Shown one piece after another: positions 1 through 64,000 of a stretch of 64,000 nucleotides of DNA. Source of the DNA: Lentzea alba (GTDB lineage: Bacteria > Actinomycetota > Actinomycetes > Mycobacteriales > Pseudonocardiaceae); assembly GCF_011067745.1 (NCBI RefSeq), contig NZ_JAAMPJ010000004.1:558001-622000 (forward strand). Reading direction: 5' to 3'. How positions within the stretch are numbered: the first letter of the stretch is position 1; each line of letters opens with the position of its first letter. The notes under the pieces are model-generated. The model was not told the DNA's origin and searched no databases. It saw only the letters and a list, made by a program, of their open reading frames with translations. The translations under genes were made by a program, and so were the position numbers.

Positions 1-1
1 C

Positions 2-196
2 ATGCGTGGGCTCGCGAAGGAGGGCCGCACGGTCTTCGTCTCCAGCCACCTGATGAGCGAGATGGCGCTGACCGCCGACCACGTCGTGATCGTCGCAAGA
101 GGACAGCTGGTCCAGGAGACGCCGATGGAGGCGTTGACGCGCAACGGTTCCCTGGAGGACGCCTACCTCGACCTCACCTCGGGGAGGGGACTGTGA
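2..196 (+). CDS. ABC transporter ATP-binding protein, C-terminal fragment
   Basis: This is the last part of an ABC transporter ATPase whose start lies before the window. The visible piece begins just before the H-loop: TVFVSSHLMSEM is the usual switch-histidine segment of drug- or bacitracin-type exporters (SSHxxxE), followed by the typical tail strand VVIVARGQLV. Walker A, the signature motif and Walker B are not in the window. The stop codon TGA overlaps the GTG of the following permease by four bases, so the two are co-translated as an exporter pair. The substrate cannot be read from this fragment. Confidence 0.85.
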   Translation: MRGLAKEGRTVFVSSHLMSEMALTADHVVIVARGQLVQETPMEALTRNGSLEDAYLDLTSGRGL

Positions 197-948
197 AGAA
201 CGCGCTCGCCGCGGAGTGGCTGAAGCTCCGGACCGTCCGCGCGCCGTGGGGTCTCGTCGCGACCATCGGCCTGATGGTGGCCGCGGGAGCGCTGTTGTCG
301 TGGCTGATCGTCCAGGACTACGACACATCGCCTGCCGCCGAACAGGCGAAGTTCGCCTCCGCCGACAGCAGCGTGGTGATCACGCCGGTCGTCCAGTTCC
401 TGGTCGCCGCGCTCGGCGCCCTGGTCGCGACCTCCGACCCGAGGCTGACCGCGCTGGCCGCCGTGCCGGACCGGAAACGCTTGCTGGCCGCCAAAACCGC
501 GCTCGTCGCCACCACGGCCGTGGTGCTCGGCGCCGCCGCGCTGGCGTTCAGCATCGGCACGAGCGTGCTGATCATGGGCGACCGGCCGCCGCCGATCGCT
601 CCCTGGGACGGGCTGGGCGACGTGCTCCCGTGGGCGGGTGCGGCGGTGCTGTCGATCCTGGTGACCGGGTTGGTCGGGCTCGGGATCGGTCTCGCGGTGC
701 GGTCGACGGCCGTGACGATCGTGGTGGTGGGCGTCCTGTTGTGGGGCTTGCCGGCGATCACGCCGATGCTGCCGGACCCCTGGAACATGGACGCTTCCGC
801 GGTGATGGTGCCGTACCTGGTCTGGGAGGTGGCCGGAATCGTGGACGACGCACCGCTGGGTCCGCCGGCCGCCGCCGGAACTTTGATCGTGTACGTATTG
901 GTGACTCTGGGTACCGGAACTGTGACTCTTCTGCGACGAGACGCTTGA
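193..948 (+). CDS. ABC-2 type transporter permease
   Basis: A 251-residue integral membrane protein with about six hydrophobic segments (roughly residues 19-41, 60-80, 95-125, 145-180, 180-195 and 225-245). It opens with the MKNALAAEWLKLRTVR cytoplasmic segment typical of ABC-2 permeases (AEWLKLRT). It would form the membrane half of the exporter whose ATPase ends just before it; the GTG start overlaps that gene's stop. ABC-2 pairs of this shape in actinomycetes often export drugs or peptides, or act with a neighbouring two-component system, but no substrate is evident. The histidine kinase/response regulator downstream (3.9-5.6 kb) may be unrelated, because several unlinked genes lie between. 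Confidence 0.85.
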   Translation: MKNALAAEWLKLRTVRAPWGLVATIGLMVAAGALLSWLIVQDYDTSPAAEQAKFASADSSVVITPVVQFLVAALGALVATSDPRLTALAAVPDRKRLLAAKTALVATTAVVLGAAALAFSIGTSVLIMGDRPPPIAPWDGLGDVLPWAGAAVLSILVTGLVGLGIGLAVRSTAVTIVVVGVLLWGLPAITPMLPDPWNMDASAVMVPYLVWEVAGIVDDAPLGPPAAAGTLIVYVLVTLGTGTVTLLRRDA

Positions 949-990
949 CGCACTCTTGGGGCGGCCTTAGGGTCATCTATACCTTTAATC

Positions 991-1006
991 GGTAAGGAAA
1001 CTTACC
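991..1006. promoter_or_regulatory. Inverted repeat upstream of the GH5 gene
   Basis: GGTAAG, four bases (GAAA), then CTTACC form a perfect 6-bp inverted repeat, about 40 bases before the secreted glucanase start. It sits in an AT-richer stretch than the surroundings (CTATACCTTTAATC just before it). It could be an operator for a sugar-responsive repressor or part of a promoter. Only the symmetry and position are visible; no regulator is identified. Confidence 0.4.
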
Positions 1007-1045
1007 TATCTAATCCGCCGCCTGCAGTCCGAGAGGAGACGCTGA

Positions 1046-2074
1046 ATGGCTTGGCAGAAGTCTGTGGTGGCACTCGCCGCGGCGGTCGTGCTCCCGTTGA
1101 CCGGTGTGATGGCGGGCAGTTCCGTCGCCGCCGCACCCGCGCTGCCAGTGGGCTCATCCGCGGCGGTCAACGGCCAGTTGAAGGTCTGCGGTGTGAAGCT
1201 GTGCAACCAGGCGGGCCAGCAGGTCCAGCTGCGGGGCATGAGCACGCACGGCATCCAGTGGTACTCCCAGTGCGTCAAGACCGCGTCCCTGGACGCGCTC
1301 GCGACCGACTGGAAGGCCGACGTGCTCCGCATCTCGATGTACATCCAGGAAGGTGGCTACGAGAGCAACCCTCGCAAGTTCACCGACATGGTGCACGGCT
1401 ACATCGAGGAGGCCACCAAGCGCGGCATGTACGCGCTGGTCGACTGGCACCAGCTCTCGCCGGGCGACCCGAACCACAACACCGCGCGCGCCAAGACCTT
1501 CTTCAAGGAGATCGCGCAGCGGCACAAGAACAAGACGAACATCATCTACGACATCGCCAACGAGCCGAACGGCGTGTCGTGGGCGAGGGTGAAGTCCTAC
1601 GCGGAGGCCGTCATCCCGACGATCCGCGCGGAGGACCCGGACAGCCTGGTGCTCGTGGGCACGCACGGCTGGTCGACGTTCGGCCTGTCCGACGGCAAGA
1701 ACATCAACGAGGTCAGCCAGAACAAGGTCAACGCCTCGAACCTGATGTACACGTTCCACTTCTACGCCAAGGACCACCGCGACAGCTACCTAAAGGCGCT
1801 GGACACGGTGTCGAACCAGGTGCCGGTGTTCGTCACCGAGTTCGGTTCGCAGGAGGCGTCGGGTGACGGCCCCAACGACTTCACCATGGCGAACAAGTTC
1901 ATCAGCCTGATGAACTCGAAGAAGATCTCCTGGACCAACTGGAACTTCTCCGACGACCACCGCACGGGCGCGGTGTTCAAGAGCGGTACCTGCTCCGGCA
2001 ACAGCTTCGCCGGTGAGGGTCCGCTGAAGGACGCCGGCAAGTGGGTGCGCAACCACATCAGGGCGAATCGTTAG
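1046..2074 (+). CDS. Secreted glycoside hydrolase family 5 (endo-beta-1,4-glucanase type)
   Basis: A 342-residue extracellular cellulase-like enzyme. Residues 1-30 are a signal peptide (MAWQK, hydrophobic core AVVLPLTGVMAG, cleavage near VAAA). The GH5 (beta/alpha)8 barrel follows, with QLRGMSTHGIQWY near residue 61. The acid/base glutamate is in IANEPNG (E173) and the nucleophile in VFVTEFGSQEA (E265). The length fits a single-domain GH5_2-type endoglucanase, and no cellulose-binding module is attached. The ATG is preceded by a good GAGAGGAG ribosome site. It stands alone between an ABC transporter and an aldo/keto reductase. The likely role is hydrolysis of beta-1,4-glucan in plant debris; the exact substrate is inferred from the family. 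Confidence 0.92.
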   Translation: MAWQKSVVALAAAVVLPLTGVMAGSSVAAAPALPVGSSAAVNGQLKVCGVKLCNQAGQQVQLRGMSTHGIQWYSQCVKTASLDALATDWKADVLRISMYIQEGGYESNPRKFTDMVHGYIEEATKRGMYALVDWHQLSPGDPNHNTARAKTFFKEIAQRHKNKTNIIYDIANEPNGVSWARVKSYAEAVIPTIRAEDPDSLVLVGTHGWSTFGLSDGKNINEVSQNKVNASNLMYTFHFYAKDHRDSYLKALDTVSNQVPVFVTEFGSQEASGDGPNDFTMANKFISLMNSKKISWTNWNFSDDHRTGAVFKSGTCSGNSFAGEGPLKDAGKWVRNHIRANR

Positions 2075-2150
2075 GTCCTGGCCTGATAGACCGACCCCGG
2101 CGGGTCACGTGAGCGGCGGTCCTGCGGGGCCGCCGTTTACCGTTGTCGGC

Positions 2151-3029
2151 ATGGCACAACTCGCGCTCGGTCTCGCGTCCCTCGGTCGTCCCGCCTACAT
2201 CAACCTCGGCCGCGAGAACGCGTTGCCTCGGGTGCGGGACGTCGAGTCGATGCGCGAGCAGTGCCATCGGGTCCTCGACACGGCGTACGAGCTGGGTGTT
2301 CGCTGGGTCGACGCGGCGCGCTCGTACGGGTTGTCCGAGGACTTCCTGTCGTCATGGCTGCCCGGTCACGACGACGTGACGATCTCCAGCAAGTGGGGCT
2401 ACGCCTACACCGCGGACTGGCGGCCCGACGCCGAGGTGCACGAGGTGAAGGAACACTCACTCGCGCGTTTCACCCAGCAGTGGCAGGAGACTTCGGCGTT
2501 GTTGCCGCGGGTGTCGCTGTATCAGGTGCACTCGCTGACCGCCGACAGCCCGCTGTTCTCCGACCGCGCGCTGCAGGACGCGATGGTCGCGATCGGTGTC
2601 TCGCTGGGCTTCTCCACGTCCGGTCCGCGGCAGGCCGACGCCATCCGCAAGGCACTGGAGCTCGGCATCTTCGGGTCCGTCCAGTCCACGTGGAACGTGC
2701 TGGAGACCTCGGCCGGTGAGGCGCTGCGGGAGGCGCACGACGCCGGCCTGCGCGTGATCATCAAGGAAGGCGTGGCCAACGGCCGCCTCGTCGTCGAGCC
2801 CCCGCAAGCGGTTGCGGCACAGGCGGAAGCGTTGGGCGTGGGACCGGACGCGGTCGCGCTGGCGGCGATCGCGCGGCAGCCGTGGGTCGACGTCGTGCTG
2901 TCCGGTGCGGCGAGCCCGGAGCAGCTCAGGTCCAATGTGGACGCGCTGCGGATCGACGTGGACCTGCCGGACCTCGCGGAGCCCGCCGAGCAGTACTGGA
3001 AAATCCGTGCCGGATTGAGCTGGAACTAG
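2151..3029 (+). CDS. Aldo/keto reductase
   Basis: A 292-residue NAD(P)H-dependent oxidoreductase of the AKR superfamily, a TIM barrel without a signal peptide. The catalytic tetrad can be read directly: D54 and Y59 in WVDAARSYG, K81 in SSKWGY, and H127 in YQVHSL. The C-terminal part PWVDVVLSGAASPEQLRSN matches the cofactor phosphate-binding end of the family. I chose the ATG at 2151, which starts MAQLALGLASLGRPAY, over an upstream in-frame GTG at 2109 because the family begins there. Substrate unknown; such enzymes reduce sugar aldehydes, steroids or quinones. The next gene begins 13 bases downstream, so the two may be co-transcribed. Confidence 0.88.
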   Translation: MAQLALGLASLGRPAYINLGRENALPRVRDVESMREQCHRVLDTAYELGVRWVDAARSYGLSEDFLSSWLPGHDDVTISSKWGYAYTADWRPDAEVHEVKEHSLARFTQQWQETSALLPRVSLYQVHSLTADSPLFSDRALQDAMVAIGVSLGFSTSGPRQADAIRKALELGIFGSVQSTWNVLETSAGEALREAHDAGLRVIIKEGVANGRLVVEPPQAVAAQAEALGVGPDAVALAAIARQPWVDVVLSGAASPEQLRSNVDALRIDVDLPDLAEPAEQYWKIRAGLSWN

Positions 3030-3042
3030 TTACCGTGACGCC

Positions 3043-3378
3043 GTGAGTGATCAACCTGTCGAGGCCTTCGAACCCCCTTACTACGTGGCTGTGTTCTCCA
3101 CGGTGCGAACCGAGGAGCAGGCCGGCTACCCCGAGACCAACGCGCGCATGGAGGAGATCGTGCGGGACATCCCCGGCTTCCTGGGGATGGACCACGCGCA
3201 GAATCCCGGCGGACTGGGCATCTCCGTCGCGTACTTCCGCGACGCCGAATCGCTCACGCAGTGGCGGACCCACACCGAACACCGCGCGGCGCAACAGCGC
3301 GGGCGGGAGCAGTGGTACGAGAGCTACACGCTGCACGTCGGGAAGGTGGAGCGCAGCCACAGCTTCAAGCGGGCGTAG
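3043..3378 (+). CDS. Antibiotic biosynthesis monooxygenase (ABM) family protein
   Basis: A 111-residue dimeric alpha/beta (ferredoxin-like) protein. The pattern PPYYVAVFSTVRT, a helix with MEEIVRDIPGFLGMDHA, then GISVAYFRDAESLTQWRTHTEH is characteristic of the ABM fold, with the conserved W in the last helix and H in the strand/turn. Members include quinone-forming monooxygenases, heme-degrading enzymes and many small proteins of unknown role. No cofactor-binding residues specific to one subfamily stand out. The GTG start lies 13 bases after the aldo/keto reductase stop, suggesting co-transcription. Confidence 0.75.
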   Translation: MSDQPVEAFEPPYYVAVFSTVRTEEQAGYPETNARMEEIVRDIPGFLGMDHAQNPGGLGISVAYFRDAESLTQWRTHTEHRAAQQRGREQWYESYTLHVGKVERSHSFKRA

Positions 3379-3463
3379 TTCGTCCGGGTTCTGACAGATG
3401 TCACGGTGAAGCCGTGCGGAACATCGCTACCAGCACAAACGCCGCGCGATCAGCATTGTCGGC

Positions 3464-3874
3464 ATGACAAAGCCGACAGTGACCGACCCCGACGCCCGCG
3501 AGAAGCTGCACATCGCCAAGATGCTGCTCGGCGGCTACGCGGTCGTGAGCGTGCTGACCCTGCTGGCGATCGTGGTGTTCAGCGGCAACCCCGACATCGT
3601 CACCGACGCGGTGTGGATCCGCGGCTCGATCCTCGTGGTGGCCTCGCTGGTCACGTTTGCCCTGGGGGCGTCCATGGCCGGCGGGTCGCGCGGCAGCTAC
3701 CGCCGGGTGCGGATCATCGCGCCGGCCCAGGTGGTCGCGATTGGGGTGATCGAGTCCGTCCCCGGCTCCTTCCCGGTCTGGTTCAAGATCGCGAACGGCG
3801 TGTGCGGCGCGCTGCTGATGATCGTCGTCCTGCTGACGTTCGCTCGCAGCGTGCGCGCCGCCTTCGCGTCCTAA
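3464..3874 (+). CDS. Hypothetical four-helix membrane protein
   Basis: A 136-residue protein with four predicted membrane segments (about residues 22-42, 52-71, 82-97 and 108-128) and short charged loops. I do not recognise the family. The start at ATG 3464 gives MTKPTVTDPDAREKLHIAK, a hydrophilic N-terminus preceding the first helix. It ends 13 bases before the sensor kinase GTG, on the same strand, so it is probably the first gene of the two-component operon and might modulate the kinase or be an output of the same promoter; that is inference from position only. Confidence 0.7.
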   Translation: MTKPTVTDPDAREKLHIAKMLLGGYAVVSVLTLLAIVVFSGNPDIVTDAVWIRGSILVVASLVTFALGASMAGGSRGSYRRVRIIAPAQVVAIGVIESVPGSFPVWFKIANGVCGALLMIVVLLTFARSVRAAFAS

Positions 3875-3887
3875 TACGGTTCTCGAC

Positions 3888-4955
3888 GTGGACGAACCGC
3901 GCGGCGTGGACGAGCGGCGCCGGCTGCTGCTCTCCCTGGGCATGCTCTGTTACCCGTTCCTGGCGGCCGCGGGCGTCAACCAGTACGCGCACGGCGCCGG
4001 GCTCGTTTCGGGTTATCTGCTGCTGGTGGCCGTCTCCGTCTGCTACCTGGGCATCGTGGTGGCCGCGATGCGGTCGGCGTGGCGGGTCCACTGGTGGCTG
4101 GTGGCGCTGATGACGGTGCTGGTCCTGCTGCTCGCGCCGCTGGCGCACGAGAACGTGCTGATCCTCGCCGCGGTGATCGTGCCTTGCGCGGCGGCGCGGG
4201 TCGGTGCCCGGACGGCGGCGGTTCTCGTGGTGCTGGGCGCCGCGGTGTGCGTGGTGGTGCCGATGACCGTGCCCGGCTGGAGCACGGGCGGGAGCTGGTA
4301 CTACGCGGTGGCCGTGGTGTTCACGACGCTGCTGGTGCTCGCCTTCAGCCGCACCGCCACGGCCAACCAGCAGTTGCGCGAGGCCAGGGCGGAGGTGGCC
4401 AGGCTGGCGTCGGAGGCCGAGCGCAACCGGATCGCCCGTGACCTGCACGACCTGCTCGGCCACTCGCTCACCGCGATCACCGTGAAGAGCGCTCTGGCCA
4501 GGAAGCTCGACCCGGCCGCGGCGCGCGCCGAGATGGAGTCGGTGGAGCAACTGGCCCGGCAGGCGCTGTCCGACGTGCGGGCCGCGGTGTCCGGGTACCA
4601 GGACGTGACGCTAGCCGGTGAACTCGCCAGGAGTCGCGAGCTGCTGCGGGCGGCAGGGGTCGCCGCCGACCTGCCCACCGCCTGCGACGTGGTGCCGGCG
4701 CAGCGCCGGGAACTGTTCGGCTGGGTCGTCCGCGAAGGGGTGACGAACGTGGTGCGGCACGCTCGGGCCGGGCGGTGCACGGTGGAGCTCACCGCTTCCA
4801 CCGTGGAGGTGAGCGACGACGGGGTGGGCGGTCCCGTCGGTGCCGGGTCCGGTTTGGACGGACTGCGAGCGAGGGTGTCGGACGTTGGGGGAGTGTTGAC
4901 CGCGGGGCCGGCGGGGCCTCGCGGGTGGTTGTTGCGTGTGGAGGTGGCGGCATGA
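3888..4955 (+). CDS. Two-component sensor histidine kinase (HisKA_3/DesK-NarX type)
   Basis: A 355-residue membrane sensor kinase. Residues about 12-155 hold four to six hydrophobic segments without a large extracellular domain, so it probably senses a signal in or at the membrane. A short coiled coil (TANQQLREARAEVARLASEAERN) leads into the dimerisation/phosphoacceptor region, with H187 in IARDLHDLLGHSLT. The HATPase_c domain follows, with REGVTNVVRHA as the N box and DDGVGG as the G1 box; the G2 region is GSGLDGLRARV. The TGA stop overlaps the ATG of the response regulator (ATGA), a typical coupled pair. The stimulus is unknown. Confidence 0.9.
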   Translation: MDEPRGVDERRRLLLSLGMLCYPFLAAAGVNQYAHGAGLVSGYLLLVAVSVCYLGIVVAAMRSAWRVHWWLVALMTVLVLLLAPLAHENVLILAAVIVPCAAARVGARTAAVLVVLGAAVCVVVPMTVPGWSTGGSWYYAVAVVFTTLLVLAFSRTATANQQLREARAEVARLASEAERNRIARDLHDLLGHSLTAITVKSALARKLDPAAARAEMESVEQLARQALSDVRAAVSGYQDVTLAGELARSRELLRAAGVAADLPTACDVVPAQRRELFGWVVREGVTNVVRHARAGRCTVELTASTVEVSDDGVGGPVGAGSGLDGLRARVSDVGGVLTAGPAGPRGWLLRVEVAA

Positions 4956-5560
4956 CGATCCGGTTGCTGCTCGCCGACGACCAGGAGCTGATCCGGCAGG
5001 CGCTCGGCGTCCTGCTCGACCTCGAACCGGACTTCGAGGTGGTGGCCTCGGTCGGCCGCGGCGACGAGGTCACGGCCGCGGCGCTGGAGCACCGTCCGGA
5101 CGTCGCGCTGCTCGACATCGACATGCCTGGGCTGGACGGGCTCGCGGCCGCCGCCGTGCTCACCGCGCAGGTGCCCGGCTGTCGTGTGGTCGTCCTGACC
5201 ACCTTCGGCCGCACCGGTTACCTGCGCCGGGCGATGGAGGCGGGCGCCGTCGGGTTCGTCGTGAAGGACGCGCCCGCCGCCGTGCTCGCCGACGCCATCC
5301 GGCGGGTGGCGGCCGGTGAGCGCGTGGTGGATCCGGCACTGGCCGCGGCGACGCTGGCGGCGGGCGAGTCGCCGCTCACCGCCCGCGAACGCGACGTGCT
5401 CATCGCCGCCCGCTCCAGCGCCACCGTCGCCGAGATCGCGGCCCGGCTGTACCTCGCCGAGGGCACCGTGCGGAACTACCTGTCCGGCGCGACCACCAAG
5501 ACCGGCACCCGCAACCGGATCGAGGCCCTGCGGGTGGCGGACGAGCGCGGCTGGCTCTAG
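4952..5560 (+). CDS. NarL/FixJ-family response regulator
   Basis: A 202-residue two-domain regulator. The receiver domain (residues 1-120) has the acidic pair in LLADDQ (D9, D10), the phosphoacceptor D55 in LLDIDMPG, the conserved T in VVLTTFGR and K in FVVKDAP. The C-terminal LuxR-type helix-turn-helix (from about residue 140) has LTARERDVL and VAEIAARLYLAEGTVRNYLS. It starts inside the kinase stop codon and is its obvious partner. Its target promoters are not identified; the ABC exporter at the window start and the FtsX permease at 6.2 kb are candidates by proximity only. Confidence 0.92.
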   Translation: MTIRLLLADDQELIRQALGVLLDLEPDFEVVASVGRGDEVTAAALEHRPDVALLDIDMPGLDGLAAAAVLTAQVPGCRVVVLTTFGRTGYLRRAMEAGAVGFVVKDAPAAVLADAIRRVAAGERVVDPALAAATLAAGESPLTARERDVLIAARSSATVAEIAARLYLAEGTVRNYLSGATTKTGTRNRIEALRVADERGWL

Positions 5561-6066
5561 GAACCGGTGCGGCGCAACCACTCCCGGCCGATCGCGCGGC
5601 CGTCCGGCACCAGCGGCCAGCCCGGGTCGTCGATCTTGCCGCGCAGCTCGTCCAGGCCCATCCACCCACCCCAGGCGACCTCCTCGGGCTGGTGGGTGAA
5701 CGGGCCGTCGGAACGCGTCTCGTAGACCCACGCGTGATAGCGCGTCTGCTCGTCGACGTAGGTGGTCTGGAAGAGGAAGGTCAAAGGCGAGTCGACCCCC
5801 AGCTCCTCCTCGAGCTCGCGCCGGGCCGCGGTGTCGGGCGTCTCGCCCGCGTCGATCACGCCGCCGGCCGTGTAGTCGTAGAGGCCCGGGAAGATGTCCT
5901 TGGTGTCGGTGCGGCGGTGCACGTAGATCCGTTCGCCGTCGACCGAGTGCACCAGAGTGAGGACGCAACCGTGCCAGAGGTTCTCGGCGCGCATGCGTTC
6001 CCGCGACACCGTGCCGATCACGTTCGCGTCCTCGTCGTACAGATTGATCATGCTGAGGTGGATCAT
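5557..6066 (-). CDS. NUDIX hydrolase (isopentenyl-isomerase-like branch)
   Basis: A 169-residue NUDIX protein. The NUDIX box is complete: GGVIDAGETPDTAARRELEEELG (about residues 68-90, pattern GX5EX7REUXEEXGU), so it should bind a divalent metal and cleave a nucleoside-diphosphate-linked substrate. The N-terminal IYVHRRTDTKDIFPGLYDYTAGG is the form seen in the YfcD/Idi-like group. The start could be ATG 6066 or, 15 bases in, MINLYDE at 6051. It converges on the response regulator with a four-base stop overlap. Substrate unknown. Confidence 0.88.
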   Translation of the reverse strand: MIHLSMINLYDEDANVIGTVSRERMRAENLWHGCVLTLVHSVDGERIYVHRRTDTKDIFPGLYDYTAGGVIDAGETPDTAARRELEEELGVDSPLTFLFQTTYVDEQTRYHAWVYETRSDGPFTHQPEEVAWGGWMGLDELRGKIDDPGWPLVPDGRAIGREWLRRTGS

Positions 6067-6173
6067 CCTGGGATCCTCCTGTAGTCGTACGCGAGCTTGC
6101 TACCCCAGTCCGACGCCCGCTGATCGTCTTCCTTCCTACCTTCGTGAACGTCAGACGTCACCGAGGAGGATTC

Positions 6174-8567
6174 GTGTCCACTTCCCTGCGGCTCGGCGTC
6201 GCCGAGTTCCGCGCCCGGCCGGGCCGCGCGCTGCTGCCCGGCGTCGCGCTCGTGGTCGGCGTGGCCTGCCTGCTGGCCGCCCTGGTGCTGAGCGACGCGC
6301 TCTCCAGGTCGGTCGACGAGGGCGCGCCGGTCACCCCGTCCGCGGTGGGCCACGTGGTGAACGTCCGACCCTCGGAGTACGGCGTCGACACCGTCGAGGC
6401 GACCCGCCCGAAGCTCGACGCCGCGTTGCTCACCAAGCTCTCCGCGATCGGCCGCGCGGTGCCGGTCCAGGAGGTCCGCGCGGACCTCCTGGACGACAAC
6501 GGACGGGCCGGGGAGCACCGGGCCGAGGTGCACGTCCAACAGCCCGACCTGGCGCGCTGGCCGCTGGCCGAGGGCAAGCCGCCCGCCGCGGACAACGAGG
6601 TCGCCGTCGACAAGATCACCGCGTACGAACGCGACCTGAAGCCCGGCGACAAGATCAAGCTCGCTGCCGCGGACGGCAAGCCGGTCGACGTCACGGTCAG
6701 CGGCGTCATGAAGAAGGGCGGGATGGACTCGCGGCCGATCCTGGTCGCCGGTCCCGAACTCGCGAAGAAGCTCGATCCGCAGCCGGAGACCCTGGCGATC
6801 TGGGTGATCGGCGGGTCGCGGGACGCCGTCGCGAGCGCCGCCGGGGCGTCGTTCGTCGTGTTCGACCCGGATCCGGACGCCAACAAGATCGGCAACGACC
6901 TGACCTTCATCCTGCTGCCGTTCAGCGTGCTCGCGCTGGCCACGGCGGTGTTCGTCGCGGCGGCCACGTTCCGTGCGGTCTACGCGCAACGTCAGCGTCA
7001 GACGGCGTTGCTGCGGTGCATTGGTGCTCAGCGCGGGCCGTTGGTGCGCAGGAGCCTGTTCGAGGCGTTCGTGACGGGTTCGCTGGCGGGTGTCGGCGGT
7101 GCGTTGCTGGGCGGGCCGATGGCGTGGCTGCTGGCCAGGACGTTCGACCTCACCGGCATCTCCGCGCTGTTCGGCGCGGTGCAGCTGAGTCCGGACCTGT
7201 TGCCGTCGCTCGGGTACGTGATCCTCGGAGTTGTTGTTGCCGCGCTGTTGAGCGTCGTGGCCGCTGTCCGGCCCGCGATCAACGCTGCGCGTGTGTCCCC
7301 GTTGGCTGCTCTTCGTGACGCGGACAACGAGGTTCCCCCTCGGTCCGTGCGGCGTCTGCGGCTGGTGTTCGGTCTGCTGTTCACCGGTGGCGCGGCGCTG
7401 CTCGCGATGCTGGCCATCGCGGCCAAGGGCACGTCCGCTGCCCCGATCTCGGTCACGTTCTCCGCGATCGCCGCGGTGACGGGCCTGTTCTGGATCCTCG
7501 GCCCGGTCACCGTGCCGTTCATCGCGCGGCTGTTCGGCAAGATCGGCGGCACGCAATGGAAGCTCGCCGGCGCCGAGGTGCGCAGGATGCCGCAGCGGTC
7601 GGCGTCGGTGGCGCTGCCGTTGCTGCTGGCCAGTTCGATGGTGACGTTCTTCCTGGTCGTGCTGGGCAGCGCGCAGGAGATGACCTACGCGTACGCCAAC
7701 GAGCAGCGCCCGGACGCCACCGTGGTGGACGCCGGGGGACGGCCGCTGCCGGACGTTCCCGCACGGCCCGAGGTCGACGCCAGCGTCGTGCTGCACCAGG
7801 CCGAGAACGGGGCCGGCGTCGATCCCGAGCAGTTCAAGACCTGGCTCAAGGCGCAGAACGTGTCCGGGGCCGACCAGTTCGTCGCCGGGACCGCGATCGT
7901 GCCGGAGCACTGGTCGGACCGGCCGTTCGCCGAGAACGACGGCAAGCAGTACGAGGTCGTGGGCACCGTTCCCGGCACCCTCACCGGCTACACGCCGATC
8001 TTCGGCGGCCTGACCTCCGGCCCCGCCGAGAAGGTGCTGGTCGCGTTGAAGCCGGGGGTGGATCCGGCGCAGTTCCGGGCGAACCTGCAGGCAGCGCTGC
8101 CGAACAACCCGACCGTGATCGTGCAGACGGACGCCGACGAGCGGGCCGAGGCGGACCGGTACATGCACCTCGGCACCGTGCTGATGATGGTGCTGCTCGG
8201 GTTGTCCGTGGCGGTCGCCGTGACCGGCATCGGCACCGCGCTGACGATCTCGGTGCAGGAACGCCGCAAGGAGCTCGCACTCAGGCGCGCCTTGGGCGTC
8301 ACTCAAGGCGGACTGCAGGGCGGAGTCATCGCTGAAGCGATCATGTTGGCGCTGGTCGGCGTGATCGGTGGCGGAGTGCTCGGGTTCGGGTACGCCGAAA
8401 TCGCGATTCTCTCGACCGGCATCGACATGTCACTGCCCGGCTTGTCGGTGGTGTTGCCGCTGGTCATCGGCGCGGCGGCGGTGGTGGTCCTGGCCGTGGT
8501 GGCCGCGTTCGGGCCTTCGCGCGGGGCTTCGCGCATTCGCCCGGCGGCGGGACTGGCGTCCGGGTGA
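6174..8567 (+). CDS. FtsX-type ABC transporter permease (MacB/LolC-like), no adjacent ATPase
   Basis: A 797-residue permease with two FtsX modules. Residues 1-45 carry the first membrane helix, followed by an extracytoplasmic domain to about residue 245. A three-helix bundle (ILLPFSVLALATAVFVAAATF and following) comes next, then a second helix/extracytoplasmic/three-helix unit ending near RPAAGLASG. FtsX signatures are RQRQTALLRCIGAQRGPLVR and ERRKELALRRALGVTQGGL. I set the start at GTG 6174 because GAGGAGGA lies 4-10 bases before it; an upstream GTG at 6144 lacks a site. Such permeases need a LolD-like ATPase, and none flanks this gene. It is divergent from the NUDIX gene and followed by a strong hairpin. 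Confidence 0.88.
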   Translation: MSTSLRLGVAEFRARPGRALLPGVALVVGVACLLAALVLSDALSRSVDEGAPVTPSAVGHVVNVRPSEYGVDTVEATRPKLDAALLTKLSAIGRAVPVQEVRADLLDDNGRAGEHRAEVHVQQPDLARWPLAEGKPPAADNEVAVDKITAYERDLKPGDKIKLAAADGKPVDVTVSGVMKKGGMDSRPILVAGPELAKKLDPQPETLAIWVIGGSRDAVASAAGASFVVFDPDPDANKIGNDLTFILLPFSVLALATAVFVAAATFRAVYAQRQRQTALLRCIGAQRGPLVRRSLFEAFVTGSLAGVGGALLGGPMAWLLARTFDLTGISALFGAVQLSPDLLPSLGYVILGVVVAALLSVVAAVRPAINAARVSPLAALRDADNEVPPRSVRRLRLVFGLLFTGGAALLAMLAIAAKGTSAAPISVTFSAIAAVTGLFWILGPVTVPFIARLFGKIGGTQWKLAGAEVRRMPQRSASVALPLLLASSMVTFFLVVLGSAQEMTYAYANEQRPDATVVDAGGRPLPDVPARPEVDASVVLHQAENGAGVDPEQFKTWLKAQNVSGADQFVAGTAIVPEHWSDRPFAENDGKQYEVVGTVPGTLTGYTPIFGGLTSGPAEKVLVALKPGVDPAQFRANLQAALPNNPTVIVQTDADERAEADRYMHLGTVLMMVLLGLSVAVAVTGIGTALTISVQERRKELALRRALGVTQGGLQGGVIAEAIMLALVGVIGGGVLGFGYAEIAILSTGIDMSLPGLSVVLPLVIGAAAVVVLAVVAAFGPSRGASRIRPAAGLASG

Positions 8568-8572
8568 ATAGG

Positions 8573-8605
8573 GTGAGGGGAGCTTCAACGCGAAGCTCCC
8601 CTCAC
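8573..8605 (+). terminator. Strong hairpin terminator after the FtsX permease
   Basis: A perfect 14-bp inverted repeat, GTGAGGGGAGCTTC (8573-8586) and its complement GAAGCTCCCCTCAC (8592-8605), with a five-base loop. It begins six bases after the permease stop and precedes dop. No T tract follows, as is common for actinobacterial terminators. It should separate the permease transcript from the proteasome operon. Confidence 0.8.
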
Positions 8606-8639
8606 GCTGTTGCCGGGGTCAGGTCATAAGGTGTTGCGT

Positions 8640-10133
8640 ATGCGGCGGATCATGGGAACCGAGGTCGAGTACGGCATCGCGGTGCCGGGCGACGCGACCG
8701 CGAACCCGGTGCTCACTTCGACACAGGTGGTGCTCGCGTACGCGGCGGCGGCGGACATACCGCGCGCCAGGCGTGCCCGGTGGGACTACGAGGTGGAGTC
8801 ACCGCTGCGCGACGCGCGCGGGTTCGACCTGGGCAGTCCCGGCGGCCACCCCGCCGACTCGGACGTCGAGGACCTGGGCGCGGCGAACGTCATCCTCACC
8901 AACGGCGCGCGGCTCTACGTCGACCACGCGCACCCCGAGTACTCGGCTCCCGAGGTCACCAACGCGCGGGACGCGGTGATCTGGGACAAGGCGGGGGAGC
9001 GGGTGATGGAGGAGGCCGCGCTGAAGGCCGCCACCGTGCCCGGCCAGCCCCGCCTGCAGCTGTACAAGAACAACGTCGACGGCAAGGGCGCGTCGTACGG
9101 CACGCACGAGAACTACCTGATGCAGCGCTCGACGCCGTTCACGGCCGTCATCGCGGGCCTCACGCCGTTCTTCGTGTCGCGCCAGGTCATCACCGGTTCC
9201 GGCCGGGTGGGCATCGGCCCGTCCGGCGAGGAGGCGGGCTACCAGCTCTCGCAGCGCGCCGACTACATCGAGGTCGAGGTCGGTCTCGAGACCACCCTGA
9301 AGCGCGGCATCATCAACACGCGCGACGAGCCGCACGCGGACGCGGACAAGTACCGCCGCCTGCACGTCATCATCGGCGACGCGAACCTGGCCGAGTACTC
9401 CACGTACCTCAAGGTCGGCACCACGTCCCTGGTGCTGGACATGATCGAGGCCGGCCAGCGGTTCGACGACCTGCGCATGGTCGACCCGGTGCGCGCGGTG
9501 CACCAGATCAGCCACGACCCGACGCTGAAGACCAAGGTCGAGATGACCGGCGGGCGCAAGTTCACCGGCCTGGACGTCCAGTTCGCCTACCACGAGCGCG
9601 CGACCGCGTTCGTGGAGAAGGAGGGCATCGGCGACCGCGACGTCCTGCGGGTGTGGGGCGAGGTGCTCGACGCGCTGGCCCGCGACCCGGCGGAGTGCGC
9701 GGACCGGCTCGACTGGGTCGCCAAGCTGCGGCTGCTCGAGGGCTACCGGCAGCGCGACGGCCTCGCGTGGGGTTCGGCGCGGCTGAACCTGGTCGACCTG
9801 CAGTACTCGGACGTGCGCCTGGACAAGGGCCTCTACAACCGCCTGGTCGCGCGCGGCTCGATGAAGCGCCTGGTGAGCGAGGAAGAGGTCATCGCGGCCA
9901 TCACCACGCCGCCTGAGGACACGCGTGCGTACTTCCGCGGCCGGTGCCTGGAGCGTTACCCGACCTCCGTCGCGGCTGCGTCGTGGGATTCGGTGATCTT
10001 TGATCTCGGTCGAGAATCCCTCGTGCGGATTCCCACGCTGGAACCGCTGCGCGGGACGAAAGCGCACGTCGGAGCGCTTCTGGAGGCCTCTGACACCGCC
10101 GAGCAACTGGTGGACGCACTGACTCGCGGGTGA
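8640..10133 (+). CDS. dop: Dop, Pup deamidase/depupylase
   Basis: A 497-residue carboxylate-amine-ligase-fold enzyme. It deamidates the C-terminal glutamine of Pup, needed because Pup here ends in GGQ, and also removes Pup from conjugates. The N-terminus [18 protein letters not shown] and the segment [16 protein letters not shown] are diagnostic. The insert rich in S, D and E after it (about residues 45-80) corresponds to the Dop loop, which PafA lacks. ATP/Mg residues lie in GTEVEYG and in [21 protein letters not shown] chose ATG 8640, which gives the family N-terminus. It is followed 79 bases later by pup, then prcB and prcA, the standard order. The paralogue PafA lies 15 kb downstream. Confidence 0.97.
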
Positions 10134-10212
10134 TCGTCTACCCGAGTGGCTCAGGATTTTTGTCGGTGCCGCTGGGTAGTGTTCTTGTCAGGCGAGTTAG
10201 CGGGAGGCCGAG

Positions 10213-10407
10213 ATGTCCCAGGAACAGAAGCAGCGCCAGGGCGGTGGCGACGGCGACGACGGCGCGGACGACGCCGCCGGAGCCGGTCAGGAACGCCGCG
10301 AGAAGCTCGGCGAGGACGTGGACGCGATCCTCGACGAGATCGACGACGTGCTCGAGGAGAACGCGGAGGACTTCGTCCGCGCATACGTGCAAAAGGGTGG
10401 TCAGTAG
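10213..10407 (+). CDS. pup: Prokaryotic ubiquitin-like protein Pup
   Basis: A 64-residue acidic, mostly disordered protein, the degradation tag joined by PafA to substrate lysines. The C-terminus [12 protein letters not shown] carries the invariant GGQ, so Dop must deamidate it to GGE first. Residues about 28-58 ([19 protein letters not shown]) form the helix that docks in the coiled coil of the ARC/Mpa ATPase. The N-terminal third is rich in Q, G and D. A GGGAGG ribosome site precedes the ATG. It lies between dop and prcB on one transcript. Confidence 0.98.
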
Positions 10408-10457
10408 GCCTTCGGGGGCCTGCCGACCACCTTCGGGGACGGGAGAACAACCAACAC

Positions 10458-11306
10458 ATGGACCACAGCTCGACCGGGCGTTACCCGGCCGCGGCGCTGC
10501 CCTCGGCGTACCTGACGCCGGGCTCGTCGTCGTTCACGGACTTCTTGCGGGCGCAGGCACCCGACATGCTGCCTTCCGCCCGGAAGCTCCCGGAGGGGAC
10601 CGTCCAGGCCCCGCACGGGACGACGATCGTCGCGGCCACCTACAAGGGTGGGGTCGTGATCGCCGGCGACCGGCGCGCGACGATGGGCAACGTCATCGCC
10701 CAGCGCGACATGAAGAAGGTCTTCGTGACCGACGACCACTCGGCCGTCGGCATCGCGGGCACGGCAGGCATCGCGATCGAGATCGTGCGGCTGTACACGG
10801 TCGAACTGCGGCACTACGAGAAGATCGAGGGCGTCTCGCTGTCGCTCGACGGCAAGGCGAACCGCCTCTCGGCCATGATCAGGGGCAACCTCGACGCGGC
10901 CATGGCAGGCCTCGCCGTGGTGCCCCTGTTCGCCGGGTACGACACCTCGGCCACGGACTCGGACCGCGCAGGCCGCATCGTGTCCTACGACGTCACCGGT
11001 GGCCGTTACGAGGAGTCGCAGGGCTACCAGGCCGTCGGCTCGGGCTCGCTGTTCGCGAAGTCGGCGTTGAAGAAGCTCTACGACCCGGACGCGGACGCCG
11101 ACGCCGCGATCCGCTCGGTCGTCGAGGCGCTCTACGACGCGGCCGACGACGACTCGGCCACGGGCGGCCCGGACCCGGTCCGCCGCCTCTACCCGGTCGT
11201 GGTCACCATCAACGGCGCCGACGGTGCCGTCGAGGTACCGGACGCCCAGGTCGCCACGGTCGCCGACGCGGTCGTCGAAGGCCGCCGGTCCCGCCCCGCA
11301 GGCTGA
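10458..11306 (+). CDS. prcB: 20S proteasome beta subunit PrcB
   Basis: A 282-residue precursor of the catalytic proteasome subunit. Residues 1-54 form the propeptide; autocleavage at [13 protein letters not shown] exposes T55 as the N-terminal nucleophile. [13 protein letters not shown] is the conserved active-site segment, with D and K equivalents nearby. The mature chain is about 228 residues, as in other actinobacteria. Seven subunits form each inner ring of the 20S core, with PrcA in the outer rings. The ATG at 10458 is 50 bases after the pup stop. prcA begins 34 bases downstream. Confidence 0.97.
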
Positions 11307-11340
11307 GTCCCCATCAGGTTCGACGTCAGGAGCACCACCC

Positions 11341-12108
11341 ATGACGATGCCGCTGTACGCATCGGCAGAGCAGGTGATGCGCGACCGCTCGGAGTACGCC
11401 CGCAAGGGCATCGCCAGGGGTCGCAGCGTCATCGTGCTGAAGTACGCGGACGGCATTCTGTTCGTCGCGGAGAACCCCTCCAGCACGCTGCACAAGGTCT
11501 CGGAGATCTACGACCGCATCGGCTTCGCGGCCGTCGGGCGGTACAGCGAGTTCGAGAACCTGCGGCAGGCCGGGATCCGGTTCGCTGATGTGCGCGGGTA
11601 TCAGAACGACCCGCGTGACGTCACTTCGCGGTCTCTCGCCAATGTTTATGCCACCACGTTGGGTACCTACTTCACCGAGCAGATCAAGCCGTTCGAGGTG
11701 GAGATCTGCGTGGCTGAGGTCGGGGACTCGTCTGCTTCGGACACGTTGTACCGGTTGACGTACGACGGGTCCATTGTGGATGAGCCCCAGTACATCGTGA
11801 TGGGTGGCACTGTGGATGCTGCCAACACCGCTTTGAAGGACGCTTTCGCTGACGGGTTGACGTTGGCTGAGGCTGTTCCGGTTGCGGTCAAGGCGTTGTC
11901 CGCCGGGTCGCCGTCCACCGGATCTACTGGGTCTGAGCTGTTGCCTGCCAACAAGTTGGAGGTCGCGGTTTTGGAGCGGGCTCGGCCTCGGCGGGCGTTT
12001 CGGCGGATTGCCGGGGCGGCGCTGGATTCCTTGATGCCTTCGCCTACCAAGGGTGGGAAGGCTGTTGAGGACGTTGAGCTGCCTGGCTCGGAGGATGAGT
12101 CGAAGTAG
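11341..12108 (+). CDS. prcA: 20S proteasome alpha subunit PrcA
   Basis: A 255-residue alpha subunit forming the gated outer ring of the proteasome. The N-terminal [20 protein letters not shown] segment is the gate-forming part, and [23 protein letters not shown] is the conserved first sandwich strand pair. There is no N-terminal threonine. The acidic tail ([13 protein letters not shown]) is longer than the core fold. Codon choice changes part way through: from about base 11585 onward, T-ending codons and TTG leucines become common, unlike the 5' half and unlike prcB. A hairpin follows the stop. Confidence 0.96.
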
Positions 12109-12122
12109 GGTTTCTGGTTGTT

Positions 12123-12160
12123 GCGAATGGCCCTCGGCGGTTGCGTCGGGGGCCATTCGC
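12123..12160 (+). terminator. Hairpin terminator after prcA
   Basis: An 11-bp perfect inverted repeat, GCGAATGGCCC (12123-12133) and GGGCCATTCGC (12150-12160), with a 16-base loop that can pair further. It starts 15 bases after the prcA stop and lies between prcA and the convergent hydrolase gene. It would end the dop-pup-prcB-prcA transcript, so pafA must have its own promoter in this genome. Confidence 0.75.
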
Positions 12161-12261
12161 GTTGGGCGGGTCACGTTCCGAGTCGCGACCGGGCATCAGG
12201 CACGACTCGTGACGGGACCCCACCCGGAGCGCATGCGAAGAGCGGCTCGGCTGCGCCGTCG

Positions 12262-12918
12262 CTACTGCTCGCCTTCGGCCTCGCCTTGGGCGCACTTTTC
12301 CAGCAGGGTTGCCAGTTCTTGTGGCTTGCTCAGTTGTGCGCAGTGGCCCGATGCCAGCTCTACCGGTGTGACTCCTGGTAGGCGGGTTGCAATCACTCCT
12401 CGCATGAACGTTGGCGTGAAGAACCTGTCCTCTGTGCACAGGATGAAGTGCGTTGGTACGTCGGGCATCGCGTCCAGCGGCCACGGCATGGCCATGGCGT
12501 TTTCCGACATGTCGCGTTCCCGCTTTTGCGACTCCTCGGCCAGTTCTGGTGGGACGTCGTGCCAGAACTGGTCTTCCAGGCCGCTGTCCGTGTAGCCCGT
12601 GTTGGCCCACCAGTCGTTCGGCGTTTCGCCTGGGTGGGGGAGCATCGCGGTTACCAGGACCAGTGCCTTGGCGTTGACCTGGGCGGCTACCAGTGGGGCT
12701 ACGAAGCCTCCGAACGAGTGGCCCACTACCACCACGTCCGATGTGGACGGGAGGGCTTCGGTCACTGTTGAGGCCCAGTCGCTCAGGTCTTTGGACTCGT
12801 CTTCGGTGGGAAGGTCGGGGGCGACGACGGTGTGGCCCTTGGCTTGCAAGGCTTTTGCTACCAGGTGCCACGACCAGCCGACGTCGCCCCCTCCGTGCGC
12901 TATCGCGAAGGTGGTCAT
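12262..12918 (-). CDS. Alpha/beta hydrolase
   Basis: A 218-residue serine hydrolase of the short AB_hydrolase_6 type. The nucleophile elbow is VVVVGHSFGG (S68), the oxyanion segment AIAHGGGDVGWSW lies at the N-terminus, and the catalytic histidine is in ELASGHCAQLSKP near the C-terminus. The acid is probably in LCTEDRFFTP. The length fits esterase or salicylate-esterase-like members (MES type). No signal peptide. It ends 153 bases from prcA in convergent orientation and begins nine bases after the FtsX permease stop, so it is probably the last gene of the PadR-controlled operon. Substrate unknown. Confidence 0.85.
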   Translation of the reverse strand: MTTFAIAHGGGDVGWSWHLVAKALQAKGHTVVAPDLPTEDESKDLSDWASTVTEALPSTSDVVVVGHSFGGFVAPLVAAQVNAKALVLVTAMLPHPGETPNDWWANTGYTDSGLEDQFWHDVPPELAEESQKRERDMSENAMAMPWPLDAMPDVPTHFILCTEDRFFTPTFMRGVIATRLPGVTPVELASGHCAQLSKPQELATLLEKCAQGEAEGEQ

Positions 12919-12927
12919 GTGGGGACC

Positions 12928-15564
12928 CTATTCGCGGCGCTCGATCGGTAGGCGGGAACGGGTGAAAAGGGCTGCGCCCAGCATGGCCACGGCTGGGACC
13001 ACCAGTAGGGAGATCGCGATGTTGGGCCAGGGGATGGTCAGCGGGTTTGGGGCTGGTTGGGGCCAGAAGCTGGCGTAGCCGACGTTCAGGGCGGCCAGCA
13101 GGGCCAGGGCTGAGCCTACGCCTGCGGCTGTGCCCAGTAGACCGCCTATGCCTGCGATTACGCCTGCTTGGCTCAGTGACAGGAGTTTGCGCAGGGTAGG
13201 GGTGGCGCCTACGGCGGCGAGGGTGGTCAGGTCTCGGCGGCCGTCGGCTGCGGCCAGGCCGGTGGCCAGCGCGGCGGCTGCGAGGGTGATGATGCCTGCT
13301 ACCAGGCCGAGGATGGTCAAGGCCTGTTGGACGTCGGATTCTGTTGGGCGGGCTACGTGGACCTCGTATTCGCCGCCCAAGGCTGCTGTCAGGGCTTCTT
13401 GTTCGTCTTCGGTGGGCATGCGGGTTGTGGTGGCGTACATGGTGAACGCGGTGACGGGGAAGCCCAGGGACCTTGCGGTTTCCTCGGTCATCACGGCCAG
13501 TGGGGCCTGTTGTCGTCGGGGGGCGACGAAACCCGGGGCTGGTTTGGTGGTGGCTTTGGTGCCGGTGGCCAGGAGGGTTTGGTTGTTGGCGACGTGGGTT
13601 GGGTCGTTGGTGACGATCTTGCCGTCGCGGAGGGCTGCTTGGACGGCGGCCACGTCGTCGTTGTGCAGGTGCAGCAGGGATTGGGCGGCGTCCGGGGTGG
13701 CTACGGCCAGGAAGCCGTTCGGGGTCGTGAAGGTGCCGAAGTAGCGGTGGGTTCGGCCCACGTTGGCGCAGCGTTGGTCGGTCAGGGCCGATTGTTGTTC
13801 CGGCTCGGTGGGGTTTCGGTGGAGCACGTCCGTGGTGTACGGGCATTCGCGGTCTGGCGGGGGGCGGAGGTGCGCGAAGCAGGGGCCGCCGTCGCACGAG
13901 AGGAGTTTGATCTCGTGGGTTTCGGAGACCGGCATGGCGCCGCGGATGGCGGTGGCCACCGAGGGCGGGATGGTCGTGGTGTTGGCCTTGGTGAGGTCGT
14001 CCAGGCGGTAGACGGTGACGTCGCCCAGGTTGCCCGCCAGTTGGCCTGCTTCCTGCTGGGCTTGGGAAGTCAGGATGACGCTGACGGCTACCGCGCCGAT
14101 GACGGCGGCCATGACCGCGGAGATCGCGGGGGCTGCTGCTGTTCGGTTGCGGGAGGCGTCGCGCAGGGCTATGCGGAGGGCGACGGGGAGCCAGCGGCCC
14201 GCTCGGGCCAGTAGGCCCAGCAGGGCCGGGGTGCAGAGGACCAGGCCCACCTCGGTGAGGATCAGGGCGATGAGGATGCCGGGGAACAGCATCTGGATCG
14301 CGCTGAAGACGCCTACGGCCACGCCTGTGGTCACGAGGATCAGGCCCAGTACCAGCCAGCGGCGGCGGGAGCGGGTGATGCCTCGGCGGCCGGCCAGGGC
14401 GGTCACGACGTCCTGGCGGGAGGAGATCCAGGCTGGGACGAGGGCGGCCAGGACGCCGGTGACGATGGCGAGCAGGGCCAGAGCGGCTAGGGCGGACGGG
14501 TAGAAGCGTTGGGCGGCAAAGCGTTCGGCCAGGAGCCATTCGACGAGCGGGCGGCTGGCGACCGCTGCCAGCACTCCCAGGAACACGCCACCGACGGCTG
14601 CCAGGGTGCCGGTGACCACGCCGTCGGCCAGGACGATGCGGCGGACGTGGGCTGGGGCGCCGCCGACTGCGGAGACGAGGGCCAGGTCGCGTTTGCGGCG
14701 GCGGGCTCCTACGGCCAGGGCGGAACCGGCCAGCAGGGACATCTCCAGCACGGCCAGGCCCGCGATGAGGACCAGGACGTCGGCGCCGACCTCTTTGGGG
14801 TCGGTGAACTGCGGATAGAGGTCGGCTGCCGCAGGCGGGTTGTGCAGGACGGTGCGGGAGAGGGTCGCGATGCCTACCTTGTTGAGCTCCTTGACCTTCG
14901 CCCAGTCGATCCGGGTGGTGACGAGCCAGGAGCGGTCGGCGTGGTCGAACGTGCCGGGCAGTGCCACCAGGGTGGTGTTGTCCAGGCGGTCGGGTTCCTC
15001 GATGACGCCGACTACGGTGAACTTGCGGCCGTCCTCGGTGGTGAGCGTGCCGTCGAGACCGACGCCGGTGCGGGTCATGGCCTTGCGGGACAACGTGATC
15101 TCGGTGTTGTTGAGGGACGCGCGGCCCTCCAGGAGGGTGATCAGGCCCTTGGTCAGCGGGTTGTTCAGGTCGAGCATCCGGACGCCGGCGCGGCCGACGC
15201 CCGCTGTGGTGCGGATGTTGACGCCGCTGCGTTCCACGGGGACCAGCTGGGTGCCGGGCAGGAGGGCCTTCAGGCGGTCCTCGGAGGGTTCCTGGCCTTC
15301 GGCGTTGCCGATCGGGATCGCGAAGTCCCTGGTCGGTTCCTGGATCACCGGGCCGCGGTAGGGCCAGCTGACCACCGCCTCGGCGGTGCCCATGTGCAGG
15401 GACGCGTTCTCGTCCGGGGTCGGGGTGGTCGAGTCGTGGACGATGGCGGCGAAGGTCAGGGCCGCCACCGGGACCAGGATCAGGGCGATGACGAGGGCGG
15501 AGCGGCCGCGGGATCTGCGGGCCTCGCGCCAGGCGATGCGCAGTGCTGCGCGCCATCCGTTCAC
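12928..15564 (-). CDS. FtsX-type ABC transporter permease
   Basis: An 878-residue permease with the two-module FtsX layout. Helix 1 is near residues 18-40 (ALVIALILVPVAALTFAAIV), with an extracytoplasmic domain to about 270 and a helix bundle at about 270-460. A second start helix lies near residue 480 (ISAVMAAVIGAVAVSVIL), with a second external domain and a final bundle after about residue 720. Large proteins like this, paired with a LolD-like ATPase and a PadR regulator, commonly export or give resistance to antimicrobial peptides in Gram-positives. The GTG start overlaps the ATPase stop (GTGA). The gene's sense strand is A- and C-rich at third positions, unlike neighbours. Confidence 0.9.
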   Translation of the reverse strand: MNGWRAALRIAWREARRSRGRSALVIALILVPVAALTFAAIVHDSTTPTPDENASLHMGTAEAVVSWPYRGPVIQEPTRDFAIPIGNAEGQEPSEDRLKALLPGTQLVPVERSGVNIRTTAGVGRAGVRMLDLNNPLTKGLITLLEGRASLNNTEITLSRKAMTRTGVGLDGTLTTEDGRKFTVVGVIEEPDRLDNTTLVALPGTFDHADRSWLVTTRIDWAKVKELNKVGIATLSRTVLHNPPAAADLYPQFTDPKEVGADVLVLIAGLAVLEMSLLAGSALAVGARRRKRDLALVSAVGGAPAHVRRIVLADGVVTGTLAAVGGVFLGVLAAVASRPLVEWLLAERFAAQRFYPSALAALALLAIVTGVLAALVPAWISSRQDVVTALAGRRGITRSRRRWLVLGLILVTTGVAVGVFSAIQMLFPGILIALILTEVGLVLCTPALLGLLARAGRWLPVALRIALRDASRNRTAAAPAISAVMAAVIGAVAVSVILTSQAQQEAGQLAGNLGDVTVYRLDDLTKANTTTIPPSVATAIRGAMPVSETHEIKLLSCDGGPCFAHLRPPPDRECPYTTDVLHRNPTEPEQQSALTDQRCANVGRTHRYFGTFTTPNGFLAVATPDAAQSLLHLHNDDVAAVQAALRDGKIVTNDPTHVANNQTLLATGTKATTKPAPGFVAPRRQQAPLAVMTEETARSLGFPVTAFTMYATTTRMPTEDEQEALTAALGGEYEVHVARPTESDVQQALTILGLVAGIITLAAAALATGLAAADGRRDLTTLAAVGATPTLRKLLSLSQAGVIAGIGGLLGTAAGVGSALALLAALNVGYASFWPQPAPNPLTIPWPNIAISLLVVPAVAMLGAALFTRSRLPIERRE

Positions 15565-16265
15565 GGCGTGCTCAGCAGTTCTTCTGGCTGGTCGCGGGTC
15601 GACACGTCGACGACGACGCCGTCGCGCAGGAAGATCACGCGGTCGGCCCAGGCGGCGTGGCGGGCGTCGTGGGTGACGAGGACGGCGGCGGCACCGGCGT
15701 CCACTTTGGAGCGCAGCAGGCGCAGGACGGTTTCGCCGGTGCGGGAGTCGAGGGCACCTGTCGGTTCGTCGGCCAGGACCAGGCGGCGTTCGCCGATCAG
15801 GGCGCGGGCGATGGCGACGCGTTGCTGCTGGCCGCCGGACATCTCGTCGGGGAAGCGGTCCGCGTAGCCGTCCAGGTCCACTTCGGACAGTGCCTGCTCG
15901 GCCTGCCGGCGGGACTTGCGCACGCCGTCGAGGTCGAGGGGGAGCGCGACGTTCTCGGCGGCGGTGAGGCTCGCGATGAGGTTGAGGTCCTGGAAGACGT
16001 AGCCGATCCGGCGGCGGCGCCAGGCGGCGAGCTTCTTGCGGGACAGGGACTGCAGGCTGGTGCCGTCGACGAGGACCTGGCCGCTGGTCGGGCTGTCGAG
16101 GCCGCCGGCGAGGTTGAGCAGGGTCGACTTGCCGGAGCCGGACGGGCCCATGACCGCGACGAGCTCGCCGGGTTCGACGGCGAGGGAGACGTCGTCGAGG
16201 GCCGTGACCGCCGTGTCGCCGGTGCCGTGGACGCGGTGCACGCCGCGCAGTTCGAGGACGGTCAT
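15561..16265 (-). CDS. ABC transporter ATP-binding protein (LolD/MacB type)
   Basis: A 234-residue nucleotide-binding subunit. Walker A is GPSGSGKST (after LVAVM), the Q-loop is in GYVFQDLNLI, the signature is MSGGQQQRVAIARAL, Walker B plus catalytic glutamate is LVLADEPTGALDS, and the switch histidine is in VLVTHDARHAA. These features define the macrolide/lipoprotein-type exporters that work with FtsX permeases. It starts with ATG 16265 overlapping the PadR stop and ends overlapping the permease start, so the three genes form one translationally coupled operon. It powers the permease downstream; the substrate is not evident. Confidence 0.93.
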   Translation of the reverse strand: MTVLELRGVHRVHGTGDTAVTALDDVSLAVEPGELVAVMGPSGSGKSTLLNLAGGLDSPTSGQVLVDGTSLQSLSRKKLAAWRRRRIGYVFQDLNLIASLTAAENVALPLDLDGVRKSRRQAEQALSEVDLDGYADRFPDEMSGGQQQRVAIARALIGERRLVLADEPTGALDSRTGETVLRLLRSKVDAGAAAVLVTHDARHAAWADRVIFLRDGVVVDVSTRDQPEELLSTP

Positions 16266-16807
16266 CTCGGCACCTCGACGTCCGTCGTCTCGGGGACGGC
16301 CCGCGGTTCGTAGCGCAGCAGGCTCGCCTCGCAGTGGTCGAGCCAGCGCAGTTCGGCCTCGGCCTGGAAGATCATCGCGTCGAGCACGAGCAGCCACGGC
16401 AGGTCGCCGGGCTGGGTCTTGAGTCTCGTGTACTCCTGCAACGTGCGCATCGTGGCCGTGCGCTGGGTCATCACGACCTTGGCGACGTCGACGCCCGGTG
16501 TGGTGATCGCGAGGGCGAGCTTGATCGCCACCTCGTCGCGCGGGCGGTCGCTCCGCTGCACCGGCGAGGCGAACCACCTCTTGAGCTCGGTGCGGCCCTG
16601 CGCGGTGATCTCGTAGGGGCGCTGGCCCTCGTTCTCGGGCAGCGCGGCCACCAAATCGTCACGCTCCAGGCGCGACAACGTCGTGTAGACCTGCCCGATG
16701 TTCAACGGCCACGTACCGCCGGTGGCCGAGTCGAACGCCGCCCGCAGTTGGTAGCCGTACATGGGCCCGCGCTCCAGCAGCGCGAGCAGACCGTGTTTGA
16801 CCGACAT
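16262..16807 (-). CDS. PadR-family transcriptional regulator
   Basis: A 181-residue repressor. The N-terminal winged helix (residues 1-90) has the PadR hallmarks KHGLLALLERGPMYGYQL, QVYTTLSRLERDDLV and the wing RPYEITAQGRTELKRWF. The C-terminal half is a helical dimerisation domain (PadR_C-like) rich in L and A. It is the first gene of the ABC exporter operon and is read toward it. A 24-bp site with a perfect palindrome sits immediately before its start codon, so autoregulation and inducer-controlled expression of the exporter are likely. The inducer is probably the exported compound, by analogy with other PadR/ABC units. Confidence 0.92.
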   Translation of the reverse strand: MSVKHGLLALLERGPMYGYQLRAAFDSATGGTWPLNIGQVYTTLSRLERDDLVAALPENEGQRPYEITAQGRTELKRWFASPVQRSDRPRDEVAIKLALAITTPGVDVAKVVMTQRTATMRTLQEYTRLKTQPGDLPWLLVLDAMIFQAEAELRWLDHCEASLLRYEPRAVPETTDVEVPR

Positions 16808-16810
16808 GCG

Positions 16811-16834
16811 TACTGAGTATGCATACTGAGTATG
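16811..16834 (-). promoter_or_regulatory. Probable PadR operator
   Basis: Two direct copies of TACTGAGTATG (16811-16821 and 16824-16834) are separated by two bases. Together they create a perfect 12-bp palindrome, AGTATGCATACT (16816-16827). The block begins three bases before the PadR start codon, where a repressor would block both the promoter and the ribosome site. It is the most AT-rich stretch nearby. Confidence 0.7.
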
Positions 16835-16971
16835 TTCCTGGCAAACGGTGACGGCGAAACATGCGTGCGAGCTGGGCTGACATCAGGAACCCTGGACGGT
16901 GCCGGAGACGTCCGGCTGAAGTGACCTTGGGGGATGACGTGGTCGACGCCGCACGGGGTCGAACTGGGGCA

Positions 16972-17583
16972 GTGAGTCTGCTGGGGGCATCGGGCCGGTC
17001 CGATGTGCCGCGAGCGGTGGTGCCGCCCTCAGGGGTCCGGGACTACGAGATCCGGGACTACGAGACCGCGGACGAGGTGTCCTGGCTGCGGTGCCGGGTG
17101 CTCGGATTCGTCACGACGAGCAGCTACGACGACGTCTGGCAGGCCAAGCGCCGCGCCGATCTCGAACTCGTCGCGCTCCACGACGGCGTCGTGGTCGCTG
17201 CACTGGACGTGTCGGTGCCCGGTGCGGAAGCGACCATCCAGACCGTGGTCGTGCACCCGGATTATCAGGGCCGTGGGATCGCAACGGCGTTGCTGGGCGA
17301 AGCGCTGCGCCGGTTGGAACGGTGTGGTGTGCGCGTACTCGACGCCTCGACCCGTGAGGACGAACCGGCGTTGGGCTGGTTCGCGCGCAACGGGTTCCTG
17401 GAGACGTCACGCTATCTGCACGTCTACGCCTCGGCGGACGAGGTGGGCACGGTGCTGAACGCCAAGTACGGGCTGACGCCGGTCGGAGCGTTCCTGCACG
17501 CCAGGATCGAACGGGAAGCCGAGTTGCGGCAACGGTTCGAGCGCGTGCACGTGTGCCGGCGGATGGTGCGGATGATCGGCTAG
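16972..17583 (+). CDS. GNAT-family N-acetyltransferase
   Basis: An acetyl-CoA-dependent acetyltransferase. The acetyl-CoA loop is VVVHPDYQGRGIATALLGEAL (pattern V..xQGxGxA), preceded by the beta-4 strand AEATIQTV, and the C-terminal strands GVRVLDASTREDEPALGWFARNGFLE are typical. A roughly 50-residue tail follows the domain and may bind substrate. The start is uncertain: GTG 16972 (203 residues) is chosen because the 37 residues upstream, from ATG 16861, look unlike protein. Near the domain start, base-level duplication gives YEIRDYETAD. It is divergent from the PadR operon. Substrate unknown. Confidence 0.75.
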   Translation: MSLLGASGRSDVPRAVVPPSGVRDYEIRDYETADEVSWLRCRVLGFVTTSSYDDVWQAKRRADLELVALHDGVVVAALDVSVPGAEATIQTVVVHPDYQGRGIATALLGEALRRLERCGVRVLDASTREDEPALGWFARNGFLETSRYLHVYASADEVGTVLNAKYGLTPVGAFLHARIEREAELRQRFERVHVCRRMVRMIG

Positions 17584-18191
17584 GTGCTGATGCCGGTGAG
17601 TCGCGGGATGGTGGCGGTGCGCCCGGCGAGCAGCATCAGCAGCGCCTCGATCGGCCCGCTCACCTCGGTGCCCTCGCCGGCCGACCAGTCGGCGTCGGTG
17701 GCGACGAGTCGATGGCCGGCCAGCCGTTTGCGCGCGTGGAACGGGAAGCCGATGTGCCACAGGTCGTCCGCGGACACCACGGCGGCCTCGATCGGCATGT
17801 GGCGTTCGATGCCGAGCGGCAGTGCGATGTCCTGCGTGTGCACCATGACGTCCATCATGGCGTTCTTGAGGCTCTGTCCGAGCGCGAGCTTGCGGACCCC
17901 GACGGCGCCGCGCAGCTCCGCGACGAGCTCCCCGGTGGATCTCCGCGCCGCCTCGGCGCGGGCGGTCTGGTCGACCACGCGGTTGAAGCTGCCGCGGGCT
18001 TTGGCGTACTCGCGGATCACGCCGCCGAGGCCGATGCGGTGCCCGAGCGTCAGGTGGGCCGCGACCTCGCGCACCGTCCAGCCCGCGCACAGCGACGGGT
18101 AGGTCCACTCCACGTCCGTGAGCCCGGCGAGCAGGTCCGCCGTCAGCGCGCGTTCGGAGTCGATCGTCTGCCACATCTGGGTGTCGTCCAT
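17580..18191 (-). CDS. Mycothiol-dependent maleylpyruvate isomerase-family enzyme (DinB superfamily)
   Basis: A 203-residue four-helix-bundle protein. The N-terminal MDMPI_N-type domain shows LTDVEWTYPSLCAGWTVREVAAHLTLG, where AAHL holds the first metal-ligand histidine, and MMDVMVHTQDIALPLG holds the second region (VHTQD). Family members use mycothiol, the actinobacterial low-molecular-weight thiol, for isomerisation or thiol transfer; the exact reaction here is unknown. The C-terminal VSGPIEALLMLLAGR segment is also typical. It is divergently transcribed from a MarR regulator across a 79-base gap holding a palindrome, so it is probably controlled by that regulator. Confidence 0.85.
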   Translation of the reverse strand: MDDTQMWQTIDSERALTADLLAGLTDVEWTYPSLCAGWTVREVAAHLTLGHRIGLGGVIREYAKARGSFNRVVDQTARAEAARRSTGELVAELRGAVGVRKLALGQSLKNAMMDVMVHTQDIALPLGIERHMPIEAAVVSADDLWHIGFPFHARKRLAGHRLVATDADWSAGEGTEVSGPIEALLMLLAGRTATIPRLTGIST

Positions 18192-18230
18192 GACGGTCCT
18201 CCTCTTGATTTAGTTCGATAGACTGACTAC

Positions 18231-18253
18231 TTTAATCAGAGTCTCTGACTAAA
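18231..18253. promoter_or_regulatory. Probable MarR operator
   Basis: TTTAATCAGAG (18231-18241), one T, then CTCTGACTAAA (18243-18253) form an 11-bp inverted repeat with one mismatch. It lies in a strikingly AT-rich intergenic region between the divergent mycothiol-enzyme and MarR genes, and ends 17 bases before the MarR start. A second, looser TAGT...ACTA pair lies just to the left (about 18211-18229). The symmetry and place fit a MarR dimer site controlling both genes. Confidence 0.7.
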
Positions 18254-18270
18254 AACAAGGGGAGTCGCGG

Positions 18271-18690
18271 GTGAACATCGGGCTGCTGCTCTACATCCCG
18301 TACCGGGACCTGGAGAACCGGATCATGGCCGCGGTTACCGGCGCCGGCTACGACGTGACCCTGGCCCAGGCCCGTGTGCTGCAACGGATCAGCCCGGACG
18401 GCACCCGCCTGACCGAGCTTGCCGAGGCCGCCCAGGTGACCAAGCAGACCGCCGGGTTCCTGGTCGACCAGCTGGAGAAGCTCGGGTACGTGGAACGCGT
18501 GCCCGACCCGACCGACGGCCGCGCGCGGCTGGTGCGGGTCACCGAGAAGGCGAGGGGCGCCACGCCCGTCGCGGAGGCGGAGATCGCGAGGATCGAGGCG
18601 GAATGGGAACAACACATCGGCAAGCGCCGGATGGGCCAGCTGCGCGAGGCGCTGGAGAAGCTCGGCGAGATCACCGACCCGTACCGGTGA
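18271..18690 (+). CDS. MarR-family transcriptional regulator
   Basis: A 139-residue winged-helix regulator. The HTH is TRLTELAEAAQVTKQTAGFLVDQLEKLGYVERV, and the wing PDPTDGRARLVRVTEKA carries the conserved DxR motif. Flanking helices provide dimerisation. A good AAGGGGA ribosome site precedes the GTG. It is divergent from the mycothiol-dependent enzyme over a palindromic site, and its stop overlaps the next gene's GTG. It probably senses a phenolic or electrophile and represses the divergent enzyme; the ligand is inference. Confidence 0.9.
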   Translation: MNIGLLLYIPYRDLENRIMAAVTGAGYDVTLAQARVLQRISPDGTRLTELAEAAQVTKQTAGFLVDQLEKLGYVERVPDPTDGRARLVRVTEKARGATPVAEAEIARIEAEWEQHIGKRRMGQLREALEKLGEITDPYR

Positions 18691-19520
18691 GGGTCGTGCC
18701 GGTGGCGTTCCGGCCGGTCGCGGTGACGACGGCGGCGCTCTACCGGGTCGTGACCGAGGAGGAGTCGGTGTTCGTCAAAGTCCTGTGCCGGCCTCGGATT
18801 CCCGCGGACCTGGTGGACGTGGTCGGGGAGTTCCCGTGGCGCGACGAGGCCGAGTTCCTGCTGTCGGACTTCGCGTTGCCGCCCGGTTTCCGACGGCCGC
18901 GCGTGGTGCGGGTGGACGACCTCGGCGACCGGATCGGGCTGTGGCTGGAGGACGTGCGCTGCGCTGACGTGGAGTGGGACCTGCCGCGCTTCCGGCGGGC
19001 CGCGCTGGGGCTCGGCCGGTGGGCGGGACGCAGGTTCGGCGGCCCGCCGGGCCGGGCGCTGCGGGTGCTGTACGAGGGAAGGCTGGTGCGGGAGGCGTTC
19101 CTGCGGCCGGACTGCTCGCGGTTCGCCGGACGGGTGCCGGAACTGCTGGCACGGCTGGAGGCCCTGCCGCAGGCCACCGGGCACAACGACGCGTGTCCGC
19201 AGAACCTGCTGGTGCCCGCCGACGACCCGGAGTCGTTCGTGGTGATCGACGTGACCTGGCAGTGCCCGAACCCGGTCGGCGCGGACCTCGGCCAACTGCT
19301 CGTGGGCCTGGCGCAGGCGGGACGGATGGCGGTCGCGGATCTCCCGCCGATCCGGGAGGCGATCATCGACGCCTACCTGGACGGACTCCGGCTGGAACAC
19401 CGCGCGGTGTCACGAGAAGAGGTCGCGCTGGGGTGTGACGGGTCGCTGGCGCTGCGCAGCGCGTTCCACTCCGAACCCGAGCTCGCCGAGTACCTGATCG
19501 AGCTCGGGCTGGCCTGTTAG
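18687..19520 (+). CDS. Aminoglycoside phosphotransferase-fold (APH) protein
   Basis: A 277-residue kinase-like protein. The catalytic loop is read in TGHNDACPQNLLV, the family form being HxDxxxxNxL, and the metal-binding DFG-equivalent aspartate is in FVVIDVTWQCPNPVGADLGQLL. The N-lobe has a Val-Lys strand (ESVFVKVLC). The fold covers antibiotic kinases, homoserine or choline kinases and many uncharacterised small-molecule kinases, so resistance should not be assumed. The GTG start lies in the MarR stop codon (GTGA), so expression follows the MarR gene. It converges with a VOC gene with overlapping stops. Confidence 0.78.
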   Translation: MRVVPVAFRPVAVTTAALYRVVTEEESVFVKVLCRPRIPADLVDVVGEFPWRDEAEFLLSDFALPPGFRRPRVVRVDDLGDRIGLWLEDVRCADVEWDLPRFRRAALGLGRWAGRRFGGPPGRALRVLYEGRLVREAFLRPDCSRFAGRVPELLARLEALPQATGHNDACPQNLLVPADDPESFVVIDVTWQCPNPVGADLGQLLVGLAQAGRMAVADLPPIREAIIDAYLDGLRLEHRAVSREEVALGCDGSLALRSAFHSEPELAEYLIELGLAC

Positions 19521-19888
19521 GCCCGTTCGGAAGTGCTGCGCAGCACGCAGAACTCGTTGCCCTCGGGGTCGGCGAGGACCGCCCAGCCGGTGCCGTCGGG
19601 CTCGCGGCGATCGGCGACGAACGTGGCGCCGAGGCCCAGCAACCGCTCCACCTCCTGGTCACGCGAGGTGTCCGGGCGCAGGCACAGGTGGATCCGGTTC
19701 TTGCTCGTCTTGGGTTCCGGCACCTGGTTGAAGTACAGCACCGGGCCGTCCGCCAGCTGGACCTCGGTCTCCCGATCACCCGGTTTGTCGTCCGGGTGCA
19801 GCGGACGGCCCGTCACCTCGCTCCAGAAGCGGGCCAGCTCATAGGCATTCGCACAGTCGATCGCCACGTTCTGCACCACGGAAACCAT
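19517..19888 (-). CDS. VOC-family (glyoxalase-like) protein
   Basis: A 123-residue single vicinal-oxygen-chelate domain: two beta-alpha-beta-beta-beta units. VSVVQNVAIDCANAYELARFWSEVTGRPLHPDD opens the domain, IHLCLRPDTSRDQEVERLLGLGATFV is the middle, and VLADPEGNEFCVL is the typical C-terminal strand with the metal-ligand glutamate. This matches the Glo_EDI_BRP_like_18 sort common in actinomycetes. I chose ATG 19888; an upstream in-frame start at 19924 gives an unlikely leader. Function unknown; bleomycin-type resistance or small-molecule binding are possibilities. Confidence 0.82.
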   Translation of the reverse strand: MVSVVQNVAIDCANAYELARFWSEVTGRPLHPDDKPGDRETEVQLADGPVLYFNQVPEPKTSKNRIHLCLRPDTSRDQEVERLLGLGATFVADRREPDGTGWAVLADPEGNEFCVLRSTSERA

Positions 19889-19933
19889 GGGTGCAGAATT
19901 CCTGACCGCCGCTGCGGACGCCACCGAGTTGCG

Positions 19934-21466
19934 TCAGGACGCGAGCAGTTCCGACACGCGCGTGCGGACCTCGGGCGAGTCGAGCCCGCGGACCATCACG
20001 GTGGTGCGGCGGCGCAGCACGTCGTCCACCTCGGACGCCCACTCGGTGCGGCGGGCGTGCTCGACCTGCGCCCAGATGTCCGGGCCGTCCGGGTGCACGC
20101 GCTCCAGCAGGGCCGGGTTCTCCAGGCCGAGCGCGACGACCTCGTGCGATGTCGTGCCGTAGTGCGTCGCGAGGTGGCGGACCACGTCGTCGGGCAGCGC
20201 GTTCCAGGCGTGACCGAGCACCGAACCCACGGTGTCGGGCTGGGCCGAGCCGGGCAGCGCGACACCGTCCAGCGGGCCGTCGAACGTGCGGCCGAGCTCC
20301 GAGTTCACCCGCGCCAGCACGGTGGCGCCGATCTTGCGGAACGTCGTCCACTTGCCGCCGGCCACGCTGATCATGCCGCCGGAGCCCGCGGTGATCACCG
20401 TCTCGCGCTTGGCGTGCGAGGTGTCGCCGGGGCCGCCGGGCAGCACCCGCAGACCCGCGAAGGTGTACGCGAGGTTCTTCTTGTCGAGCCCGGTGACGGC
20501 GACGCCCGCCTCGGACATGATCTGGTCGACGTCGGCCTCGGTGCACGACACGGCGGCCGGGTCGCCCTCGTACGCCTCGTCAGTGGTGCCGAGGAGGAGG
20601 TGGCCCTCCCACGGGATCGCGAACGACACGCGCACGTCGTCGACCGGGATCGTCAGCGCGGCCTTCCACTCCGTCGACGTCCGCATCACCAGGTGCGAAC
20701 CCTTCGACAGGCGGATCGACGGGTCGGCGGCAGGATCCTCCATGCGCCGCAACACGTCCAGCCACGGGCCGGTCGCGTTGACGACGACACGGGCGTTGAC
20801 GCCGAACTCACCGTGTGAGTCCTTCAGGTCCACGCCCGTCACCTTCGCACCGGTCTTGCGCAGGCCCACGACCGAGATGTGGTTGAGCAGCACGGCACCG
20901 GCCTCGGCGGCGGCGCGCGCGGCGGTGATCGCCACGCGGCTGTCGTTCATCTGGTGGTCGTAGTACATCGCGGCCCCGCGCAGACCGTCGGCGCGCAGGT
21001 CAGGCACCCACTCCACAGCCCTGCGCGCCGACAGCACCTTCCCCATGCCGTCGCCGAAGCCCGACAGCGCGGAGTACAGCGTCACGCCCGCACCCAGTAC
21101 GAAACGGCTGTGCGGGCCTCCCTTGTAGACGGGGACGAGGAACGGCAGCGGGCGCACCAGGTGCGGGGCCAGGTGGTCGCCCAGCGCGCGGCGTTCCTTG
21201 TGGTTCTCGTGCACCATCGGCACGGCCGACGGGCCCATCGCGAGGTAGCGCAGGCCGCCGTGGACCAGCTTCGACGACGCGGACGACGTGGCGCCCGCGA
21301 AGTCACCGCTCTCCACCAGCGCGACCCGCAGGCCGGAGCGGGCCGCGGCCCACGTGGTGGCGATGCCCAGGATGCCGCCGCCGATCACGACGACGTCGAA
21401 GTCGCCGTGCTGGAGCTCTTCGCGGGCGCGTGCCCGTTGAGTCAGGCCAAGAGAAAGGTCAGTCAT
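19934..21466 (-). CDS. glpD: Glycerol-3-phosphate dehydrogenase (FAD, aerobic)
   Basis: A 510-residue flavoenzyme that oxidises sn-glycerol 3-phosphate to dihydroxyacetone phosphate and passes electrons to quinone at the membrane. The N-terminal FAD motif is [18 protein letters not shown] with the family signature [23 protein letters not shown] and [14 protein letters not shown] are the substrate/FAD loops, and the C-terminal DAO_C helical domain fills residues about 390-510. Its ATG overlaps the end of glpK by eight bases, so it is translated after the kinase. It forms the second step of the glycerol pathway controlled by the IclR regulator upstream. Confidence 0.95.
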
Positions 21467-22928
21467 CGTCCTCGTCCATCCACCCGACGGTCCGCTCGAC
21501 CGCCTTCTTCCACTTCCGGTAGCCCTTGTCGCGGGCGGCCGGTTCCATCGACGGCTCCCATTCGGCCGCCTTGTGCCAGTTCGCTTTCAGTGCGGCGGTG
21601 TCGGGCCAGTAGCCCACCGCCAGACCGGCCGCGTACGCCGCGCCGAGGCACGTCGTCTCGGCGACGATCGGGCGCACCACCGGTACGTCCAGCACGTCCG
21701 AGAGGAACTGCATGAGCAGGTTGTTCGCCGTCATGCCGCCGTCGACCCGCAACGTCGTGAGGTCCACACCGGAATCGGCGTTCATTGCGTCGACGACCTC
21801 TTTGGTCTGCCACGCCGATGCCTCCAGCACGGCCCGTGCGAGGTGTCCGCGCGAGATGTAGCCCGTCAGTCCGGCGATCACGCCACGCGCGTCACTGCGC
21901 CAGTGCGGTGCGAACAGTCCGGAGAACGCGGGCACGAAGTACGCACCGCCGTTGTCGTCCACGGTCCGTGCGAGCGTCTCGATCTCCGCAGCCGACGAGA
22001 TCAGGCCGACCTTGTCGCGGAACCACTGCACCAGTGCGCCCGTGACCGCGACCGCGCCTTCCAGCGCGTAGGCGGCGGGCTGGTCACCGATCTGGTAGCC
22101 CACGGTGGTCAGCAGGCCGTTCTGCGAGTGCACCGGCTTGGCGCCGGTGTTGATCAGCAGGAACGCGCCCGTGCCGTAGGTGCACTTGCCTTCGCCGGGG
22201 TCGAAGCAGGTCTGTCCGAACAACGCGGCCTGCTGGTCGCCCAGCGCCGACGCGACCGGTACGCCCTGATGCGTGCCGTAGACCTCCGAGGAGGACCGGA
22301 TCTCGGGCAGGACCGTTCGGGGAACGTCCATCGCGGACAGGAGCTCGGGGTCCCAGTCGAGGGTGTCGAGGTTCATCAGCATGGTGCGCGACGCGTTCGT
22401 CACGTCGGTGACGTGGCGGCCGGTTAGGTTCCAGATGAGCCAGGTGTCCATCGTGCCGAACAGGACCTCGCCGCGTTCGGCCTTCTCTCGCAGCCCTTCG
22501 ACGTTGTCGAGCAGCCACCGCAGCTTCGGGCCGGAGAAGTAGGTGGCGAGCGGCAGTCCGGAGCGCTCGCGGAACCGGTCCTGGTCGCCCAGCTGCTTGA
22601 TCAGCGCGTCGGTGCGTGTGTCCTGCCAGACGATCGCGTTGTGCACGGGCACGCCGGTCTGTTTGTCCCACACGACCGTTGTCTCGCGCTGGTTCGTGAT
22701 GCCGAACGCGGCGATGTCGTCGTGGGTGAGAGACGCCTGTGCGAGGGCATCGCGCACGACGGCCTGCACGTTCGTCCAGATCTCAGTCGCGTCGTGCTCC
22801 ACCCAGCCCGGCTTGGGGAAGATCTGGCGGTGCTCGCGCTGAGCGACCGACACGATCCCGCCGGCCTGGTCGAACACGATGCACCGGGACGACGTCGTGC
22901 CCTGGTCAATCGCCGCGATGTAGCTCAC
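21459..22928 (-). CDS. glpK: Glycerol kinase
   Basis: A 489-residue FGGY kinase that phosphorylates glycerol to sn-glycerol 3-phosphate. The N-terminus [20 protein letters not shown] holds the phosphate-binding loop. [30 protein letters not shown] and the second signature [19 protein letters not shown] with [11 protein letters not shown] are all present. I place the start at GTG 22928, with AGAGAGG about ten bases before it. An ATG at 22958 would put the start codon inside the palindromic operator and is less likely. No glycerol facilitator gene adjoins, unlike the common glpF-glpK-glpD order. Confidence 0.95.
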
Positions 22929-22948
22929 CCTGTAGCACCTCTCTGTGC

Positions 22949-22966
22949 CATTCGACATTGTCGAAC
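22949..22966. promoter_or_regulatory. GylR/IclR-type operator in front of glpK
   Basis: CATTCGACATTGTCGAAC contains a perfect 15-base palindrome (TTCGACA-T-TGTCGAA, 22951-22965). It sits between the regulator stop and the glpK start. A second copy with the same 18-base frame lies before the regulator itself (23755-23772). Two identical sites at exactly these places point to the IclR protein as the binder. Confidence 0.85.
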
Positions 22967-22978
22967 GGTGTCAGGTTA

Positions 22979-23734
22979 CTACCAGGAGAGGCCTCCGAGC
23001 TCCCTCGAAACGCTGCGAGCTGCCTCACGTACGTAGGACACGAGTTCGAGGCGAGGCGGCTGATCGGGTGACTCGCACAGCCGCTCGACCGGTCCGGAGA
23101 TGCCGACCGCACCCACGACGACGCCGCGCCGGTCGCGGATCGGGGCGGCGACCGAGGCTTCGCCCTCGACGAGTTCGTGCAGGTCGTAGGCCCAGTCGCG
23201 GTCGCGCACCTCGTTCATCGCGGTGTGCAGCTCGTCGGGGTTGAGCGTGCGCCTGGTGAACCGCTGGAGGTCGCCGTCGGGCCACTCGCCGAAGGCGACC
23301 AGCGCCTTGCCGAGGGCGGTCGCGTGCCACGGGAGCAGCGCGCCGGTGTCGAGCGTCTGCCGGCTGTTGTCCGGCCGGAACACGTGATGCACGACGAGCA
23401 CGTGCTTGCCGTGCATCACGCCGATCCGCACCGCCTCGCGCGCACGCATGGCCAACGTGTCCGACCAGTTCAACGCCTTGGCGCGCAGCTCGTTGCCGTC
23501 GAGATAGCTCGTGCCGATCTGGAACAACGCGGCACCGAGGCGGTACTTGCCGCCCTCGACCTCCTGCTCGACGAAGCCGACCTCCTGCAACGTCCGCAGA
23601 ATGCCGTGCACCGTCGGTTTCGCCAGGTCCAGCGCACGCGAAATCTCGCCGACGCCCAACTGGTGCGCGCCGCCGTGCGCGAGCAGCTTGAGCACCTCCG
23701 CCGCGCGCTGAATGGACTGAATGGGCCCAGGCAC
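22979..23734 (-). CDS. IclR-family regulator of glycerol genes (GylR-like)
   Basis: A 251-residue regulator. The N-terminal winged helix (residues 5-70) shows VGEISRALDLAKPTVHGILRTLQEVGFVEQ, and the C-terminal IclR effector domain (about 75-250) shows LPWHATALGKALVAF and GEASVAAPIRDRRGVVVGAVGISGP. It is like GylR, the repressor of the Streptomyces glycerol operon, which responds to glycerol 3-phosphate; that ligand is inferred here. The GTG start has an AGGTAGGG site. It lies directly before glpK-glpD on the same strand, and palindromes flank both promoters, so it should repress itself and the operon. Confidence 0.92.
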   Translation of the reverse strand: MPGPIQSIQRAAEVLKLLAHGGAHQLGVGEISRALDLAKPTVHGILRTLQEVGFVEQEVEGGKYRLGAALFQIGTSYLDGNELRAKALNWSDTLAMRAREAVRIGVMHGKHVLVVHHVFRPDNSRQTLDTGALLPWHATALGKALVAFGEWPDGDLQRFTRRTLNPDELHTAMNEVRDRDWAYDLHELVEGEASVAAPIRDRRGVVVGAVGISGPVERLCESPDQPPRLELVSYVREAARSVSRELGGLSW

Positions 23735-23754
23735 ATCACGACCCTACCTGCACG

Positions 23755-23772
23755 CATTCGACAATGTCGAAC
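23755..23772. promoter_or_regulatory. GylR/IclR-type operator in front of the regulator gene
   Basis: CATTCGACAATGTCGAAC holds a perfect 15-base palindrome (23757-23771), matching the glpK site except for the central A/T. It ends the promoter region 20 bases before the IclR start, as expected for autoregulation. Confidence 0.82.
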
Positions 23773-23812
23773 ACCAAATTGCACGCGGGGACCCTACGTA
23801 CTACAGGAGAGG

Positions 23813-23829
23813 ACGCGGGGGCCCCGCGT
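23813..23829 (-). terminator. GC-rich palindrome just after the PAP2-kinase gene
   Basis: ACGCGGGG (23813-23820), one G, then CCCCGCGT (23822-23829). It lies eight bases beyond the stop of the minus-strand PAP2-lipid kinase gene and before the IclR promoter, so it could end that transcript. It lacks a T tract and has almost no loop, so the call is tentative. Confidence 0.4.
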
Positions 23830-23837
23830 GTCGTCAG

Positions 23838-25238
23838 TCAGGGGCGGTAGATGCCCAGGGCGGCGGCGCGGGAGCGGAACTTGAAGTGGGTGGCCCTTTC
23901 GCGGACTTCGCCGTCCGTCGCGATGGAGATCGGCGCGCCGTGCACCTCTACGTTCAACGAGGCCACTTCGAGGTGCTTGTAGGTGCGCGAGTGCTCCAAC
24001 GCCCCGAGGAGCGCGCCGAGGAAGAACCGGGTTCGTGAGAACTGCCGGTCCGCCCGCACGTACCGAACGTCGAGCAGCCCGTCGTCCAGCCGCGGCCGCA
24101 TGGTCGGCGCGAACCCCTTCGGCCGGTACGGGCCGTTGCCCACGAACAGCAGCCACACCAGGTGCTTGTCCCCGTCGATGGTCATCTCCAGCGGCTTGGC
24201 CCGCTGCAGCACGCGGAACAGCGCGATCGCCGCCGCCGGCCACTTGCCCCAGCGCTTCTGCAGCTTCTCGCGGATCCGCACCATGTCCGGGTAGCCGCCC
24301 AACGACGCGGTGTTCACGAACCACTGCCCGTTGACCTGCGCGAGGTCCACGCGCACACCCACGCCGTCCGCGACCGCTTGTGCCGTGTCGTGCAAACCGG
24401 TGATGCCGACGTCACGCGCGAAGTGGTTCAACGTGCCGGAGGGGATGAGCACGAGCGGTAGGTCGCGCTCAGCAGCGATGGACGCCACGGCGGCCACGGT
24501 CCCGTCGCCACCAGCCACCCCCAGCGCCTTCGCGTCCGGCAGGTCGGGGAGCTCCTCGATCGAGACGACCTGGGCCTTCGGCCACTCCTCGGTGATCTGC
24601 GGCGTCGGGTCCGGGCCGATCCCCGAGCGCGGGTTCACCACCACGACCAGCCCATCGCCCTCCTGCAGCGACGTCAGATCGGCGTGTTCGTAGGCCGACG
24701 CGGGGTCGTTCATCCCCAACGGCCACCAACGGCGAGTCAGCAGCGCGGCACCGACACCCACCGCCGCGCCGGCCGCAACGTCCGTTGGCCAATGCACGCC
24801 GGTGTGAACGCGTGAATACGCCACGGCCGCTGCGATCGGTGCGACCACCGCGCCTGCTTTGGGTGATTCCATCGCCACCGCCGTGGCGAAAGCGGCGGCT
24901 GACGCGGAGTGACCGGACGGAAACGACGACGAGGTCGGCCGCTTGGACAGACGGCGCTCGACCGCGAGCAGATCAGCGGCGGGCCGGCGCCGCGGGAAAA
25001 GTGACTTCCCGACCAGGTTCGCGCTGGCAGACGCCCCGGCAATGGCCGCGAGCCCCCTCATCGCGCCACGCCGGAACGGGCCTTTCCCCGTTGCCAGGAT
25101 TGCCGCGATCGCGAACCACAACAAGCTGTGGTTCGCGGCCTTGGAAAGTCGCTTGAAACCCCTGTCGAGCCTGCTCGGAGGCAGCCCGGCAGAGGAGCTC
25201 ATGAGCTTCTTGTCGAGAGCGCTGACCCGTTTCCACAC
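23838..25238 (-). CDS. PAP2 phosphatase / diacylglycerol kinase-like fusion
   Basis: A two-domain lipid enzyme of about 466 residues. Numbering is from the upstream TTG at 25259. The PAP2 acid phosphatase motifs are complete: K85xxxxxxR92P93 (KSLFPRRRP), PSGH at 114-117, and SR149-150 with H155 and D160. Small hydrophobic segments follow. The C-terminal half (from about residue 205) is a DAGK_cat/NAD-kinase-fold domain with VVVVNPRSG, GGDGTVAAVAS (250-254 for GGDGT) and IPSGTLNHFARD. One chain thus joins a lipid phosphate phosphatase and a lipid kinase, probably at the membrane. The start is uncertain (GTG 25238, TTG 25259 or ATG 25202); GTG 25238 best matches where related proteins begin. 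It is divergent from pafA. Confidence 0.82.
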   Translation of the reverse strand: MWKRVSALDKKLMSSSAGLPPSRLDRGFKRLSKAANHSLLWFAIAAILATGKGPFRRGAMRGLAAIAGASASANLVGKSLFPRRRPAADLLAVERRLSKRPTSSSFPSGHSASAAAFATAVAMESPKAGAVVAPIAAAVAYSRVHTGVHWPTDVAAGAAVGVGAALLTRRWWPLGMNDPASAYEHADLTSLQEGDGLVVVVNPRSGIGPDPTPQITEEWPKAQVVSIEELPDLPDAKALGVAGGDGTVAAVASIAAERDLPLVLIPSGTLNHFARDVGITGLHDTAQAVADGVGVRVDLAQVNGQWFVNTASLGGYPDMVRIREKLQKRWGKWPAAAIALFRVLQRAKPLEMTIDGDKHLVWLLFVGNGPYRPKGFAPTMRPRLDDGLLDVRYVRADRQFSRTRFFLGALLGALEHSRTYKHLEVASLNVEVHGAPISIATDGEVRERATHFKFRSRAAALGIYRP

Positions 25239-25318
25239 CCCTCCGACACTAAACCGCAACCGGCGTGCCGCCCGAACGGATCACCCTGCTCGGCGTGGGA
25301 GTCGCCTACTGTTGAGGG

Positions 25319-26677
25319 ATGCAGCGGCGGATCTTCGGCATTGAGACAGAATTCGGGGTGACCTGCACCTTCCACGGGCAGCGTCGTCTGTCCCCGGACG
25401 AGGTCGCGCGGTACTTGTTCCGCCGGGTCGTCTCCTGGGGACGTTCGTCCAACGTGTTCCTGCGCAACGGTTCCCGGCTCTACCTGGACGTCGGCTCGCA
25501 CCCGGAGTACGCCACGGCCGAGTGCGACGACCTGGCCCAGCTGGTCACGCACGACAAGGCGGGCGAGCGGATCCTCGAGGACCTCCTGGTCGACGCCGAG
25601 CGCAGGCTCGCCGACGAGGGCATCGGCGGGGACATCTTCCTGTTCAAGAACAACACCGACTCGGCGGGCAACTCCTACGGCTGCCACGAGAACTACCTGG
25701 TCGCACGGGCCGGCGAGTTCTCCCGCATCGCGGACGTGCTGCTGCCGTTCCTGGTCACCCGCCAGCTGATCTGCGGCGCCGGCAAGGTGCTGCAGACCCC
25801 GCGCGGCGCCGTGTACTGCCTCTCCCAGCGCGCGGAGCACATCTGGGAGGGCGTGTCGTCCGCGACCACGCGTTCCCGCCCGATCATCAACACCCGCGAC
25901 GAGCCGCACGCCGACGCCGAGCGCTATCGGCGCCTGCACGTCATCGTCGGCGACTCGAACATGTCCGAGGTGACGACGCTGCTCAAGGTGGGCAGCGCCA
26001 ACCTGGTGCTGGAGATGATCGAGCAGGGCGTCCAGTTCCGCGACTTCTCCCTGGACAACCCGATCCGCGCCATCCGCGAGATCTCCCACGACCTCACCGG
26101 CCGCCGCACCGTCCGGCTGGCCGGCGGCAAGGAAGCCTCCGCGCTGGACATCCAGCGCGAGTACTACGAGAAGGCCGTCGAGCACGTGGCCAAGCGCTCT
26201 CCCGACCCGATGGCGCAGCGCGTCCTCGAACTGTGGGGCCGCACCCTCGACGCCGTCGAGTCGCAGGACCTCACCAAGATCGACCGCGAGATCGACTGGG
26301 CCATCAAGAACCGCCTGATGGAGCGGTACATGGCCAAGCACAACATGGACCTGTCCAACCCGCGCATCGCCCAGCTCGACCTCGCCTACCACGACATCCG
26401 GCGCGGCCGCGGCGTGTTCGACCTGCTGCAACGCAAGGGCCAGGTCGAGCGCGTCACCGACGACGGCGAGATCGAGGCCGCCAAGGACACCCCGCCGCAG
26501 ACCACGCGGGCCAAGCTACGCGGTGACTTCATCGCCGCCGCCCAGGCCGCCGGTCGCGACTTCACCGTCGACTGGGTGCACCTGAAGCTGAACGACCAGG
26601 CGCAGCGCACGGTGCTGTGCAAGGACCCGTTCCGGGCGGTGGACGAGCGCGTGGAAAGGCTCATTTCGTCGCTCTAG
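25319..26677 (+). CDS. pafA: PafA, Pup-protein ligase
   Basis: A 452-residue carboxylate-amine ligase that activates the C-terminal glutamate of Pup with ATP and joins it to substrate lysines. It starts [18 protein letters not shown], the diagnostic N-terminus with the Mg-binding glutamates, and contains [19 protein letters not shown] and [28 protein letters not shown]. It lacks the Dop loop, which separates it from the paralogue at 8.6 kb. In mycobacteria it heads pafA-pafB-pafC, but here pafB is more than 6 kb away. It is divergent from the PAP2 fusion over 59 bases, and its stop overlaps the stop of the convergent GHKL gene by four bases. Confidence 0.97.
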
Positions 26678-29600
26678 TCGAGCGTGAGGCCGAGTCTCCG
26701 CACTCGGTCGAGCGCTTCGCCGGGTGATGTTCGCGTCTTGAACGCCGCGGACATCACCTGGCCGCGGGGAAACGCCGCGTCGAGACTCCTGAACGGTTCC
26801 TTCCCGGTGAACGACTTGCTCAGCAAGGCGAGGTCGATCCGGTCGACGGAGATCGGCAGATCGCCGGTGTCCTCGACCGGAATGCCGAGTGCGATCAGGC
26901 GACGAGCGACTTCGACCGGTGCCAGTCCGGTTCGCTCCGCGCAGATCAGCAGGTGAAGCCGGTCAGCCGGAATGAATTTCCCGAGCCATAGGAACTCGGC
27001 GGGGCGGGAGATCTGCCAATGGGCGGGATCGACCGCCCGGCCGAGTAGCCGGCTGTCCAGGTCGGCGGTCGAGGGAAAATCCGTTGTCTCGATGCGCAGC
27101 CCCAAGGCCTTCAGCCGCGCGGCCACCTCTGCAGGCGGCCGGCCGAGCACGCTCGCGGCGGCGAGCACATGACCGAGCGGCAGCACGACCCCGGATCGCA
27201 TCGACGCCGGATGGGCGTCTGTCAACCAGGGCGGTCTGCCGTCGAGGGAGCTGCTCAGCAGGACCAGGTCGTCAGGTCCCACGCTGAGGTCGAGGACGCT
27301 CGGCGGGGGAGTGGCGAATCCGAGCCGGCCGAGTCTCCGTGCCACGTCGAGCGGAGATCTGCGAGTTCTGGCCGCCGCGATCATGATGTGTTGAAACGAC
27401 ACCTGGGCACCTGTCGGCAGCCAGGTGTCCAGCCGGCCGCTGTAGCCATGTCCTGTGTCGGATCCGATCGCGGTGCTCGTCAGCACGAGGTCGTCCTCCT
27501 CCACCTCCTCAGGCATCAGGTCGAACGACGGCGGGGTGTAGCCGAGCGCGGCGAGCCGCCGCGCGACTTGGCCTGGTGGCTGCCCGGTCCTGAGGGCCGC
27601 CGACAGCACGTGACCCATCGTGACAACGCTGTGAACGTGCAGCTCTTTGGAGCGTGCTCCGTTGGGGGACTGCTCCTTGGTCAAGACGAGGTCGGACTGC
27701 GCGATGAACTCGGGCGTCCTGTCGCTGGACGGCACCTCGAGCCCCAGTTCGGCAAGGCGCGCGGCGACATCCGCGGGGGATCGGTCTGATTTAATCGCGG
27801 CGAGTGTGATCTGCAGCAGTGGTACTGGGCTTGTCACGTACTTGTGGGTCGGCTGCGTCGTGTGCACGGTGAGGATGAACTCGTCGTCACCGTCGTTCTC
27901 GTTCGGAAGTTCTGCCAAGGCCGGGACTTCGTACCCGAGCTCAGCGAGGCGGTGTATCACCTCGGCGGGTGTCCGGTTGGTGCGAGCGGCGGCGATCAGA
28001 ACGTGCGCGACCTCGACGGGTTTCTCGACCCGCAGCACGCGCGCCCGCTCATCTGTCTGGATCAGCACTCGATCGGCCGGGTACACCGCAGAGGGCAGAT
28101 GCGCCGTGGCCGGCACGTCGTATCCGAGCTCGAGCAGTCGCGTTGCGACGCCTTGAGGGGCGATACCGGTGTTGATCGCTGCCAGGAGCACGTTGTAGTG
28201 CGGGACCGGCGTGAGCGGACTCAGCCATGGCGGCTTGCCGGGCCGGAACATCCCGAGCAGTTGAAGGTCAGTTGCTCGGGCGGTCGAGGGCAGTTTCCCC
28301 GGCGTGCGGGTCGAGTAGCCGAGCACAGCGAGACGTGCGGCGACCTCAGACGGCGAGCGTTGCGAACGAAGTGCCGCGGAGATCACGTGTCCGGTCTCCA
28401 CCGGGGAGGTGGCGGGCAACCAGTCACGATAAAACTCCGAGACGGTGCTGGAGTCGGCTGTCAGGAGAATCTCGTCGGATGGACGCGCCGGGACGACAGG
28501 GCGCGCCGCCGTAGACGATCCAGTCCGCGAGTTCGCCTGGAGCCAAGCCTCCAGTCTCCAGACCCCGATGCGGTTGCTCCACGTCGGAGGTAGCACCCCG
28601 GCGGCCGAAAGCACGTATTCGTCGAAAGGAAAGCAGCCGACGATCTCGATCGGCACCTCGCTGCCGGCGATCAGCCAAGGCCGATACCTGGCGTCGATCG
28701 CCTGTTCGCAGATCTCGTCTGCGAGTCGTGGCATGTCTTCGGCGAGGGTGGACAGCCATCGATGCGACAGTGGTGAGCGAGGTGACTCCAGCAGTGCGGG
28801 GATGGAGGCACGCAACAGGCCCTCGATCAGCGTCCGGTCGAGATTGATGATCGACTTGCGGTCGATGGTGAGCCGGGGCATGTCGTGCCGCGTGAGGTTG
28901 ACGACCGCGCCGAAGAGGCTCGTACCCGCCCAGATCCCGTCCGCGAGCACGGCTCCCTTCGTGTTGCACCACCAGATGTTGCCGTCCTGCGTGGGAACGA
29001 CTCGGCCGGCCGTTCTGCGAGGGTCCTCGCCCAGTGCGTCCGAACCGATCGGCGCCATCGTGGAGAGCCGATGGGGTTCCCAGGTCTGCCGGCCGCTCAT
29101 GTCGTCGGACGTGACCTCGTAGTCGCTGAGCCAGAGGATGCGCCGCAGCAGTTCGGTGCAGTGCAGTGGTGTGTCCGCGTGGCGCAGCCAGAGCCTCACC
29201 ACGGTTCCCGCGTCGGTGCCTTGACCGAGATCGCGCACGCGGAACAGCGCACCAGGACCGGCGATGTGCACTTCGAGCCGTCGCCCAGGGCTGCCCTCGC
29301 GGTCGAGACGGCAGGTCGTCACGGTGATCTCGTCGGCCAGCATGAAGTAGCTCAACACACCGATGCCGAAGCGGCTGTTGGGGAACGATTCGATGCCTTC
29401 CCCTGCCCAGTCGGCCTGTTCCTCGACGTACTCGGGCATGTCGGCGAATCTCACCCCGGCGCGGGAGAACACGTCGACCAGCTCACGATCGCCCATTCCG
29501 ATGCCGTTGTCGGCGCATTCGAGGAACTTCCGTCCGTGTTCGTCCACGCCCTGCCGGAAGCTGATGCGGCCTTTCCACGGCAACGAGGTGGCCCGTGTCT

Positions 29601-30906
29601 TCGTGAGGTAGGTCGTCCTGGCATCCCGGTAGCGGCAAGCGTCGAGCGCGTTCTGGTAAAGCTCGCGGATCGCGAGTTCCGGCGTCCCGTAGAGCTGCTC
29701 GCCCATGAGCAGCTCCTGGATCCGGTCGTCAGCCAGCCTGAAGCGGTGCCCCAGCGACGTGGACGGGTGGCCGGTGTCGTCGCCCGCCGCCAGCACCACG
29801 CCGTCAGCGGCGGCGTGCACCGGCATCGCCTTGAGCGGCGCAAGCCAGACCGATTCCTCCTCCACGACGTGGACGATCTCGGTGAGCACCGAGTCCACCA
29901 TCGCGGCCTGACCGCGCAGTGCCAGCACGGTGGCGGGATGACCGCACCCCGTGCACAGGGTGAGGGTCCGGTTTCCGTCCCACTCAACGGCCCTGATGGA
30001 TGCGAGCACGTCCGCCGGAACCAGTCCGTCCCGGACGCCGACGTGGTTGACCACCACGCGAGGCAACACCATCGGATCGATCGCTGTGCGGTGTGCGAAG
30101 ACGAGCAGATAGCCGATGAACTGTTCGCGGACGTTCTGCTGGCGCACGCTTCCGCCGGCGATGCGCACCACGGGCTTCAGCTTCGTGGTGCGGTCGGCGC
30201 GGCGCAGGAACGCCGGGTCGATCTGCACGACCCGCATCAGTTCCATGAGCCGTGCGGCGCCGAGTGCCGAGTTCAACGGCGAAGGCAACGCGGTGGGAAG
30301 CAGCGCGGCGACGTTGTCCGCGTGGTAGCACTCAGGCCGCTGCACGAGCCACCGGTGGAACAACCACCAGCCGATACCGCTCGCGGCCTCGTCGCCGTTC
30401 TCCGCGGCCTGTGCACCTCGGCGGTACACGCTGCCATGCTCGGCGGCGAACGAGCTGAGATCACCCTTCGCGCCACCACGGCTGAACGCTCCGACCGCCG
30501 GGTCCGGCGCGGACCGCAGCACCTCCGCCGCTCGTTGCGCCCAGAACGCCTGGTGCAGGTAGGGGAACGCGACCAGCAGCGCCACCTCGGCCGCGGTCAG
30601 CTCCTCGTCCTGCAACACCAGATCGATCACCCACCTGGTTCGTTCCGTGAACCGCTCGGCGAACGCGTCGTCGAACCACGGGTCGTCCGCGAGTGCGGGG
30701 CGGGCCTCCTCCCACTGTGCTGCCAGCTCCCGCACGACCGCGGCGGTGGCACTCCGCATCTCCTCCGTCTGCCGGCCGGGCTTGAGACGGTCCCATCCCT
30801 CGTGCTCAAGCGCACCTCGCGACCACGGGTGCGGGTTCGTCAGCTCCGTGAACGACCTGTCCGGCTGACTGGCGCTGATGGGCGGGTCCTGGTCGCTCTC
30901 GGGCAT
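26674..30906 (-). CDS. Giant GHKL (Hsp90-like) ATPase with nine C-terminal wHTH-like repeats
   Basis: A 1410-residue protein with three parts. Residues about 40-375 are an all-helical region that may be an inactivated HD-type domain; it includes a lone CTGCGH (318-323). Residues about 390-740 are a GHKL ATPase with N box ELYQNALDA (415-423), G1 DNGIGM (466-471) and G2 [10 protein letters not shown] (512-521), followed by a domain resembling the Hsp90 middle segment only loosely. Residues 836-1410 contain nine copies of a 63-74-residue unit. It is not HtpG, which is separate at 37.4 kb. Hsp90-like ATPases with added winged-helix modules have been predicted as bacterial conflict proteins. It lies between pafA and a BNR gene, and its stop overlaps pafA's stop. 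Confidence 0.8.
26677..28401 (-). repeat. Nine-copy protein repeat at the C-terminus of the GHKL ATPase
   Basis: The core of each unit reads roughly GHVLxAAxxTxRSPxEVAxR followed by LxxLGyxVP. Core starts are near residues 838, 903, 966, 1030, 1097, 1171, 1244, 1314 and 1381. The link to the next unit usually contains LP and a (D)LVLLS-like strand about 35 residues after the core. Examples are [18 protein letters not shown] (unit 4) and [18 protein letters not shown] (unit 3). Helix-turn-helix-like spacing suggests a winged-helix-type fold; that fold is inferred, not shown. Confidence 0.75.
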
Positions 30907-30992
30907 GGGGAGATCCTCGTCCCTGACCGCGGACTGAGCCGACCGCCGATCGGGGCTAGGAAGCGATCACCGGCTCGGTGAAGAGTGGCGGA

Positions 30993-32000
30993 ATGAGGAT
31001 CATTGCGGCGGCACTCGCTGCTTTTCTGGTTCTACCGGGGGTCGCATCGGCCTCCGACACCTACTGGGAGCTCAAACCGACCGGCACGGACGCCCAGCTG
31101 CGCGGCCTGTCCGCCGTCTCCGGTCAGGTCGCGTGGGTCAGCGGCTCCAAAGGCACCGTCCTGCGCACGGTCAACGGTGGCCGGTCGTGGGAGTCCGTCG
31201 CGCCGCCCGGCACCGAGGCGCTGGACTTCCGCGACATCGAGGCGTTCGACGCGCGCAACGCGGTGGCCCTGTCGATCGGCAGCGGCGAGTCGTCGCGGAT
31301 CTACCGCACGTCCGACGGTGGGAAGACCTGGCAGGAGTCGTTCCGCAACACCGACCCCGATCCGGCCGTCTTCTACGACTGCGTGGCGTTCTTCGACCGG
31401 TTCCGCGGGCTGGCGTTGAGTGACCCCGTCAACGGCAAGTTCCGGGTGCTCAGGACGTGGGACGGTGGTCGGTCGTGGCACCTCAACGACACGAAGGGCA
31501 TGCCGGACGCGTTGCCGGGTGAGTTCGCGTTCGCAGCAAGCGGGCAGTGTGTCACGACGAGCGGTAACCACGCGTGGATCGCTACCGGCGGCGGGGCGAA
31601 GGCACGGGTGTTGGAGTCGCGGGACGGTGGTCGGTCGTGGAAGGCGTCGGACACCCCGTTGCCGTCTGGCGACGCTGCCGGGGTGTTCGCGGTGGCGTTC
31701 AAGACGCCGTGGCGGGGTGTGGCGATCGGTGGCGACTACAAGAAGCCGACCGATCCGACGCCGGCGTTCGCGACCTACGACGGGCACGGGTGGAAGGCCG
31801 GGAAGCAGGCGCCGGTCGGGTATCGGTCCGGGATCGCCTACCGGGGCAACGGACTGGTCGCGGTGGGGCCGTCGGGCACGGACACCAGCAAGGACGGCAG
31901 GAGTTGGAAGGTCGCGGACACCGGGAGCTTCGACACCGTGGACTGCGTTGGTAACACCTGCTGGGCGTCTGGCGAAAAGGGACGTGTCGGCCGCTCCTGA
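30993..32000 (+). CDS. Secreted BNR/Asp-box beta-propeller protein (Ycf48/sialidase-like)
   Basis: A 335-residue exported protein. MRIIAAALAAFLVLPGVASAS is a clear signal peptide. Five Asp-box units are seen: VNGGRSWES, SDGGKTWQE, WDGGRSWHL, RDGGRSWKA and KDGRSWKV, giving a propeller like those called oxidoreductases or photosystem assembly-like. The sialidase catalytic residues are not evident, so an enzyme role should not be assumed. I chose ATG 30993, five codons inside a longer reading frame. It is divergent from the GHKL ATPase over 86 bases and is followed 18 bases later by the dehalogenase-like gene. Confidence 0.82.
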   Translation: MRIIAAALAAFLVLPGVASASDTYWELKPTGTDAQLRGLSAVSGQVAWVSGSKGTVLRTVNGGRSWESVAPPGTEALDFRDIEAFDARNAVALSIGSGESSRIYRTSDGGKTWQESFRNTDPDPAVFYDCVAFFDRFRGLALSDPVNGKFRVLRTWDGGRSWHLNDTKGMPDALPGEFAFAASGQCVTTSGNHAWIATGGGAKARVLESRDGGRSWKASDTPLPSGDAAGVFAVAFKTPWRGVAIGGDYKKPTDPTPAFATYDGHGWKAGKQAPVGYRSGIAYRGNGLVAVGPSGTDTSKDGRSWKVADTGSFDTVDCVGNTCWASGEKGRVGRS

Positions 32001-32018
32001 GTTGGGTAGCCGAAGCAG

Positions 32019-32864
32019 GTGTTCGAGGGTTTCTCGTTGCGTCGCAGGGACGTTGGCGAGGCCGTGCTGCGAGTGAGGACCGGTGGTGCAGGGCCGCCGG
32101 TCCTCCTCCTGCACGGCCACCCTCGGACGCACACGACGTGGCATCGCGTCGCGCCGTTGCTGGCCACGGACCACACGGTTGTGTGTCCGGATCTGCGCGG
32201 TTACGGCGAGTCCAGCAAGCCCGGTGACTACTCGAAACGGGCTATGGCGCGGGACTTCGTGAACCTCATGAGCGAACTGGGGCACGAACGGTTCGCGGTC
32301 GTCGGGCACGACCGGGGCGCGGCCGCGGCGATTCGGCTGGCGCTCGATCATCCGGAGCGGGTCACGCGGCTGGCGGTGCTGGACGGGCTGCCGATCGGGG
32401 CTCACCTGCAGCGGTGCGACGCCCGGTTCGCGCGGGCCTGGTACCACTGGTTCTTCCTGGCGCAGCAGGAGCTCGCGGCCGCGATGATCAACGAGAACCC
32501 GGATCTCTTCTACGGCGGGCGGTACCACGACACGCCGCTCGCGATGGGCGTGGAGAACTGGGCCGACTTCCAGCGGGCCATCCACGACCCCGCGACGGTG
32601 GTCGCGATGTGCGGCGACTACCAGGCCGGGCTGGAGGTCGACCGGCAGCACGACGACGAGGACCGGGCGAACGGGCGCAAGATCTCGTGTCCCGTGCTGG
32701 CGTTGTGGTCGGCCAAGGACGACCTCGGCGAGTTGTATGAAAATCTCGCGGACGTGTGGGCCGAATGGGCCGATGACGTGCAGGTACGTGCCATCGACTG
32801 TGGACACCACATGGCCGAGGAAGCACCGCACGAGCTGGTGAGAGAGTTGCGCACGTTGCTCTGA
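32019..32864 (+). CDS. Alpha/beta hydrolase, fluoroacetate dehalogenase-like
   Basis: A 281-residue alpha/beta hydrolase. LLLHGHPRTHTTWH is the oxyanion segment, and the nucleophile elbow VVGHDRGAAAA carries aspartate instead of serine, as in haloacetate dehalogenases and epoxide hydrolases. LPIGAHLQRCDARFARAWYHWFF is the lid, with the W-H-W/F pattern of fluoroacetate dehalogenases. The catalytic histidine is in CGHHMAEEAPHEL. An Asp nucleophile rules out a simple esterase. Real fluoroacetate activity is not shown; epoxide or haloacid substrates are possible. It starts with GTG 18 bases after the BNR gene. Confidence 0.82.
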   Translation: MFEGFSLRRRDVGEAVLRVRTGGAGPPVLLLHGHPRTHTTWHRVAPLLATDHTVVCPDLRGYGESSKPGDYSKRAMARDFVNLMSELGHERFAVVGHDRGAAAAIRLALDHPERVTRLAVLDGLPIGAHLQRCDARFARAWYHWFFLAQQELAAAMINENPDLFYGGRYHDTPLAMGVENWADFQRAIHDPATVVAMCGDYQAGLEVDRQHDDEDRANGRKISCPVLALWSAKDDLGELYENLADVWAEWADDVQVRAIDCGHHMAEEAPHELVRELRTLL

Positions 32865-32924
32865 ACGGACCGTTCACAACAGGTGATGTCAAGGTTTCAA
32901 ACCGCACGGGGTTAGGGTTTGTCC

Positions 32925-33890
32925 GTGGCCATCGCACGCGCCGAACGCCTTGTCAACCTGGTGTTGTGCCTGCTGTCGACCCGTCAATACCTGACAGCGG
33001 AGCGCATCCGCGCCATCGTCCCCGGCTATCACGAAGCGCCGACGGACGAGGCGTTCTTCCGGATGTTCGAAAGGGACAAGTCCGAACTGCGCGATCTCGG
33101 CGTGCCGCTGGAGACGGGCCGGCAGTCCAACGTGGAGGGCGCGGAGGACGGGTACCGGATCGCGCGGCGCGACTACGAGCTCGGTGACATCGACCTCGAA
33201 CCCGACGAGGCGGCCGCGGTGGCGCTGGCGGCCCGGCTCTGGGACTCGCCGCAGCTCACCGGCGCCGTGCACGGGGCGTTGATCAAGCTGCGGGCCGCCG
33301 GGGTGGACGTCGACCAGGACGCGCCGGCCGCCGTCGAGCCCAAGGTGCGGGCGAACGAACCGGCGTTCCCGCCGTTGCTGCAGGCCGTGCAGGCCGGGCA
33401 GGTCGTCTCGTTCGACTACCGCAAGCCGCCGCCGGGCGGGCAGAAGGAACGCACCGTCGAACCGTGGGGTGTCGTCGCCTGGCGCGGCAAGTGGTACCTC
33501 GTCGGCTGGGACCGCGAGCGCGACGACACGCGTTGCTTCCGGCTGTCGCGGGTCGTGGGTACCGTCCGGCCCGTCGGCAAGCCCGGCGCGTTCAAGGTGC
33601 CCGAGGGCACCGACCTGCTGAGCCTCATCGCGCGCACCGAGGTGGATCCGCACCACACGGCACCCGCCAAGATCTGGGTGGCGAAGGACCGGGCGCAGGG
33701 CGTGCGCCGGCACGCCAAGATCGTCGAGGAACGCGACGGCGGCGACGTCGTGGAGATCGACCTGAAGTTCCCCGACTCGGCGGCCAAGTGGCTGGCCGGG
33801 TTCGGGCCCGACGTCGTGGTGCTCGAACCCGAGGTGCTGGCCAAATCGGTCCGCGACCGCCTGCAGGGCGCACTGGAAGGAGCGCGGTGA
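32925..33890 (+). CDS. pafB: PafB, WYL-domain DNA-damage regulator subunit
   Basis: A 321-residue transcription factor. The N-terminal winged helix (residues 1-80) begins VAIARAERLVNLVLCLLSTRQYLTA, with LRDLGVPLET as the wing, and the WYL domain follows (WGVVAWRGKWYLVGWDRERDDTRCFRL). With PafC it forms the heteromeric activator of the RecA-independent DNA damage response in mycobacteria. I chose GTG 32925; a TTG six bases upstream is possible. Its stop overlaps the pafC GTG, so the two are made together. It follows an alpha/beta hydrolase rather than pafA, unlike the usual order. Confidence 0.95.
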   Translation: MAIARAERLVNLVLCLLSTRQYLTAERIRAIVPGYHEAPTDEAFFRMFERDKSELRDLGVPLETGRQSNVEGAEDGYRIARRDYELGDIDLEPDEAAAVALAARLWDSPQLTGAVHGALIKLRAAGVDVDQDAPAAVEPKVRANEPAFPPLLQAVQAGQVVSFDYRKPPPGGQKERTVEPWGVVAWRGKWYLVGWDRERDDTRCFRLSRVVGTVRPVGKPGAFKVPEGTDLLSLIARTEVDPHHTAPAKIWVAKDRAQGVRRHAKIVEERDGGDVVEIDLKFPDSAAKWLAGFGPDVVVLEPEVLAKSVRDRLQGALEGAR

Positions 33891-34867
33891 CCGCGTCGAA
33901 CGAACGGCTGCCGCGTCTGCTCGCACTCGTGCCGTACCTGCTCAACCGGCCCGCGATCACGGTCAAGGAGGCCGCCGCCGACTTCGGCATCACGCCCAAG
34001 CAGCTGCGCAAGGACCTCGAGCTGCTGTGGATGTGCGGCCTGCCCGGCTACGGGCCCGGCGACCTGATCGACCTGTCGTTCGAGGGCGAGACGATCACCG
34101 TGTCGTTCGACGCGGGCATGAACCGGCCGTTGCGGCTCACCGCGGCCGAGGCGGCGTCGCTGTTGGTGGCCCTCAGAGCGTTGGCGGACACGCCCGGTGT
34201 GGTCGACACGGCCGCGGTGCAGCGGGCCCTGGCCAAGATCGAGGCAGCGGTCGGCAAGGCGCAGCCCGCCGGCATGGTGGTCGGGCTCGGCGCGTTCGAG
34301 CGCGGCGAGACCGCGGAGATCCGGGCCGCCGTGCAGGACGCCGTGAAGCGCGAACGGGCCGTGCGCATCCGCTACTACTCGCAGTCGCACGACGCGATGA
34401 GCGACCGTGTGGTCGACCCGATGCGCCTGCTGCTCGTGGAGGGCCGCGGGTACCTCGAAGCGTGGTGCCGCTCGGCGCTCGGCGTGCGGTTGTTCCGGCT
34501 CGACCGCATCGACGACGTGGAGGTTCTCGACGAGCCGTCGTCGCCTCCGCCGCACGCCCGATTGACCGATACATCGGAGGGGTTGTTCCAACCGCGGGAC
34601 GATCAGAAGATCGCGGTCCTGCTCCTCGAACCGGACGCGCACTGGGTCGCGGAGTACTACCCGGTCGACCACGCGGCGGAGCTGTCGGACGGCCGCACGC
34701 GTGTCCTCATGCGCTACGACGACCCCTCCTGGATGGTCCGCCTGCTCCTCGGACTGGGTGGGGACGTGCACGTAGAGCAGCCGGCCGAGCTCGCGGACGA
34801 GGTCGTGCGGCAGGCCAGGGCGGCGTTGCGGCGGGCAGATGACCTGCTGTCCACCCAGGACGTATAA
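33887..34867 (+). CDS. pafC: PafC, WYL-domain DNA-damage regulator subunit
   Basis: A 326-residue partner of PafB. The N-terminal winged-helix domain has RLPRLLALVPYLLNRPAITVKEAAADFGI, and the WYL domain shows RAVRIRYYSQSHDAMSDRVVDPMRLLLVEGRGYLEAWCR with LFRLDRIDDVEVLDEP. The C-terminal extension is WCX-like. The GTG start overlaps the pafB stop (GTGA). Together PafB and PafC bind promoters of recombination and repair genes and respond to single-stranded DNA in mycobacteria. Confidence 0.95.
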   Translation: MTASNERLPRLLALVPYLLNRPAITVKEAAADFGITPKQLRKDLELLWMCGLPGYGPGDLIDLSFEGETITVSFDAGMNRPLRLTAAEAASLLVALRALADTPGVVDTAAVQRALAKIEAAVGKAQPAGMVVGLGAFERGETAEIRAAVQDAVKRERAVRIRYYSQSHDAMSDRVVDPMRLLLVEGRGYLEAWCRSALGVRLFRLDRIDDVEVLDEPSSPPPHARLTDTSEGLFQPRDDQKIAVLLLEPDAHWVAEYYPVDHAAELSDGRTRVLMRYDDPSWMVRLLLGLGGDVHVEQPAELADEVVRQARAALRRADDLLSTQDV

Positions 34868-34870
34868 CGT

Positions 34871-35149
34871 GTGCTCGTGCCGTCAACACCGACCCTCGCG
34901 CTGATCGCGATCGGCCTGATCGTGCTGGTCGCGATCACGGTCCGAGTCATCCGATCCTTGCGTCGATTCGCCCGCACCCGCACTCTGGTGGGGGACAGGG
35001 TCGGCGATCGCGTCGGACTGCTGAAGGCGCGGACCGCCGCGCTGAAGGTGGCCGTCGCGCAGCGGCGGCGTCCGGTACAGGCCCGCACCAGGGCAAACCC
35101 CGCGTACGATCGTCGTGGCGGGGGAGACAGGAGGATCACCCATGGGTAA
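34871..35149 (+). CDS. Small single-pass membrane protein overlapping tatA
   Basis: A 92-residue protein with one membrane helix (about residues 9-25, [18 protein letters not shown]) followed by an Arg-rich cytoplasmic tail. It starts with GTG 34871 (or GTG 34877), three bases after the pafC stop, and its last codons overlap the tatA ribosome site and start. I do not recognise a family. The position between pafC and tatA and the overlap suggest translational coupling with tatA; a role in Tat assembly is speculation. Confidence 0.55.
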
Positions 35150-35429
35150 CCTCGGACCCACCGAGCTGATCATCATCGCTGTGGTGATCATTCTGCTGTT
35201 CGGTGCGAAGAAGCTTCCCGATATGGCCCGTTCGCTCGGCAAGTCGGCGAAGATCTTCAAGGCCGAGACGAAGGGCCTGCGCGACCAGGACGCGGACGAC
35301 GCGCCGGTCCAGCAGCAGCCCGTGCAGCAGCCGGTCCAGCAGCTGCCGCCGGCCCAGCCGCAGGTTCAGCAGCAGCCCCAGGTCGCTCCTCCCATCGAGC
35401 AGACCACCCAGAACAAGGCCAACAACTGA
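35142..35429 (+). CDS. tatA: Twin-arginine translocase subunit TatA
   Basis: A 95-residue protein that forms the oligomeric pore or membrane-thinning ring for export of folded proteins. [35 protein letters not shown] is the classic TatA helix with the FGxKKLP hinge and amphipathic helix. The tail is Q/P-rich and disordered. A strong AGGAGG site precedes ATG 35142; a longer frame from GTG 35115 is unlikely. tatC follows. No tatB is nearby, as is usual for actinobacterial tatA-tatC units where tatB is elsewhere. Confidence 0.97.
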
Positions 35430-35466
35430 CCTTGCGGTCTCCTGACTTGTGAGGACGGTTAGCGCG

Positions 35467-36450
35467 GTGGCAAGTCCGTTCCGGTGGTTCGCCGAGCGCC
35501 GGGAACGCGGCAAGCGCCGTCGGGGCAACGCCGACGGCACCATGTCGCTCAAGGAGCACCTCTACGAGCTGCGGCATCGGCTCGGCATGGCGATGCTGAT
35601 CATCGCCATCGGTGCCATCTTCGGCTGGATCTGGTTCGGGGTGAAGCTCGGCCCGATCCCGTCGCTGGGCGACATCATGACGGCTCCGTACTGTCAGCCG
35701 GACCTGGAGCCGTACCGGGTCAAGTTCGACGGTGAGATCGGCTGCCGGCTGCTGCAGACCGAGCCGTTCGAGAGCTTCATGATCCGGTTGCAGGTCGGTA
35801 CGGCGGCGGGCGCGGTGCTGCTCAGCCCGTTCTGGCTGTACCAGTTCTGGGCGTTCATCACGCCCGGCCTGTACACGAAGGAACGCACGTTCGCGCGCAC
35901 CTTCGTGTTCTTCGCCGCGATCCTGTTCGCGGCCGGCGCGGTGCTGGCCTACCTGGTGGTGCCAGAGGGCCTGCAGGTCCTGATCAGCTTCGGTGGTGAC
36001 GACTTCATCACCGCTCTGACCGGTGGCAAGTACGTCTCGTTCATCATCACCATGCTGTTCATCTTCGGCGTGAGCTTCGAGCTGCCGCTGATCGTGGTCA
36101 TGCTCAACCGGGCCGGCGTCATCACCTACGAGAAGCTGCACAAGTGGCGTCGTGGCCTGCTGATGGGTCTGTTCGTGTTCGCCGCGATCGCGACGCCGGG
36201 CACCGACCCGATCTCGATGGTCGTGCTCGCGCTCGCGCTGGGCCTGCTGTTCGAGATGGCGATCCAGATCGCCCGCGTGCACGACAAGCGCAAGGCCAAG
36301 CTGCGCGCCGCCGAGGGCTGGGACGCGCTCGACGACGACGAGGCGGCGCCGTTCGACTACGTGCCGTCCGACGCCGAGGGCAACGACCCCGGTGAGAAGC
36401 CGGCCGCTTCGGACACCTCGAAGCGCGTGAACTACGACGACGCCACGTGA
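35467..36450 (+). CDS. tatC: Twin-arginine translocase subunit TatC
   Basis: A 327-residue six-helix membrane protein that recognises twin-arginine signal peptides. MSLKEHLYELRHRLG near residue 26 is the family signature (residue E in HLxELRxRL), and FELPLIVVMLNRAGVI with ATPGTDPISMVVLALALGLLFEMAIQIAR are the later helices. A basic N-terminal extension and an acidic C-tail flank the core. I chose GTG 35467 over 35449 because a GAGGA element precedes it. The TGA stop overlaps the lipid kinase GTG. Confidence 0.95.
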   Translation: MASPFRWFAERRERGKRRRGNADGTMSLKEHLYELRHRLGMAMLIIAIGAIFGWIWFGVKLGPIPSLGDIMTAPYCQPDLEPYRVKFDGEIGCRLLQTEPFESFMIRLQVGTAAGAVLLSPFWLYQFWAFITPGLYTKERTFARTFVFFAAILFAAGAVLAYLVVPEGLQVLISFGGDDFITALTGGKYVSFIITMLFIFGVSFELPLIVVMLNRAGVITYEKLHKWRRGLLMGLFVFAAIATPGTDPISMVVLALALGLLFEMAIQIARVHDKRKAKLRAAEGWDALDDDEAAPFDYVPSDAEGNDPGEKPAASDTSKRVNYDDAT

Positions 36451-37307
36451 CGCGGGCAGCCCTGCTGGTCTGCCCGGCGTCGGGCAAGGGGCGGGCGGCC
36501 CGGATGGCCGGGTCGACCGCCGCCGCGTTGCGTCCGCACGTGTCGTCGCTGACGCAGTTCGTGGCGCACGACGCCGCCGGGACGTTGGCGATGGCCCGCG
36601 AGGCGGTCGCCGACGGGATCGACCTGCTGGTCGTGCTCGGCGGTGACGGTGCCGCTCACCTGGGCATTCAGGCGTGCGCGGGCACCTCGACGGCGCTCGG
36701 CGTCGTCCCGGCGGGCACCGGCAACGACCTGGCGGCCGCGATCGGGTCCGCGTCGGTCGAGGACGTCGTGCACGGCACTCGCAAGAAGCTGGACCTCGGG
36801 CAGCTGTCGACGGGGCAGTGGTTCGCGACGGTGCTGTGCGCCGGGTTCGACTCCGCCGTGAACGAGCGGGCGAACGCGATGCGCTGGCCCGCCGGTCCGC
36901 GCCGCTACGACCTCGCGATCCTGGCCGAGCTGGCGTCGTTGAAGTCGGCTCCGCTGCTGATCACGACCGAGACCGACACGTTCTCGCTGGACGCGACGCT
37001 GGTGGCGATCGGGAACACGCCGAACTACGGCGGCGGCATCCCGGTGTGCCCCGGCGCCAGCGCGTCGGACGGTCTGTTCGACGTCACGGTGGTGGAGCAC
37101 GCGAGCCGGTCGATGCTGATGCGGATGTTGCCGACGTTGCGCACGGGCAAGCACACCCAACACCCGGCCGTGCGGACGTTCCGCGCGCGTGAGGTGTCGT
37201 TGTCCGGTGGCAACGGTTGGATCGCTTACGCCGACGGCGAACGCCAGGAGGCGTTGCCCGTCTCGGTTCGCACGGTCCCAGACGCTCTCACCGTCGTGGG
37301 TCGCTAA
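36447..37307 (+). CDS. Diacylglycerol/sphingosine kinase-like lipid kinase
   Basis: A 286-residue DAGK_cat-fold protein. The ATP site is LVVLGGDGAAHLGIQ, where alanine replaces the usual threonine of GGDGT, and the conserved loop VVPAGTGNDLAAAIG follows. The C-terminal beta domain has VAIGNTPNYGGGIPVCPGASASDGLFDV, the classic lipid-kinase strand. It probably phosphorylates diacylglycerol or a related lipid and recycles it to phosphatidic acid. GTG overlaps the tatC stop. A corresponding gene lies next to tatC in many actinobacteria. This protein is separate from the kinase domain of the PAP2 fusion at 24 kb. Confidence 0.88.
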   Translation: MTRAALLVCPASGKGRAARMAGSTAAALRPHVSSLTQFVAHDAAGTLAMAREAVADGIDLLVVLGGDGAAHLGIQACAGTSTALGVVPAGTGNDLAAAIGSASVEDVVHGTRKKLDLGQLSTGQWFATVLCAGFDSAVNERANAMRWPAGPRRYDLAILAELASLKSAPLLITTETDTFSLDATLVAIGNTPNYGGGIPVCPGASASDGLFDVTVVEHASRSMLMRMLPTLRTGKHTQHPAVRTFRAREVSLSGGNGWIAYADGERQEALPVSVRTVPDALTVVGR

Positions 37308-37351
37308 AGTTGTCGGGCTGTTCGTTCATCTGATCTTTTCGGTGGGGATGC

Positions 37352-39193
37352 ATGGAAACGCTCGAGTTCCAGTCCGAGGCACGCCAGCTGCTGCAGCTGA
37401 TGATCCACTCGATCTACTCGAACAAGGACACGTTCCTGCGCGAGCTGGTGTCGAACGCCTCGGACGCGCTGGACAAGCTGCGGCTGGAGTCGTTCCGCGA
37501 CAAGGACATGCAGGTCGACGTCGACGACCTGCACATCGTGATCGAGTCCGATCCGGCGGAGCGCACGCTGACCGTGCGCGACAACGGCATCGGCATGACG
37601 CACGAGGACGTCGTGCGGCTCATCGGCACGATCGCCAAGTCCGGTACCGCGGAGTTCCTGAAGCAGCTCAAGGAACAGCAGTCGTCGACCTCGGACCTGA
37701 TCGGCCAGTTCGGCATCGGCTTCTACTCGTCGTTCATGGTGGCCGACAAGGTCACCCTCGTGACGAAGTACCCGCACGCGGAGAAGGGTGTCCGCTGGGA
37801 GTCGACGGGCGAAAGCACGTACACGATCGAGGACGTCGACGACGCGCCGCAGGGCACCTCGGTCACGCTGCACCTCAAGCCGTCCGACGACGAGGACAAG
37901 CTGCCGGACTACACCGAGCCGGCGAAGATCCGCGAGATCGTCAAGCGCTACTCGGACTTCATCACCTGGCCCGTGCGGCTCGGCGGCGAGGACATCAACT
38001 CCCGCAAGGCGTTGTGGGCGCGTCCGGCCTCCGAGGTGACGGAGGAGGAGTACGCGGAGTTCTACCGGCACATCAGCCACGACTGGAACGCTCCGCTGGA
38101 GACCATCCGCATGCAGGCGGAGGGCACGTTCGAGTACCAGGCGCTGCTGTTCCTGCCGTCGCAGGCGCCGCTGGACCTGTTCATGCGGGACGGCAAGCGC
38201 GGTGTGCAGCTCTACGTGAAGCGCGTCTTCATCATGGACGACTGCGCCGAGCTGATGCCGGAGTACCTGCGCTTCGTGAAGGGCGTGGTCGACGCCGCCG
38301 ACCTGTCGCTGAACGTCTCGCGCGAGATCCTGCAGCAGGACCGCCAGATCCAGCTGATGCGCCGCCGGTTGGTGAAGAAGGTCCTGTCGTCGATCAAGTC
38401 GCTGCAGTCGTCGCGGGCCGAGGACTACGCCAAGCTGTGGGCCGAGGTCGGCGCGGCGCTGAAGGAGGGCCTGCTCTCCGACGCCGACAACCGCGACGCG
38501 ATCCTCGAGGTCTGCTCGTTCGCCTCGACGCACTCCGCGGACTCGCTGACGACGTTGGCCGAGTACGTGTCGCGGATGAAGGACGGCCAGGAGCACATCT
38601 ACTTCATGACGGGTGACTCGCGGCTGGCCGTGGAGAACTCGCCGCACCTGGAAGCGTTGCGCGCCAAGGACTTCGAGGTGCTGATCCTGACCGACCCGAT
38701 CGACGAGATGTGGGTCGACTCGGTGCCCGCGTTCCAGGGCAAGCCGCTCCAGTCCGTCGCCAAGGGACAGGTGGACCTGGAGACGGAAGAGGAGAAGTCC
38801 GCGGCGGCCGAGAAGGCCACGGAGTTCGCCGACCTGCTCTCGTGGATGGCGTCCTCTCTCGAGGAGAACGTCAAGGAGGTGCGGCTGTCCACGCGCCTCA
38901 CGACCTCACCGGCGTGTGTGGTCGGCGACGCGCACGACATCACTCCGACGCTGGAGAAGATGTACAAGGCGATGGGGCAGGAGCTGCCGAAGATCAAGCG
39001 GATCCTGGAGCTCAACCCGTCGCACCCGCTGGTCGAGGGTCTGCACAAGGCGTTCGCGGACGGTGAACGGGAGTCGCTCGCGGACACCGCCGAGCTGATC
39101 TACGGGCTGGCGCTGCTGGCCGAGGGCGGCGAGCTCGCCGACCCGTCGCGGTTCGTGAAGCTGGTCGCTGACCGGGTGCAGCGCACGTTCTGA
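37352..39193 (+). CDS. htpG: Molecular chaperone HtpG (bacterial Hsp90)
   Basis: A 613-residue ATP-dependent chaperone. The N-terminal GHKL domain shows [30 protein letters not shown] and [15 protein letters not shown]. The middle domain has [35 protein letters not shown], and the C-terminal dimerisation domain ends near [10 protein letters not shown]. The length is normal for HtpG (about 620). It follows the lipid kinase by 44 bases and is closed by a hairpin. It is distinct from the much larger GHKL protein at 27-31 kb, which lacks the Hsp90 middle and C-terminal domains. Confidence 0.97.
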
Positions 39194-39207
39194 CAAAACC
39201 GCAGGTG

Positions 39208-39236
39208 GAGGGCGATGTCGTGACGGCATCGCCCTC
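39208..39236 (+). terminator. Hairpin terminator after htpG
   Basis: GAGGGCGATG (39208-39217) and CATCGCCCTC (39227-39236) pair perfectly, and three more inner pairs, one a wobble, shrink the loop to three bases. It lies 15 bases after the htpG stop. It should separate htpG from the helicase gene, which starts at 39309. Confidence 0.78.
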
Positions 39237-39308
39237 TGTCGTTTCAGTGTGGGTTGAAGTTAATCTATCTCAGCGGCGATTGTCGGTGCGATGTGAAAGC
39301 CTGAAGGG

Positions 39309-42047
39309 GTGTCAAGTGCTTCGCGGTCCCCGGCCGAGGCCTACGCCGACTCTCGGCGTCGCGCTGAGCGGCCCAAGCTGACCGACTTCCTCTCCGTCAT
39401 CTCGTTCGAGCTGGACCCGTTCCAGCGCCAGGCCTGCGAGGCCCTGGAGGACGGTCATGGCGTGCTCGTGTGCGCCCCGACGGGGGCCGGCAAGACCGTC
39501 GTCGGCGAGTTCGCCGTCCACCTCGCCCTCACCGAGGGCCGCAAGTGCTTCTACACGACGCCGATCAAGGCGCTGTCCAACCAGAAGTTCGCCGATCTCA
39601 CCGCGCGGTACGGGGCGGAGAGCATCGGCCTGCTCACCGGTGACACGAGCGTCAACGGTGGCGCGCCCGTGGTCGTCATGACCACCGAGGTGCTGCGGAA
39701 CATGCTGTACTCGGGTTCGTCCACTCTGGACGGACTCGCGTACGTCGTGATGGACGAGGTGCACTACCTCGCGGACAGGTTCCGCGGTCCCGTGTGGGAA
39801 GAGGTCATCCTGCACCTGCCCGAGCACGTGCAGGTGGTCGGTCTGTCCGCGACGGTCAGCAACGCCGAGGAGTTCGGCGAGTGGCTGGTCGAGGTGCGCG
39901 GCGACACGTCGGTCGTGGTCGACGAGCACCGGCCCGTGCCGCTGTGGCAGCACATGCTGGTGGGCAACCAGATGCTCGACCTGTTCGAGGGCGACGAGAC
40001 GCACGCGCGGATCAACTCGCAGGTGTTGCGCAAGACCGAGGAGCTGACGCGGTACCACGTGCCGTTCAGCCGCGGGCGCAACCGCAACAGCGGGGTGCGG
40101 GCGCCGCGCAACACCGGGTACAAGCCGCCGTCGCGGATCGACATGATCCAACGGCTCGACGCGGCCAGCCTGCTGCCCGCGATCGTGTTCGTGTTCAGCC
40201 GGGCCGGGTGCGACGCGGCGGTCGCGCAGACCGCGCGGGCGGGGCTGCGGCTCAACACGCCGGAGGAGACCGACCAGGTCCGCCGGATCATCGACGAGAA
40301 GACGCGCGACCTGCCCGAGGCCGACCTCACCGTCCTCGGCTTCTGGGAGTGGCGGGAGGCGCTGGAGCGCGGCATCGCCTCGCACCACGCCGGGTTGCTG
40401 CCGGCGTTCAAGGAGACCGTCGAGGAGCTGTTCGTCCGCGGACTGTGCAAGGTCGTGTTCGCGACCGAGACGCTCGCGCTGGGCATCAACATGCCCGCGC
40501 GGACGGTCGTGCTCGAGAAGCTCGTGAAGTACAACGGCGAGGCGCACGTCGACCTCACGCCGGGTGAGTACACCCAGCTCACCGGCCGGGCAGGGCGGCG
40601 TGGCATCGACGTGGAGGGGCACGCGGTCGTCGTCTGGCAGCCCGGGATCGACCCGAAGGCGGTCGGTGGGCTCGCGTCCACGCGCACGTACCCGCTGCGG
40701 TCGAGCTTCCGGCCCGGCTACAACATGGCCGTCAACCTGGTGCACCAGCTGGGCGCGTCGGCCGCCCGCGAGATCCTGGAGCAGTCGTTCGCGCAGTTCC
40801 AGGCGGACCGGTCGGTGGTCGGCCTCGCGCGCCGGATCGAGCGCAACAAGGAGGCGCTGGCGGGCTACACCGAGGCGATGACGTGCCACCTCGGCGACTT
40901 CACCGAGTACGCGTCGCTGCGCCGGCGGGTCGCGGACCGCGAGAAGCAGCTCGCCAAGCAGAACACCAACGCGCGCCGCATCGAGACGGCCAAGTCGCTG
41001 GAGCGGCTGCGCAAGGGTGACGTGATCGCGGTGCCGTCCGGTCGCCGCTCCGGGCTCGCCGTCGTCGTCGACCCTGGCCTCGAACCGCTGGGCGAGGCGC
41101 GGCCGCTGGTCGTCACCGAGGACCGCTGGTCGGGGCGGCTGACGTCGGCCGACTTCCCGTCGCCAGTAGTGGTGCTGGGCCACATCCGGTTGCCCAAGCA
41201 GGTCGACGTGCGCTCGCCCAAATCGCGGCGCGACCTCGCGGCGACCATCCGCAACACCGGCATCGCCGTGCCGTCGCGTGGTCGCAAGCAGACCACCGCG
41301 GACGACGACCCCGAGCTCGCGACGCTGCGCCGGGCCCTGCGCGTGCACCCGTGCCACGGCTGCGACCAGCGCGAGGACCACGCCCGGTGGGGCGAGCGGT
41401 ACCACCGGCTGCTGGCCGAGACCGAGCAGCTGGAGCGCAAGGTCGCGGCCACCACGCACTCGCTGGCGCGTCAGTTCGACCGCATCCGGGCGTTGCTGCG
41501 CGAACGGGGCTACCTCAGCGAGGCCGAGGAGGTCACGCCGGACGGACAGCGCCTGACCAGGCTCTACAGCGAGTCGGACCTGCTCGCCGCCGAGTGCCTG
41601 CGCCACGGCGTGTGGAAGGGCCTCAAGCCGGAGGAGCTCGCGGCCGTCGTGTCGTCGCTGGTCTACGAGGCGCGCCGGGACGGTCCGGTCGAGGCGCGGC
41701 TGCCGCAGGGGCCGGTGTCGGACGCGATGCTCAAGACCGTGCGGCTGTGGGCGGAGATCGAGGACGACGAGCGCCGCCTCAAGCTGGAACGCATCACCCG
41801 CCAGCCGGATCCGGGCTTCGCGTGGCCGGTGTTCCGCTGGGCGCGCGGAGAGTCGCTGGAGAAGGTGCTCAGTGCCGCCGAGGCGGGTGGCAACGAGCTC
41901 GGCGCGGGCGACTTCGTGCGCTGGTGCCGGCAGGTGATCGACCTTTTGGACCAGATCCGTGAGGTGGTTGGCCGACAGGACTCCGTCGGTTCGGCTGCGG
42001 CCAAGGCGGTCGACGCGCTGCGTCGCGGAGTTGTGGCGATGATGTGA
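39309..42047 (+). CDS. helY: DEVH-box RNA helicase of the HelY/Mtr4-like family
   Basis: A 912-residue SKI2-like helicase. The DECH/DEAD core has APTGAGKT (56-63), DEVH (149-152) and VGLSATVSN as motif III, followed by helicase C with ASHHAGLLPAFKE and QLTGRAGRRGIDVEGH (motif VI). A beta-stranded region and the helical C-terminal DSHCT domain follow. It unwinds RNA in 3' to 5' direction in family members and is probably linked to RNA decay. A gene at this place downstream of tatC is conserved in M. tuberculosis (Rv2092c). The GTG start is preceded by a CTGAAGGGG site. Confidence 0.95.
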   Translation: MSSASRSPAEAYADSRRRAERPKLTDFLSVISFELDPFQRQACEALEDGHGVLVCAPTGAGKTVVGEFAVHLALTEGRKCFYTTPIKALSNQKFADLTARYGAESIGLLTGDTSVNGGAPVVVMTTEVLRNMLYSGSSTLDGLAYVVMDEVHYLADRFRGPVWEEVILHLPEHVQVVGLSATVSNAEEFGEWLVEVRGDTSVVVDEHRPVPLWQHMLVGNQMLDLFEGDETHARINSQVLRKTEELTRYHVPFSRGRNRNSGVRAPRNTGYKPPSRIDMIQRLDAASLLPAIVFVFSRAGCDAAVAQTARAGLRLNTPEETDQVRRIIDEKTRDLPEADLTVLGFWEWREALERGIASHHAGLLPAFKETVEELFVRGLCKVVFATETLALGINMPARTVVLEKLVKYNGEAHVDLTPGEYTQLTGRAGRRGIDVEGHAVVVWQPGIDPKAVGGLASTRTYPLRSSFRPGYNMAVNLVHQLGASAAREILEQSFAQFQADRSVVGLARRIERNKEALAGYTEAMTCHLGDFTEYASLRRRVADREKQLAKQNTNARRIETAKSLERLRKGDVIAVPSGRRSGLAVVVDPGLEPLGEARPLVVTEDRWSGRLTSADFPSPVVVLGHIRLPKQVDVRSPKSRRDLAATIRNTGIAVPSRGRKQTTADDDPELATLRRALRVHPCHGCDQREDHARWGERYHRLLAETEQLERKVAATTHSLARQFDRIRALLRERGYLSEAEEVTPDGQRLTRLYSESDLLAAECLRHGVWKGLKPEELAAVVSSLVYEARRDGPVEARLPQGPVSDAMLKTVRLWAEIEDDERRLKLERITRQPDPGFAWPVFRWARGESLEKVLSAAEAGGNELGAGDFVRWCRQVIDLLDQIREVVGRQDSVGSAAAKAVDALRRGVVAMM

Positions 42048-42143
42048 CGTGAGACTGACGAAGGTTTTGCGAGTCGGAGTAAAGACTGACGTCAACGGTG
42101 TGATTGGATCGCGCCGCAACGTCGTACACACGGAGGTCGACAG

Positions 42144-42830
42144 ATGAGCAGCCCGTACGGACCGTCCGGAGGGAACGATCCGCAGCAGCCCTGGGGCCAG
42201 CCGCAACAGCCGCAGCAGCCCTACGGTGGCGGGTTCCCTCCCGGCACACCGTCCGGCGGCTTCCCGGCTCAGAACCCCTACGGCCAGCCGCAGCCCCAGC
42301 CGGGCCAGCAGCCGTACCCCGGTTTCGATCCGTCGCAGCAGCAGACGCAGCAGTACGGCGTGCCCCAGCAGCCGCAGTCGAACCCGTACGGCACGCCCGC
42401 GCAGGACCCGTACGGCCAGCAGACGCAGCAGTACGGCATGCCGGGCCAGCAGCAGCCCAACCCGTACGGCCAGCAGCCGGGCTACGGCCCGCCGGTGCCG
42501 CCGAAGAAGAAGTCCAGCGCGGCCATCTGGGTCGCCGCGGTGGTCGTCGTCGTGCTCGTCGGTGGCGTGCTGTTCGCCGGGTTCGTGGCGCCGGCGTTCT
42601 TCAAGAAGAAGATCTTCGACAACACGGCCGTGCAGACCGGCATCGTCCAGATCCTCAAGGACGAGTACAAGATCTCCGACGTCGGCAGCGCGACCTGCAC
42701 CGGGGAGAACGAGGTCAAGCCCAACACCTCGTTCGAGTGCAAGGTCCAGGTCGGCGGCAAGGACAAGAAGGTCAAGATCGTCGTCAAGACCGAGGACGGC
42801 GAGTACGAGGTCGGCCAGCCCACCGGCTGA
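42144..42830 (+). CDS. Membrane-anchored DUF4333 protein with Q/P-rich N-terminus
   Basis: A 228-residue protein. Residues 1-120 are disordered and rich in Q, P, Y and G, with repeats such as NPYGQ and QQTQQYG, all cytoplasmic. KKKSSAAIWVAAVVVVVLVGGVLFAGFVAPAFF (about 120-155) is the membrane helix after KKK. The extracytoplasmic DUF4333 domain follows, with QILKDEYKISDVGSATC and FECKVQVGG carrying the two conserved cysteines that probably form a disulfide. It corresponds in place to Rv2091c of M. tuberculosis after helY. Function unknown; DUF4333 proteins are often envelope-linked in actinobacteria. Confidence 0.8.
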   Translation: MSSPYGPSGGNDPQQPWGQPQQPQQPYGGGFPPGTPSGGFPAQNPYGQPQPQPGQQPYPGFDPSQQQTQQYGVPQQPQSNPYGTPAQDPYGQQTQQYGMPGQQQPNPYGQQPGYGPPVPPKKKSSAAIWVAAVVVVVLVGGVLFAGFVAPAFFKKKIFDNTAVQTGIVQILKDEYKISDVGSATCTGENEVKPNTSFECKVQVGGKDKKVKIVVKTEDGEYEVGQPTG

Positions 42831-42889
42831 TCCGTTCCTCCGCGGAAACTGAGGTGCGCCCGCGGTCGTGCTGAGACACGATCGCGGGC

Positions 42890-44059
42890 GTGACCGACAT
42901 CCGCGTACTCAACGACGAAGCACAGTTCCGCGCGCACGCCACGGTGTTCCGCCGCGCGATGCACTGGGGCCCGCCCACGGACGAGCAGTGGCAGGTCGTC
43001 CTGCCCTCCTACGAGCCCGGCCGTGCTCTCGCCGCGTTCGAGGGCGACGAGATGATCGGCACGACCCAGTCGTACGCCTCCTCGCTCGTCGTACCCGGTG
43101 GCGCCGTTGTGCCGCACTCCGCCATCTCACGTGTGGGCGTCCGTGCCGACTACACGCGCCGTGGCGTGCTGACCGCCCTGATGCGCGAGCAACTCTCCAC
43201 GCTTCCCGATCCTGTCGCCACCCTGCGCGCCTCCGAGGGGCGCATCTACGGCCGTTTCGGCTACGGCATGGCCGGGCGGTGGCGGACCGTCGTGATCGAC
43301 GCCAAGCGAGCCGTGATCCCCGGCGACCTGACCGGCCGGGTGCGGATGCTCGACCAGGACACCGCCGACAAGCTGCTGCCGGAGCTGCACGAGGCCGTCG
43401 GGCTCACGAAGCCGGGCCAGATCGGCCGCTGGGCGGGGTGGTGGGCCAGGGCCCGCGACCGCAAGTCCGACGCCGAGAACTCGGTCACCGTCGTCCACAG
43501 TGGACCAGGCGGCGACGACGGTTTTCTGACCTACAAGGTGTCCGAGAACCGGGAGTTCGTCCACAAGCTGTCCATTGAGGACTTCGTGTGGGCGAACGAC
43601 GACGCGTGGCGCGACCTGTGGATCTACGTGACGAGGCTCGACCTGATCGACAAGGTCGAGATCGAACTGGCCCTCGACGAGCCGGTGAGCTGGCTGTTCG
43701 AGGACCCGCGCGTCGTGAACACCACCGAGGTGTTCGACGAGATCTGGCTGCGGCTGGTCGACGTGCCGCGCATGCTTCAAGCCCGCACGTACGGCACCGC
43801 CGATCCCGTCGTGATCGAGGTGCGGGACAAGTTGTTGCCCGCCAACGACGGCCGCTACCGGGTGTCGCCGGACGGTGTCGAACGGGTCGAGGCCGAGGCT
43901 GACATCACGATCCCGGTCGCCCTGCTCGGTGCGGTGTACTTCGGCGACACGACGTTCTCGCAGCTCGCGGCGACCAAATGGATCGAGGGGACCCGCCTGG
44001 CCGACGCGGACGCGTTGTTCGCCGTGCCGCAGAAGCCCTTCTGCGGCACATTCTTCTAG
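42890..44059 (+). CDS. Eis-family GNAT acetyltransferase
   Basis: A 389-residue multi-domain acetyltransferase like Eis, the enhanced-intracellular-survival aminoglycoside N-acetyltransferase of mycobacteria. The acetyl-CoA loop is ISRVGVRADYTRRGVLTALM (V-x-x-x-x-R-R-x-G-x-x). The central helical region continues to a second GNAT-fold half, and the C-terminal SCP2-like domain ends CGTFF. The free C-terminal phenylalanine carboxylate is the catalytic base in Eis, and the chain ends in phenylalanine here too. The family can acetylate several amines of one aminoglycoside; the substrate here is unknown. It lies between the DUF4333 gene and the convergent exonuclease. Confidence 0.85.
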   Translation: MTDIRVLNDEAQFRAHATVFRRAMHWGPPTDEQWQVVLPSYEPGRALAAFEGDEMIGTTQSYASSLVVPGGAVVPHSAISRVGVRADYTRRGVLTALMREQLSTLPDPVATLRASEGRIYGRFGYGMAGRWRTVVIDAKRAVIPGDLTGRVRMLDQDTADKLLPELHEAVGLTKPGQIGRWAGWWARARDRKSDAENSVTVVHSGPGGDDGFLTYKVSENREFVHKLSIEDFVWANDDAWRDLWIYVTRLDLIDKVEIELALDEPVSWLFEDPRVVNTTEVFDEIWLRLVDVPRMLQARTYGTADPVVIEVRDKLLPANDGRYRVSPDGVERVEAEADITIPVALLGAVYFGDTTFSQLAATKWIEGTRLADADALFAVPQKPFCGTFF

Positions 44060-44128
44060 AAGCCCGGAAAAATGAGAGGGGCAGGCGCTGGTCCGGTCGG
44101 GTAACGGACACAAACTCTGGAAGCCTGT

Positions 44129-45073
44129 TCAGGGACGCCGTTCCATTGCGTTCACCAGGCGCGGCACCGAACTGCCCAGGCCCCAGCGCTGCGTGAGTTC
44201 GCGCAGCCGCTCGGGGTCGGCGGGCACGCGCGGCACCTCGTCGTCGCGGTCGAGGATCACCGGGGCGTCCAGCGCCGTGCGGACGACGGTGGGCGCGGCC
44301 TTCAGGTAGTCCTCGGCCGCGATGAGCGAGTTGCGGGCCTTGGTGGTGAGCTTGCGGTCCATCGGGTCGGTGACGGCCTTCAGCACGGCGTCCAGCGAGC
44401 CGAACTCGGTGATGAGCTTGGCCGCGGTCTTCTCGCCGATGCCCGCGACGCCCGGCAGGCCGTCCGAGGGGTCGCCGCGCAGCACGGCCATGTCGGCGTA
44501 GGCGGAACCGGCGTTCTCGACCGGCAGCGAGTACTTCGCGGCCAGCTCCTCGGGGCCGAGGATCTCGACCTTGTTCCAGCCGCGGCCCACGTACAGCACG
44601 TGCACGGGCGTGGGTTCGAAGCGCACGACCTGGAACATGTCGCGGTCGCCGGTCACCACCTCGACGGGGGAGCGGGTCTCGTGGTGGGCGAGGGCGCCGA
44701 TGACGTCGTCCGCCTCGTAGCCCGCCGCCTCGCCGGTGCAGATGCCGGCCGCGTCGAGCACGTCGAGGATGATCGGGATCTGCGGCGTGAGGGTGTCGGG
44801 CACCTCTTCGGCACCGTCGGTCGCGTCCTCCGCGACCCGGTGCGCCTTGTAGGACGGCAGTGCCTTCACCCGGAACTCGGGCCGCCAGTCGGCGTCGAGG
44901 CAGGCGACCAGCCGGCCCGCGCCGCGGTCGGTGATGACGCGGGCGATCGTGTCGACGAACCCGCGCACGGCGTTCACCGGCGTGCCGTCGGGCGCGGTCA
45001 TCGAGTCCGGCAGCGCGTAGTACGACCGGAAGTAGAGGCTCGCGGAGTCGAGCAGCACCAGGGGAGAGCTCAC
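44129..45073 (-). CDS. 5'-3' exonuclease (FEN/Pol I-type)
   Basis: A 314-residue nuclease with the 5'-nuclease domain of DNA polymerase I but no polymerase. The N-terminus SSPLVLLDSASLYFRSYYALPDS is the canonical strand with the first metal Asp. EAAGYEADDVIGALA and VVTGDRDMFQVV are the acidic motifs, and the H3TH segment GDPSDGLPGVAGIGEKTAAKLITEFG binds duplex DNA. I chose GTG 45073 (start VSSPLVLLD); an ATG at 45103 would run into the divergent peptidase start. It is divergent from the M24 peptidase over 28 bases, and corresponds in place to Rv2090. Confidence 0.9.
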   Translation of the reverse strand: MSSPLVLLDSASLYFRSYYALPDSMTAPDGTPVNAVRGFVDTIARVITDRGAGRLVACLDADWRPEFRVKALPSYKAHRVAEDATDGAEEVPDTLTPQIPIILDVLDAAGICTGEAAGYEADDVIGALAHHETRSPVEVVTGDRDMFQVVRFEPTPVHVLYVGRGWNKVEILGPEELAAKYSLPVENAGSAYADMAVLRGDPSDGLPGVAGIGEKTAAKLITEFGSLDAVLKAVTDPMDRKLTTKARNSLIAAEDYLKAAPTVVRTALDAPVILDRDDEVPRVPADPERLRELTQRWGLGSSVPRLVNAMERRP

Positions 45074-45101
45074 GAGTGGACAAGCTACTAGGCTTTCGCT
45101 C

Positions 45102-46223
45102 ATGGCAACGATCACCGGGCCCATCGACGTGTCCGCGCTGCGTGCGCGGCTCGACCGCGCGACCACTGCCGCCGAGCAGGCAGGCGTCGACGCGCTGCTC
45201 ATCTCGCCCGGCTCGGACCTGCGGTACCTGATCGGTGCCGGTGGCGACTCGTTCGAGCGCCTCACCTGCCTCGCGCTGCCCGTGGGCGGCACGCCGACGC
45301 TGGTCGTGCCGAAGCTGGAGCAGCCCGGTTACGCGGCCATCCCCACCGACGAGCTGGGGGTCCAGGTCGTCACGTGGGTCGACGGCGAGGACCCGTACGC
45401 GCTGGTCAAGGCGGCGGTCAAGGGCACCAGGACGGCCGTGGCGGACATGATGCCCGCCCTGCACACCATCAAGCTCGGCAACGCCCTCGGCGGCCCGCAG
45501 TCGCTGGCCGGACCGATCATCCGCGAGCTGCGCATGCGCAAGGACGCTGCGGAGATCGCCGCCCTGCGCAAGGCCGGCGCCGCGATCGACCGGGTGCACG
45601 CGCGCATGGGCGAGTTCCTCCGGGTGGGCCGCACCGAACGTGAGGTGGCCCGCGACATCGCCGCCGCGATCGTCGAGGAAGGCCACACCGTCGCCGACTT
45701 CGTGATCGTCGGCTCCGGCCCGAACGGCGCCTCCCCGCACCACCGCGACTCGGACCGCGTGATCGAGGCCGGCGAGGTCGTCGTCATCGACATCGGCGGC
45801 CCGGTCGCCGAGGGCTACAACTCCGACTCGACCCGCACCTACGTGATGGGCGAGCCCACCTACGACGACGTGTGGGACACCTACGCCGTCCTGCAGGCCG
45901 CGCAGCAGGCCGCTGTCGACGCGGTGCGGCCCGGCGTCACGTGCGAACAGGTCGACGAGGCAGCCCGGTCCGTCATCGCGGACGCCGGTTTCGGCGAGTA
46001 CTTCGTCCACCGCACTGGCCACGGCATCGGCCTGGACGTGCACGAGGAGCCCTACATCGTCAGCGGCAACGCACTGCCGCTCGAACCCGGCATGGCGTTC
46101 AGCGTCGAGCCCGGCATCTACCTGCCCGGCCGCTGGGGCGCACGCATCGAGGACATCGTGGTCGCCACCGAGACCGGCGTCGAGTCCTTCAACAACCGAC
46201 CTCACGAGCTGGTGGTGCTTTGA
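45102..46223 (+). CDS. M24-family Xaa-Pro dipeptidase (PepE/PepQ-like)
   Basis: A 373-residue pita-bread peptidase. The five metal ligands are all present: D230 (VVVIDIGG), D242 (NSDSTRT), H307 (HRTGHGIG), E336 (SVEPGIY) and E350 (ARIEDIVV). The N-terminal creatinase-like domain fills residues 1-145. It should hydrolyse the Xaa-Pro bond in short peptides using two Mn or Co ions. The TGA stop overlaps the TTG of an Lrp regulator, so expression is linked. It corresponds to the dipeptidase next to the exonuclease in M. tuberculosis (Rv2089c, pepE). Confidence 0.92.
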   Translation: MATITGPIDVSALRARLDRATTAAEQAGVDALLISPGSDLRYLIGAGGDSFERLTCLALPVGGTPTLVVPKLEQPGYAAIPTDELGVQVVTWVDGEDPYALVKAAVKGTRTAVADMMPALHTIKLGNALGGPQSLAGPIIRELRMRKDAAEIAALRKAGAAIDRVHARMGEFLRVGRTEREVARDIAAAIVEEGHTVADFVIVGSGPNGASPHHRDSDRVIEAGEVVVIDIGGPVAEGYNSDSTRTYVMGEPTYDDVWDTYAVLQAAQQAAVDAVRPGVTCEQVDEAARSVIADAGFGEYFVHRTGHGIGLDVHEEPYIVSGNALPLEPGMAFSVEPGIYLPGRWGARIEDIVVATETGVESFNNRPHELVVL

Positions 46224-46666
46224 CCCTCGAGCAGATCGACAGAGCGATCCTGAAGGAACTGGCCTCCGACGGCCGGTGCAGCTTCACCGACCTGGCCGAG
46301 CGCGTGGGCCTCTCCGTTTCCGCGGTCCACCAGCGCGTGAAACGGCTGGAGCAGCGCGGCATCGTGAAGGGCTACGCCGCGCGCCTGGACGGCGCCGAGA
46401 TCGGCCTGCCCATGTCGGCCTTCATCTCGCTCTTCCCGATCAACCCCGCCGAGCCCGACGACTACCCGAAGCGCCTCGAACACCTCTCCGAGATCGAGGC
46501 CTGCTACTCGGTGGCGGGCGACGCCTCCTACGTCCTGCGCGTGCGGGTGGCCTCGCCGACGGCGCTGGAGGAGCTGCTGCAGAAGATCCGGGAGTCCGCG
46601 AACGTGTCGACGCGGACGACCGTGGTCCTCTCCACGCCTTACGAGGACCGTCCGCCGTCGGTCTGA
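46220..46666 (+). CDS. Lrp/AsnC-family transcriptional regulator
   Basis: A 148-residue regulator. The N-terminal HTH_AsnC domain (LEQIDRAILKELASDGRCSFTDLAERVGLSVSAVHQRVKRLEQRGIVKGY) is followed by a RAM-type ligand-binding domain (EIEACYSVAGDASYVLRVRVASPTALEELLQKI). The TTG at 46220 overlaps the peptidase stop (TTGA); no other in-frame start gives a complete HTH. Lrp proteins sense amino acids, which suits a place behind a dipeptidase, but the effector is unknown. Confidence 0.85.
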   Translation: MTLEQIDRAILKELASDGRCSFTDLAERVGLSVSAVHQRVKRLEQRGIVKGYAARLDGAEIGLPMSAFISLFPINPAEPDDYPKRLEHLSEIEACYSVAGDASYVLRVRVASPTALEELLQKIRESANVSTRTTVVLSTPYEDRPPSV

Positions 46667-46680
46667 GCGCCAATGCCCGT

Positions 46681-46938
46681 GGGACCACCCTCGGTGCCCC
46701 GGCAAAGTCCCGTCAGGCCATCCGGCCGGCTGCCGATGGCGTGTGCAAGTACCACCAACCCAACATCAACAAGCACTTTGCTACTACCAACTGGCCTTGT
46801 CGATCCCGCGCCCGGCCCAGCCGCATTCGGCAACTGTCGAACATGTTGGGTGCAGTTAGCGGCGATTTGATCAAGAGTTGGTAGTACTTGCACACGCCAC
46901 CAGCAGAAACGACTTTGCCGGGGCCCTGGGGACCACCC
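46681..46938. repeat. Intergenic inverted-repeat element
   Basis: The 314-base gap between the Lrp gene and the ABC operon contains no convincing gene. It holds a long imperfect inverted repeat. GCCCCGGCAAAGTC (46696-46709) matches the complement of 46911-46924 perfectly. Inside it, a 22-base arm from 46738 (starting GGCGTGTGCAAGTAC) matches the complement of 46877-46898 at 21 of 22 places. The spacers are 28 and 12 bases. GGGACCACCC occurs directly at both outer ends (46681-46690 and 46929-46938). A third related block, CTACTACCAACT (about 46781), lies inside. The shape recalls a MITE or repetitive extragenic element, but no duplicate copy can be seen in this window. Confidence 0.6.
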
Positions 46939-46980
46939 ACGCAAGGTGATCACTCGCTTGGAACGTGACCAGCCGGTCGG

Positions 46981-47580
46981 TCAGCCGCGAACCTGGCCGT
47001 CGGACAGCACGAGCACGCGGTCGGCAACGGCGTGCACGGCGTCGTGGTGCGTGGCGATCAGCACTGCGGCGCCCTCGTCCGCGACCCGCCGCAGCACTCC
47101 CACGGCCGCGACCGCGCTGGCGGCGTCCAAGTGCGCCGTGGGCTCGTCGGCGAGCAACACGGCGGGCCGAGTCACCACGGCCCGGGCCAGCGCTGCCCGT
47201 TGCTGCTGCCCGAACGACACCTGCGCCGGATAACGCGACCCCAGCTCCCCGATCCCCAACTCGGCCAGCAACGCACCAACGCCGGAAACCTCGCGCCCAG
47301 CCAACCGCAGCGGCAACGCGACGTTCTCCTCCAACGTCAACTCCGAGGCCAGCCCAAGAGACTGCGGCAACACCGCACAGGCCGACCACGAAGCCAGTCC
47401 GGGCCGCACCGACCCGCTGTCCGGGAAGTCGAAGCCGCACAACAACGACAGCAACGCGGTCTTCCCCGATCCAGAAGGCCCGCTCAGCGTCACGAGCTCC
47501 CCGGCGGCCACCGCCAGGTCCACGCCCCGCAACACCGACACCCCGCCGAAGGCCCGGTGCACACCGCAAGCCTGGATCAT
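46981..47580 (-). CDS. ABC transporter ATP-binding protein (second of a pair)
   Basis: A 199-residue short ATPase. Walker A is GPSGSGKTALL, the signature is VSFGQQQRAALARAV (GQQQR), Walker B with catalytic Glu is VLLADEPTAHLD, and the switch His is IATHHDAVHA. The Q-loop region is PQSLGL. This is the LolD/MacB-like type. Its ATG overlaps the stop of the first ATPase, and that gene overlaps the permease, so all three form one operon; two ATPases with one FtsX permease suggest a heterodimeric motor. Confidence 0.88.
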   Translation of the reverse strand: MIQACGVHRAFGGVSVLRGVDLAVAAGELVTLSGPSGSGKTALLSLLCGFDFPDSGSVRPGLASWSACAVLPQSLGLASELTLEENVALPLRLAGREVSGVGALLAELGIGELGSRYPAQVSFGQQQRAALARAVVTRPAVLLADEPTAHLDAASAVAAVGVLRRVADEGAAVLIATHHDAVHAVADRVLVLSDGQVRG

Positions 47581-48176
47581 GACGCGGCCATCGGGATGCA
47601 CAGGTCCGCCAACGCCACCAGCCGCGGGTCGTGCGATGCGACCAGTGCCGGCACGGGCAGGGACGACAGGGTTTCCAGCACCAGATCGGCCGAGCGGGCG
47701 TCCAGTTGTGACGTCGGCTCGTCGGCCACCACGACGGAAGCCCCGCGCGCCAACGCGCACCCGAACGCCAGCCGCTGCTGCTGGCCGCCGGACAACGCGC
47801 CGATCCTCCAGGTGCCGGATCCGGCCAGGCCGAGCCGGTCCAGCAACGAAAGGTCGCGGGCCCCGGCCGCGCGCAGGTTCTCGCCCACGGTCAGGTGCGA
47901 GATCAGGTTGTCCGGAGGGTTCTGGAACACCACCGCGATCTCCTTGCGCCGCAACGATCGCAGGGCCGCCCAGGACAACGACGACGTCGCCACCTCCCGC
48001 ACGAACACCTCACCTACGGAGGGGCGTTCGACCAGCGACAGCACCCGCAGCAGCGTCGACTTGCCCGCGCCGGAGGGCCCGGACAGCACGGTGAGGCCGG
48101 GGGCGAGGGTCAGCGACATGTCCGAGACGGCGTGCACGGAACCGTAGGACACCCCGACGCCACAAGCGCGGATCAC
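47577..48176 (-). CDS. ABC transporter ATP-binding protein (first of a pair)
   Basis: A 199-residue ATPase following the permease by overlap (GTG 48176 within the permease stop). Walker A is GPSGAGKSTLLR, the signature LSGGQQQRLAFGCAL, Walker B VVVADEPTSQLD, and the switch His is VASHDPRLVALA. FQNPPDNLI is the Q-loop. It has canonical catalytic residues, as does its neighbour, so both are likely active. The shared operon with the next ATPase suggests they pair. Confidence 0.88.
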   Translation of the reverse strand: MIRACGVGVSYGSVHAVSDMSLTLAPGLTVLSGPSGAGKSTLLRVLSLVERPSVGEVFVREVATSSLSWAALRSLRRKEIAVVFQNPPDNLISHLTVGENLRAAGARDLSLLDRLGLAGSGTWRIGALSGGQQQRLAFGCALARGASVVVADEPTSQLDARSADLVLETLSSLPVPALVASHDPRLVALADLCIPMAAS

Positions 48177-50617
48177 CTGAGCAGCTCTCCCATCCGCGCG
48201 GTGCGGACACCGCGCAACGCAAGCCACGCCGCCACGACGACCACCACCAGGCCGCCCAGCACCATCGAACCCAGCAGGCCCGTGAGGTCCGGCAGCATCG
48301 GGGCCGGGTTCAGCCACGGCGCGGGATCCAGGCGCGACACGGCGAAACCGGCGCTCACGAACGACGCCAGCGCACCGATCGCGAGCGCCGGCAACGCCAG
48401 CGCGCCGACCTCCAGCAGGTGACTGGACCAGAGCACGGACGGCCGCAGGCCCATCCGGGTCGACAGCGCGCCGGAGACGGCGTTCTGGCGGCGTCGCACC
48501 TCGACGGCCAGCAACAGGGCGACCGCGGCGACCACGGCGAGCACGACGCCGATCGCGGTCACGAAGGCGAAGGTCCACTCCACGGTCAGGAACGGCAGGC
48601 CGTCGAGCACCCGGCCGCGGTCGGCGACGTTCGTGTAGTGGATGCCTGCGGCCTGCAGGGACGAAGTCAAGGTGGACAACGGCAACGACGACCAGAGGTG
48701 CCACGATCCCACCTGCTCGACGGCCGGCACGGACTCCCGCGCCACCACGTAACCGCGCGTGCCCAGCTTCGGGAACGCCGGCAGCTGGGCCACCGGCTTC
48801 AGCAGCGGCAGTCCGGTGATCTGGATCTCCTGGTTCGCCGACCGTCCGATGCGCACCGCGGGCGCGATCTCACCGGTCCGGTGAAGCGAAGAAAGCAGTG
48901 TGCGGACCGAAGCGACGTCGTCCACCACGGCCGCGTCGGTGAACGTCGCCGGATCCACCACCAGCGCGCCGGTGCTCACCCCGACGAGAGTTGTGTTGCC
49001 CTGCAACGACGAAGGCAGCGCCACCCGGCCCAGCGCGATGTCCTGCGACACCTGCACCGTGCTGTTGGCACCGACGAACACGCCCGACTTCGAGTCCAGT
49101 GCCGACCGTTGGGCGCCCGCCACCGCACTGCCCACCGCGATGGTGCCGACCGCCAGCACCCCCACCAGCAGCACGCCGGTCGCAGGCCCGACCGCGGCCG
49201 CCAACCGGCGCAGCGCCAGTTGGGCGGCGGGCACCTGCCACCACTGCACCCGGTGCGACCAGCCGAGAGACCACCGCAGCAGCCGGGTCGCGAACAACGC
49301 CGTGGCGAGCACCACGAGCAGTGGGAAGGTCAGCGCGGCGACGTCGATCTTCGGCAGTTCGCTGGACTTCACGACGGTGCCCAACCCGTTGCGGGACAGG
49401 CGAACCCACGCCAGCACCGCGAGCAGCGCGACGCCCAGTTCCCACGGCACGAGAGAGAGCCGCCACGAACGTGCGCGCCGCTGGAACGTCCGGTGCGTCC
49501 GCCACGATGCCACCAGGACGGTCACGGCCAACGACGCGAGCACCACGGCCAGCACGAAGCCCAACGCGACCCAGAGCGTCCCAGGGGCCAAGGAAACCCC
49601 CGGCGCGTACAGCGGCAACAGCAACCGGGCGGCCACCAACCCCAGCAGGCCGCCCAGCACCAGCGGCAGCCCCAGTTCGAGAACACCGCGGAACCCCAGC
49701 GCGAGCGGGCCCGCGCCGCGCACCCACAGCAGCCGCAGCTCGGAATGCCGGCGCTGAGCCCATTGCACGGTCACCGTGCCGACCCCGGCGAGCCCGACCA
49801 GCACGCTGATGATCACCAACGGCAGCAGCGCGGACGACACGTTGCGTTCGGACGTGCGGGCGGCGGTGATCGCGGACGACAGCACGTCCGTCCGGGTCAG
49901 CGGCAGCCCGAGTGCCGAGATGAAGGCGTTCCCCTTGTCCCGCAACGCCTCCGCTTCGTCGAGGGTCGACAGCGGCGACGTCGGGTATCGCAGCGAGACC
50001 GAGGCACCGGACGAGAACTCCGGCGGCAGCGACGAGAGGTCGGAGACCTGCGGCACCCAGATCACCGACGTGCTGGCGCCGTCACCGCCCAGCGGGTTCG
50101 GCACCACCGTCTTCGCCTCGGAACACCAGAAGCCGGACACGGGATACGCGAGATCGGCGTAGATCGCGGTGACCGTCAACGGCGACCCGGTCAGCCGATC
50201 GCCGACGCGCACCCGTGCGGCCGTGGCGATCGTCTGCGGCACCCACAGCCCGGTGCCGCCGCCCTCGACCACGGTGAGGTGCGACAGGGCATCCGGTCGG
50301 TACCCGAACCGGCCGTAGGTCGCGAGACCGTTGAAATCGGGGCGACCGATCCGCGTGTAGACCGTGCCCACCGGGCTGCGCGCGGACATCGTGGCGGCGG
50401 TGGCCAGCGGCAGTCCGTCGCCGTAGAGCGAGGGGTGCACGGAGTCCGGGCAGATCCGGCTCTGCTGATAGGCGAGAGCGGCGCTGCCCGCGGAGGACGA
50501 GTGCAGCACGGCCGCGGCCACCACGAAGCCCAGCAGCAACGTCGTCACGACGCTCACCAGCAACGTGAGCGGACTCGACAGCGCTGCCCTGGGCGCGGCT
50601 CTCCACGGCAACTGCAC
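48173..50617 (-). CDS. FtsX-type ABC transporter permease of a two-ATPase system
   Basis: An 814-residue permease. Helix 1 lies near residues 16-40 (LTLLVSVVTTLLLGFVVAAAVL), then an external domain to about 255, then three helices (LLPLVIISVLVGLAGVGTVTVQW and following) and a central block with further helices around 320-450. A second external part follows, and a last three-helix unit ends near GVRTARMGELLR. The layout fits an FtsX-like permease, but it has more membrane segments than the two-module proteins at 6 and 13 kb. It starts with GTG 50617. The substrate is unknown; the two ATPases follow in the same operon. Confidence 0.85.
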   Translation of the reverse strand: MQLPWRAAPRAALSSPLTLLVSVVTTLLLGFVVAAAVLHSSSAGSAALAYQQSRICPDSVHPSLYGDGLPLATAATMSARSPVGTVYTRIGRPDFNGLATYGRFGYRPDALSHLTVVEGGGTGLWVPQTIATAARVRVGDRLTGSPLTVTAIYADLAYPVSGFWCSEAKTVVPNPLGGDGASTSVIWVPQVSDLSSLPPEFSSGASVSLRYPTSPLSTLDEAEALRDKGNAFISALGLPLTRTDVLSSAITAARTSERNVSSALLPLVIISVLVGLAGVGTVTVQWAQRRHSELRLLWVRGAGPLALGFRGVLELGLPLVLGGLLGLVAARLLLPLYAPGVSLAPGTLWVALGFVLAVVLASLAVTVLVASWRTHRTFQRRARSWRLSLVPWELGVALLAVLAWVRLSRNGLGTVVKSSELPKIDVAALTFPLLVVLATALFATRLLRWSLGWSHRVQWWQVPAAQLALRRLAAAVGPATGVLLVGVLAVGTIAVGSAVAGAQRSALDSKSGVFVGANSTVQVSQDIALGRVALPSSLQGNTTLVGVSTGALVVDPATFTDAAVVDDVASVRTLLSSLHRTGEIAPAVRIGRSANQEIQITGLPLLKPVAQLPAFPKLGTRGYVVARESVPAVEQVGSWHLWSSLPLSTLTSSLQAAGIHYTNVADRGRVLDGLPFLTVEWTFAFVTAIGVVLAVVAAVALLLAVEVRRRQNAVSGALSTRMGLRPSVLWSSHLLEVGALALPALAIGALASFVSAGFAVSRLDPAPWLNPAPMLPDLTGLLGSMVLGGLVVVVVAAWLALRGVRTARMGELLR

Positions 50618-50657
50618 CAGCGCACGCTAGCTGGAGGTACCCCGATTTGGGGAGCCT

Positions 50658-51410
50658 TCAGGAGGTAACAGAACGCATGACGCCGAACCTGGCTCCGAAC
50701 GGATCAGCGAGCACGGCGATCCGGCCGATTCCCTCCAGCTCGTAGGGCTCCACCACCACGTCGGCTGCCGCAGCGGCTTGATCCGGATCGGCCACCTCGA
50801 AGTACGGCAACCAGTAGGCAGCCGAATCCAAGGTTGCCGAGTCCGGTACCACCGCGCCGCACAGCCGTCCTTCACCGGTGCCCGCCGGCCGGTAGAACGC
50901 GCCGGGAGCGCCCTCGATCGTGACGACGTCCCACGAGAACACCGTGCGGTAGAACGACGACACCTCGGCGTCGGGGGAGTGCAGCTCGGTCCACGTCAGC
51001 GCTCCCACGGACGACACCGCGTCGACTCCGAGCAGATCACCGGCCTGCCACACGGCGAACTCCGCGCCGCTGGGATCGGTCAGCTGGGCCATCCGCCCGC
51101 TCGTGAAGACGTCGAACGGTGCCAGCCGCACCACGCCACCGGCCGCGGCCACCGCGCGGGTCGCGGCGTCGGCGTCCGGCGTGGCGAAGTAGATCGTCCA
51201 CGCCGACGCCGCACCGGGTTCGGACAGCGGCCCGACGGCGGCGACCGTGCGTCCCTCGTGGCTGAAGAAGCCGTACCCGCCGGCCTCCGGGCCGAGCGGA
51301 ACGTGGGTCCAGCCGAGCACACGGCCGTAGAAGTCCGCGGTGGCAACGACGTCCGGGCTGCCCAGATCGATCCAGTTCGGAGCTCCTGGCACGAAGTCGG
51401 TGGTGAGCAA
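50658..51410 (-). CDS. Two-domain VOC protein (CFP30-type glyoxalase)
   Basis: A 250-residue protein made of two VOC domains, residues about 8-120 and 130-250. Each repeats the pattern NWIDLGSPDVVATADFYGRVLGW / TWTELHSPDAEVSSFYRTVFSW and ends DPSGAEFAVWQ / DPFGARFGVM. The TTG start at 51410 is preceded by AGGAGG (51415-51420), which supports it. The double-domain form resembles the hydroxylase/glyoxalase proteins (CFP30B-like) of mycobacteria. Substrate unknown. It lies 40 bases upstream of the ABC permease on the same strand, but the gap suggests independent translation. Confidence 0.82.
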   Translation of the reverse strand: MLTTDFVPGAPNWIDLGSPDVVATADFYGRVLGWTHVPLGPEAGGYGFFSHEGRTVAAVGPLSEPGAASAWTIYFATPDADAATRAVAAAGGVVRLAPFDVFTSGRMAQLTDPSGAEFAVWQAGDLLGVDAVSSVGALTWTELHSPDAEVSSFYRTVFSWDVVTIEGAPGAFYRPAGTGEGRLCGAVVPDSATLDSAAYWLPYFEVADPDQAAAAADVVVEPYELEGIGRIAVLADPFGARFGVMRSVTS

Positions 51411-51419
51411 GACGCCTCC

Positions 51420-52283
51420 TCAGGACCATTTCCAGCGGATGCCGACCCAGTTCACGGACACGTTCGCCTCGAAGTGGTGCACCGAGTTCGTGTGGTCGAG
51501 CGTCAGGTCGATCGTGCGGTGCGGCTCCGGTTCCTGCCAGTCCTGCAGGTAGACGTGCGGGTCGGCGGGCAGCGCCGCCGGGTCGAAGTGCACCTCGATC
51601 AGGCTCTGCGCGATGAAGCACCGCACGCCGTGCGCGTATTCGATGCTGTCCACCCGGCTCGGGTCGTGGACGACGAACTCGAACACCCACGTCTCACCCG
51701 ACACCAACGGTTTGTCGAACAGCAGCTCGTCGACCGTCAGGCGTTCGGCCTCGTCACGTGTGGACCGGCCGACACGGCAGTTGCGGACGGGTTCGTGCCA
51801 CACCTGCGACGTCTCCTCCGAGTCGTCGCAGAAGTAGTGCGCGTAGAAGCGGTCGACGCCGTCCTGGCGAGCGCGCACGACCATGCGCACGTGGACGCGC
51901 GACGCGTGCCGTTCGGCGTCCACGAACACCCTGTCGTGCCGGGAGACGATCTCCAGGTCGTAGGTGTTGAAGCCGGGCATCATGCCGGGGACGACGTCCG
52001 GCCAGCCGCTCGGGCCCGTGTGCTCCAGCAGGCTGAGCAGCGAGCGGGACGGCACCTCGAGGAGCTCCTCCAGCACCGCGACGGCCTTGAGCGACTTCGG
52101 GGAGACCGGCCGCACCCGGCCCTGCTGCCAGTCGCTCAACGTCGACAGCGCCACCGCCACGTCCTGCTGCGCGAGGCGTAGCCGGAGCCGTTCCAGCGTC
52201 AGCCCGCGGCGGCGGATGGCCGCGCGCAGAGCCGAGTGGAACGGTCCGACTTGCAGCAACGCTTCCAGGCTGGGCGTAGTCAC
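51420..52283 (-). CDS. Cytoplasmic protein with XRE-like HTH at the N-terminus
   Basis: A 287-residue protein. The N-terminal helix-turn-helix (about residues 10-60) shows LRAAIRRRGLTLERLRLRLAQQDVAVALSTLSDWQQGRVRPV. The rest is mostly beta-stranded, with many charged residues, and has an Asp/His-rich end (HFEANVSVNWVGIRWKWS). I do not recognise the C-terminal domain; it may be a ligand-sensing or protein-interaction fold. The start is GTG 52283. It follows the hydroxyproline epimerase by 17 bases on the same strand, so it could be read through from that operon, and its function is unknown. Confidence 0.7.
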   Translation of the reverse strand: MTTPSLEALLQVGPFHSALRAAIRRRGLTLERLRLRLAQQDVAVALSTLSDWQQGRVRPVSPKSLKAVAVLEELLEVPSRSLLSLLEHTGPSGWPDVVPGMMPGFNTYDLEIVSRHDRVFVDAERHASRVHVRMVVRARQDGVDRFYAHYFCDDSEETSQVWHEPVRNCRVGRSTRDEAERLTVDELLFDKPLVSGETWVFEFVVHDPSRVDSIEYAHGVRCFIAQSLIEVHFDPAALPADPHVYLQDWQEPEPHRTIDLTLDHTNSVHHFEANVSVNWVGIRWKWS

Positions 52284-52300
52284 GCGATGGAGCGTAGCGA

Positions 52301-53293
52301 CTACAGCGAGAACCCCTCCGGGAACGGATCGGTGGGGTCGAGGAGGTACTGGCCCATCCCGGTGATCCACGCGCGACCGGCCACTGTGGGCACGACGGCG
52401 GTCCGGTCGCCGAGCGGGACCTCCTCCAGCAACCGGCCGACGAACCTGGTGCCGATGAACGACTCGTTGACGAAGTCCGCACCGATGCCGAGCTCGCCGC
52501 GGGCGTGCAGCTGGGCCATCCGGGCGGAAGTGCCGGTGCCGCACGGGGAACGGTCGAACCAGCCGGGGTGGATCGCCATCGCGTTGCGCGAATGAGCGCC
52601 GTCCTCGCCGGGCGCGGTGAACTGGACGTGCTTGCAGCCGCCGATCGCGGGGTCCACGGGGTGCACCGGGCGGTTCGTCGCGTTGATCCGGTCCATGATG
52701 GACAGACCGGCGGCCAGGATCCGGTCCTTCTCCGCCCGGTCGAACGGGATGCCCAGGTCCGCGAGCGGCAGGATCGCGTAGAAGTTGCCGCCGTACGCCA
52801 TGTCGTAGCGCACCTCGCCGAGGCCCGGCACGTCCACGACGGCGTCCAGCTCGTGGGCGTAGGACGGGACGTTGCGGATCGTCACGAGCTTCGTGCGGGT
52901 GTCGTAGTCGGCGAGCACCAGGCCGGCGGGGGTGTCGAGGCGCACGGTCGTGACGGGTTCGGTCACCTCGACCATGCCGGTCTCCACCAGCACCGTCGCG
53001 ACGCCGATGGTGCCGTGCCCGCACATCGGCAGGCAGCCGGAGACCTCGATGTAGAGCACGCCCCAGTCGGCGTCCTGGCGGGTCGGCGGCTGCAGGATCG
53101 CGCCGCTCATCGCCGCGTGCCCGCGTGGTTCGTTGACCAGGAACCTGCGGACGTGGTCGTGGTTCTTGATGAAGTTGAGGCGCTTCTCGGCCATGGTCTC
53201 GCCGGGGATCACGCCGACACCGCCGGTGATCACGCGGGTCGGCATGCCCTCGGTGTGCGAGTCGACGGCGCTGAAGTACTTGGCGAACCTCAT
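52301..53293 (-). CDS. 4-hydroxyproline 2-epimerase (proline racemase family)
   Basis: A 330-residue proline-racemase-fold enzyme. Both catalytic cysteines are present: C91 in LPMCGHGTIG and C251 in RSPCGTGTSAR. That fits an epimerase of trans-4-hydroxy-L-proline to cis-4-hydroxy-D-proline, rather than a hydroxyproline dehydratase, where the first cysteine is usually lost. The start ATG 53293 overlaps the stop of the DapA-like gene. Within the operon it would make the D-form used by the flavin dehydrogenase. Proline racemase activity is an alternative, but the neighbours favour hydroxyproline. Confidence 0.88.
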   Translation of the reverse strand: MRFAKYFSAVDSHTEGMPTRVITGGVGVIPGETMAEKRLNFIKNHDHVRRFLVNEPRGHAAMSGAILQPPTRQDADWGVLYIEVSGCLPMCGHGTIGVATVLVETGMVEVTEPVTTVRLDTPAGLVLADYDTRTKLVTIRNVPSYAHELDAVVDVPGLGEVRYDMAYGGNFYAILPLADLGIPFDRAEKDRILAAGLSIMDRINATNRPVHPVDPAIGGCKHVQFTAPGEDGAHSRNAMAIHPGWFDRSPCGTGTSARMAQLHARGELGIGADFVNESFIGTRFVGRLLEEVPLGDRTAVVPTVAGRAWITGMGQYLLDPTDPFPEGFSL

Positions 53294-54183
53294 GAGGTGG
53301 CCAGCTTCATGTCGGCGTTGACCTGGTCGATCTGGGCCTGCGACAAGGGGCCGCGTGGGGGACGGCACGGACCGCCGTAGCGGCCGACGAAGTCCATCGA
53401 GAGCTTGATCGCCTGCACGAACTCGGTGCGCGAGTCCCAGCGGAAGGCGGGCACGAGCCGTTCGTACAACGACCGCGCCTCCTCCAGCTTGCCCGCCAGT
53501 GCCAGGTTGAACAGCTCGGTGCACTCGGCGGGGAACACGTTGGGGTAGCCCGCGAACCAGCCCGTCGCGCCCATCAGCAGGCTCTCCAGCACGACGTCGT
53601 CCGCACCCGCCACGACGGTGAGGTGCGGGGCGGCGGCCTTGATCTCCAGGACGCGCCGGACGTCGCCGGAGAACTCCTTCACGGCCACCACGTGCTCGAT
53701 CTGGCCCAGCTCGGCGATCAGGTCCGGCGTGAGGTCGACCTTGGTGTCGATCGGGTTGTTGTAGACCATGATCGGCAGCCCGGCCTTCGCGACCTCGCGG
53801 AAGTGGTGCACGACCTCGGTCCGGTTGGCCCGGTACATGGTGGGCGGCAGGCACAGCACGCCGTCCGCGCCGTCCTCGGCCGCGAGCTCGGCCCAGTGCC
53901 GGGCCTGGTGCGCGCCGACGCCGTGCGCGCCGATGACCGCGATGCCCTTGTTCTTCACGGCGGCGATGGCGGTCTGGGCGACCTGGCGGCGTTCCGCGTC
54001 GGTCAGCGACGAGTACTCGCCCAGCGAACCGTTGGGGCCCACGCCGCGGCAGCCGTTCTCGACGACCCACTGGCAGTGCTCCGCGAACTTCTCCAGGTCC
54101 GGCCGCAGGCCCGCGGGCGCGCTGGCGTCCTCGGCGTAGGGGAGTGCGGTGGCGACGATGACGCCGTCGAGGCGTTCGGTCAT
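53290..54183 (-). CDS. DapA-family deaminase (probable pyrroline-4-hydroxy-2-carboxylate deaminase)
   Basis: A 297-residue Schiff-base aldolase-fold protein. The lysine that forms the imine is K169 in VVAVKEFSGD, with Y141 in IMVYNNPID as the proton relay and the phosphate-like loop GPNGSLGEYSSL replacing the usual GTTGE. In hydroxyproline catabolism the family member converts the dehydrogenase product to alpha-ketoglutarate semialdehyde and ammonia; the neighbours make that the best reading. The final dehydrogenase to alpha-ketoglutarate is not in this window. Its ATG overlaps the upstream stop, and its stop overlaps the epimerase start (ATGA at both). Confidence 0.82.
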   Translation of the reverse strand: MTERLDGVIVATALPYAEDASAPAGLRPDLEKFAEHCQWVVENGCRGVGPNGSLGEYSSLTDAERRQVAQTAIAAVKNKGIAVIGAHGVGAHQARHWAELAAEDGADGVLCLPPTMYRANRTEVVHHFREVAKAGLPIMVYNNPIDTKVDLTPDLIAELGQIEHVVAVKEFSGDVRRVLEIKAAAPHLTVVAGADDVVLESLLMGATGWFAGYPNVFPAECTELFNLALAGKLEEARSLYERLVPAFRWDSRTEFVQAIKLSMDFVGRYGGPCRPPRGPLSQAQIDQVNADMKLATS

Positions 54184-55385
54184 GACTTTTCCTCCGGGAG
54201 TGCGGCGAGTTCGCCAAGGGGGATCGGGACCGCGATCACGCGGCGCTGGCCGTCGAACGGGACGCCGGTGAGCTCAGCGGCGTTGCGGGCGCAGATGCGG
54301 CCCTGACAGCGGCCCATCGCGACCCGGCTGGTGAGTTTCAGCTCGCGCATGCTCGTCGCCCCGGTGAGGTTCCCGAGGGTGACCTTCTCGCAGCGGCACA
54401 CCGTGGTGTCCTGGTTGAGCCACGTCTGCCAGCCGGGCTGGACCTCGTGCGCCCTGGCCAGCGCTCCGGCGAACAGGCGGCCCCTGCGCACGGCCTCGAC
54501 GGCTTCGCGGGGCGGTTCCTGGTGTGCCGCGGCTGCTCCGGCGATGACGCCCTCGGCCTCGGCCAGGTCCGCGCCGCCGATGCCGGTCACCTCGCCGGCC
54601 GCGTAGACGTTCTCGACCGACGTCCGCTGGTGCTCGTCGACGTCGAGGAAGTCGTTGGTGCGCTGGGCGTCCGGCACCAGATCGGTGCGGGGGAGGAAGC
54701 CGTAGCCGACGCACACCAGGTCGGCGTGCTCGGTGCGGTGGCTGACCGGGCGCCAGTGGCGGTCGAGCTTGGCGACGGTGATGCGGTCGCCGTGCTTGGC
54801 GATCACCGCGGTGCGGGTTTCCAGGTGTGGCAGCACCTTGCGGTAGCTCGCAAGCTCGGCGATCTTGTGCCGGTTGGCGGTGATCGCCTTGGCCTCGCGC
54901 AGCCACCTGGTGGGGGAGGACGCCTCGTAGACGCCGACGAGCGTGGCGCCGAGGTCCCGCAGTGCGGTGGCGACGGGCAGCAGGAACGGGCCGGTGCCCG
55001 TGACGATCACGCGTTCGGCGAGGGTGACGCCCTGCTTGGCGAGCGCCTGGGCGGCGCCCGCGGTGATCACGCCGGGGCCGTCCCAGCCGGGGAACGGCAG
55101 CGGCCGGTCGTAGGCGCCGGTGGCGATGATCAGCGCGTCGAAGCGCAGTTGTGCCGGACCACGCAGGTGCAGTGTGTTGTCCTCGACGAGCCACGCCTCG
55201 GTGTTCTTGAGGTGGGTGACACCGGGGTGGTCGAACCTGGCTCGGCCGCGCAGGTACTGGCCGCCCGCCTCCGGTTCCGAGTCGACCATCGTGACCTCGG
55301 CGCCCGCGTCGGCGGCGGTTCTGGCGGCGGCCATCCCGGCCGGTCCCGCGCCCACGACCACGATCTTTCCGGCACCGTTCTTCAC
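54180..55385 (-). CDS. FAD/NAD(P)-binding oxidoreductase with BFD-like Fe-S site (HcnB/OoxA-like)
   Basis: A 401-residue flavoprotein. The N-terminal dinucleotide fold is IVVVGAGPAGMAAARTAADAGAEV, and the second nucleotide-binding site is ERVIVTGTGPFLLPVA. Near the C-terminus CRCEKVTLG and RCQGRICARN provide four cysteines for a [2Fe-2S] cluster like that of BFD. This is the alpha subunit type of hydrogen cyanide synthase, opine oxidase and the D-hydroxyproline dehydrogenase complex. It starts with GTG 55385 overlapping the stop of the small ferredoxin subunit. Its partners are the 60-residue and 359-residue proteins just upstream. Confidence 0.85.
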   Translation of the reverse strand: MKNGAGKIVVVGAGPAGMAAARTAADAGAEVTMVDSEPEAGGQYLRGRARFDHPGVTHLKNTEAWLVEDNTLHLRGPAQLRFDALIIATGAYDRPLPFPGWDGPGVITAGAAQALAKQGVTLAERVIVTGTGPFLLPVATALRDLGATLVGVYEASSPTRWLREAKAITANRHKIAELASYRKVLPHLETRTAVIAKHGDRITVAKLDRHWRPVSHRTEHADLVCVGYGFLPRTDLVPDAQRTNDFLDVDEHQRTSVENVYAAGEVTGIGGADLAEAEGVIAGAAAAHQEPPREAVEAVRRGRLFAGALARAHEVQPGWQTWLNQDTTVCRCEKVTLGNLTGATSMRELKLTSRVAMGRCQGRICARNAAELTGVPFDGQRRVIAVPIPLGELAALPEEKS

Positions 55386-55564
55386 GGCTTGGTCCTGATC
55401 ACGTCGCCGTCGCGCAGCTGGTGGCGGCACGCGCGGACCTCGGGCACGCCGTTGATCTCGGCGACGCAGCCGAAGCACACGCCGATGCCGCAGAAGAACC
55501 TGCCGGGCAACAGTTCCGCCGCGTGGGCGACCTCGCGCTGCAGGCCGTTGAAGGTCACCTTCAC
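55382..55564 (-). CDS. Small [2Fe-2S] subunit of the D-hydroxyproline dehydrogenase
   Basis: A 60-residue ferredoxin-like subunit. Cysteines at 25, 30, 33 and 46 (RFFCGIGVCFGCVAE and VRACRH) match the plant-type [2Fe-2S] binding pattern CX4CX2C...C. The protein is shorter than usual (about 90 residues in HcnA-like subunits) and lacks part of the N-terminal fold, but the ligands are complete. GTG 55564 overlaps the flavin subunit stop and its TGA overlaps the next GTG. Shortness is why it is easily missed. Confidence 0.78.
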   Translation of the reverse strand: MKVTFNGLQREVAHAAELLPGRFFCGIGVCFGCVAEINGVPEVRACRHQLRDGDVIRTKP

Positions 55565-56640
55565 ACCAACACCTCCGGGCGGTCGACGCGGAACGGGTGG
55601 GGATCGAGCAGCGGAGCCGCGCCGGTGAGCAGGTCGGCGAGCAGTGCTCCGGTGGCCGGGGCGAGACCGACGCCCGCGCCCTCGTGACCGGTGGCGTGCC
55701 ACAGACCGGGTGTGCGGGGGTCCTCGCCGATGATCGGCAGGTGATCCGGGGCGTACGGGCGGAAGCCGCCGTACGCGCGCATGACCGGGACGCCGCTGAG
55801 CATCGGGAACAGTGTGATCGCTTTGCGTGCCAAGGCTTTCAGCACCTTGCTCTCGATCGTGTCGTCGAAGCCCTTGCGCTGGCGGCTCGACCCGATCAGC
55901 ACGGTGCCGGCCTGGGTCGACTCGACGACGCCGGACGTCTGCAGGTCCGCGTCACCGCTCGCGACCGCGCCGACGTAGTCCGCGTCGTAGACCTTGTGCC
56001 GGATCGTGCCGGGGATCGGCGTCGTCACCAGGACCACGCCGCGCCTCGGCAGGACGTTGACACCGAAGCTCCTGGCCCACGGTCCGGTGGCGTTGACGAC
56101 CGCGCCGCAGCTGATCACGCCGTCCTTCGTGGTGACTGAACGGCCGTCCGTTGTGGACACCTCGGCCCGGGTGATCCTGATGCCGCGCAGCAGGGTTCTG
56201 GTGGCTTTGACCGGGTTGAGCTGCGCGTCCTGCAGGTAGTGGACGGCGGCGGTGATCTCCGGGTTGAGGTGCGGTTCCTGCTGGAGGGCCTCCGCGGCGG
56301 TCAGCTCGCAGGCGTCGACGCCCGCCGCTCGTTGCTTCGCGGCGAAGGCGTTGAGGGGCTCGGCCGCGTCCGGTGTCGTGGCGACGACCAGCCCGCCCTT
56401 CTCCTCCCATTCGGCGTCTTCGGCCAGCTCCGGCCAGAGGGTCCTGCTGACCACGGCGAGCTCCAGCTCCGGGCCCGGTTCCTTGTCGCTGACCAGGACG
56501 TTGCCCTCACCGGCCGCGCTGGTGCCCGACGCCGGTCCGTGGCGGTCGACGACGAGAACGTCGAGCCCGCGTGCCTTCAGCGCCTGGGCGCACGCGGCCC
56601 CGATGATGCCCGCGCCCATGACCACGACGTCCGGGTGCAT
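55561..56640 (-). CDS. FAD-dependent oxidoreductase (DAO family, HcnC/OoxB-like)
   Basis: A 359-residue D-amino-acid-oxidase-type flavin subunit. The FAD motif is VVVMGAGIIGAACAQAL at the N-terminus, followed by DRHGPASGTSAAGEGNVLVSD (GxSxxxxG-type). GGFRPYAPDHLPIIGED and GLWHATGHEGAGVGLAPATGALLADLL are the typical C-terminal FAD segments. In the complex it would oxidise cis-4-hydroxy-D-proline to Delta1-pyrroline-4-hydroxy-2-carboxylate. I chose ATG 56640 with GGAGG five bases before it; GTG 56646 would overlap that site. It is the first enzyme gene after the regulator. Confidence 0.88.
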   Translation of the reverse strand: MHPDVVVMGAGIIGAACAQALKARGLDVLVVDRHGPASGTSAAGEGNVLVSDKEPGPELELAVVSRTLWPELAEDAEWEEKGGLVVATTPDAAEPLNAFAAKQRAAGVDACELTAAEALQQEPHLNPEITAAVHYLQDAQLNPVKATRTLLRGIRITRAEVSTTDGRSVTTKDGVISCGAVVNATGPWARSFGVNVLPRRGVVLVTTPIPGTIRHKVYDADYVGAVASGDADLQTSGVVESTQAGTVLIGSSRQRKGFDDTIESKVLKALARKAITLFPMLSGVPVMRAYGGFRPYAPDHLPIIGEDPRTPGLWHATGHEGAGVGLAPATGALLADLLTGAAPLLDPHPFRVDRPEVLV

Positions 56641-56649
56641 CGCCACCTC

Positions 56650-56667
56650 CGTTCAATAGAATGAACG
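56650..56667. promoter_or_regulatory. Palindrome between regulator and hydroxyproline genes
   Basis: CGTTCA (56650-56655), six bases, then TGAACG (56662-56667) form a perfect 6-bp inverted repeat. It lies immediately after the regulator stop (56668-56670) and next to the ribosome site of the flavin subunit. It is a natural operator candidate for the XRE-cupin regulator at the head of the operon; only position and symmetry support it. Confidence 0.55.
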
Positions 56668-57213
56668 TTAGTGCTTCGGATACTCCAGCACCAGTACCGA
56701 GCTGACCTCACCTTCGAGGGTCTCGTACAGGTGTGGGACGGAGCCGGGGAAGCACACGTAGTCGCCCGGCCCGAGCTCGTAGGGCTGCTCGGCCGGCCCG
56801 ACCTTGAGCTGACCGCTGGTGACCAGCACGTGCTCCCTGCCGGGATGACCTTCGCTGGTCTGGGTGGCTCCCGGCCGCACGCGCTGGTCGTAGATCTCGA
56901 TGACGGTGTCCCCGATGTCCATCCGGCGCATCAGCCGCAGGTCGACGGCGTTGCTGCTGAGCACCTCGACGTCGCGGGCCCGGACCAGCACCACGTCCGG
57001 CGCCGTCCGCTCGGTCACCAGCTCGGACACCGGCACGTCCAGAGCGTTCGACAAACTGAACACTGTCTCGATCGTGGGGTTGCCTGACCCGCTCTCCAGC
57101 TGGGACAGCGTGCCCTTGGCGATGGACGACCGCCGCGCGAGCTCCGAAAGGGACAGCCCGCGTTGCTCCCGGAACGCCCTGATGTTGGCGCCAAGCACCT
57201 GACCCGCACTCAT
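56668..57213 (-). CDS. XRE-family regulator with cupin domain
   Basis: A 181-residue one-component regulator. The N-terminal HTH_3 domain (residues 8-62) shows GLSLSELARRSSIAKGTLSQLESGSGNPTIETV, and the C-terminal cupin barrel (about 100-178) shows HPGREHVLVTSGQLKVGP and LGPGDYVCFPGSVPHLYETL. A XRE-cupin of this sort often controls amino-acid or amine catabolism. It lies just upstream of the hydroxyproline genes on the same strand and likely controls them, perhaps also itself. I chose ATG 57213; an ATG at 57231 is possible. The next gene, divergent, starts 31 bases away. Confidence 0.88.
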   Translation of the reverse strand: MSAGQVLGANIRAFREQRGLSLSELARRSSIAKGTLSQLESGSGNPTIETVFSLSNALDVPVSELVTERTAPDVVLVRARDVEVLSSNAVDLRLMRRMDIGDTVIEIYDQRVRPGATQTSEGHPGREHVLVTSGQLKVGPAEQPYELGPGDYVCFPGSVPHLYETLEGEVSSVLVLEYPKH

Positions 57214-57243
57214 AGCCACTGATCGTTGCATAGGCTTGCGCCC

Positions 57244-57630
57244 ATGACTGCGTACACGGAGGCGGAGGGGCAGACCCTCCGCACGGCCGTTTTCGGTGCG
57301 ATGGTGCTGGTGTCCACGGCGGACCCGGGCTCGGTGGACGAGGAGAGCTACGCCGGCATCCGCGCGATGTCCCTGCTCTCGGACGACCTGCGCGCCGTCG
57401 TCGCCGCCGCACCGCCCGCGCTGCCCCAGGGGTCGGCGTCCGATGTGGAGGCAGGCGTCCTGGCCGCCCTGCGCTCGGCCGTCGAGATCATCAACGCCCA
57501 CGAACCGCACGACGTGGCGATCTTCCGCGCCGCCGTGACGGAGATGTGCCGCTCGGTGGCCGGTGCGGACGGCGAGGTGGCCGCGACCGAGAGGGAGATG
57601 GTGACGAGGGTCGTGGAGGCGCTCGCCTGA
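57244..57630 (+). CDS. TerB-like helical protein
   Basis: A 128-residue all-helical protein. The last part FRAAVTEMCRSVAGADGEVAATEREMVTRVVEALA resembles the TerB domain, where ADGEV(x)xxE is a recognisable signature, and the first half AVFGAMVLVSTADPGSVDEESYAGI repeats the same kind of motif (STADPGSVDEES). This is a double TerB-like fold, usually found in tellurium-resistance or stress-linked proteins, with a metal-binding or scaffolding role. Here it stands alone, next to the divergent regulator. Function unknown. Confidence 0.55.
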   Translation: MTAYTEAEGQTLRTAVFGAMVLVSTADPGSVDEESYAGIRAMSLLSDDLRAVVAAAPPALPQGSASDVEAGVLAALRSAVEIINAHEPHDVAIFRAAVTEMCRSVAGADGEVAATEREMVTRVVEALA

Positions 57631-57759
57631 ACGGCAGGCCAGGCCCCGTCCGCCTGTGAGCTGGGGCACGGTCCGTTGACCTCGATCAAGCTGGAGGTTG
57701 GAGGCTCGGCATCAGACGACGATGAACCACATCTCGTGCTGCTGCCCAAGGAGCGAGAA

Positions 57760-58122
57760 TTGAGCGCGGACACCGGTTTCTACTCGATCATCGAGCACGC
57801 TGTCGACGGTCCCGATGTGCAGCGTGCGTTGGTGGACGCGTTCGCGGAGATCCAGGAGCGGTGGGTCCGGTTCTACCCCGGCTACGTGTCGGCGAGGTTC
57901 CACGTGAGCACCGACGGGACGAGGGTCTACAACATCGTGCACTGGGCCGGCGAGGCTGATTACCGGAACTTCGTGGCCAACTCCGACACCGACGGCCGGA
58001 TGGCCGCCATCCAGTCGGCGATGGCCGGTCTCCCCGGCAAGGTCGAGGCCCGTGTCAGCGCGAACCCGACGTACACGGTCGTCCGCGAGATCGGTCCAGG
58101 GCCGCGGCCGAGCGAGTCCTGA
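57760..58122 (+). CDS. Small ABM-like (dimeric alpha/beta barrel) protein
   Basis: A 120-residue protein of the antibiotic-biosynthesis-monooxygenase fold. GFYSIIEHAVDGPDVQRALVDAFAEIQERWVRFYPGYVSARFHVSTDGTRVYNIVHWAGEADYRNF shows strand, helix, YPGYVSARFH strand and HWAG turn of that fold. The start is TTG 57760, with AAGGAG six bases before it; a longer TTG frame from 57676 lacks a ribosome site. It is followed 28 bases later by the DsbA-like protein. The reaction is unknown; anthrone or quinone oxygenases and simple dimers share this fold. Confidence 0.68.
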   Translation: MSADTGFYSIIEHAVDGPDVQRALVDAFAEIQERWVRFYPGYVSARFHVSTDGTRVYNIVHWAGEADYRNFVANSDTDGRMAAIQSAMAGLPGKVEARVSANPTYTVVREIGPGPRPSES

Positions 58123-58150
58123 CAGCCGGTCGTTCGTGCGGGAGACGTCC

Positions 58151-58780
58151 ATGAGAGTCGAAATCTTCGCGGACGTGCTGTGTCCGTGGTGCTTCATCGG
58201 CAAGCGACGCCTCGCCGCCGCCCTGGCACAGGTCGCCGACCGGGACCAGGTGGAGGTGGTGTGGCGCAGCTGGGAACTGGCTCCGGAGCAGGGACGGGTT
58301 CCCGGCCCGACGGCGGCCGAGGCGATGGCGCAGTGGTGGGGAGAACGGGCACCGGCCAGGGTCGCCCACATCCAGGCCGTGGGCTCCGCGGACGGACTGG
58401 AACTCGATCTGCACGCCGCTCGGCCGGTGAGCACCTTCGACGCCCACCGGCTGATCCACCTGGCTGCTGAGCGCGGGCTGGCCGACGCGATGGTGGAGCG
58501 TCTGCTGCGCGGCTACCACACAGAGGGGCTCAACGTGGCCGACCAGGAGGTCCTGGCACGGCTGGGCGTCGAGGCGGGGCTGGACCTCACCGAGGTGCGC
58601 GCGCTCCTGGTCGGCGATGACCATGCCGACAGCGTGCGGGCCGACGAGCGTCGCGCCGCCGAGGTGGGCGTCAGCAGCGTCCCCTCGGTGGTGATCGACG
58701 GCAGGCCGCCGGTCACGGGGGTCCAGCCACCCGCGGAACTGCACCGTCTGATCGAGCGCGCCCTGACCGCCCGGAGCTGA
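58151..58780 (+). CDS. DsbA/FrnE-type thioredoxin-fold oxidoreductase
   Basis: A 209-residue protein of the DSBA (2-hydroxychromene-isomerase/FrnE) family. The N-terminus MRVEIFADVLCPWCFIGKRRL has the CPWC active site at once, followed by the helical insertion with GPTAAEAMAQWW and FDAHRLIHLAAERGLADAMV. The cis-proline region is SVPSVVIDG. No signal peptide, so it works in the cytoplasm. FrnE-like proteins take part in polyketide chemistry or in the oxidative stress response. It shares a strand with the ABM-like gene upstream, which may mean a small redox operon. Converges with the TPR gene. Confidence 0.85.
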   Translation: MRVEIFADVLCPWCFIGKRRLAAALAQVADRDQVEVVWRSWELAPEQGRVPGPTAAEAMAQWWGERAPARVAHIQAVGSADGLELDLHAARPVSTFDAHRLIHLAAERGLADAMVERLLRGYHTEGLNVADQEVLARLGVEAGLDLTEVRALLVGDDHADSVRADERRAAEVGVSSVPSVVIDGRPPVTGVQPPAELHRLIERALTARS

Positions 58781-58788
58781 TGTCGGGG

Positions 58789-60150
58789 TCAGAGGTAGGT
58801 CTGGTACTCGTCGAGCATCCTGCGCAGTGCGTCGGCGATCTCGGCCGGCAACGTGCCCGCGGTCAGCATGTCGTGCACCGGCTGCATCGCGGTCTGCGCG
58901 GTGGTGGCGCGGTGTTCGGGCTGGAACCGCCGCATGCCCTCGCGCAGCGCGTCGAGCGCGTCCGCGGTGTGGCCGGAGAAGGCGAACGTCTCCGCCAGGT
59001 CCAGCCACGCCCAGTCGGCCTTGGGGTTCTTGGTCTTCCAGCCGGCGAGCGGGTTGAGGTCGCGGAAGGTGTTCACGGCCGCGTCGCGTTCGTCGTCGTT
59101 CTCGGCCAGCTGGACGTCCAGGCGGGCGGCGTTGGCCCGGGCGTAGAGGTCGTCCTGGCCGATCTCGCTCGCCTCGCGGTAAGCGTCCCGCGCCTTGCGC
59201 AGTTCGGTGCGGTCGCCGGTGGACCTCGCGATGCGCCGGTGAGCGCCGCCCAGTCCGGAGTACGCCTCGCCGTCCTTGGGGTTCAGCTTCACCGCCTGGC
59301 CCAGGGAGTGGACCGCGTCCTGCAGGTCTTCCTTGCGGCTCTGGGTGATGCCGAGCTCGCGCCAGTAGTCCGCGAGGGCGTCGCCGGACTCCATCCTCGT
59401 CGCGAGACCGAGGTGGTGGGCGGCACCGGAGAGGTCGCCCGCGTCGCGCAGCGCCCGGCCGAGCGCGGCGTGCACGTCCGCCCTCGTGTCGTTCACCTCC
59501 AGCACGCGACGCAGTTTCCGGACGCGTTCGTCGTGCGGGGCGGCCATCGCCTCCTTGAAGAGGTCGTCGCCTCGGGCGTGCATGAGCTGGGTGATCTCGG
59601 TCTTCAGCGCGGCGATCTCGCCGTGCAGGGCGTCGACCTCGGCCTTGGGCCGGGTGACGAGGTCGCTGCCCTGTCGCACCGGGCTGTCCGTGTTCTTCGC
59701 GGTGAGGCCGTGCATGATCATGTTCACGATCGTCTGCCGGGCCGCGTTGAGCTGGCCGTACAGATTGCTGTACTGCACCACGCGGTTGGCGGCGACGTTG
59801 AACCGCACGTCGTGCTCGACGTCCTGGCTGACCAGCACCGTGACGTTGTCGCGCACCGCCCAGCGGACACCGAGTTCGAGGTAGACGTTGGGGTTGGCGC
59901 CGGTGAGGTCCGCGATGTAGATCGGGGCCTCGATGGCCTCCTTGAACATCGTGTGGTGGATGGGACCGGCCGCCTCGCGGTCCTTCTCGATCTGCACCAC
60001 GACCTTGGTGCCCAGCTTGGCCCCGACCGCGTCGGCGATCGGCTGGTACAGGTCTCTCTTGATCTCCTCGATGTCGGTCCACTTCGCGTTGGCGCCGAGC
60101 GTCGTGCCCGGCATCGCGACGAAGATCGTCATCGGCTCGTCGGTGGCCAC
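58789..60150 (-). CDS. Deoxyribosyltransferase/TIR-like sensor with TPR region
   Basis: A 453-residue protein. Residues 8-150 are a Rossmann-like nucleotide domain with FVAMPG at the start and the signature ADLTGANPNVYLELGVRW (80-97), which is the core of nucleoside-deoxyribosyltransferase-like and TIR-like domains; E92 is the candidate catalytic or ligand residue. A coiled segment (165-195) leads to several TPR-like helix pairs, for example ADVHAALGRALRDAGDLSGAA (224-244) and EAYSGLGGAHRRIA (295-308), to the C-terminus. I chose GTG 60150, with GGAGG eight bases before it. It follows the SLATT gene by 17 bases in the same direction. It may sense or cleave a nucleotide. Confidence 0.8.
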   Translation of the reverse strand: MATDEPMTIFVAMPGTTLGANAKWTDIEEIKRDLYQPIADAVGAKLGTKVVVQIEKDREAAGPIHHTMFKEAIEAPIYIADLTGANPNVYLELGVRWAVRDNVTVLVSQDVEHDVRFNVAANRVVQYSNLYGQLNAARQTIVNMIMHGLTAKNTDSPVRQGSDLVTRPKAEVDALHGEIAALKTEITQLMHARGDDLFKEAMAAPHDERVRKLRRVLEVNDTRADVHAALGRALRDAGDLSGAAHHLGLATRMESGDALADYWRELGITQSRKEDLQDAVHSLGQAVKLNPKDGEAYSGLGGAHRRIARSTGDRTELRKARDAYREASEIGQDDLYARANAARLDVQLAENDDERDAAVNTFRDLNPLAGWKTKNPKADWAWLDLAETFAFSGHTADALDALREGMRRFQPEHRATTAQTAMQPVHDMLTAGTLPAEIADALRRMLDEYQTYL

Positions 60151-60167
60151 GGTTCGGTCCTCCAAGA

Positions 60168-61034
60168 TCACGCGGTGCTGGGGCGCGACGCGAGCCACGC
60201 GGTGTGTTCCTTGCTGATCACGGCTTCGGCGTCGGCGACCACGGTCGGCCAGTCGCTCTCAGCCGTGGAGGGGAGGCGCTGGTAGATGTCGGCGAGCTCG
60301 CCGGCGGCCGCGGTGTAGGAGACCTTGAGGTTCTCGAACTGCCTGAGCCCGATCCAGGCCGCGCCGCCCGCCACCGCCGCGGCCATCACGCCGGACAGGT
60401 CGACGTCCCACGCGCCGTTGATGCGCAGGATCGCGAACAGGATCGCGACGAACTCGCCGGCGAACAGCAGGACGCGGGCGATGTTCGCGCGCCTTTCGTT
60501 GCCGGCGGCCTTGTCGCGGTACCACTTCAGCTGGCCGAGCACCCGGTCGTCGCGGTAGACGGCCAGGCGTTCGGCGAACGGCTTGGCGCGCAGCTCGGTC
60601 ATGACCTGGTCGCCGGTGGGGTTGACGCTGGTGAGCAGCAACGTCCTGCGGTGCTCGGCGGCGGCTTCGGAGATGCTCGCCTCGAGGTCCTTGCGGGCGT
60701 TCTGGGCGGTGTCGGGGAACGGGTCGCCCGCGACGGCGTAGCGCCACGCCAGCGACTTCACGCGTTCGGCCACGGCGCGGCCCGCGTTCCACTTGAGCTC
60801 GGGATGCATCACCCACAGCAGGAACTCGGCGAACAGCGCGACGAGGAAGCCGAACAGGGCCACCCAGGCCCAGAAGTCGACGCCACCACCGATCTGCCAC
60901 TTGAACGCACCACCCACCGCGGCGGCCACCGCGCCGAGGAGGCGGATGCGGCTGAGCAGCAGCGTGCTGCGCTGGCCGTTGCGGGAGGCCGCCTCCGCGT
61001 CGTGGTAGAAGCCGGGTAGGTGCTCGTCGTTCAT
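60168..61034 (-). CDS. SLATT/DUF4231-type membrane protein
   Basis: A 288-residue integral membrane protein with two helix pairs: about 31-48 with 54-76, and 186-205 with 212-230. The charged middle part (80-180) and the pattern WYRDKAAGNERRANIARVLLFAG before helix 3 match the SLATT domain (DUF4231 branch), a two-helix effector described for SMODS/SLOG-linked systems, where it is predicted to act as a membrane pore or disruptor. Here the motif occurs twice, giving four helices. ATG 61034 has an AAGGAA site five bases upstream. The nucleotide-domain TPR protein follows 17 bases later, so the pair forms a two-gene unit. Confidence 0.78.
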   Translation of the reverse strand: MNDEHLPGFYHDAEAASRNGQRSTLLLSRIRLLGAVAAAVGGAFKWQIGGGVDFWAWVALFGFLVALFAEFLLWVMHPELKWNAGRAVAERVKSLAWRYAVAGDPFPDTAQNARKDLEASISEAAAEHRRTLLLTSVNPTGDQVMTELRAKPFAERLAVYRDDRVLGQLKWYRDKAAGNERRANIARVLLFAGEFVAILFAILRINGAWDVDLSGVMAAAVAGGAAWIGLRQFENLKVSYTAAAGELADIYQRLPSTAESDWPTVVADAEAVISKEHTAWLASRPSTA

Positions 61035-61280
61035 CCGGTTCCTTCTCTCCTCTTCCGACAACGCTGATCGTGAGCGACCAAACGTGTGTTACCACGCCAC
61101 GGCCCCAGTGGTGACCCCTTCAGCGGCGATGTAGTGGCGTTCACCCGTACGGCCCAGAAGGCGCGGGCTTGACAGATCGGATGAGTCTGATCAACTCACG
61201 CGTAACAAGGGCTTGACCCCCGTTGTTTCGGTTGTAATCATCGGATCTCTCGCCGCCGCCCCGACGAGAATGCGTGGATC

Positions 61281-64000
61281 ATGGCTCTACGACGATTGTG
61301 CGCGGCCGTCGTGGCCGCGTTGCTCGCCGGCCTCATCACCGTGGCCGCGTCGGCACCGGTGCAGGCCGAGGTGCAGCACCCGAGACAGGAGTGGCTGCGC
61401 AAGTCCACCGCGGGCCTCTTCCTGCACTGGGGCATGTTCACCGCCCCGAAGCACCTGGACTGCGCCGAGTGGGAACGCGACGTCACCGGCGGAGGGTGGA
61501 CCCCCGACTACTGGATCGACGAGGCGCGCAAGCTCGGCGCCTCTTACGTCGTGCTGGCGACGTTCCACTCGCGGCTGGGCTACGCGCGGCCGTGGCCGTC
61601 GAAGATCCCCGGCAGCTGCGCGACACAGCGCGACCTGCTCGGCGAGCTGACCAAGGCGGGCAAGGCCAAGGGCGTCAAGGTCATCCTCTACATGACCGAC
61701 GACCCGCAGTGGCACAGCGAGCAGGGCGTGCAGATGCTCGACTCGGCCGCCTACTCGGCCTACAAGGGCGAACAGGTCGACCTCACCACGCGCGAGGGCT
61801 TCGGCAAGTACAGCTACGACCTCTTCTTCGAGGTCATGAAGAACTACCACGACCTCGCCGGGTTCTGGATCGACAACGACAACGAGTACTGGGAGCGCAA
61901 CAAGCTCTACGAACAGATCCGCCAGCTGCAGCCCACCTGGTTGTTGAGCAACAACAACGAGGACACGCCGATCATGGACACGGTCTCGAACGAGCAGAAG
62001 ACCGGCATGTTCCCGTCCTACGACTACCCGGCGGCCACGTTCACGCCGATGCCGCGCCTGTCCGAGGCCTGCTACAAGCTCCCGAACACCGGCGACTGGT
62101 GGTACGACGGCGGGAACCACGCCGTCGACACGCGGCTGAACACCGGCCGGTACATCACCAACGCGGGTTCCTCGATCAAGTCGCTGATGGCCGAGACGCC
62201 GATGGTCAACGGCAAAATGCCCGCGCAGCAAGAGGCCTACAACAACTTCATGTCCACCTGGGTGCCGCCGATCCAGGAGTCGATCCAGGGCGTCGAGGGC
62301 GCCGGGTACCTGTACGGCGGCATGCAGCCCGGGTTCTGGAACGACGGCGCGCACGGCGTGATCACCATCAACCCGTCGACCGGCAAGCAGTACGTGCACG
62401 TCGTGACCAAGCCTCGCGCTGACTTCGTACGGTTGCGGGACAACGGATATCGGGTCACCGGGGTGAAGGACCTGCGGACCGGCGAACGGATGCGGTTCTC
62501 GCAGTCCGCGGGCCACCTGACGATCCAGGGCATCACGAAGTGGGACGAGTACGACACCGTGTTCGCGGTGGAAACCGCTGGGCAGCAAGGCTTCTACACC
62601 GGCGTCAAGGCCTCGGCGACGTCCTCCGAGGACGGTTTCCCCGCCTCGAACCTGACCGACGGCAGCTACGAGACGTACTGGGACGCCAACGCCGCCCAGC
62701 CCGTCTCGATCTCGCTGGACCTCGGCCGGCGCAAGCAAGCCGCGTTCCTCGCGATCAACCAGCGCGAGTCGTCGCCGACGCACGCCCGCGTGTCGTTCGG
62801 CCGGCCGGAGGATTCGAGCCGCATCAAGGACTACCAGCTGACCGCGTCCGACGACGGCCGCGACTGGTGGCACGTGCGGACCGGGGCACTGCCGTCCGCG
62901 CGCGGCACGCAGTTCATCGACATCGGGTCGCAGCAGGCCCGATTCCTGAAGCTCACCGTGCTCAACACGTGGGGCGGCCCGCAGGCGCCGGTCTACTTCA
63001 AGGAACTGAAGATCGACGAGATCCGGGTCGGGCACAGCTCTCCGCGAGGGACCCAGGGCAACGCGCTGGAGGCGGAGGACGCGTCGCGGTCGGGTTCGGC
63101 GCGCAGCGAGTTCTGCGCGGCCTGTTCCGGCACACGGCAGGTGACCGGGCTCGGCGGCGGTGAGCGCAACGCCGTGACCTATCACGATGTTTCCGTTGCC
63201 ACGGCGGGTACTTACAGTCTGCAGCTGGATTTGACGTCCGCCGCGGCTTCCTCGGTGTCCGTGTCGGTGAACGGTGGTGCGCCGGTTTCCGTTGCGGTGC
63301 CTGCTGATCGCGCCGACGTGCCGGACCCGACGTCGGTCGCGGTGCCGTTGAACGCGGGCCGCAACACGGTGAAGCTCTTCGGCACGGGCAAACCGCTCGG
63401 CCTGGACCGGATCTCGGTCGGCGGCCTGCCGCCGGCGAACTACACGCCCAAGACGACGCTGACCGTCACACCCCATGGCGTGCAATGGGTCGCGCCGGGC
63501 CAGCAGGCCGTGAAGATCACCGCACGGCTGCGGCTCGACGCCGACGACCAGATCGACAACGTGTCGCTGGCACCCGTGTTGCCGGCAGGCTGGACGCTGA
63601 CCGGTGCACCGGCCACGCGCGCGTCGATGCGCCTCGCCGGACTGCTGGAAGGCACCTGGACCGCGACTTCGCCCGCCGGGCAGGACGTGGGTTCGGTCAG
63701 CATCCCGGTGACCGCGTCGTTCCAGCTGCTGAGCTCCGGCCGCAAGGTGTCCGGGACGGTGCCGGTGCGCACCAGGCCCGCGGACCGCGTGTTCGTGCGC
63801 GAGGCGGAGGACTCGGCGAACTCTTTCGGCAGCACGGGTCTGACCAGCTGCGGGTCGTGTTCGGGTGGGGAGAAGGTGCGCAACATCGGCGGCAGCCCGG
63901 ACGCCTCGGTGACGTTCCCGAACGTCACCGTGCCGGTCGCGGGCGCGTACAAGATGTTCATCCAGTTCACGGTGAACGGGCCGCGCTCGTACTTCGTTTC
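61281..64000 (+). CDS. Secreted GH29-type alpha-L-fucosidase with several carbohydrate-binding modules (3' end beyond window)
   Basis: At least 906 residues, open to the window end. Residues 1-34 are a signal peptide (MALRRLCAAVVAALLAGLITV, ending APVQA). The GH29-type barrel starts with LFLHWGMFTAPK (about 46-57), and the candidate nucleophile is D198 in GFWIDNDNEYW. An F5/8-type (CBM32-like) domain follows at about 440-583 (SNLTDGSYETYWD). Two CBM35-like modules begin at about 596 and 842 (ALEAEDASRSG, REAEDSANSFG), with a NEW3-like linker domain between (about 723-833). It would trim alpha-L-fucose or a related sugar from glycans outside the cell. The frame runs without a stop through 64000. 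Confidence 0.88.
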   Translation, partial: MALRRLCAAVVAALLAGLITVAASAPVQAEVQHPRQEWLRKSTAGLFLHWGMFTAPKHLDCAEWERDVTGGGWTPDYWIDEARKLGASYVVLATFHSRLGYARPWPSKIPGSCATQRDLLGELTKAGKAKGVKVILYMTDDPQWHSEQGVQMLDSAAYSAYKGEQVDLTTREGFGKYSYDLFFEVMKNYHDLAGFWIDNDNEYWERNKLYEQIRQLQPTWLLSNNNEDTPIMDTVSNEQKTGMFPSYDYPAATFTPMPRLSEACYKLPNTGDWWYDGGNHAVDTRLNTGRYITNAGSSIKSLMAETPMVNGKMPAQQEAYNNFMSTWVPPIQESIQGVEGAGYLYGGMQPGFWNDGAHGVITINPSTGKQYVHVVTKPRADFVRLRDNGYRVTGVKDLRTGERMRFSQSAGHLTIQGITKWDEYDTVFAVETAGQQGFYTGVKASATSSEDGFPASNLTDGSYETYWDANAAQPVSISLDLGRRKQAAFLAINQRESSPTHARVSFGRPEDSSRIKDYQLTASDDGRDWWHVRTGALPSARGTQFIDIGSQQARFLKLTVLNTWGGPQAPVYFKELKIDEIRVGHSSPRGTQGNALEAEDASRSGSARSEFCAACSGTRQVTGLGGGERNAVTYHDVSVATAGTYSLQLDLTSAAASSVSVSVNGGAPVSVAVPADRADVPDPTSVAVPLNAGRNTVKLFGTGKPLGLDRISVGGLPPANYTPKTTLTVTPHGVQWVAPGQQAVKITARLRLDADDQIDNVSLAPVLPAGWTLTGAPATRASMRLAGLLEGTWTATSPAGQDVGSVSIPVTASFQLLSSGRKVSGTVPVRTRPADRVFVREAEDSANSFGSTGLTSCGSCSGGEKVRNIGGSPDASVTFPNVTVPVAGAYKMFIQFTVNGPRSYFV

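Follow-up and report, generated by a model that had tools for sequence, protein, structure and literature searches.

A Predicted Hsp90-Type Sensor-Switch Protein with a Nine-Unit Repeat Array in a Variable Slot beside pafA in Lentzea

A gene inserted beside the Pup ligase gene pafA in Lentzea alba encodes a protein of 1,410 residues that probably acts as an NLR/STAND-like sensor-switch, with an Hsp90-type GHKL ATPase that would take the place of the usual NTPase and an effector that would act from another protein. The gene lies in a stretch of 64,000 nucleotides, referred to below as the window. Its domain family is already catalogued in Pfam, so the architecture is not new; the gene is ordinary as architecture and informative as a locus. 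Within the genus it occurs in scattered, divergent versions at one fixed chromosomal spot, as expected of a defence gene.

RESULTS

Domain architecture

The open reading frame (P0001) occupies 26674..30906 on the minus strand and begins with ATG, exactly where the first-pass annotation had placed it. According to Pfam, NCBIfam, and PDB searches, its domains follow in the order iHD-CE, Hsp90-type ATPase, and nine PF24410 units, and the scores are far beyond chance. PF00183 is absent from the protein in Pfam at E up to 1, in keeping with the earlier claim that the domain set is not that of HtpG; the HtpG of the window (37352-39193) has a related ATPase domain but carries PF00183. In PADLOC-DB 2.0.0, 0 families matched the protein at E up to 1.

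The iHD-CE domain (PF24401) spans residues 28-370 (29797..30825, minus strand), with an E value of 4.3e-78 and 263.4 bits against a cut-off of 27; a weaker Pfam match to HD-CE (PF24391) has an E value of 2.9e-27. The 27 residues ahead of iHD-CE leave no fused effector domain. The HD-CE-Hsp90 protein of Priestia megaterium plasmid pNCT2_2 (L210; 607 residues) likewise has an HD domain directly ahead of an Hsp90-like ATPase. It has no PF24410 match and keeps the HD dyad (AYAHDVG), in contrast to the window protein, where we placed LHQAF at this position by eye. AYAHDVG was aligned by eye to FPYLHQAF, the automatic alignment being gapped there, and in the same alignment HD is absent, again by eye, at the dyad position in 11 of 11 iHD rows. 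On this reading, LHQ (within LHQAFW) replaces the catalytic dyad, and the metal-binding pair of an active HD phosphohydrolase appears not to have been kept, in agreement with the inactivated HD-type region that had been proposed.

The ATPase covers residues about 385-580 (29167..29754, minus strand), as placed by NCBIfam, PDB, and alignment, and has intact ATP-binding motifs. Two NCBIfam Hsp90 models matched the region about 400-580 at 1.9e-13 and 4.6e-11, both under their full-length cut-offs, and HATPase_c_3 of Pfam reached 14.8 bits, below its cut-off of 25. Against HtpG in the PDB (2ior), the E value was 1.1e-7 with the protein alone and 4.6e-12 with a 45-row profile. The GHKL boxes, previously described as intact, were found as quoted: ELYQNALDA (415-423), DNGIGM (466-471), and FGIGVLSYF (513-521). 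Residues E415, N419, D466, G468, G470, G514, and G516 are invariant across 45 aligned proteins, that is, 45 of the 75 listed relative rows. A middle region follows (residues 581-806; 28489..29166, minus strand) that has no Pfam match. The genome encodes a second large Hsp90-like ATPase protein, of 1,087 residues (L069:8031-11294), in which no other Pfam domain was detected at E up to 0.001.

The repeat array

The C terminus matches PF24410 (wHTH-HSP90_Na-assoc) in nine stretches, with an E value of 5.1e-92 and 302.6 bits in Pfam. As delimited by Pfam and a unit profile, the units lie, all on the minus strand, at 28294..28488 (unit 1), 28099..28293 (unit 2), 27910..28098 (unit 3), 27715..27909 (unit 4), 27514..27714 (unit 5), 27283..27513 (unit 6), 27055..27282 (unit 7, which holds the best Pfam stretch, residues 1209-1270), 26860..27054 (unit 8), and 26677..26859 (unit 9). 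Unit cores start at residues 839, 904, 967, 1031, 1098, 1172, 1245, 1317, and 1382; this spacing of 63-74 residues reproduces the nine units of 63-74 residues counted from the sequence beforehand. The comparison with winged-helix structures that had been suggested turned out differently: the unit profile matched no credible winged-helix chain in the PDB, and the winged-helix identity of the units rests on the family name given by Pfam.

All seven Lentzea alleles carry nine units. Across the wider relative set the number ranges from 0 to 14, cut and frame-broken ORFs included; counts were made with a home-made profile at a 2-bit threshold and are rough for distant relatives. When units were compared between Lentzea alleles, the best match was the unit at the same position of the other allele in 294 of 378 comparisons, and the most alike core pair inside a single Lentzea protein reached 67%; the array therefore stands in a fixed register and is not freshly expanded. 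Concerted evolution of the units in Lentzea is ruled out by these same-position matches, and variation in unit number at the Lentzea pafA locus by the constant count, so the copy-number change anticipated among close relatives did not appear. One arginine is kept in 63 of 63 unit cores from the seven alleles. Array expansion does occur in the family, judging from a Microbispora relative (L124:8419-10197) whose whole units are on average 60% alike and reach 86% in the closest pair. The corresponding mean in the window protein is 32%, and the Microbispora units look as they would after a recent expansion.

The slot after pafA

The gene and pafA (25319..26677, plus strand) are convergent, and their stop codons overlap; on the other side, a gene for a BNR-type protein (30978..32000, plus strand) lies about 70 bp from the start of the gene. 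Right of the BNR gene are an alpha/beta hydrolase, two WYL-domain genes (pafB and pafC type, the second with HTH_PafC), tatC, a lipid kinase, htpG, and a DSHCT helicase, while further left of pafA are a proteasome subunit and a second Pup-ligase-family gene, which by its place we take to be dop. No effector or partner gene adjoins the gene in the Lentzea neighborhoods examined. The canonical htpG (37352-39193) sits within this pafBC-tatC-helicase gene run and was not found in the matching 18.5 kb of G023.

Our genus sample comprised 24 Lentzea genomes, one per species, and pafA is present in all 24. Seven (the window genome, G001, G002, G004, G005, G007, and G022) carry the full-length gene, always directly after pafA, and G023 has a 35% relative elsewhere in the genome. 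The gene is missing after pafA in 17 genomes. In 12 of the 24, 24-535 bp separate pafA from the BNR gene, and five have other material after pafA, namely, a gene with a LuxR-type HTH in G003, a subtilase and other genes in G006, and sugar- and oxygenase-type biosynthetic genes, common to all three, in G012, G015, and G020. In G006, G012, G015, and G020, the sequence read after pafA does not contain the right flank; a large insert is likely in these genomes, rearrangement being the alternative. With 7 carriers and 12 short gaps among 24 genomes, the gene is an insertion beside pafA within an otherwise conserved locus, as the first-pass annotation had held. More broadly, the 3′ end of pafA (L057, L058, L060, L061, and L063) appears to serve Lentzea as a general site of insertion.

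Presence pattern and allele divergence

On a tree built from six flanking genes, four rows of which are only 37% filled, the presence or absence of the gene requires 6 changes (no fewer than 5 by starred branches). With the labels shuffled, the mean was 6.3 changes, and 264 of 500 shuffles were as low as observed; presence is thus as scattered as shuffled labels. For example, G016, with an empty slot, and G004, a carrier, are sisters at 100/100.

Mean identity among the seven alleles is 55.1% (49.9-63.4), and the means of eight flanking proteins are 83.6-99.1%. By part, the alleles are 79% identical in the ATPase, 61% in residues 581-760, 59% in the iHD domain, and 45% in the repeats, with 44.6% in the first 27 residues and the lowest value, 38%, in residues 760-835. 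The expectation of fast-evolving repeats therefore holds for their sequence but not for their number.

Where the amino acid is the same, four-fold sites differ by 0.51 on average in the gene and by averages of 0.21-0.35 in its flanks; pafC is excluded from the latter, because many of its pairs seem misregistered (56-73 sites against about 270-300 in others). In the closest pair, G000-G022, the value is 0.49 in the gene (from 303 sites) versus 0.05-0.22 in eight flanking genes; two flanking genes matched in GC3 (0.84-0.88 against 0.83-0.86) differ at 0.17 and 0.22. Along the chromosome, identity in this pair is 96-100% up to the gene, sinks to 54-82% over its length, and climbs back inside the following gene, and divergence shifts sharply at the gene ends in all three pairs compared. 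The trees also conflict. G005 groups with G004 and G007 in the gene tree (100/100) and with G001 in the flank tree (94/97), and G000 and G022 are sisters by their flanks (100/100), whereas the gene tree joins G022 to G001 (93/93). As a control, two biosynthetic-insert genes of G012, G015, and G020 differ by 0.06-0.18 and their flanks by 0.06-0.26, so that these genes diverge like their own flanks, unlike the 1,410-residue gene. Given the four-fold sites, the sharp boundaries, the tree conflict, and the control insert, the gene versions look older than the chromosomal backgrounds carrying them. This pattern would most simply arise if recombination within the conserved flanks had replaced one version with another; mutation at a higher rate in this gene alone could also have produced the allele divergence.

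Relatives and candidate effectors

Matches at an E value of 1e-30 or better occur in 5 of 397 genomes of the order, the window genome and G007 among them, and in 25 of 394 genomes of the class. PF24410 by itself occurs in 23 of those 397 genomes, in most cases as one weak stretch within some other protein; hence, the unit alone is not diagnostic. An alignment-query search of genome contigs confirmed 105 relatives, of which the best 80 were kept, all actinobacterial; the same contig search with a single protein as the query returned no relatives. An N-terminal extension of at least 180 residues is present in 33 of these best 80, and 47, including five pafA-locus Lentzea, have no such extension, so family members do not always carry an effector. 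Pfam recognized a caspase in 20 of the 33 extensions and a trypsin in 1; ten extensions from other loci comprise four with TIR, five with caspase, and one with no match. The earlier assignment to a conflict-type family is supported, since caspase or TIR domains are fused to this core in relatives.

A protein on an Azospirillum plasmid (L207) combines a caspase, iHD-CE, and one PF24410 stretch, showing that the architecture reaches Pseudomonadota. On a Streptomyces collinus plasmid, a protein without a Pfam family (L208:5545-7098) is 49% identical over 239 residues to the ATPase part, and its gene is separated from fxsT and trypco2 genes by a few others.

We placed the relatives in a quick tree of 85 rows, with a midpoint root and two long rows (L143 and L175); L148, L150, and L185 were left out. 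The Lentzea clade (SH-aLRT 100) lies inside a clade of 32 rows. A GHG caspase-like motif is present in the extensions of 19 of 19 named non-Lentzea rows of this clade, 14 of which also have a DACR-like motif; in its six further rows Pfam found caspase in one and TIR in three, and two were outside the scan. The nearest sister of the Lentzea clade is the Microbispora protein L124, at a fork with a support of 85, below the star. No caspase-like N-terminal extension was found in the Lentzea proteins. On the other side of the root, an extension of this kind is missing from most rows, and effector-less forms are common. On the simplest reading of these relationships, Lentzea would be without an effector by loss. 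The Amycolatopsis locus L148 is frame-broken and has no pafA nearby, and the start of its first open frame resembles the caspase extensions by eye.

Which protein might serve as a partner was considered from several sides. Caspase matches occur in 24 of 24 Lentzea genomes, one to five in each, so no caspase partner is singled out and a correlation with gene presence gave no signal. An active HD-CE elsewhere in the genus was also rejected, all eight PF24391 matches lying inside iHD proteins. The 41 loci of extension-less relatives contain 28 same-strand neighbors, 5 with an HD domain and the others mixed. With tblastn, a small gene for a stand-alone HD-domain protein was found downstream in six of the 10 Actinomadura loci (L144, L157, L160, L167, L169, and L174, at about 9.7-10.5 kb) and in no other scanned locus. 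Its HD match starts 11-23 bases past the ORF in five of the six loci, and the HD motif is present. This gene is a possible effector in trans, to be taken as a lead only.

DISCUSSION

The window protein shares its domains, their order, and the Hsp90-type ATPase with the iHD-CE/HSP90/wHTH-HSP90_Na-assoc proteins (PF24401 and PF24410), and like many of these relatives it has no N-terminal effector. The Lentzea versions differ by their fixed nine-unit array, their slot after pafA, and their highly divergent alleles. In NLR/STAND proteins, an effector, an NTPase switch, and C-terminal repeats follow in that order, which is also the order of parts in the effector-bearing relatives of the window protein; in contrast, its own NTPase is of the GHKL/Hsp90 rather than the STAND type, its repeats belong to another family, and the effector is missing.

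In the sensor-switch that we propose, the C-terminal nine-unit array would bind an invader- or stress-derived ligand. Ligand binding together with ATP would then close the Hsp90-like clamp and let the protein assemble, with the inactive HD domain as a docking or regulatory part. In relatives, the N-terminal caspase or TIR domain would provide the output. The Lentzea branch has no effector of its own, so its output would have to come from another protein, perhaps a stand-alone caspase or an HD enzyme like that beside several Actinomadura versions. We infer ligand recognition, switching, an effector in trans, and a role in defence from domain content and genomic context.

Other explanations account for parts of the evidence. 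The protein could be a DNA-binding regulator whose nine units bind DNA jointly while the Hsp90-like ATPase remodels the array, controlling genes with no death or defence output. We regard this as unlikely. Pfam's winged-helix name and the arginine kept in every unit core agree with it, yet the unit profile matched no winged-helix chain, in relatives this core is joined to caspase and TIR domains, and the repeats rank among the most divergent parts, which is unusual for a regulator of fixed sites. The position at pafA might instead mark a proteostasis factor of the Pup-proteasome system. All seven full-length close copies in the genus directly follow pafA, and htpG, the pafB/pafC-type genes, and the second Pup-ligase-family gene lie within the same window. 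However, among the loci of the best 80 relatives (up to about 6 kb on each side, some stretches shorter), pafA is near the gene only in the five pafA-locus Lentzea; it is in 0 of 24 other neighborhoods (up to 20 kb, partly from the same genomes), and the place after pafA holds other material or almost nothing in many Lentzea. A link to pupylation was rejected because pafA is not near relatives outside the pafA-locus Lentzea, and we give the proteostasis reading the least credence. As for a housekeeping chaperone, which the first-pass annotation had set as its counter-case, the unit number is constant and the neighbors are housekeeping genes, but the sequence is not constant and the gene is present in only 7 of 24 genomes.

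Two further readings, each highly improbable in our view, start from the missing effector and the divergence of the alleles. A leftover gene, decaying without its effector and diverging under relaxed selection, would explain both the bare N terminus and the low allele identity. Against this, the frame is open without internal stops in all seven copies, the ATPase has kept its catalytic residues and a high identity, and the number and register of the units are preserved; moreover, relaxed selection on the protein alone would not raise divergence at four-fold sites. Divergent alleles at a fixed slot could also serve kin or self recognition, the array telling strains apart at hyphal contact rather than sensing phage, but phage defence is just as compatible with the effectors of the relatives. 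A different gene under diversifying selection or repeated transfer could likewise show divergence and patchiness.

Hsp90-driven immune-type switches have already been predicted. A 2023 study by Nicastro et al. in NAR reportedly described Hsp90-related modules as STAND-domain analogues coupled to effectors and is said to be the source of both the prediction joining Hsp90 to winged-helix modules and the iHD-CE/HSP90/wHTH proteins. The study is cited in PMC12839542. Kaur et al. 2020 (PMC7159879) do not make the prediction: in their text, “hsp90” has 0 occurrences and “whth” 1, in another context. No title concerning an experiment with the iHD-CE/HSP90/wHTH family was found in a search that mostly did not cover subscription journals, which is weak evidence of absence.

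Returning to the sensor-switch reading, the pafA slot may, more tentatively, be a locus with long-maintained allele classes, at which recombination exchanges anciently diverged forms of a sensor driven by an Hsp90-type ATPase, one that has lost its own effector and acts through a partner. If so, it would resemble the polymorphic resistance-gene or allorecognition loci known from plants and fungi. With its defined slot, its naturally occurring series of alleles, and relatives in which the site is empty (G016 lacks the gene that its sister G004 carries), the locus lends itself to direct comparison of presence, absence, and allele differences.
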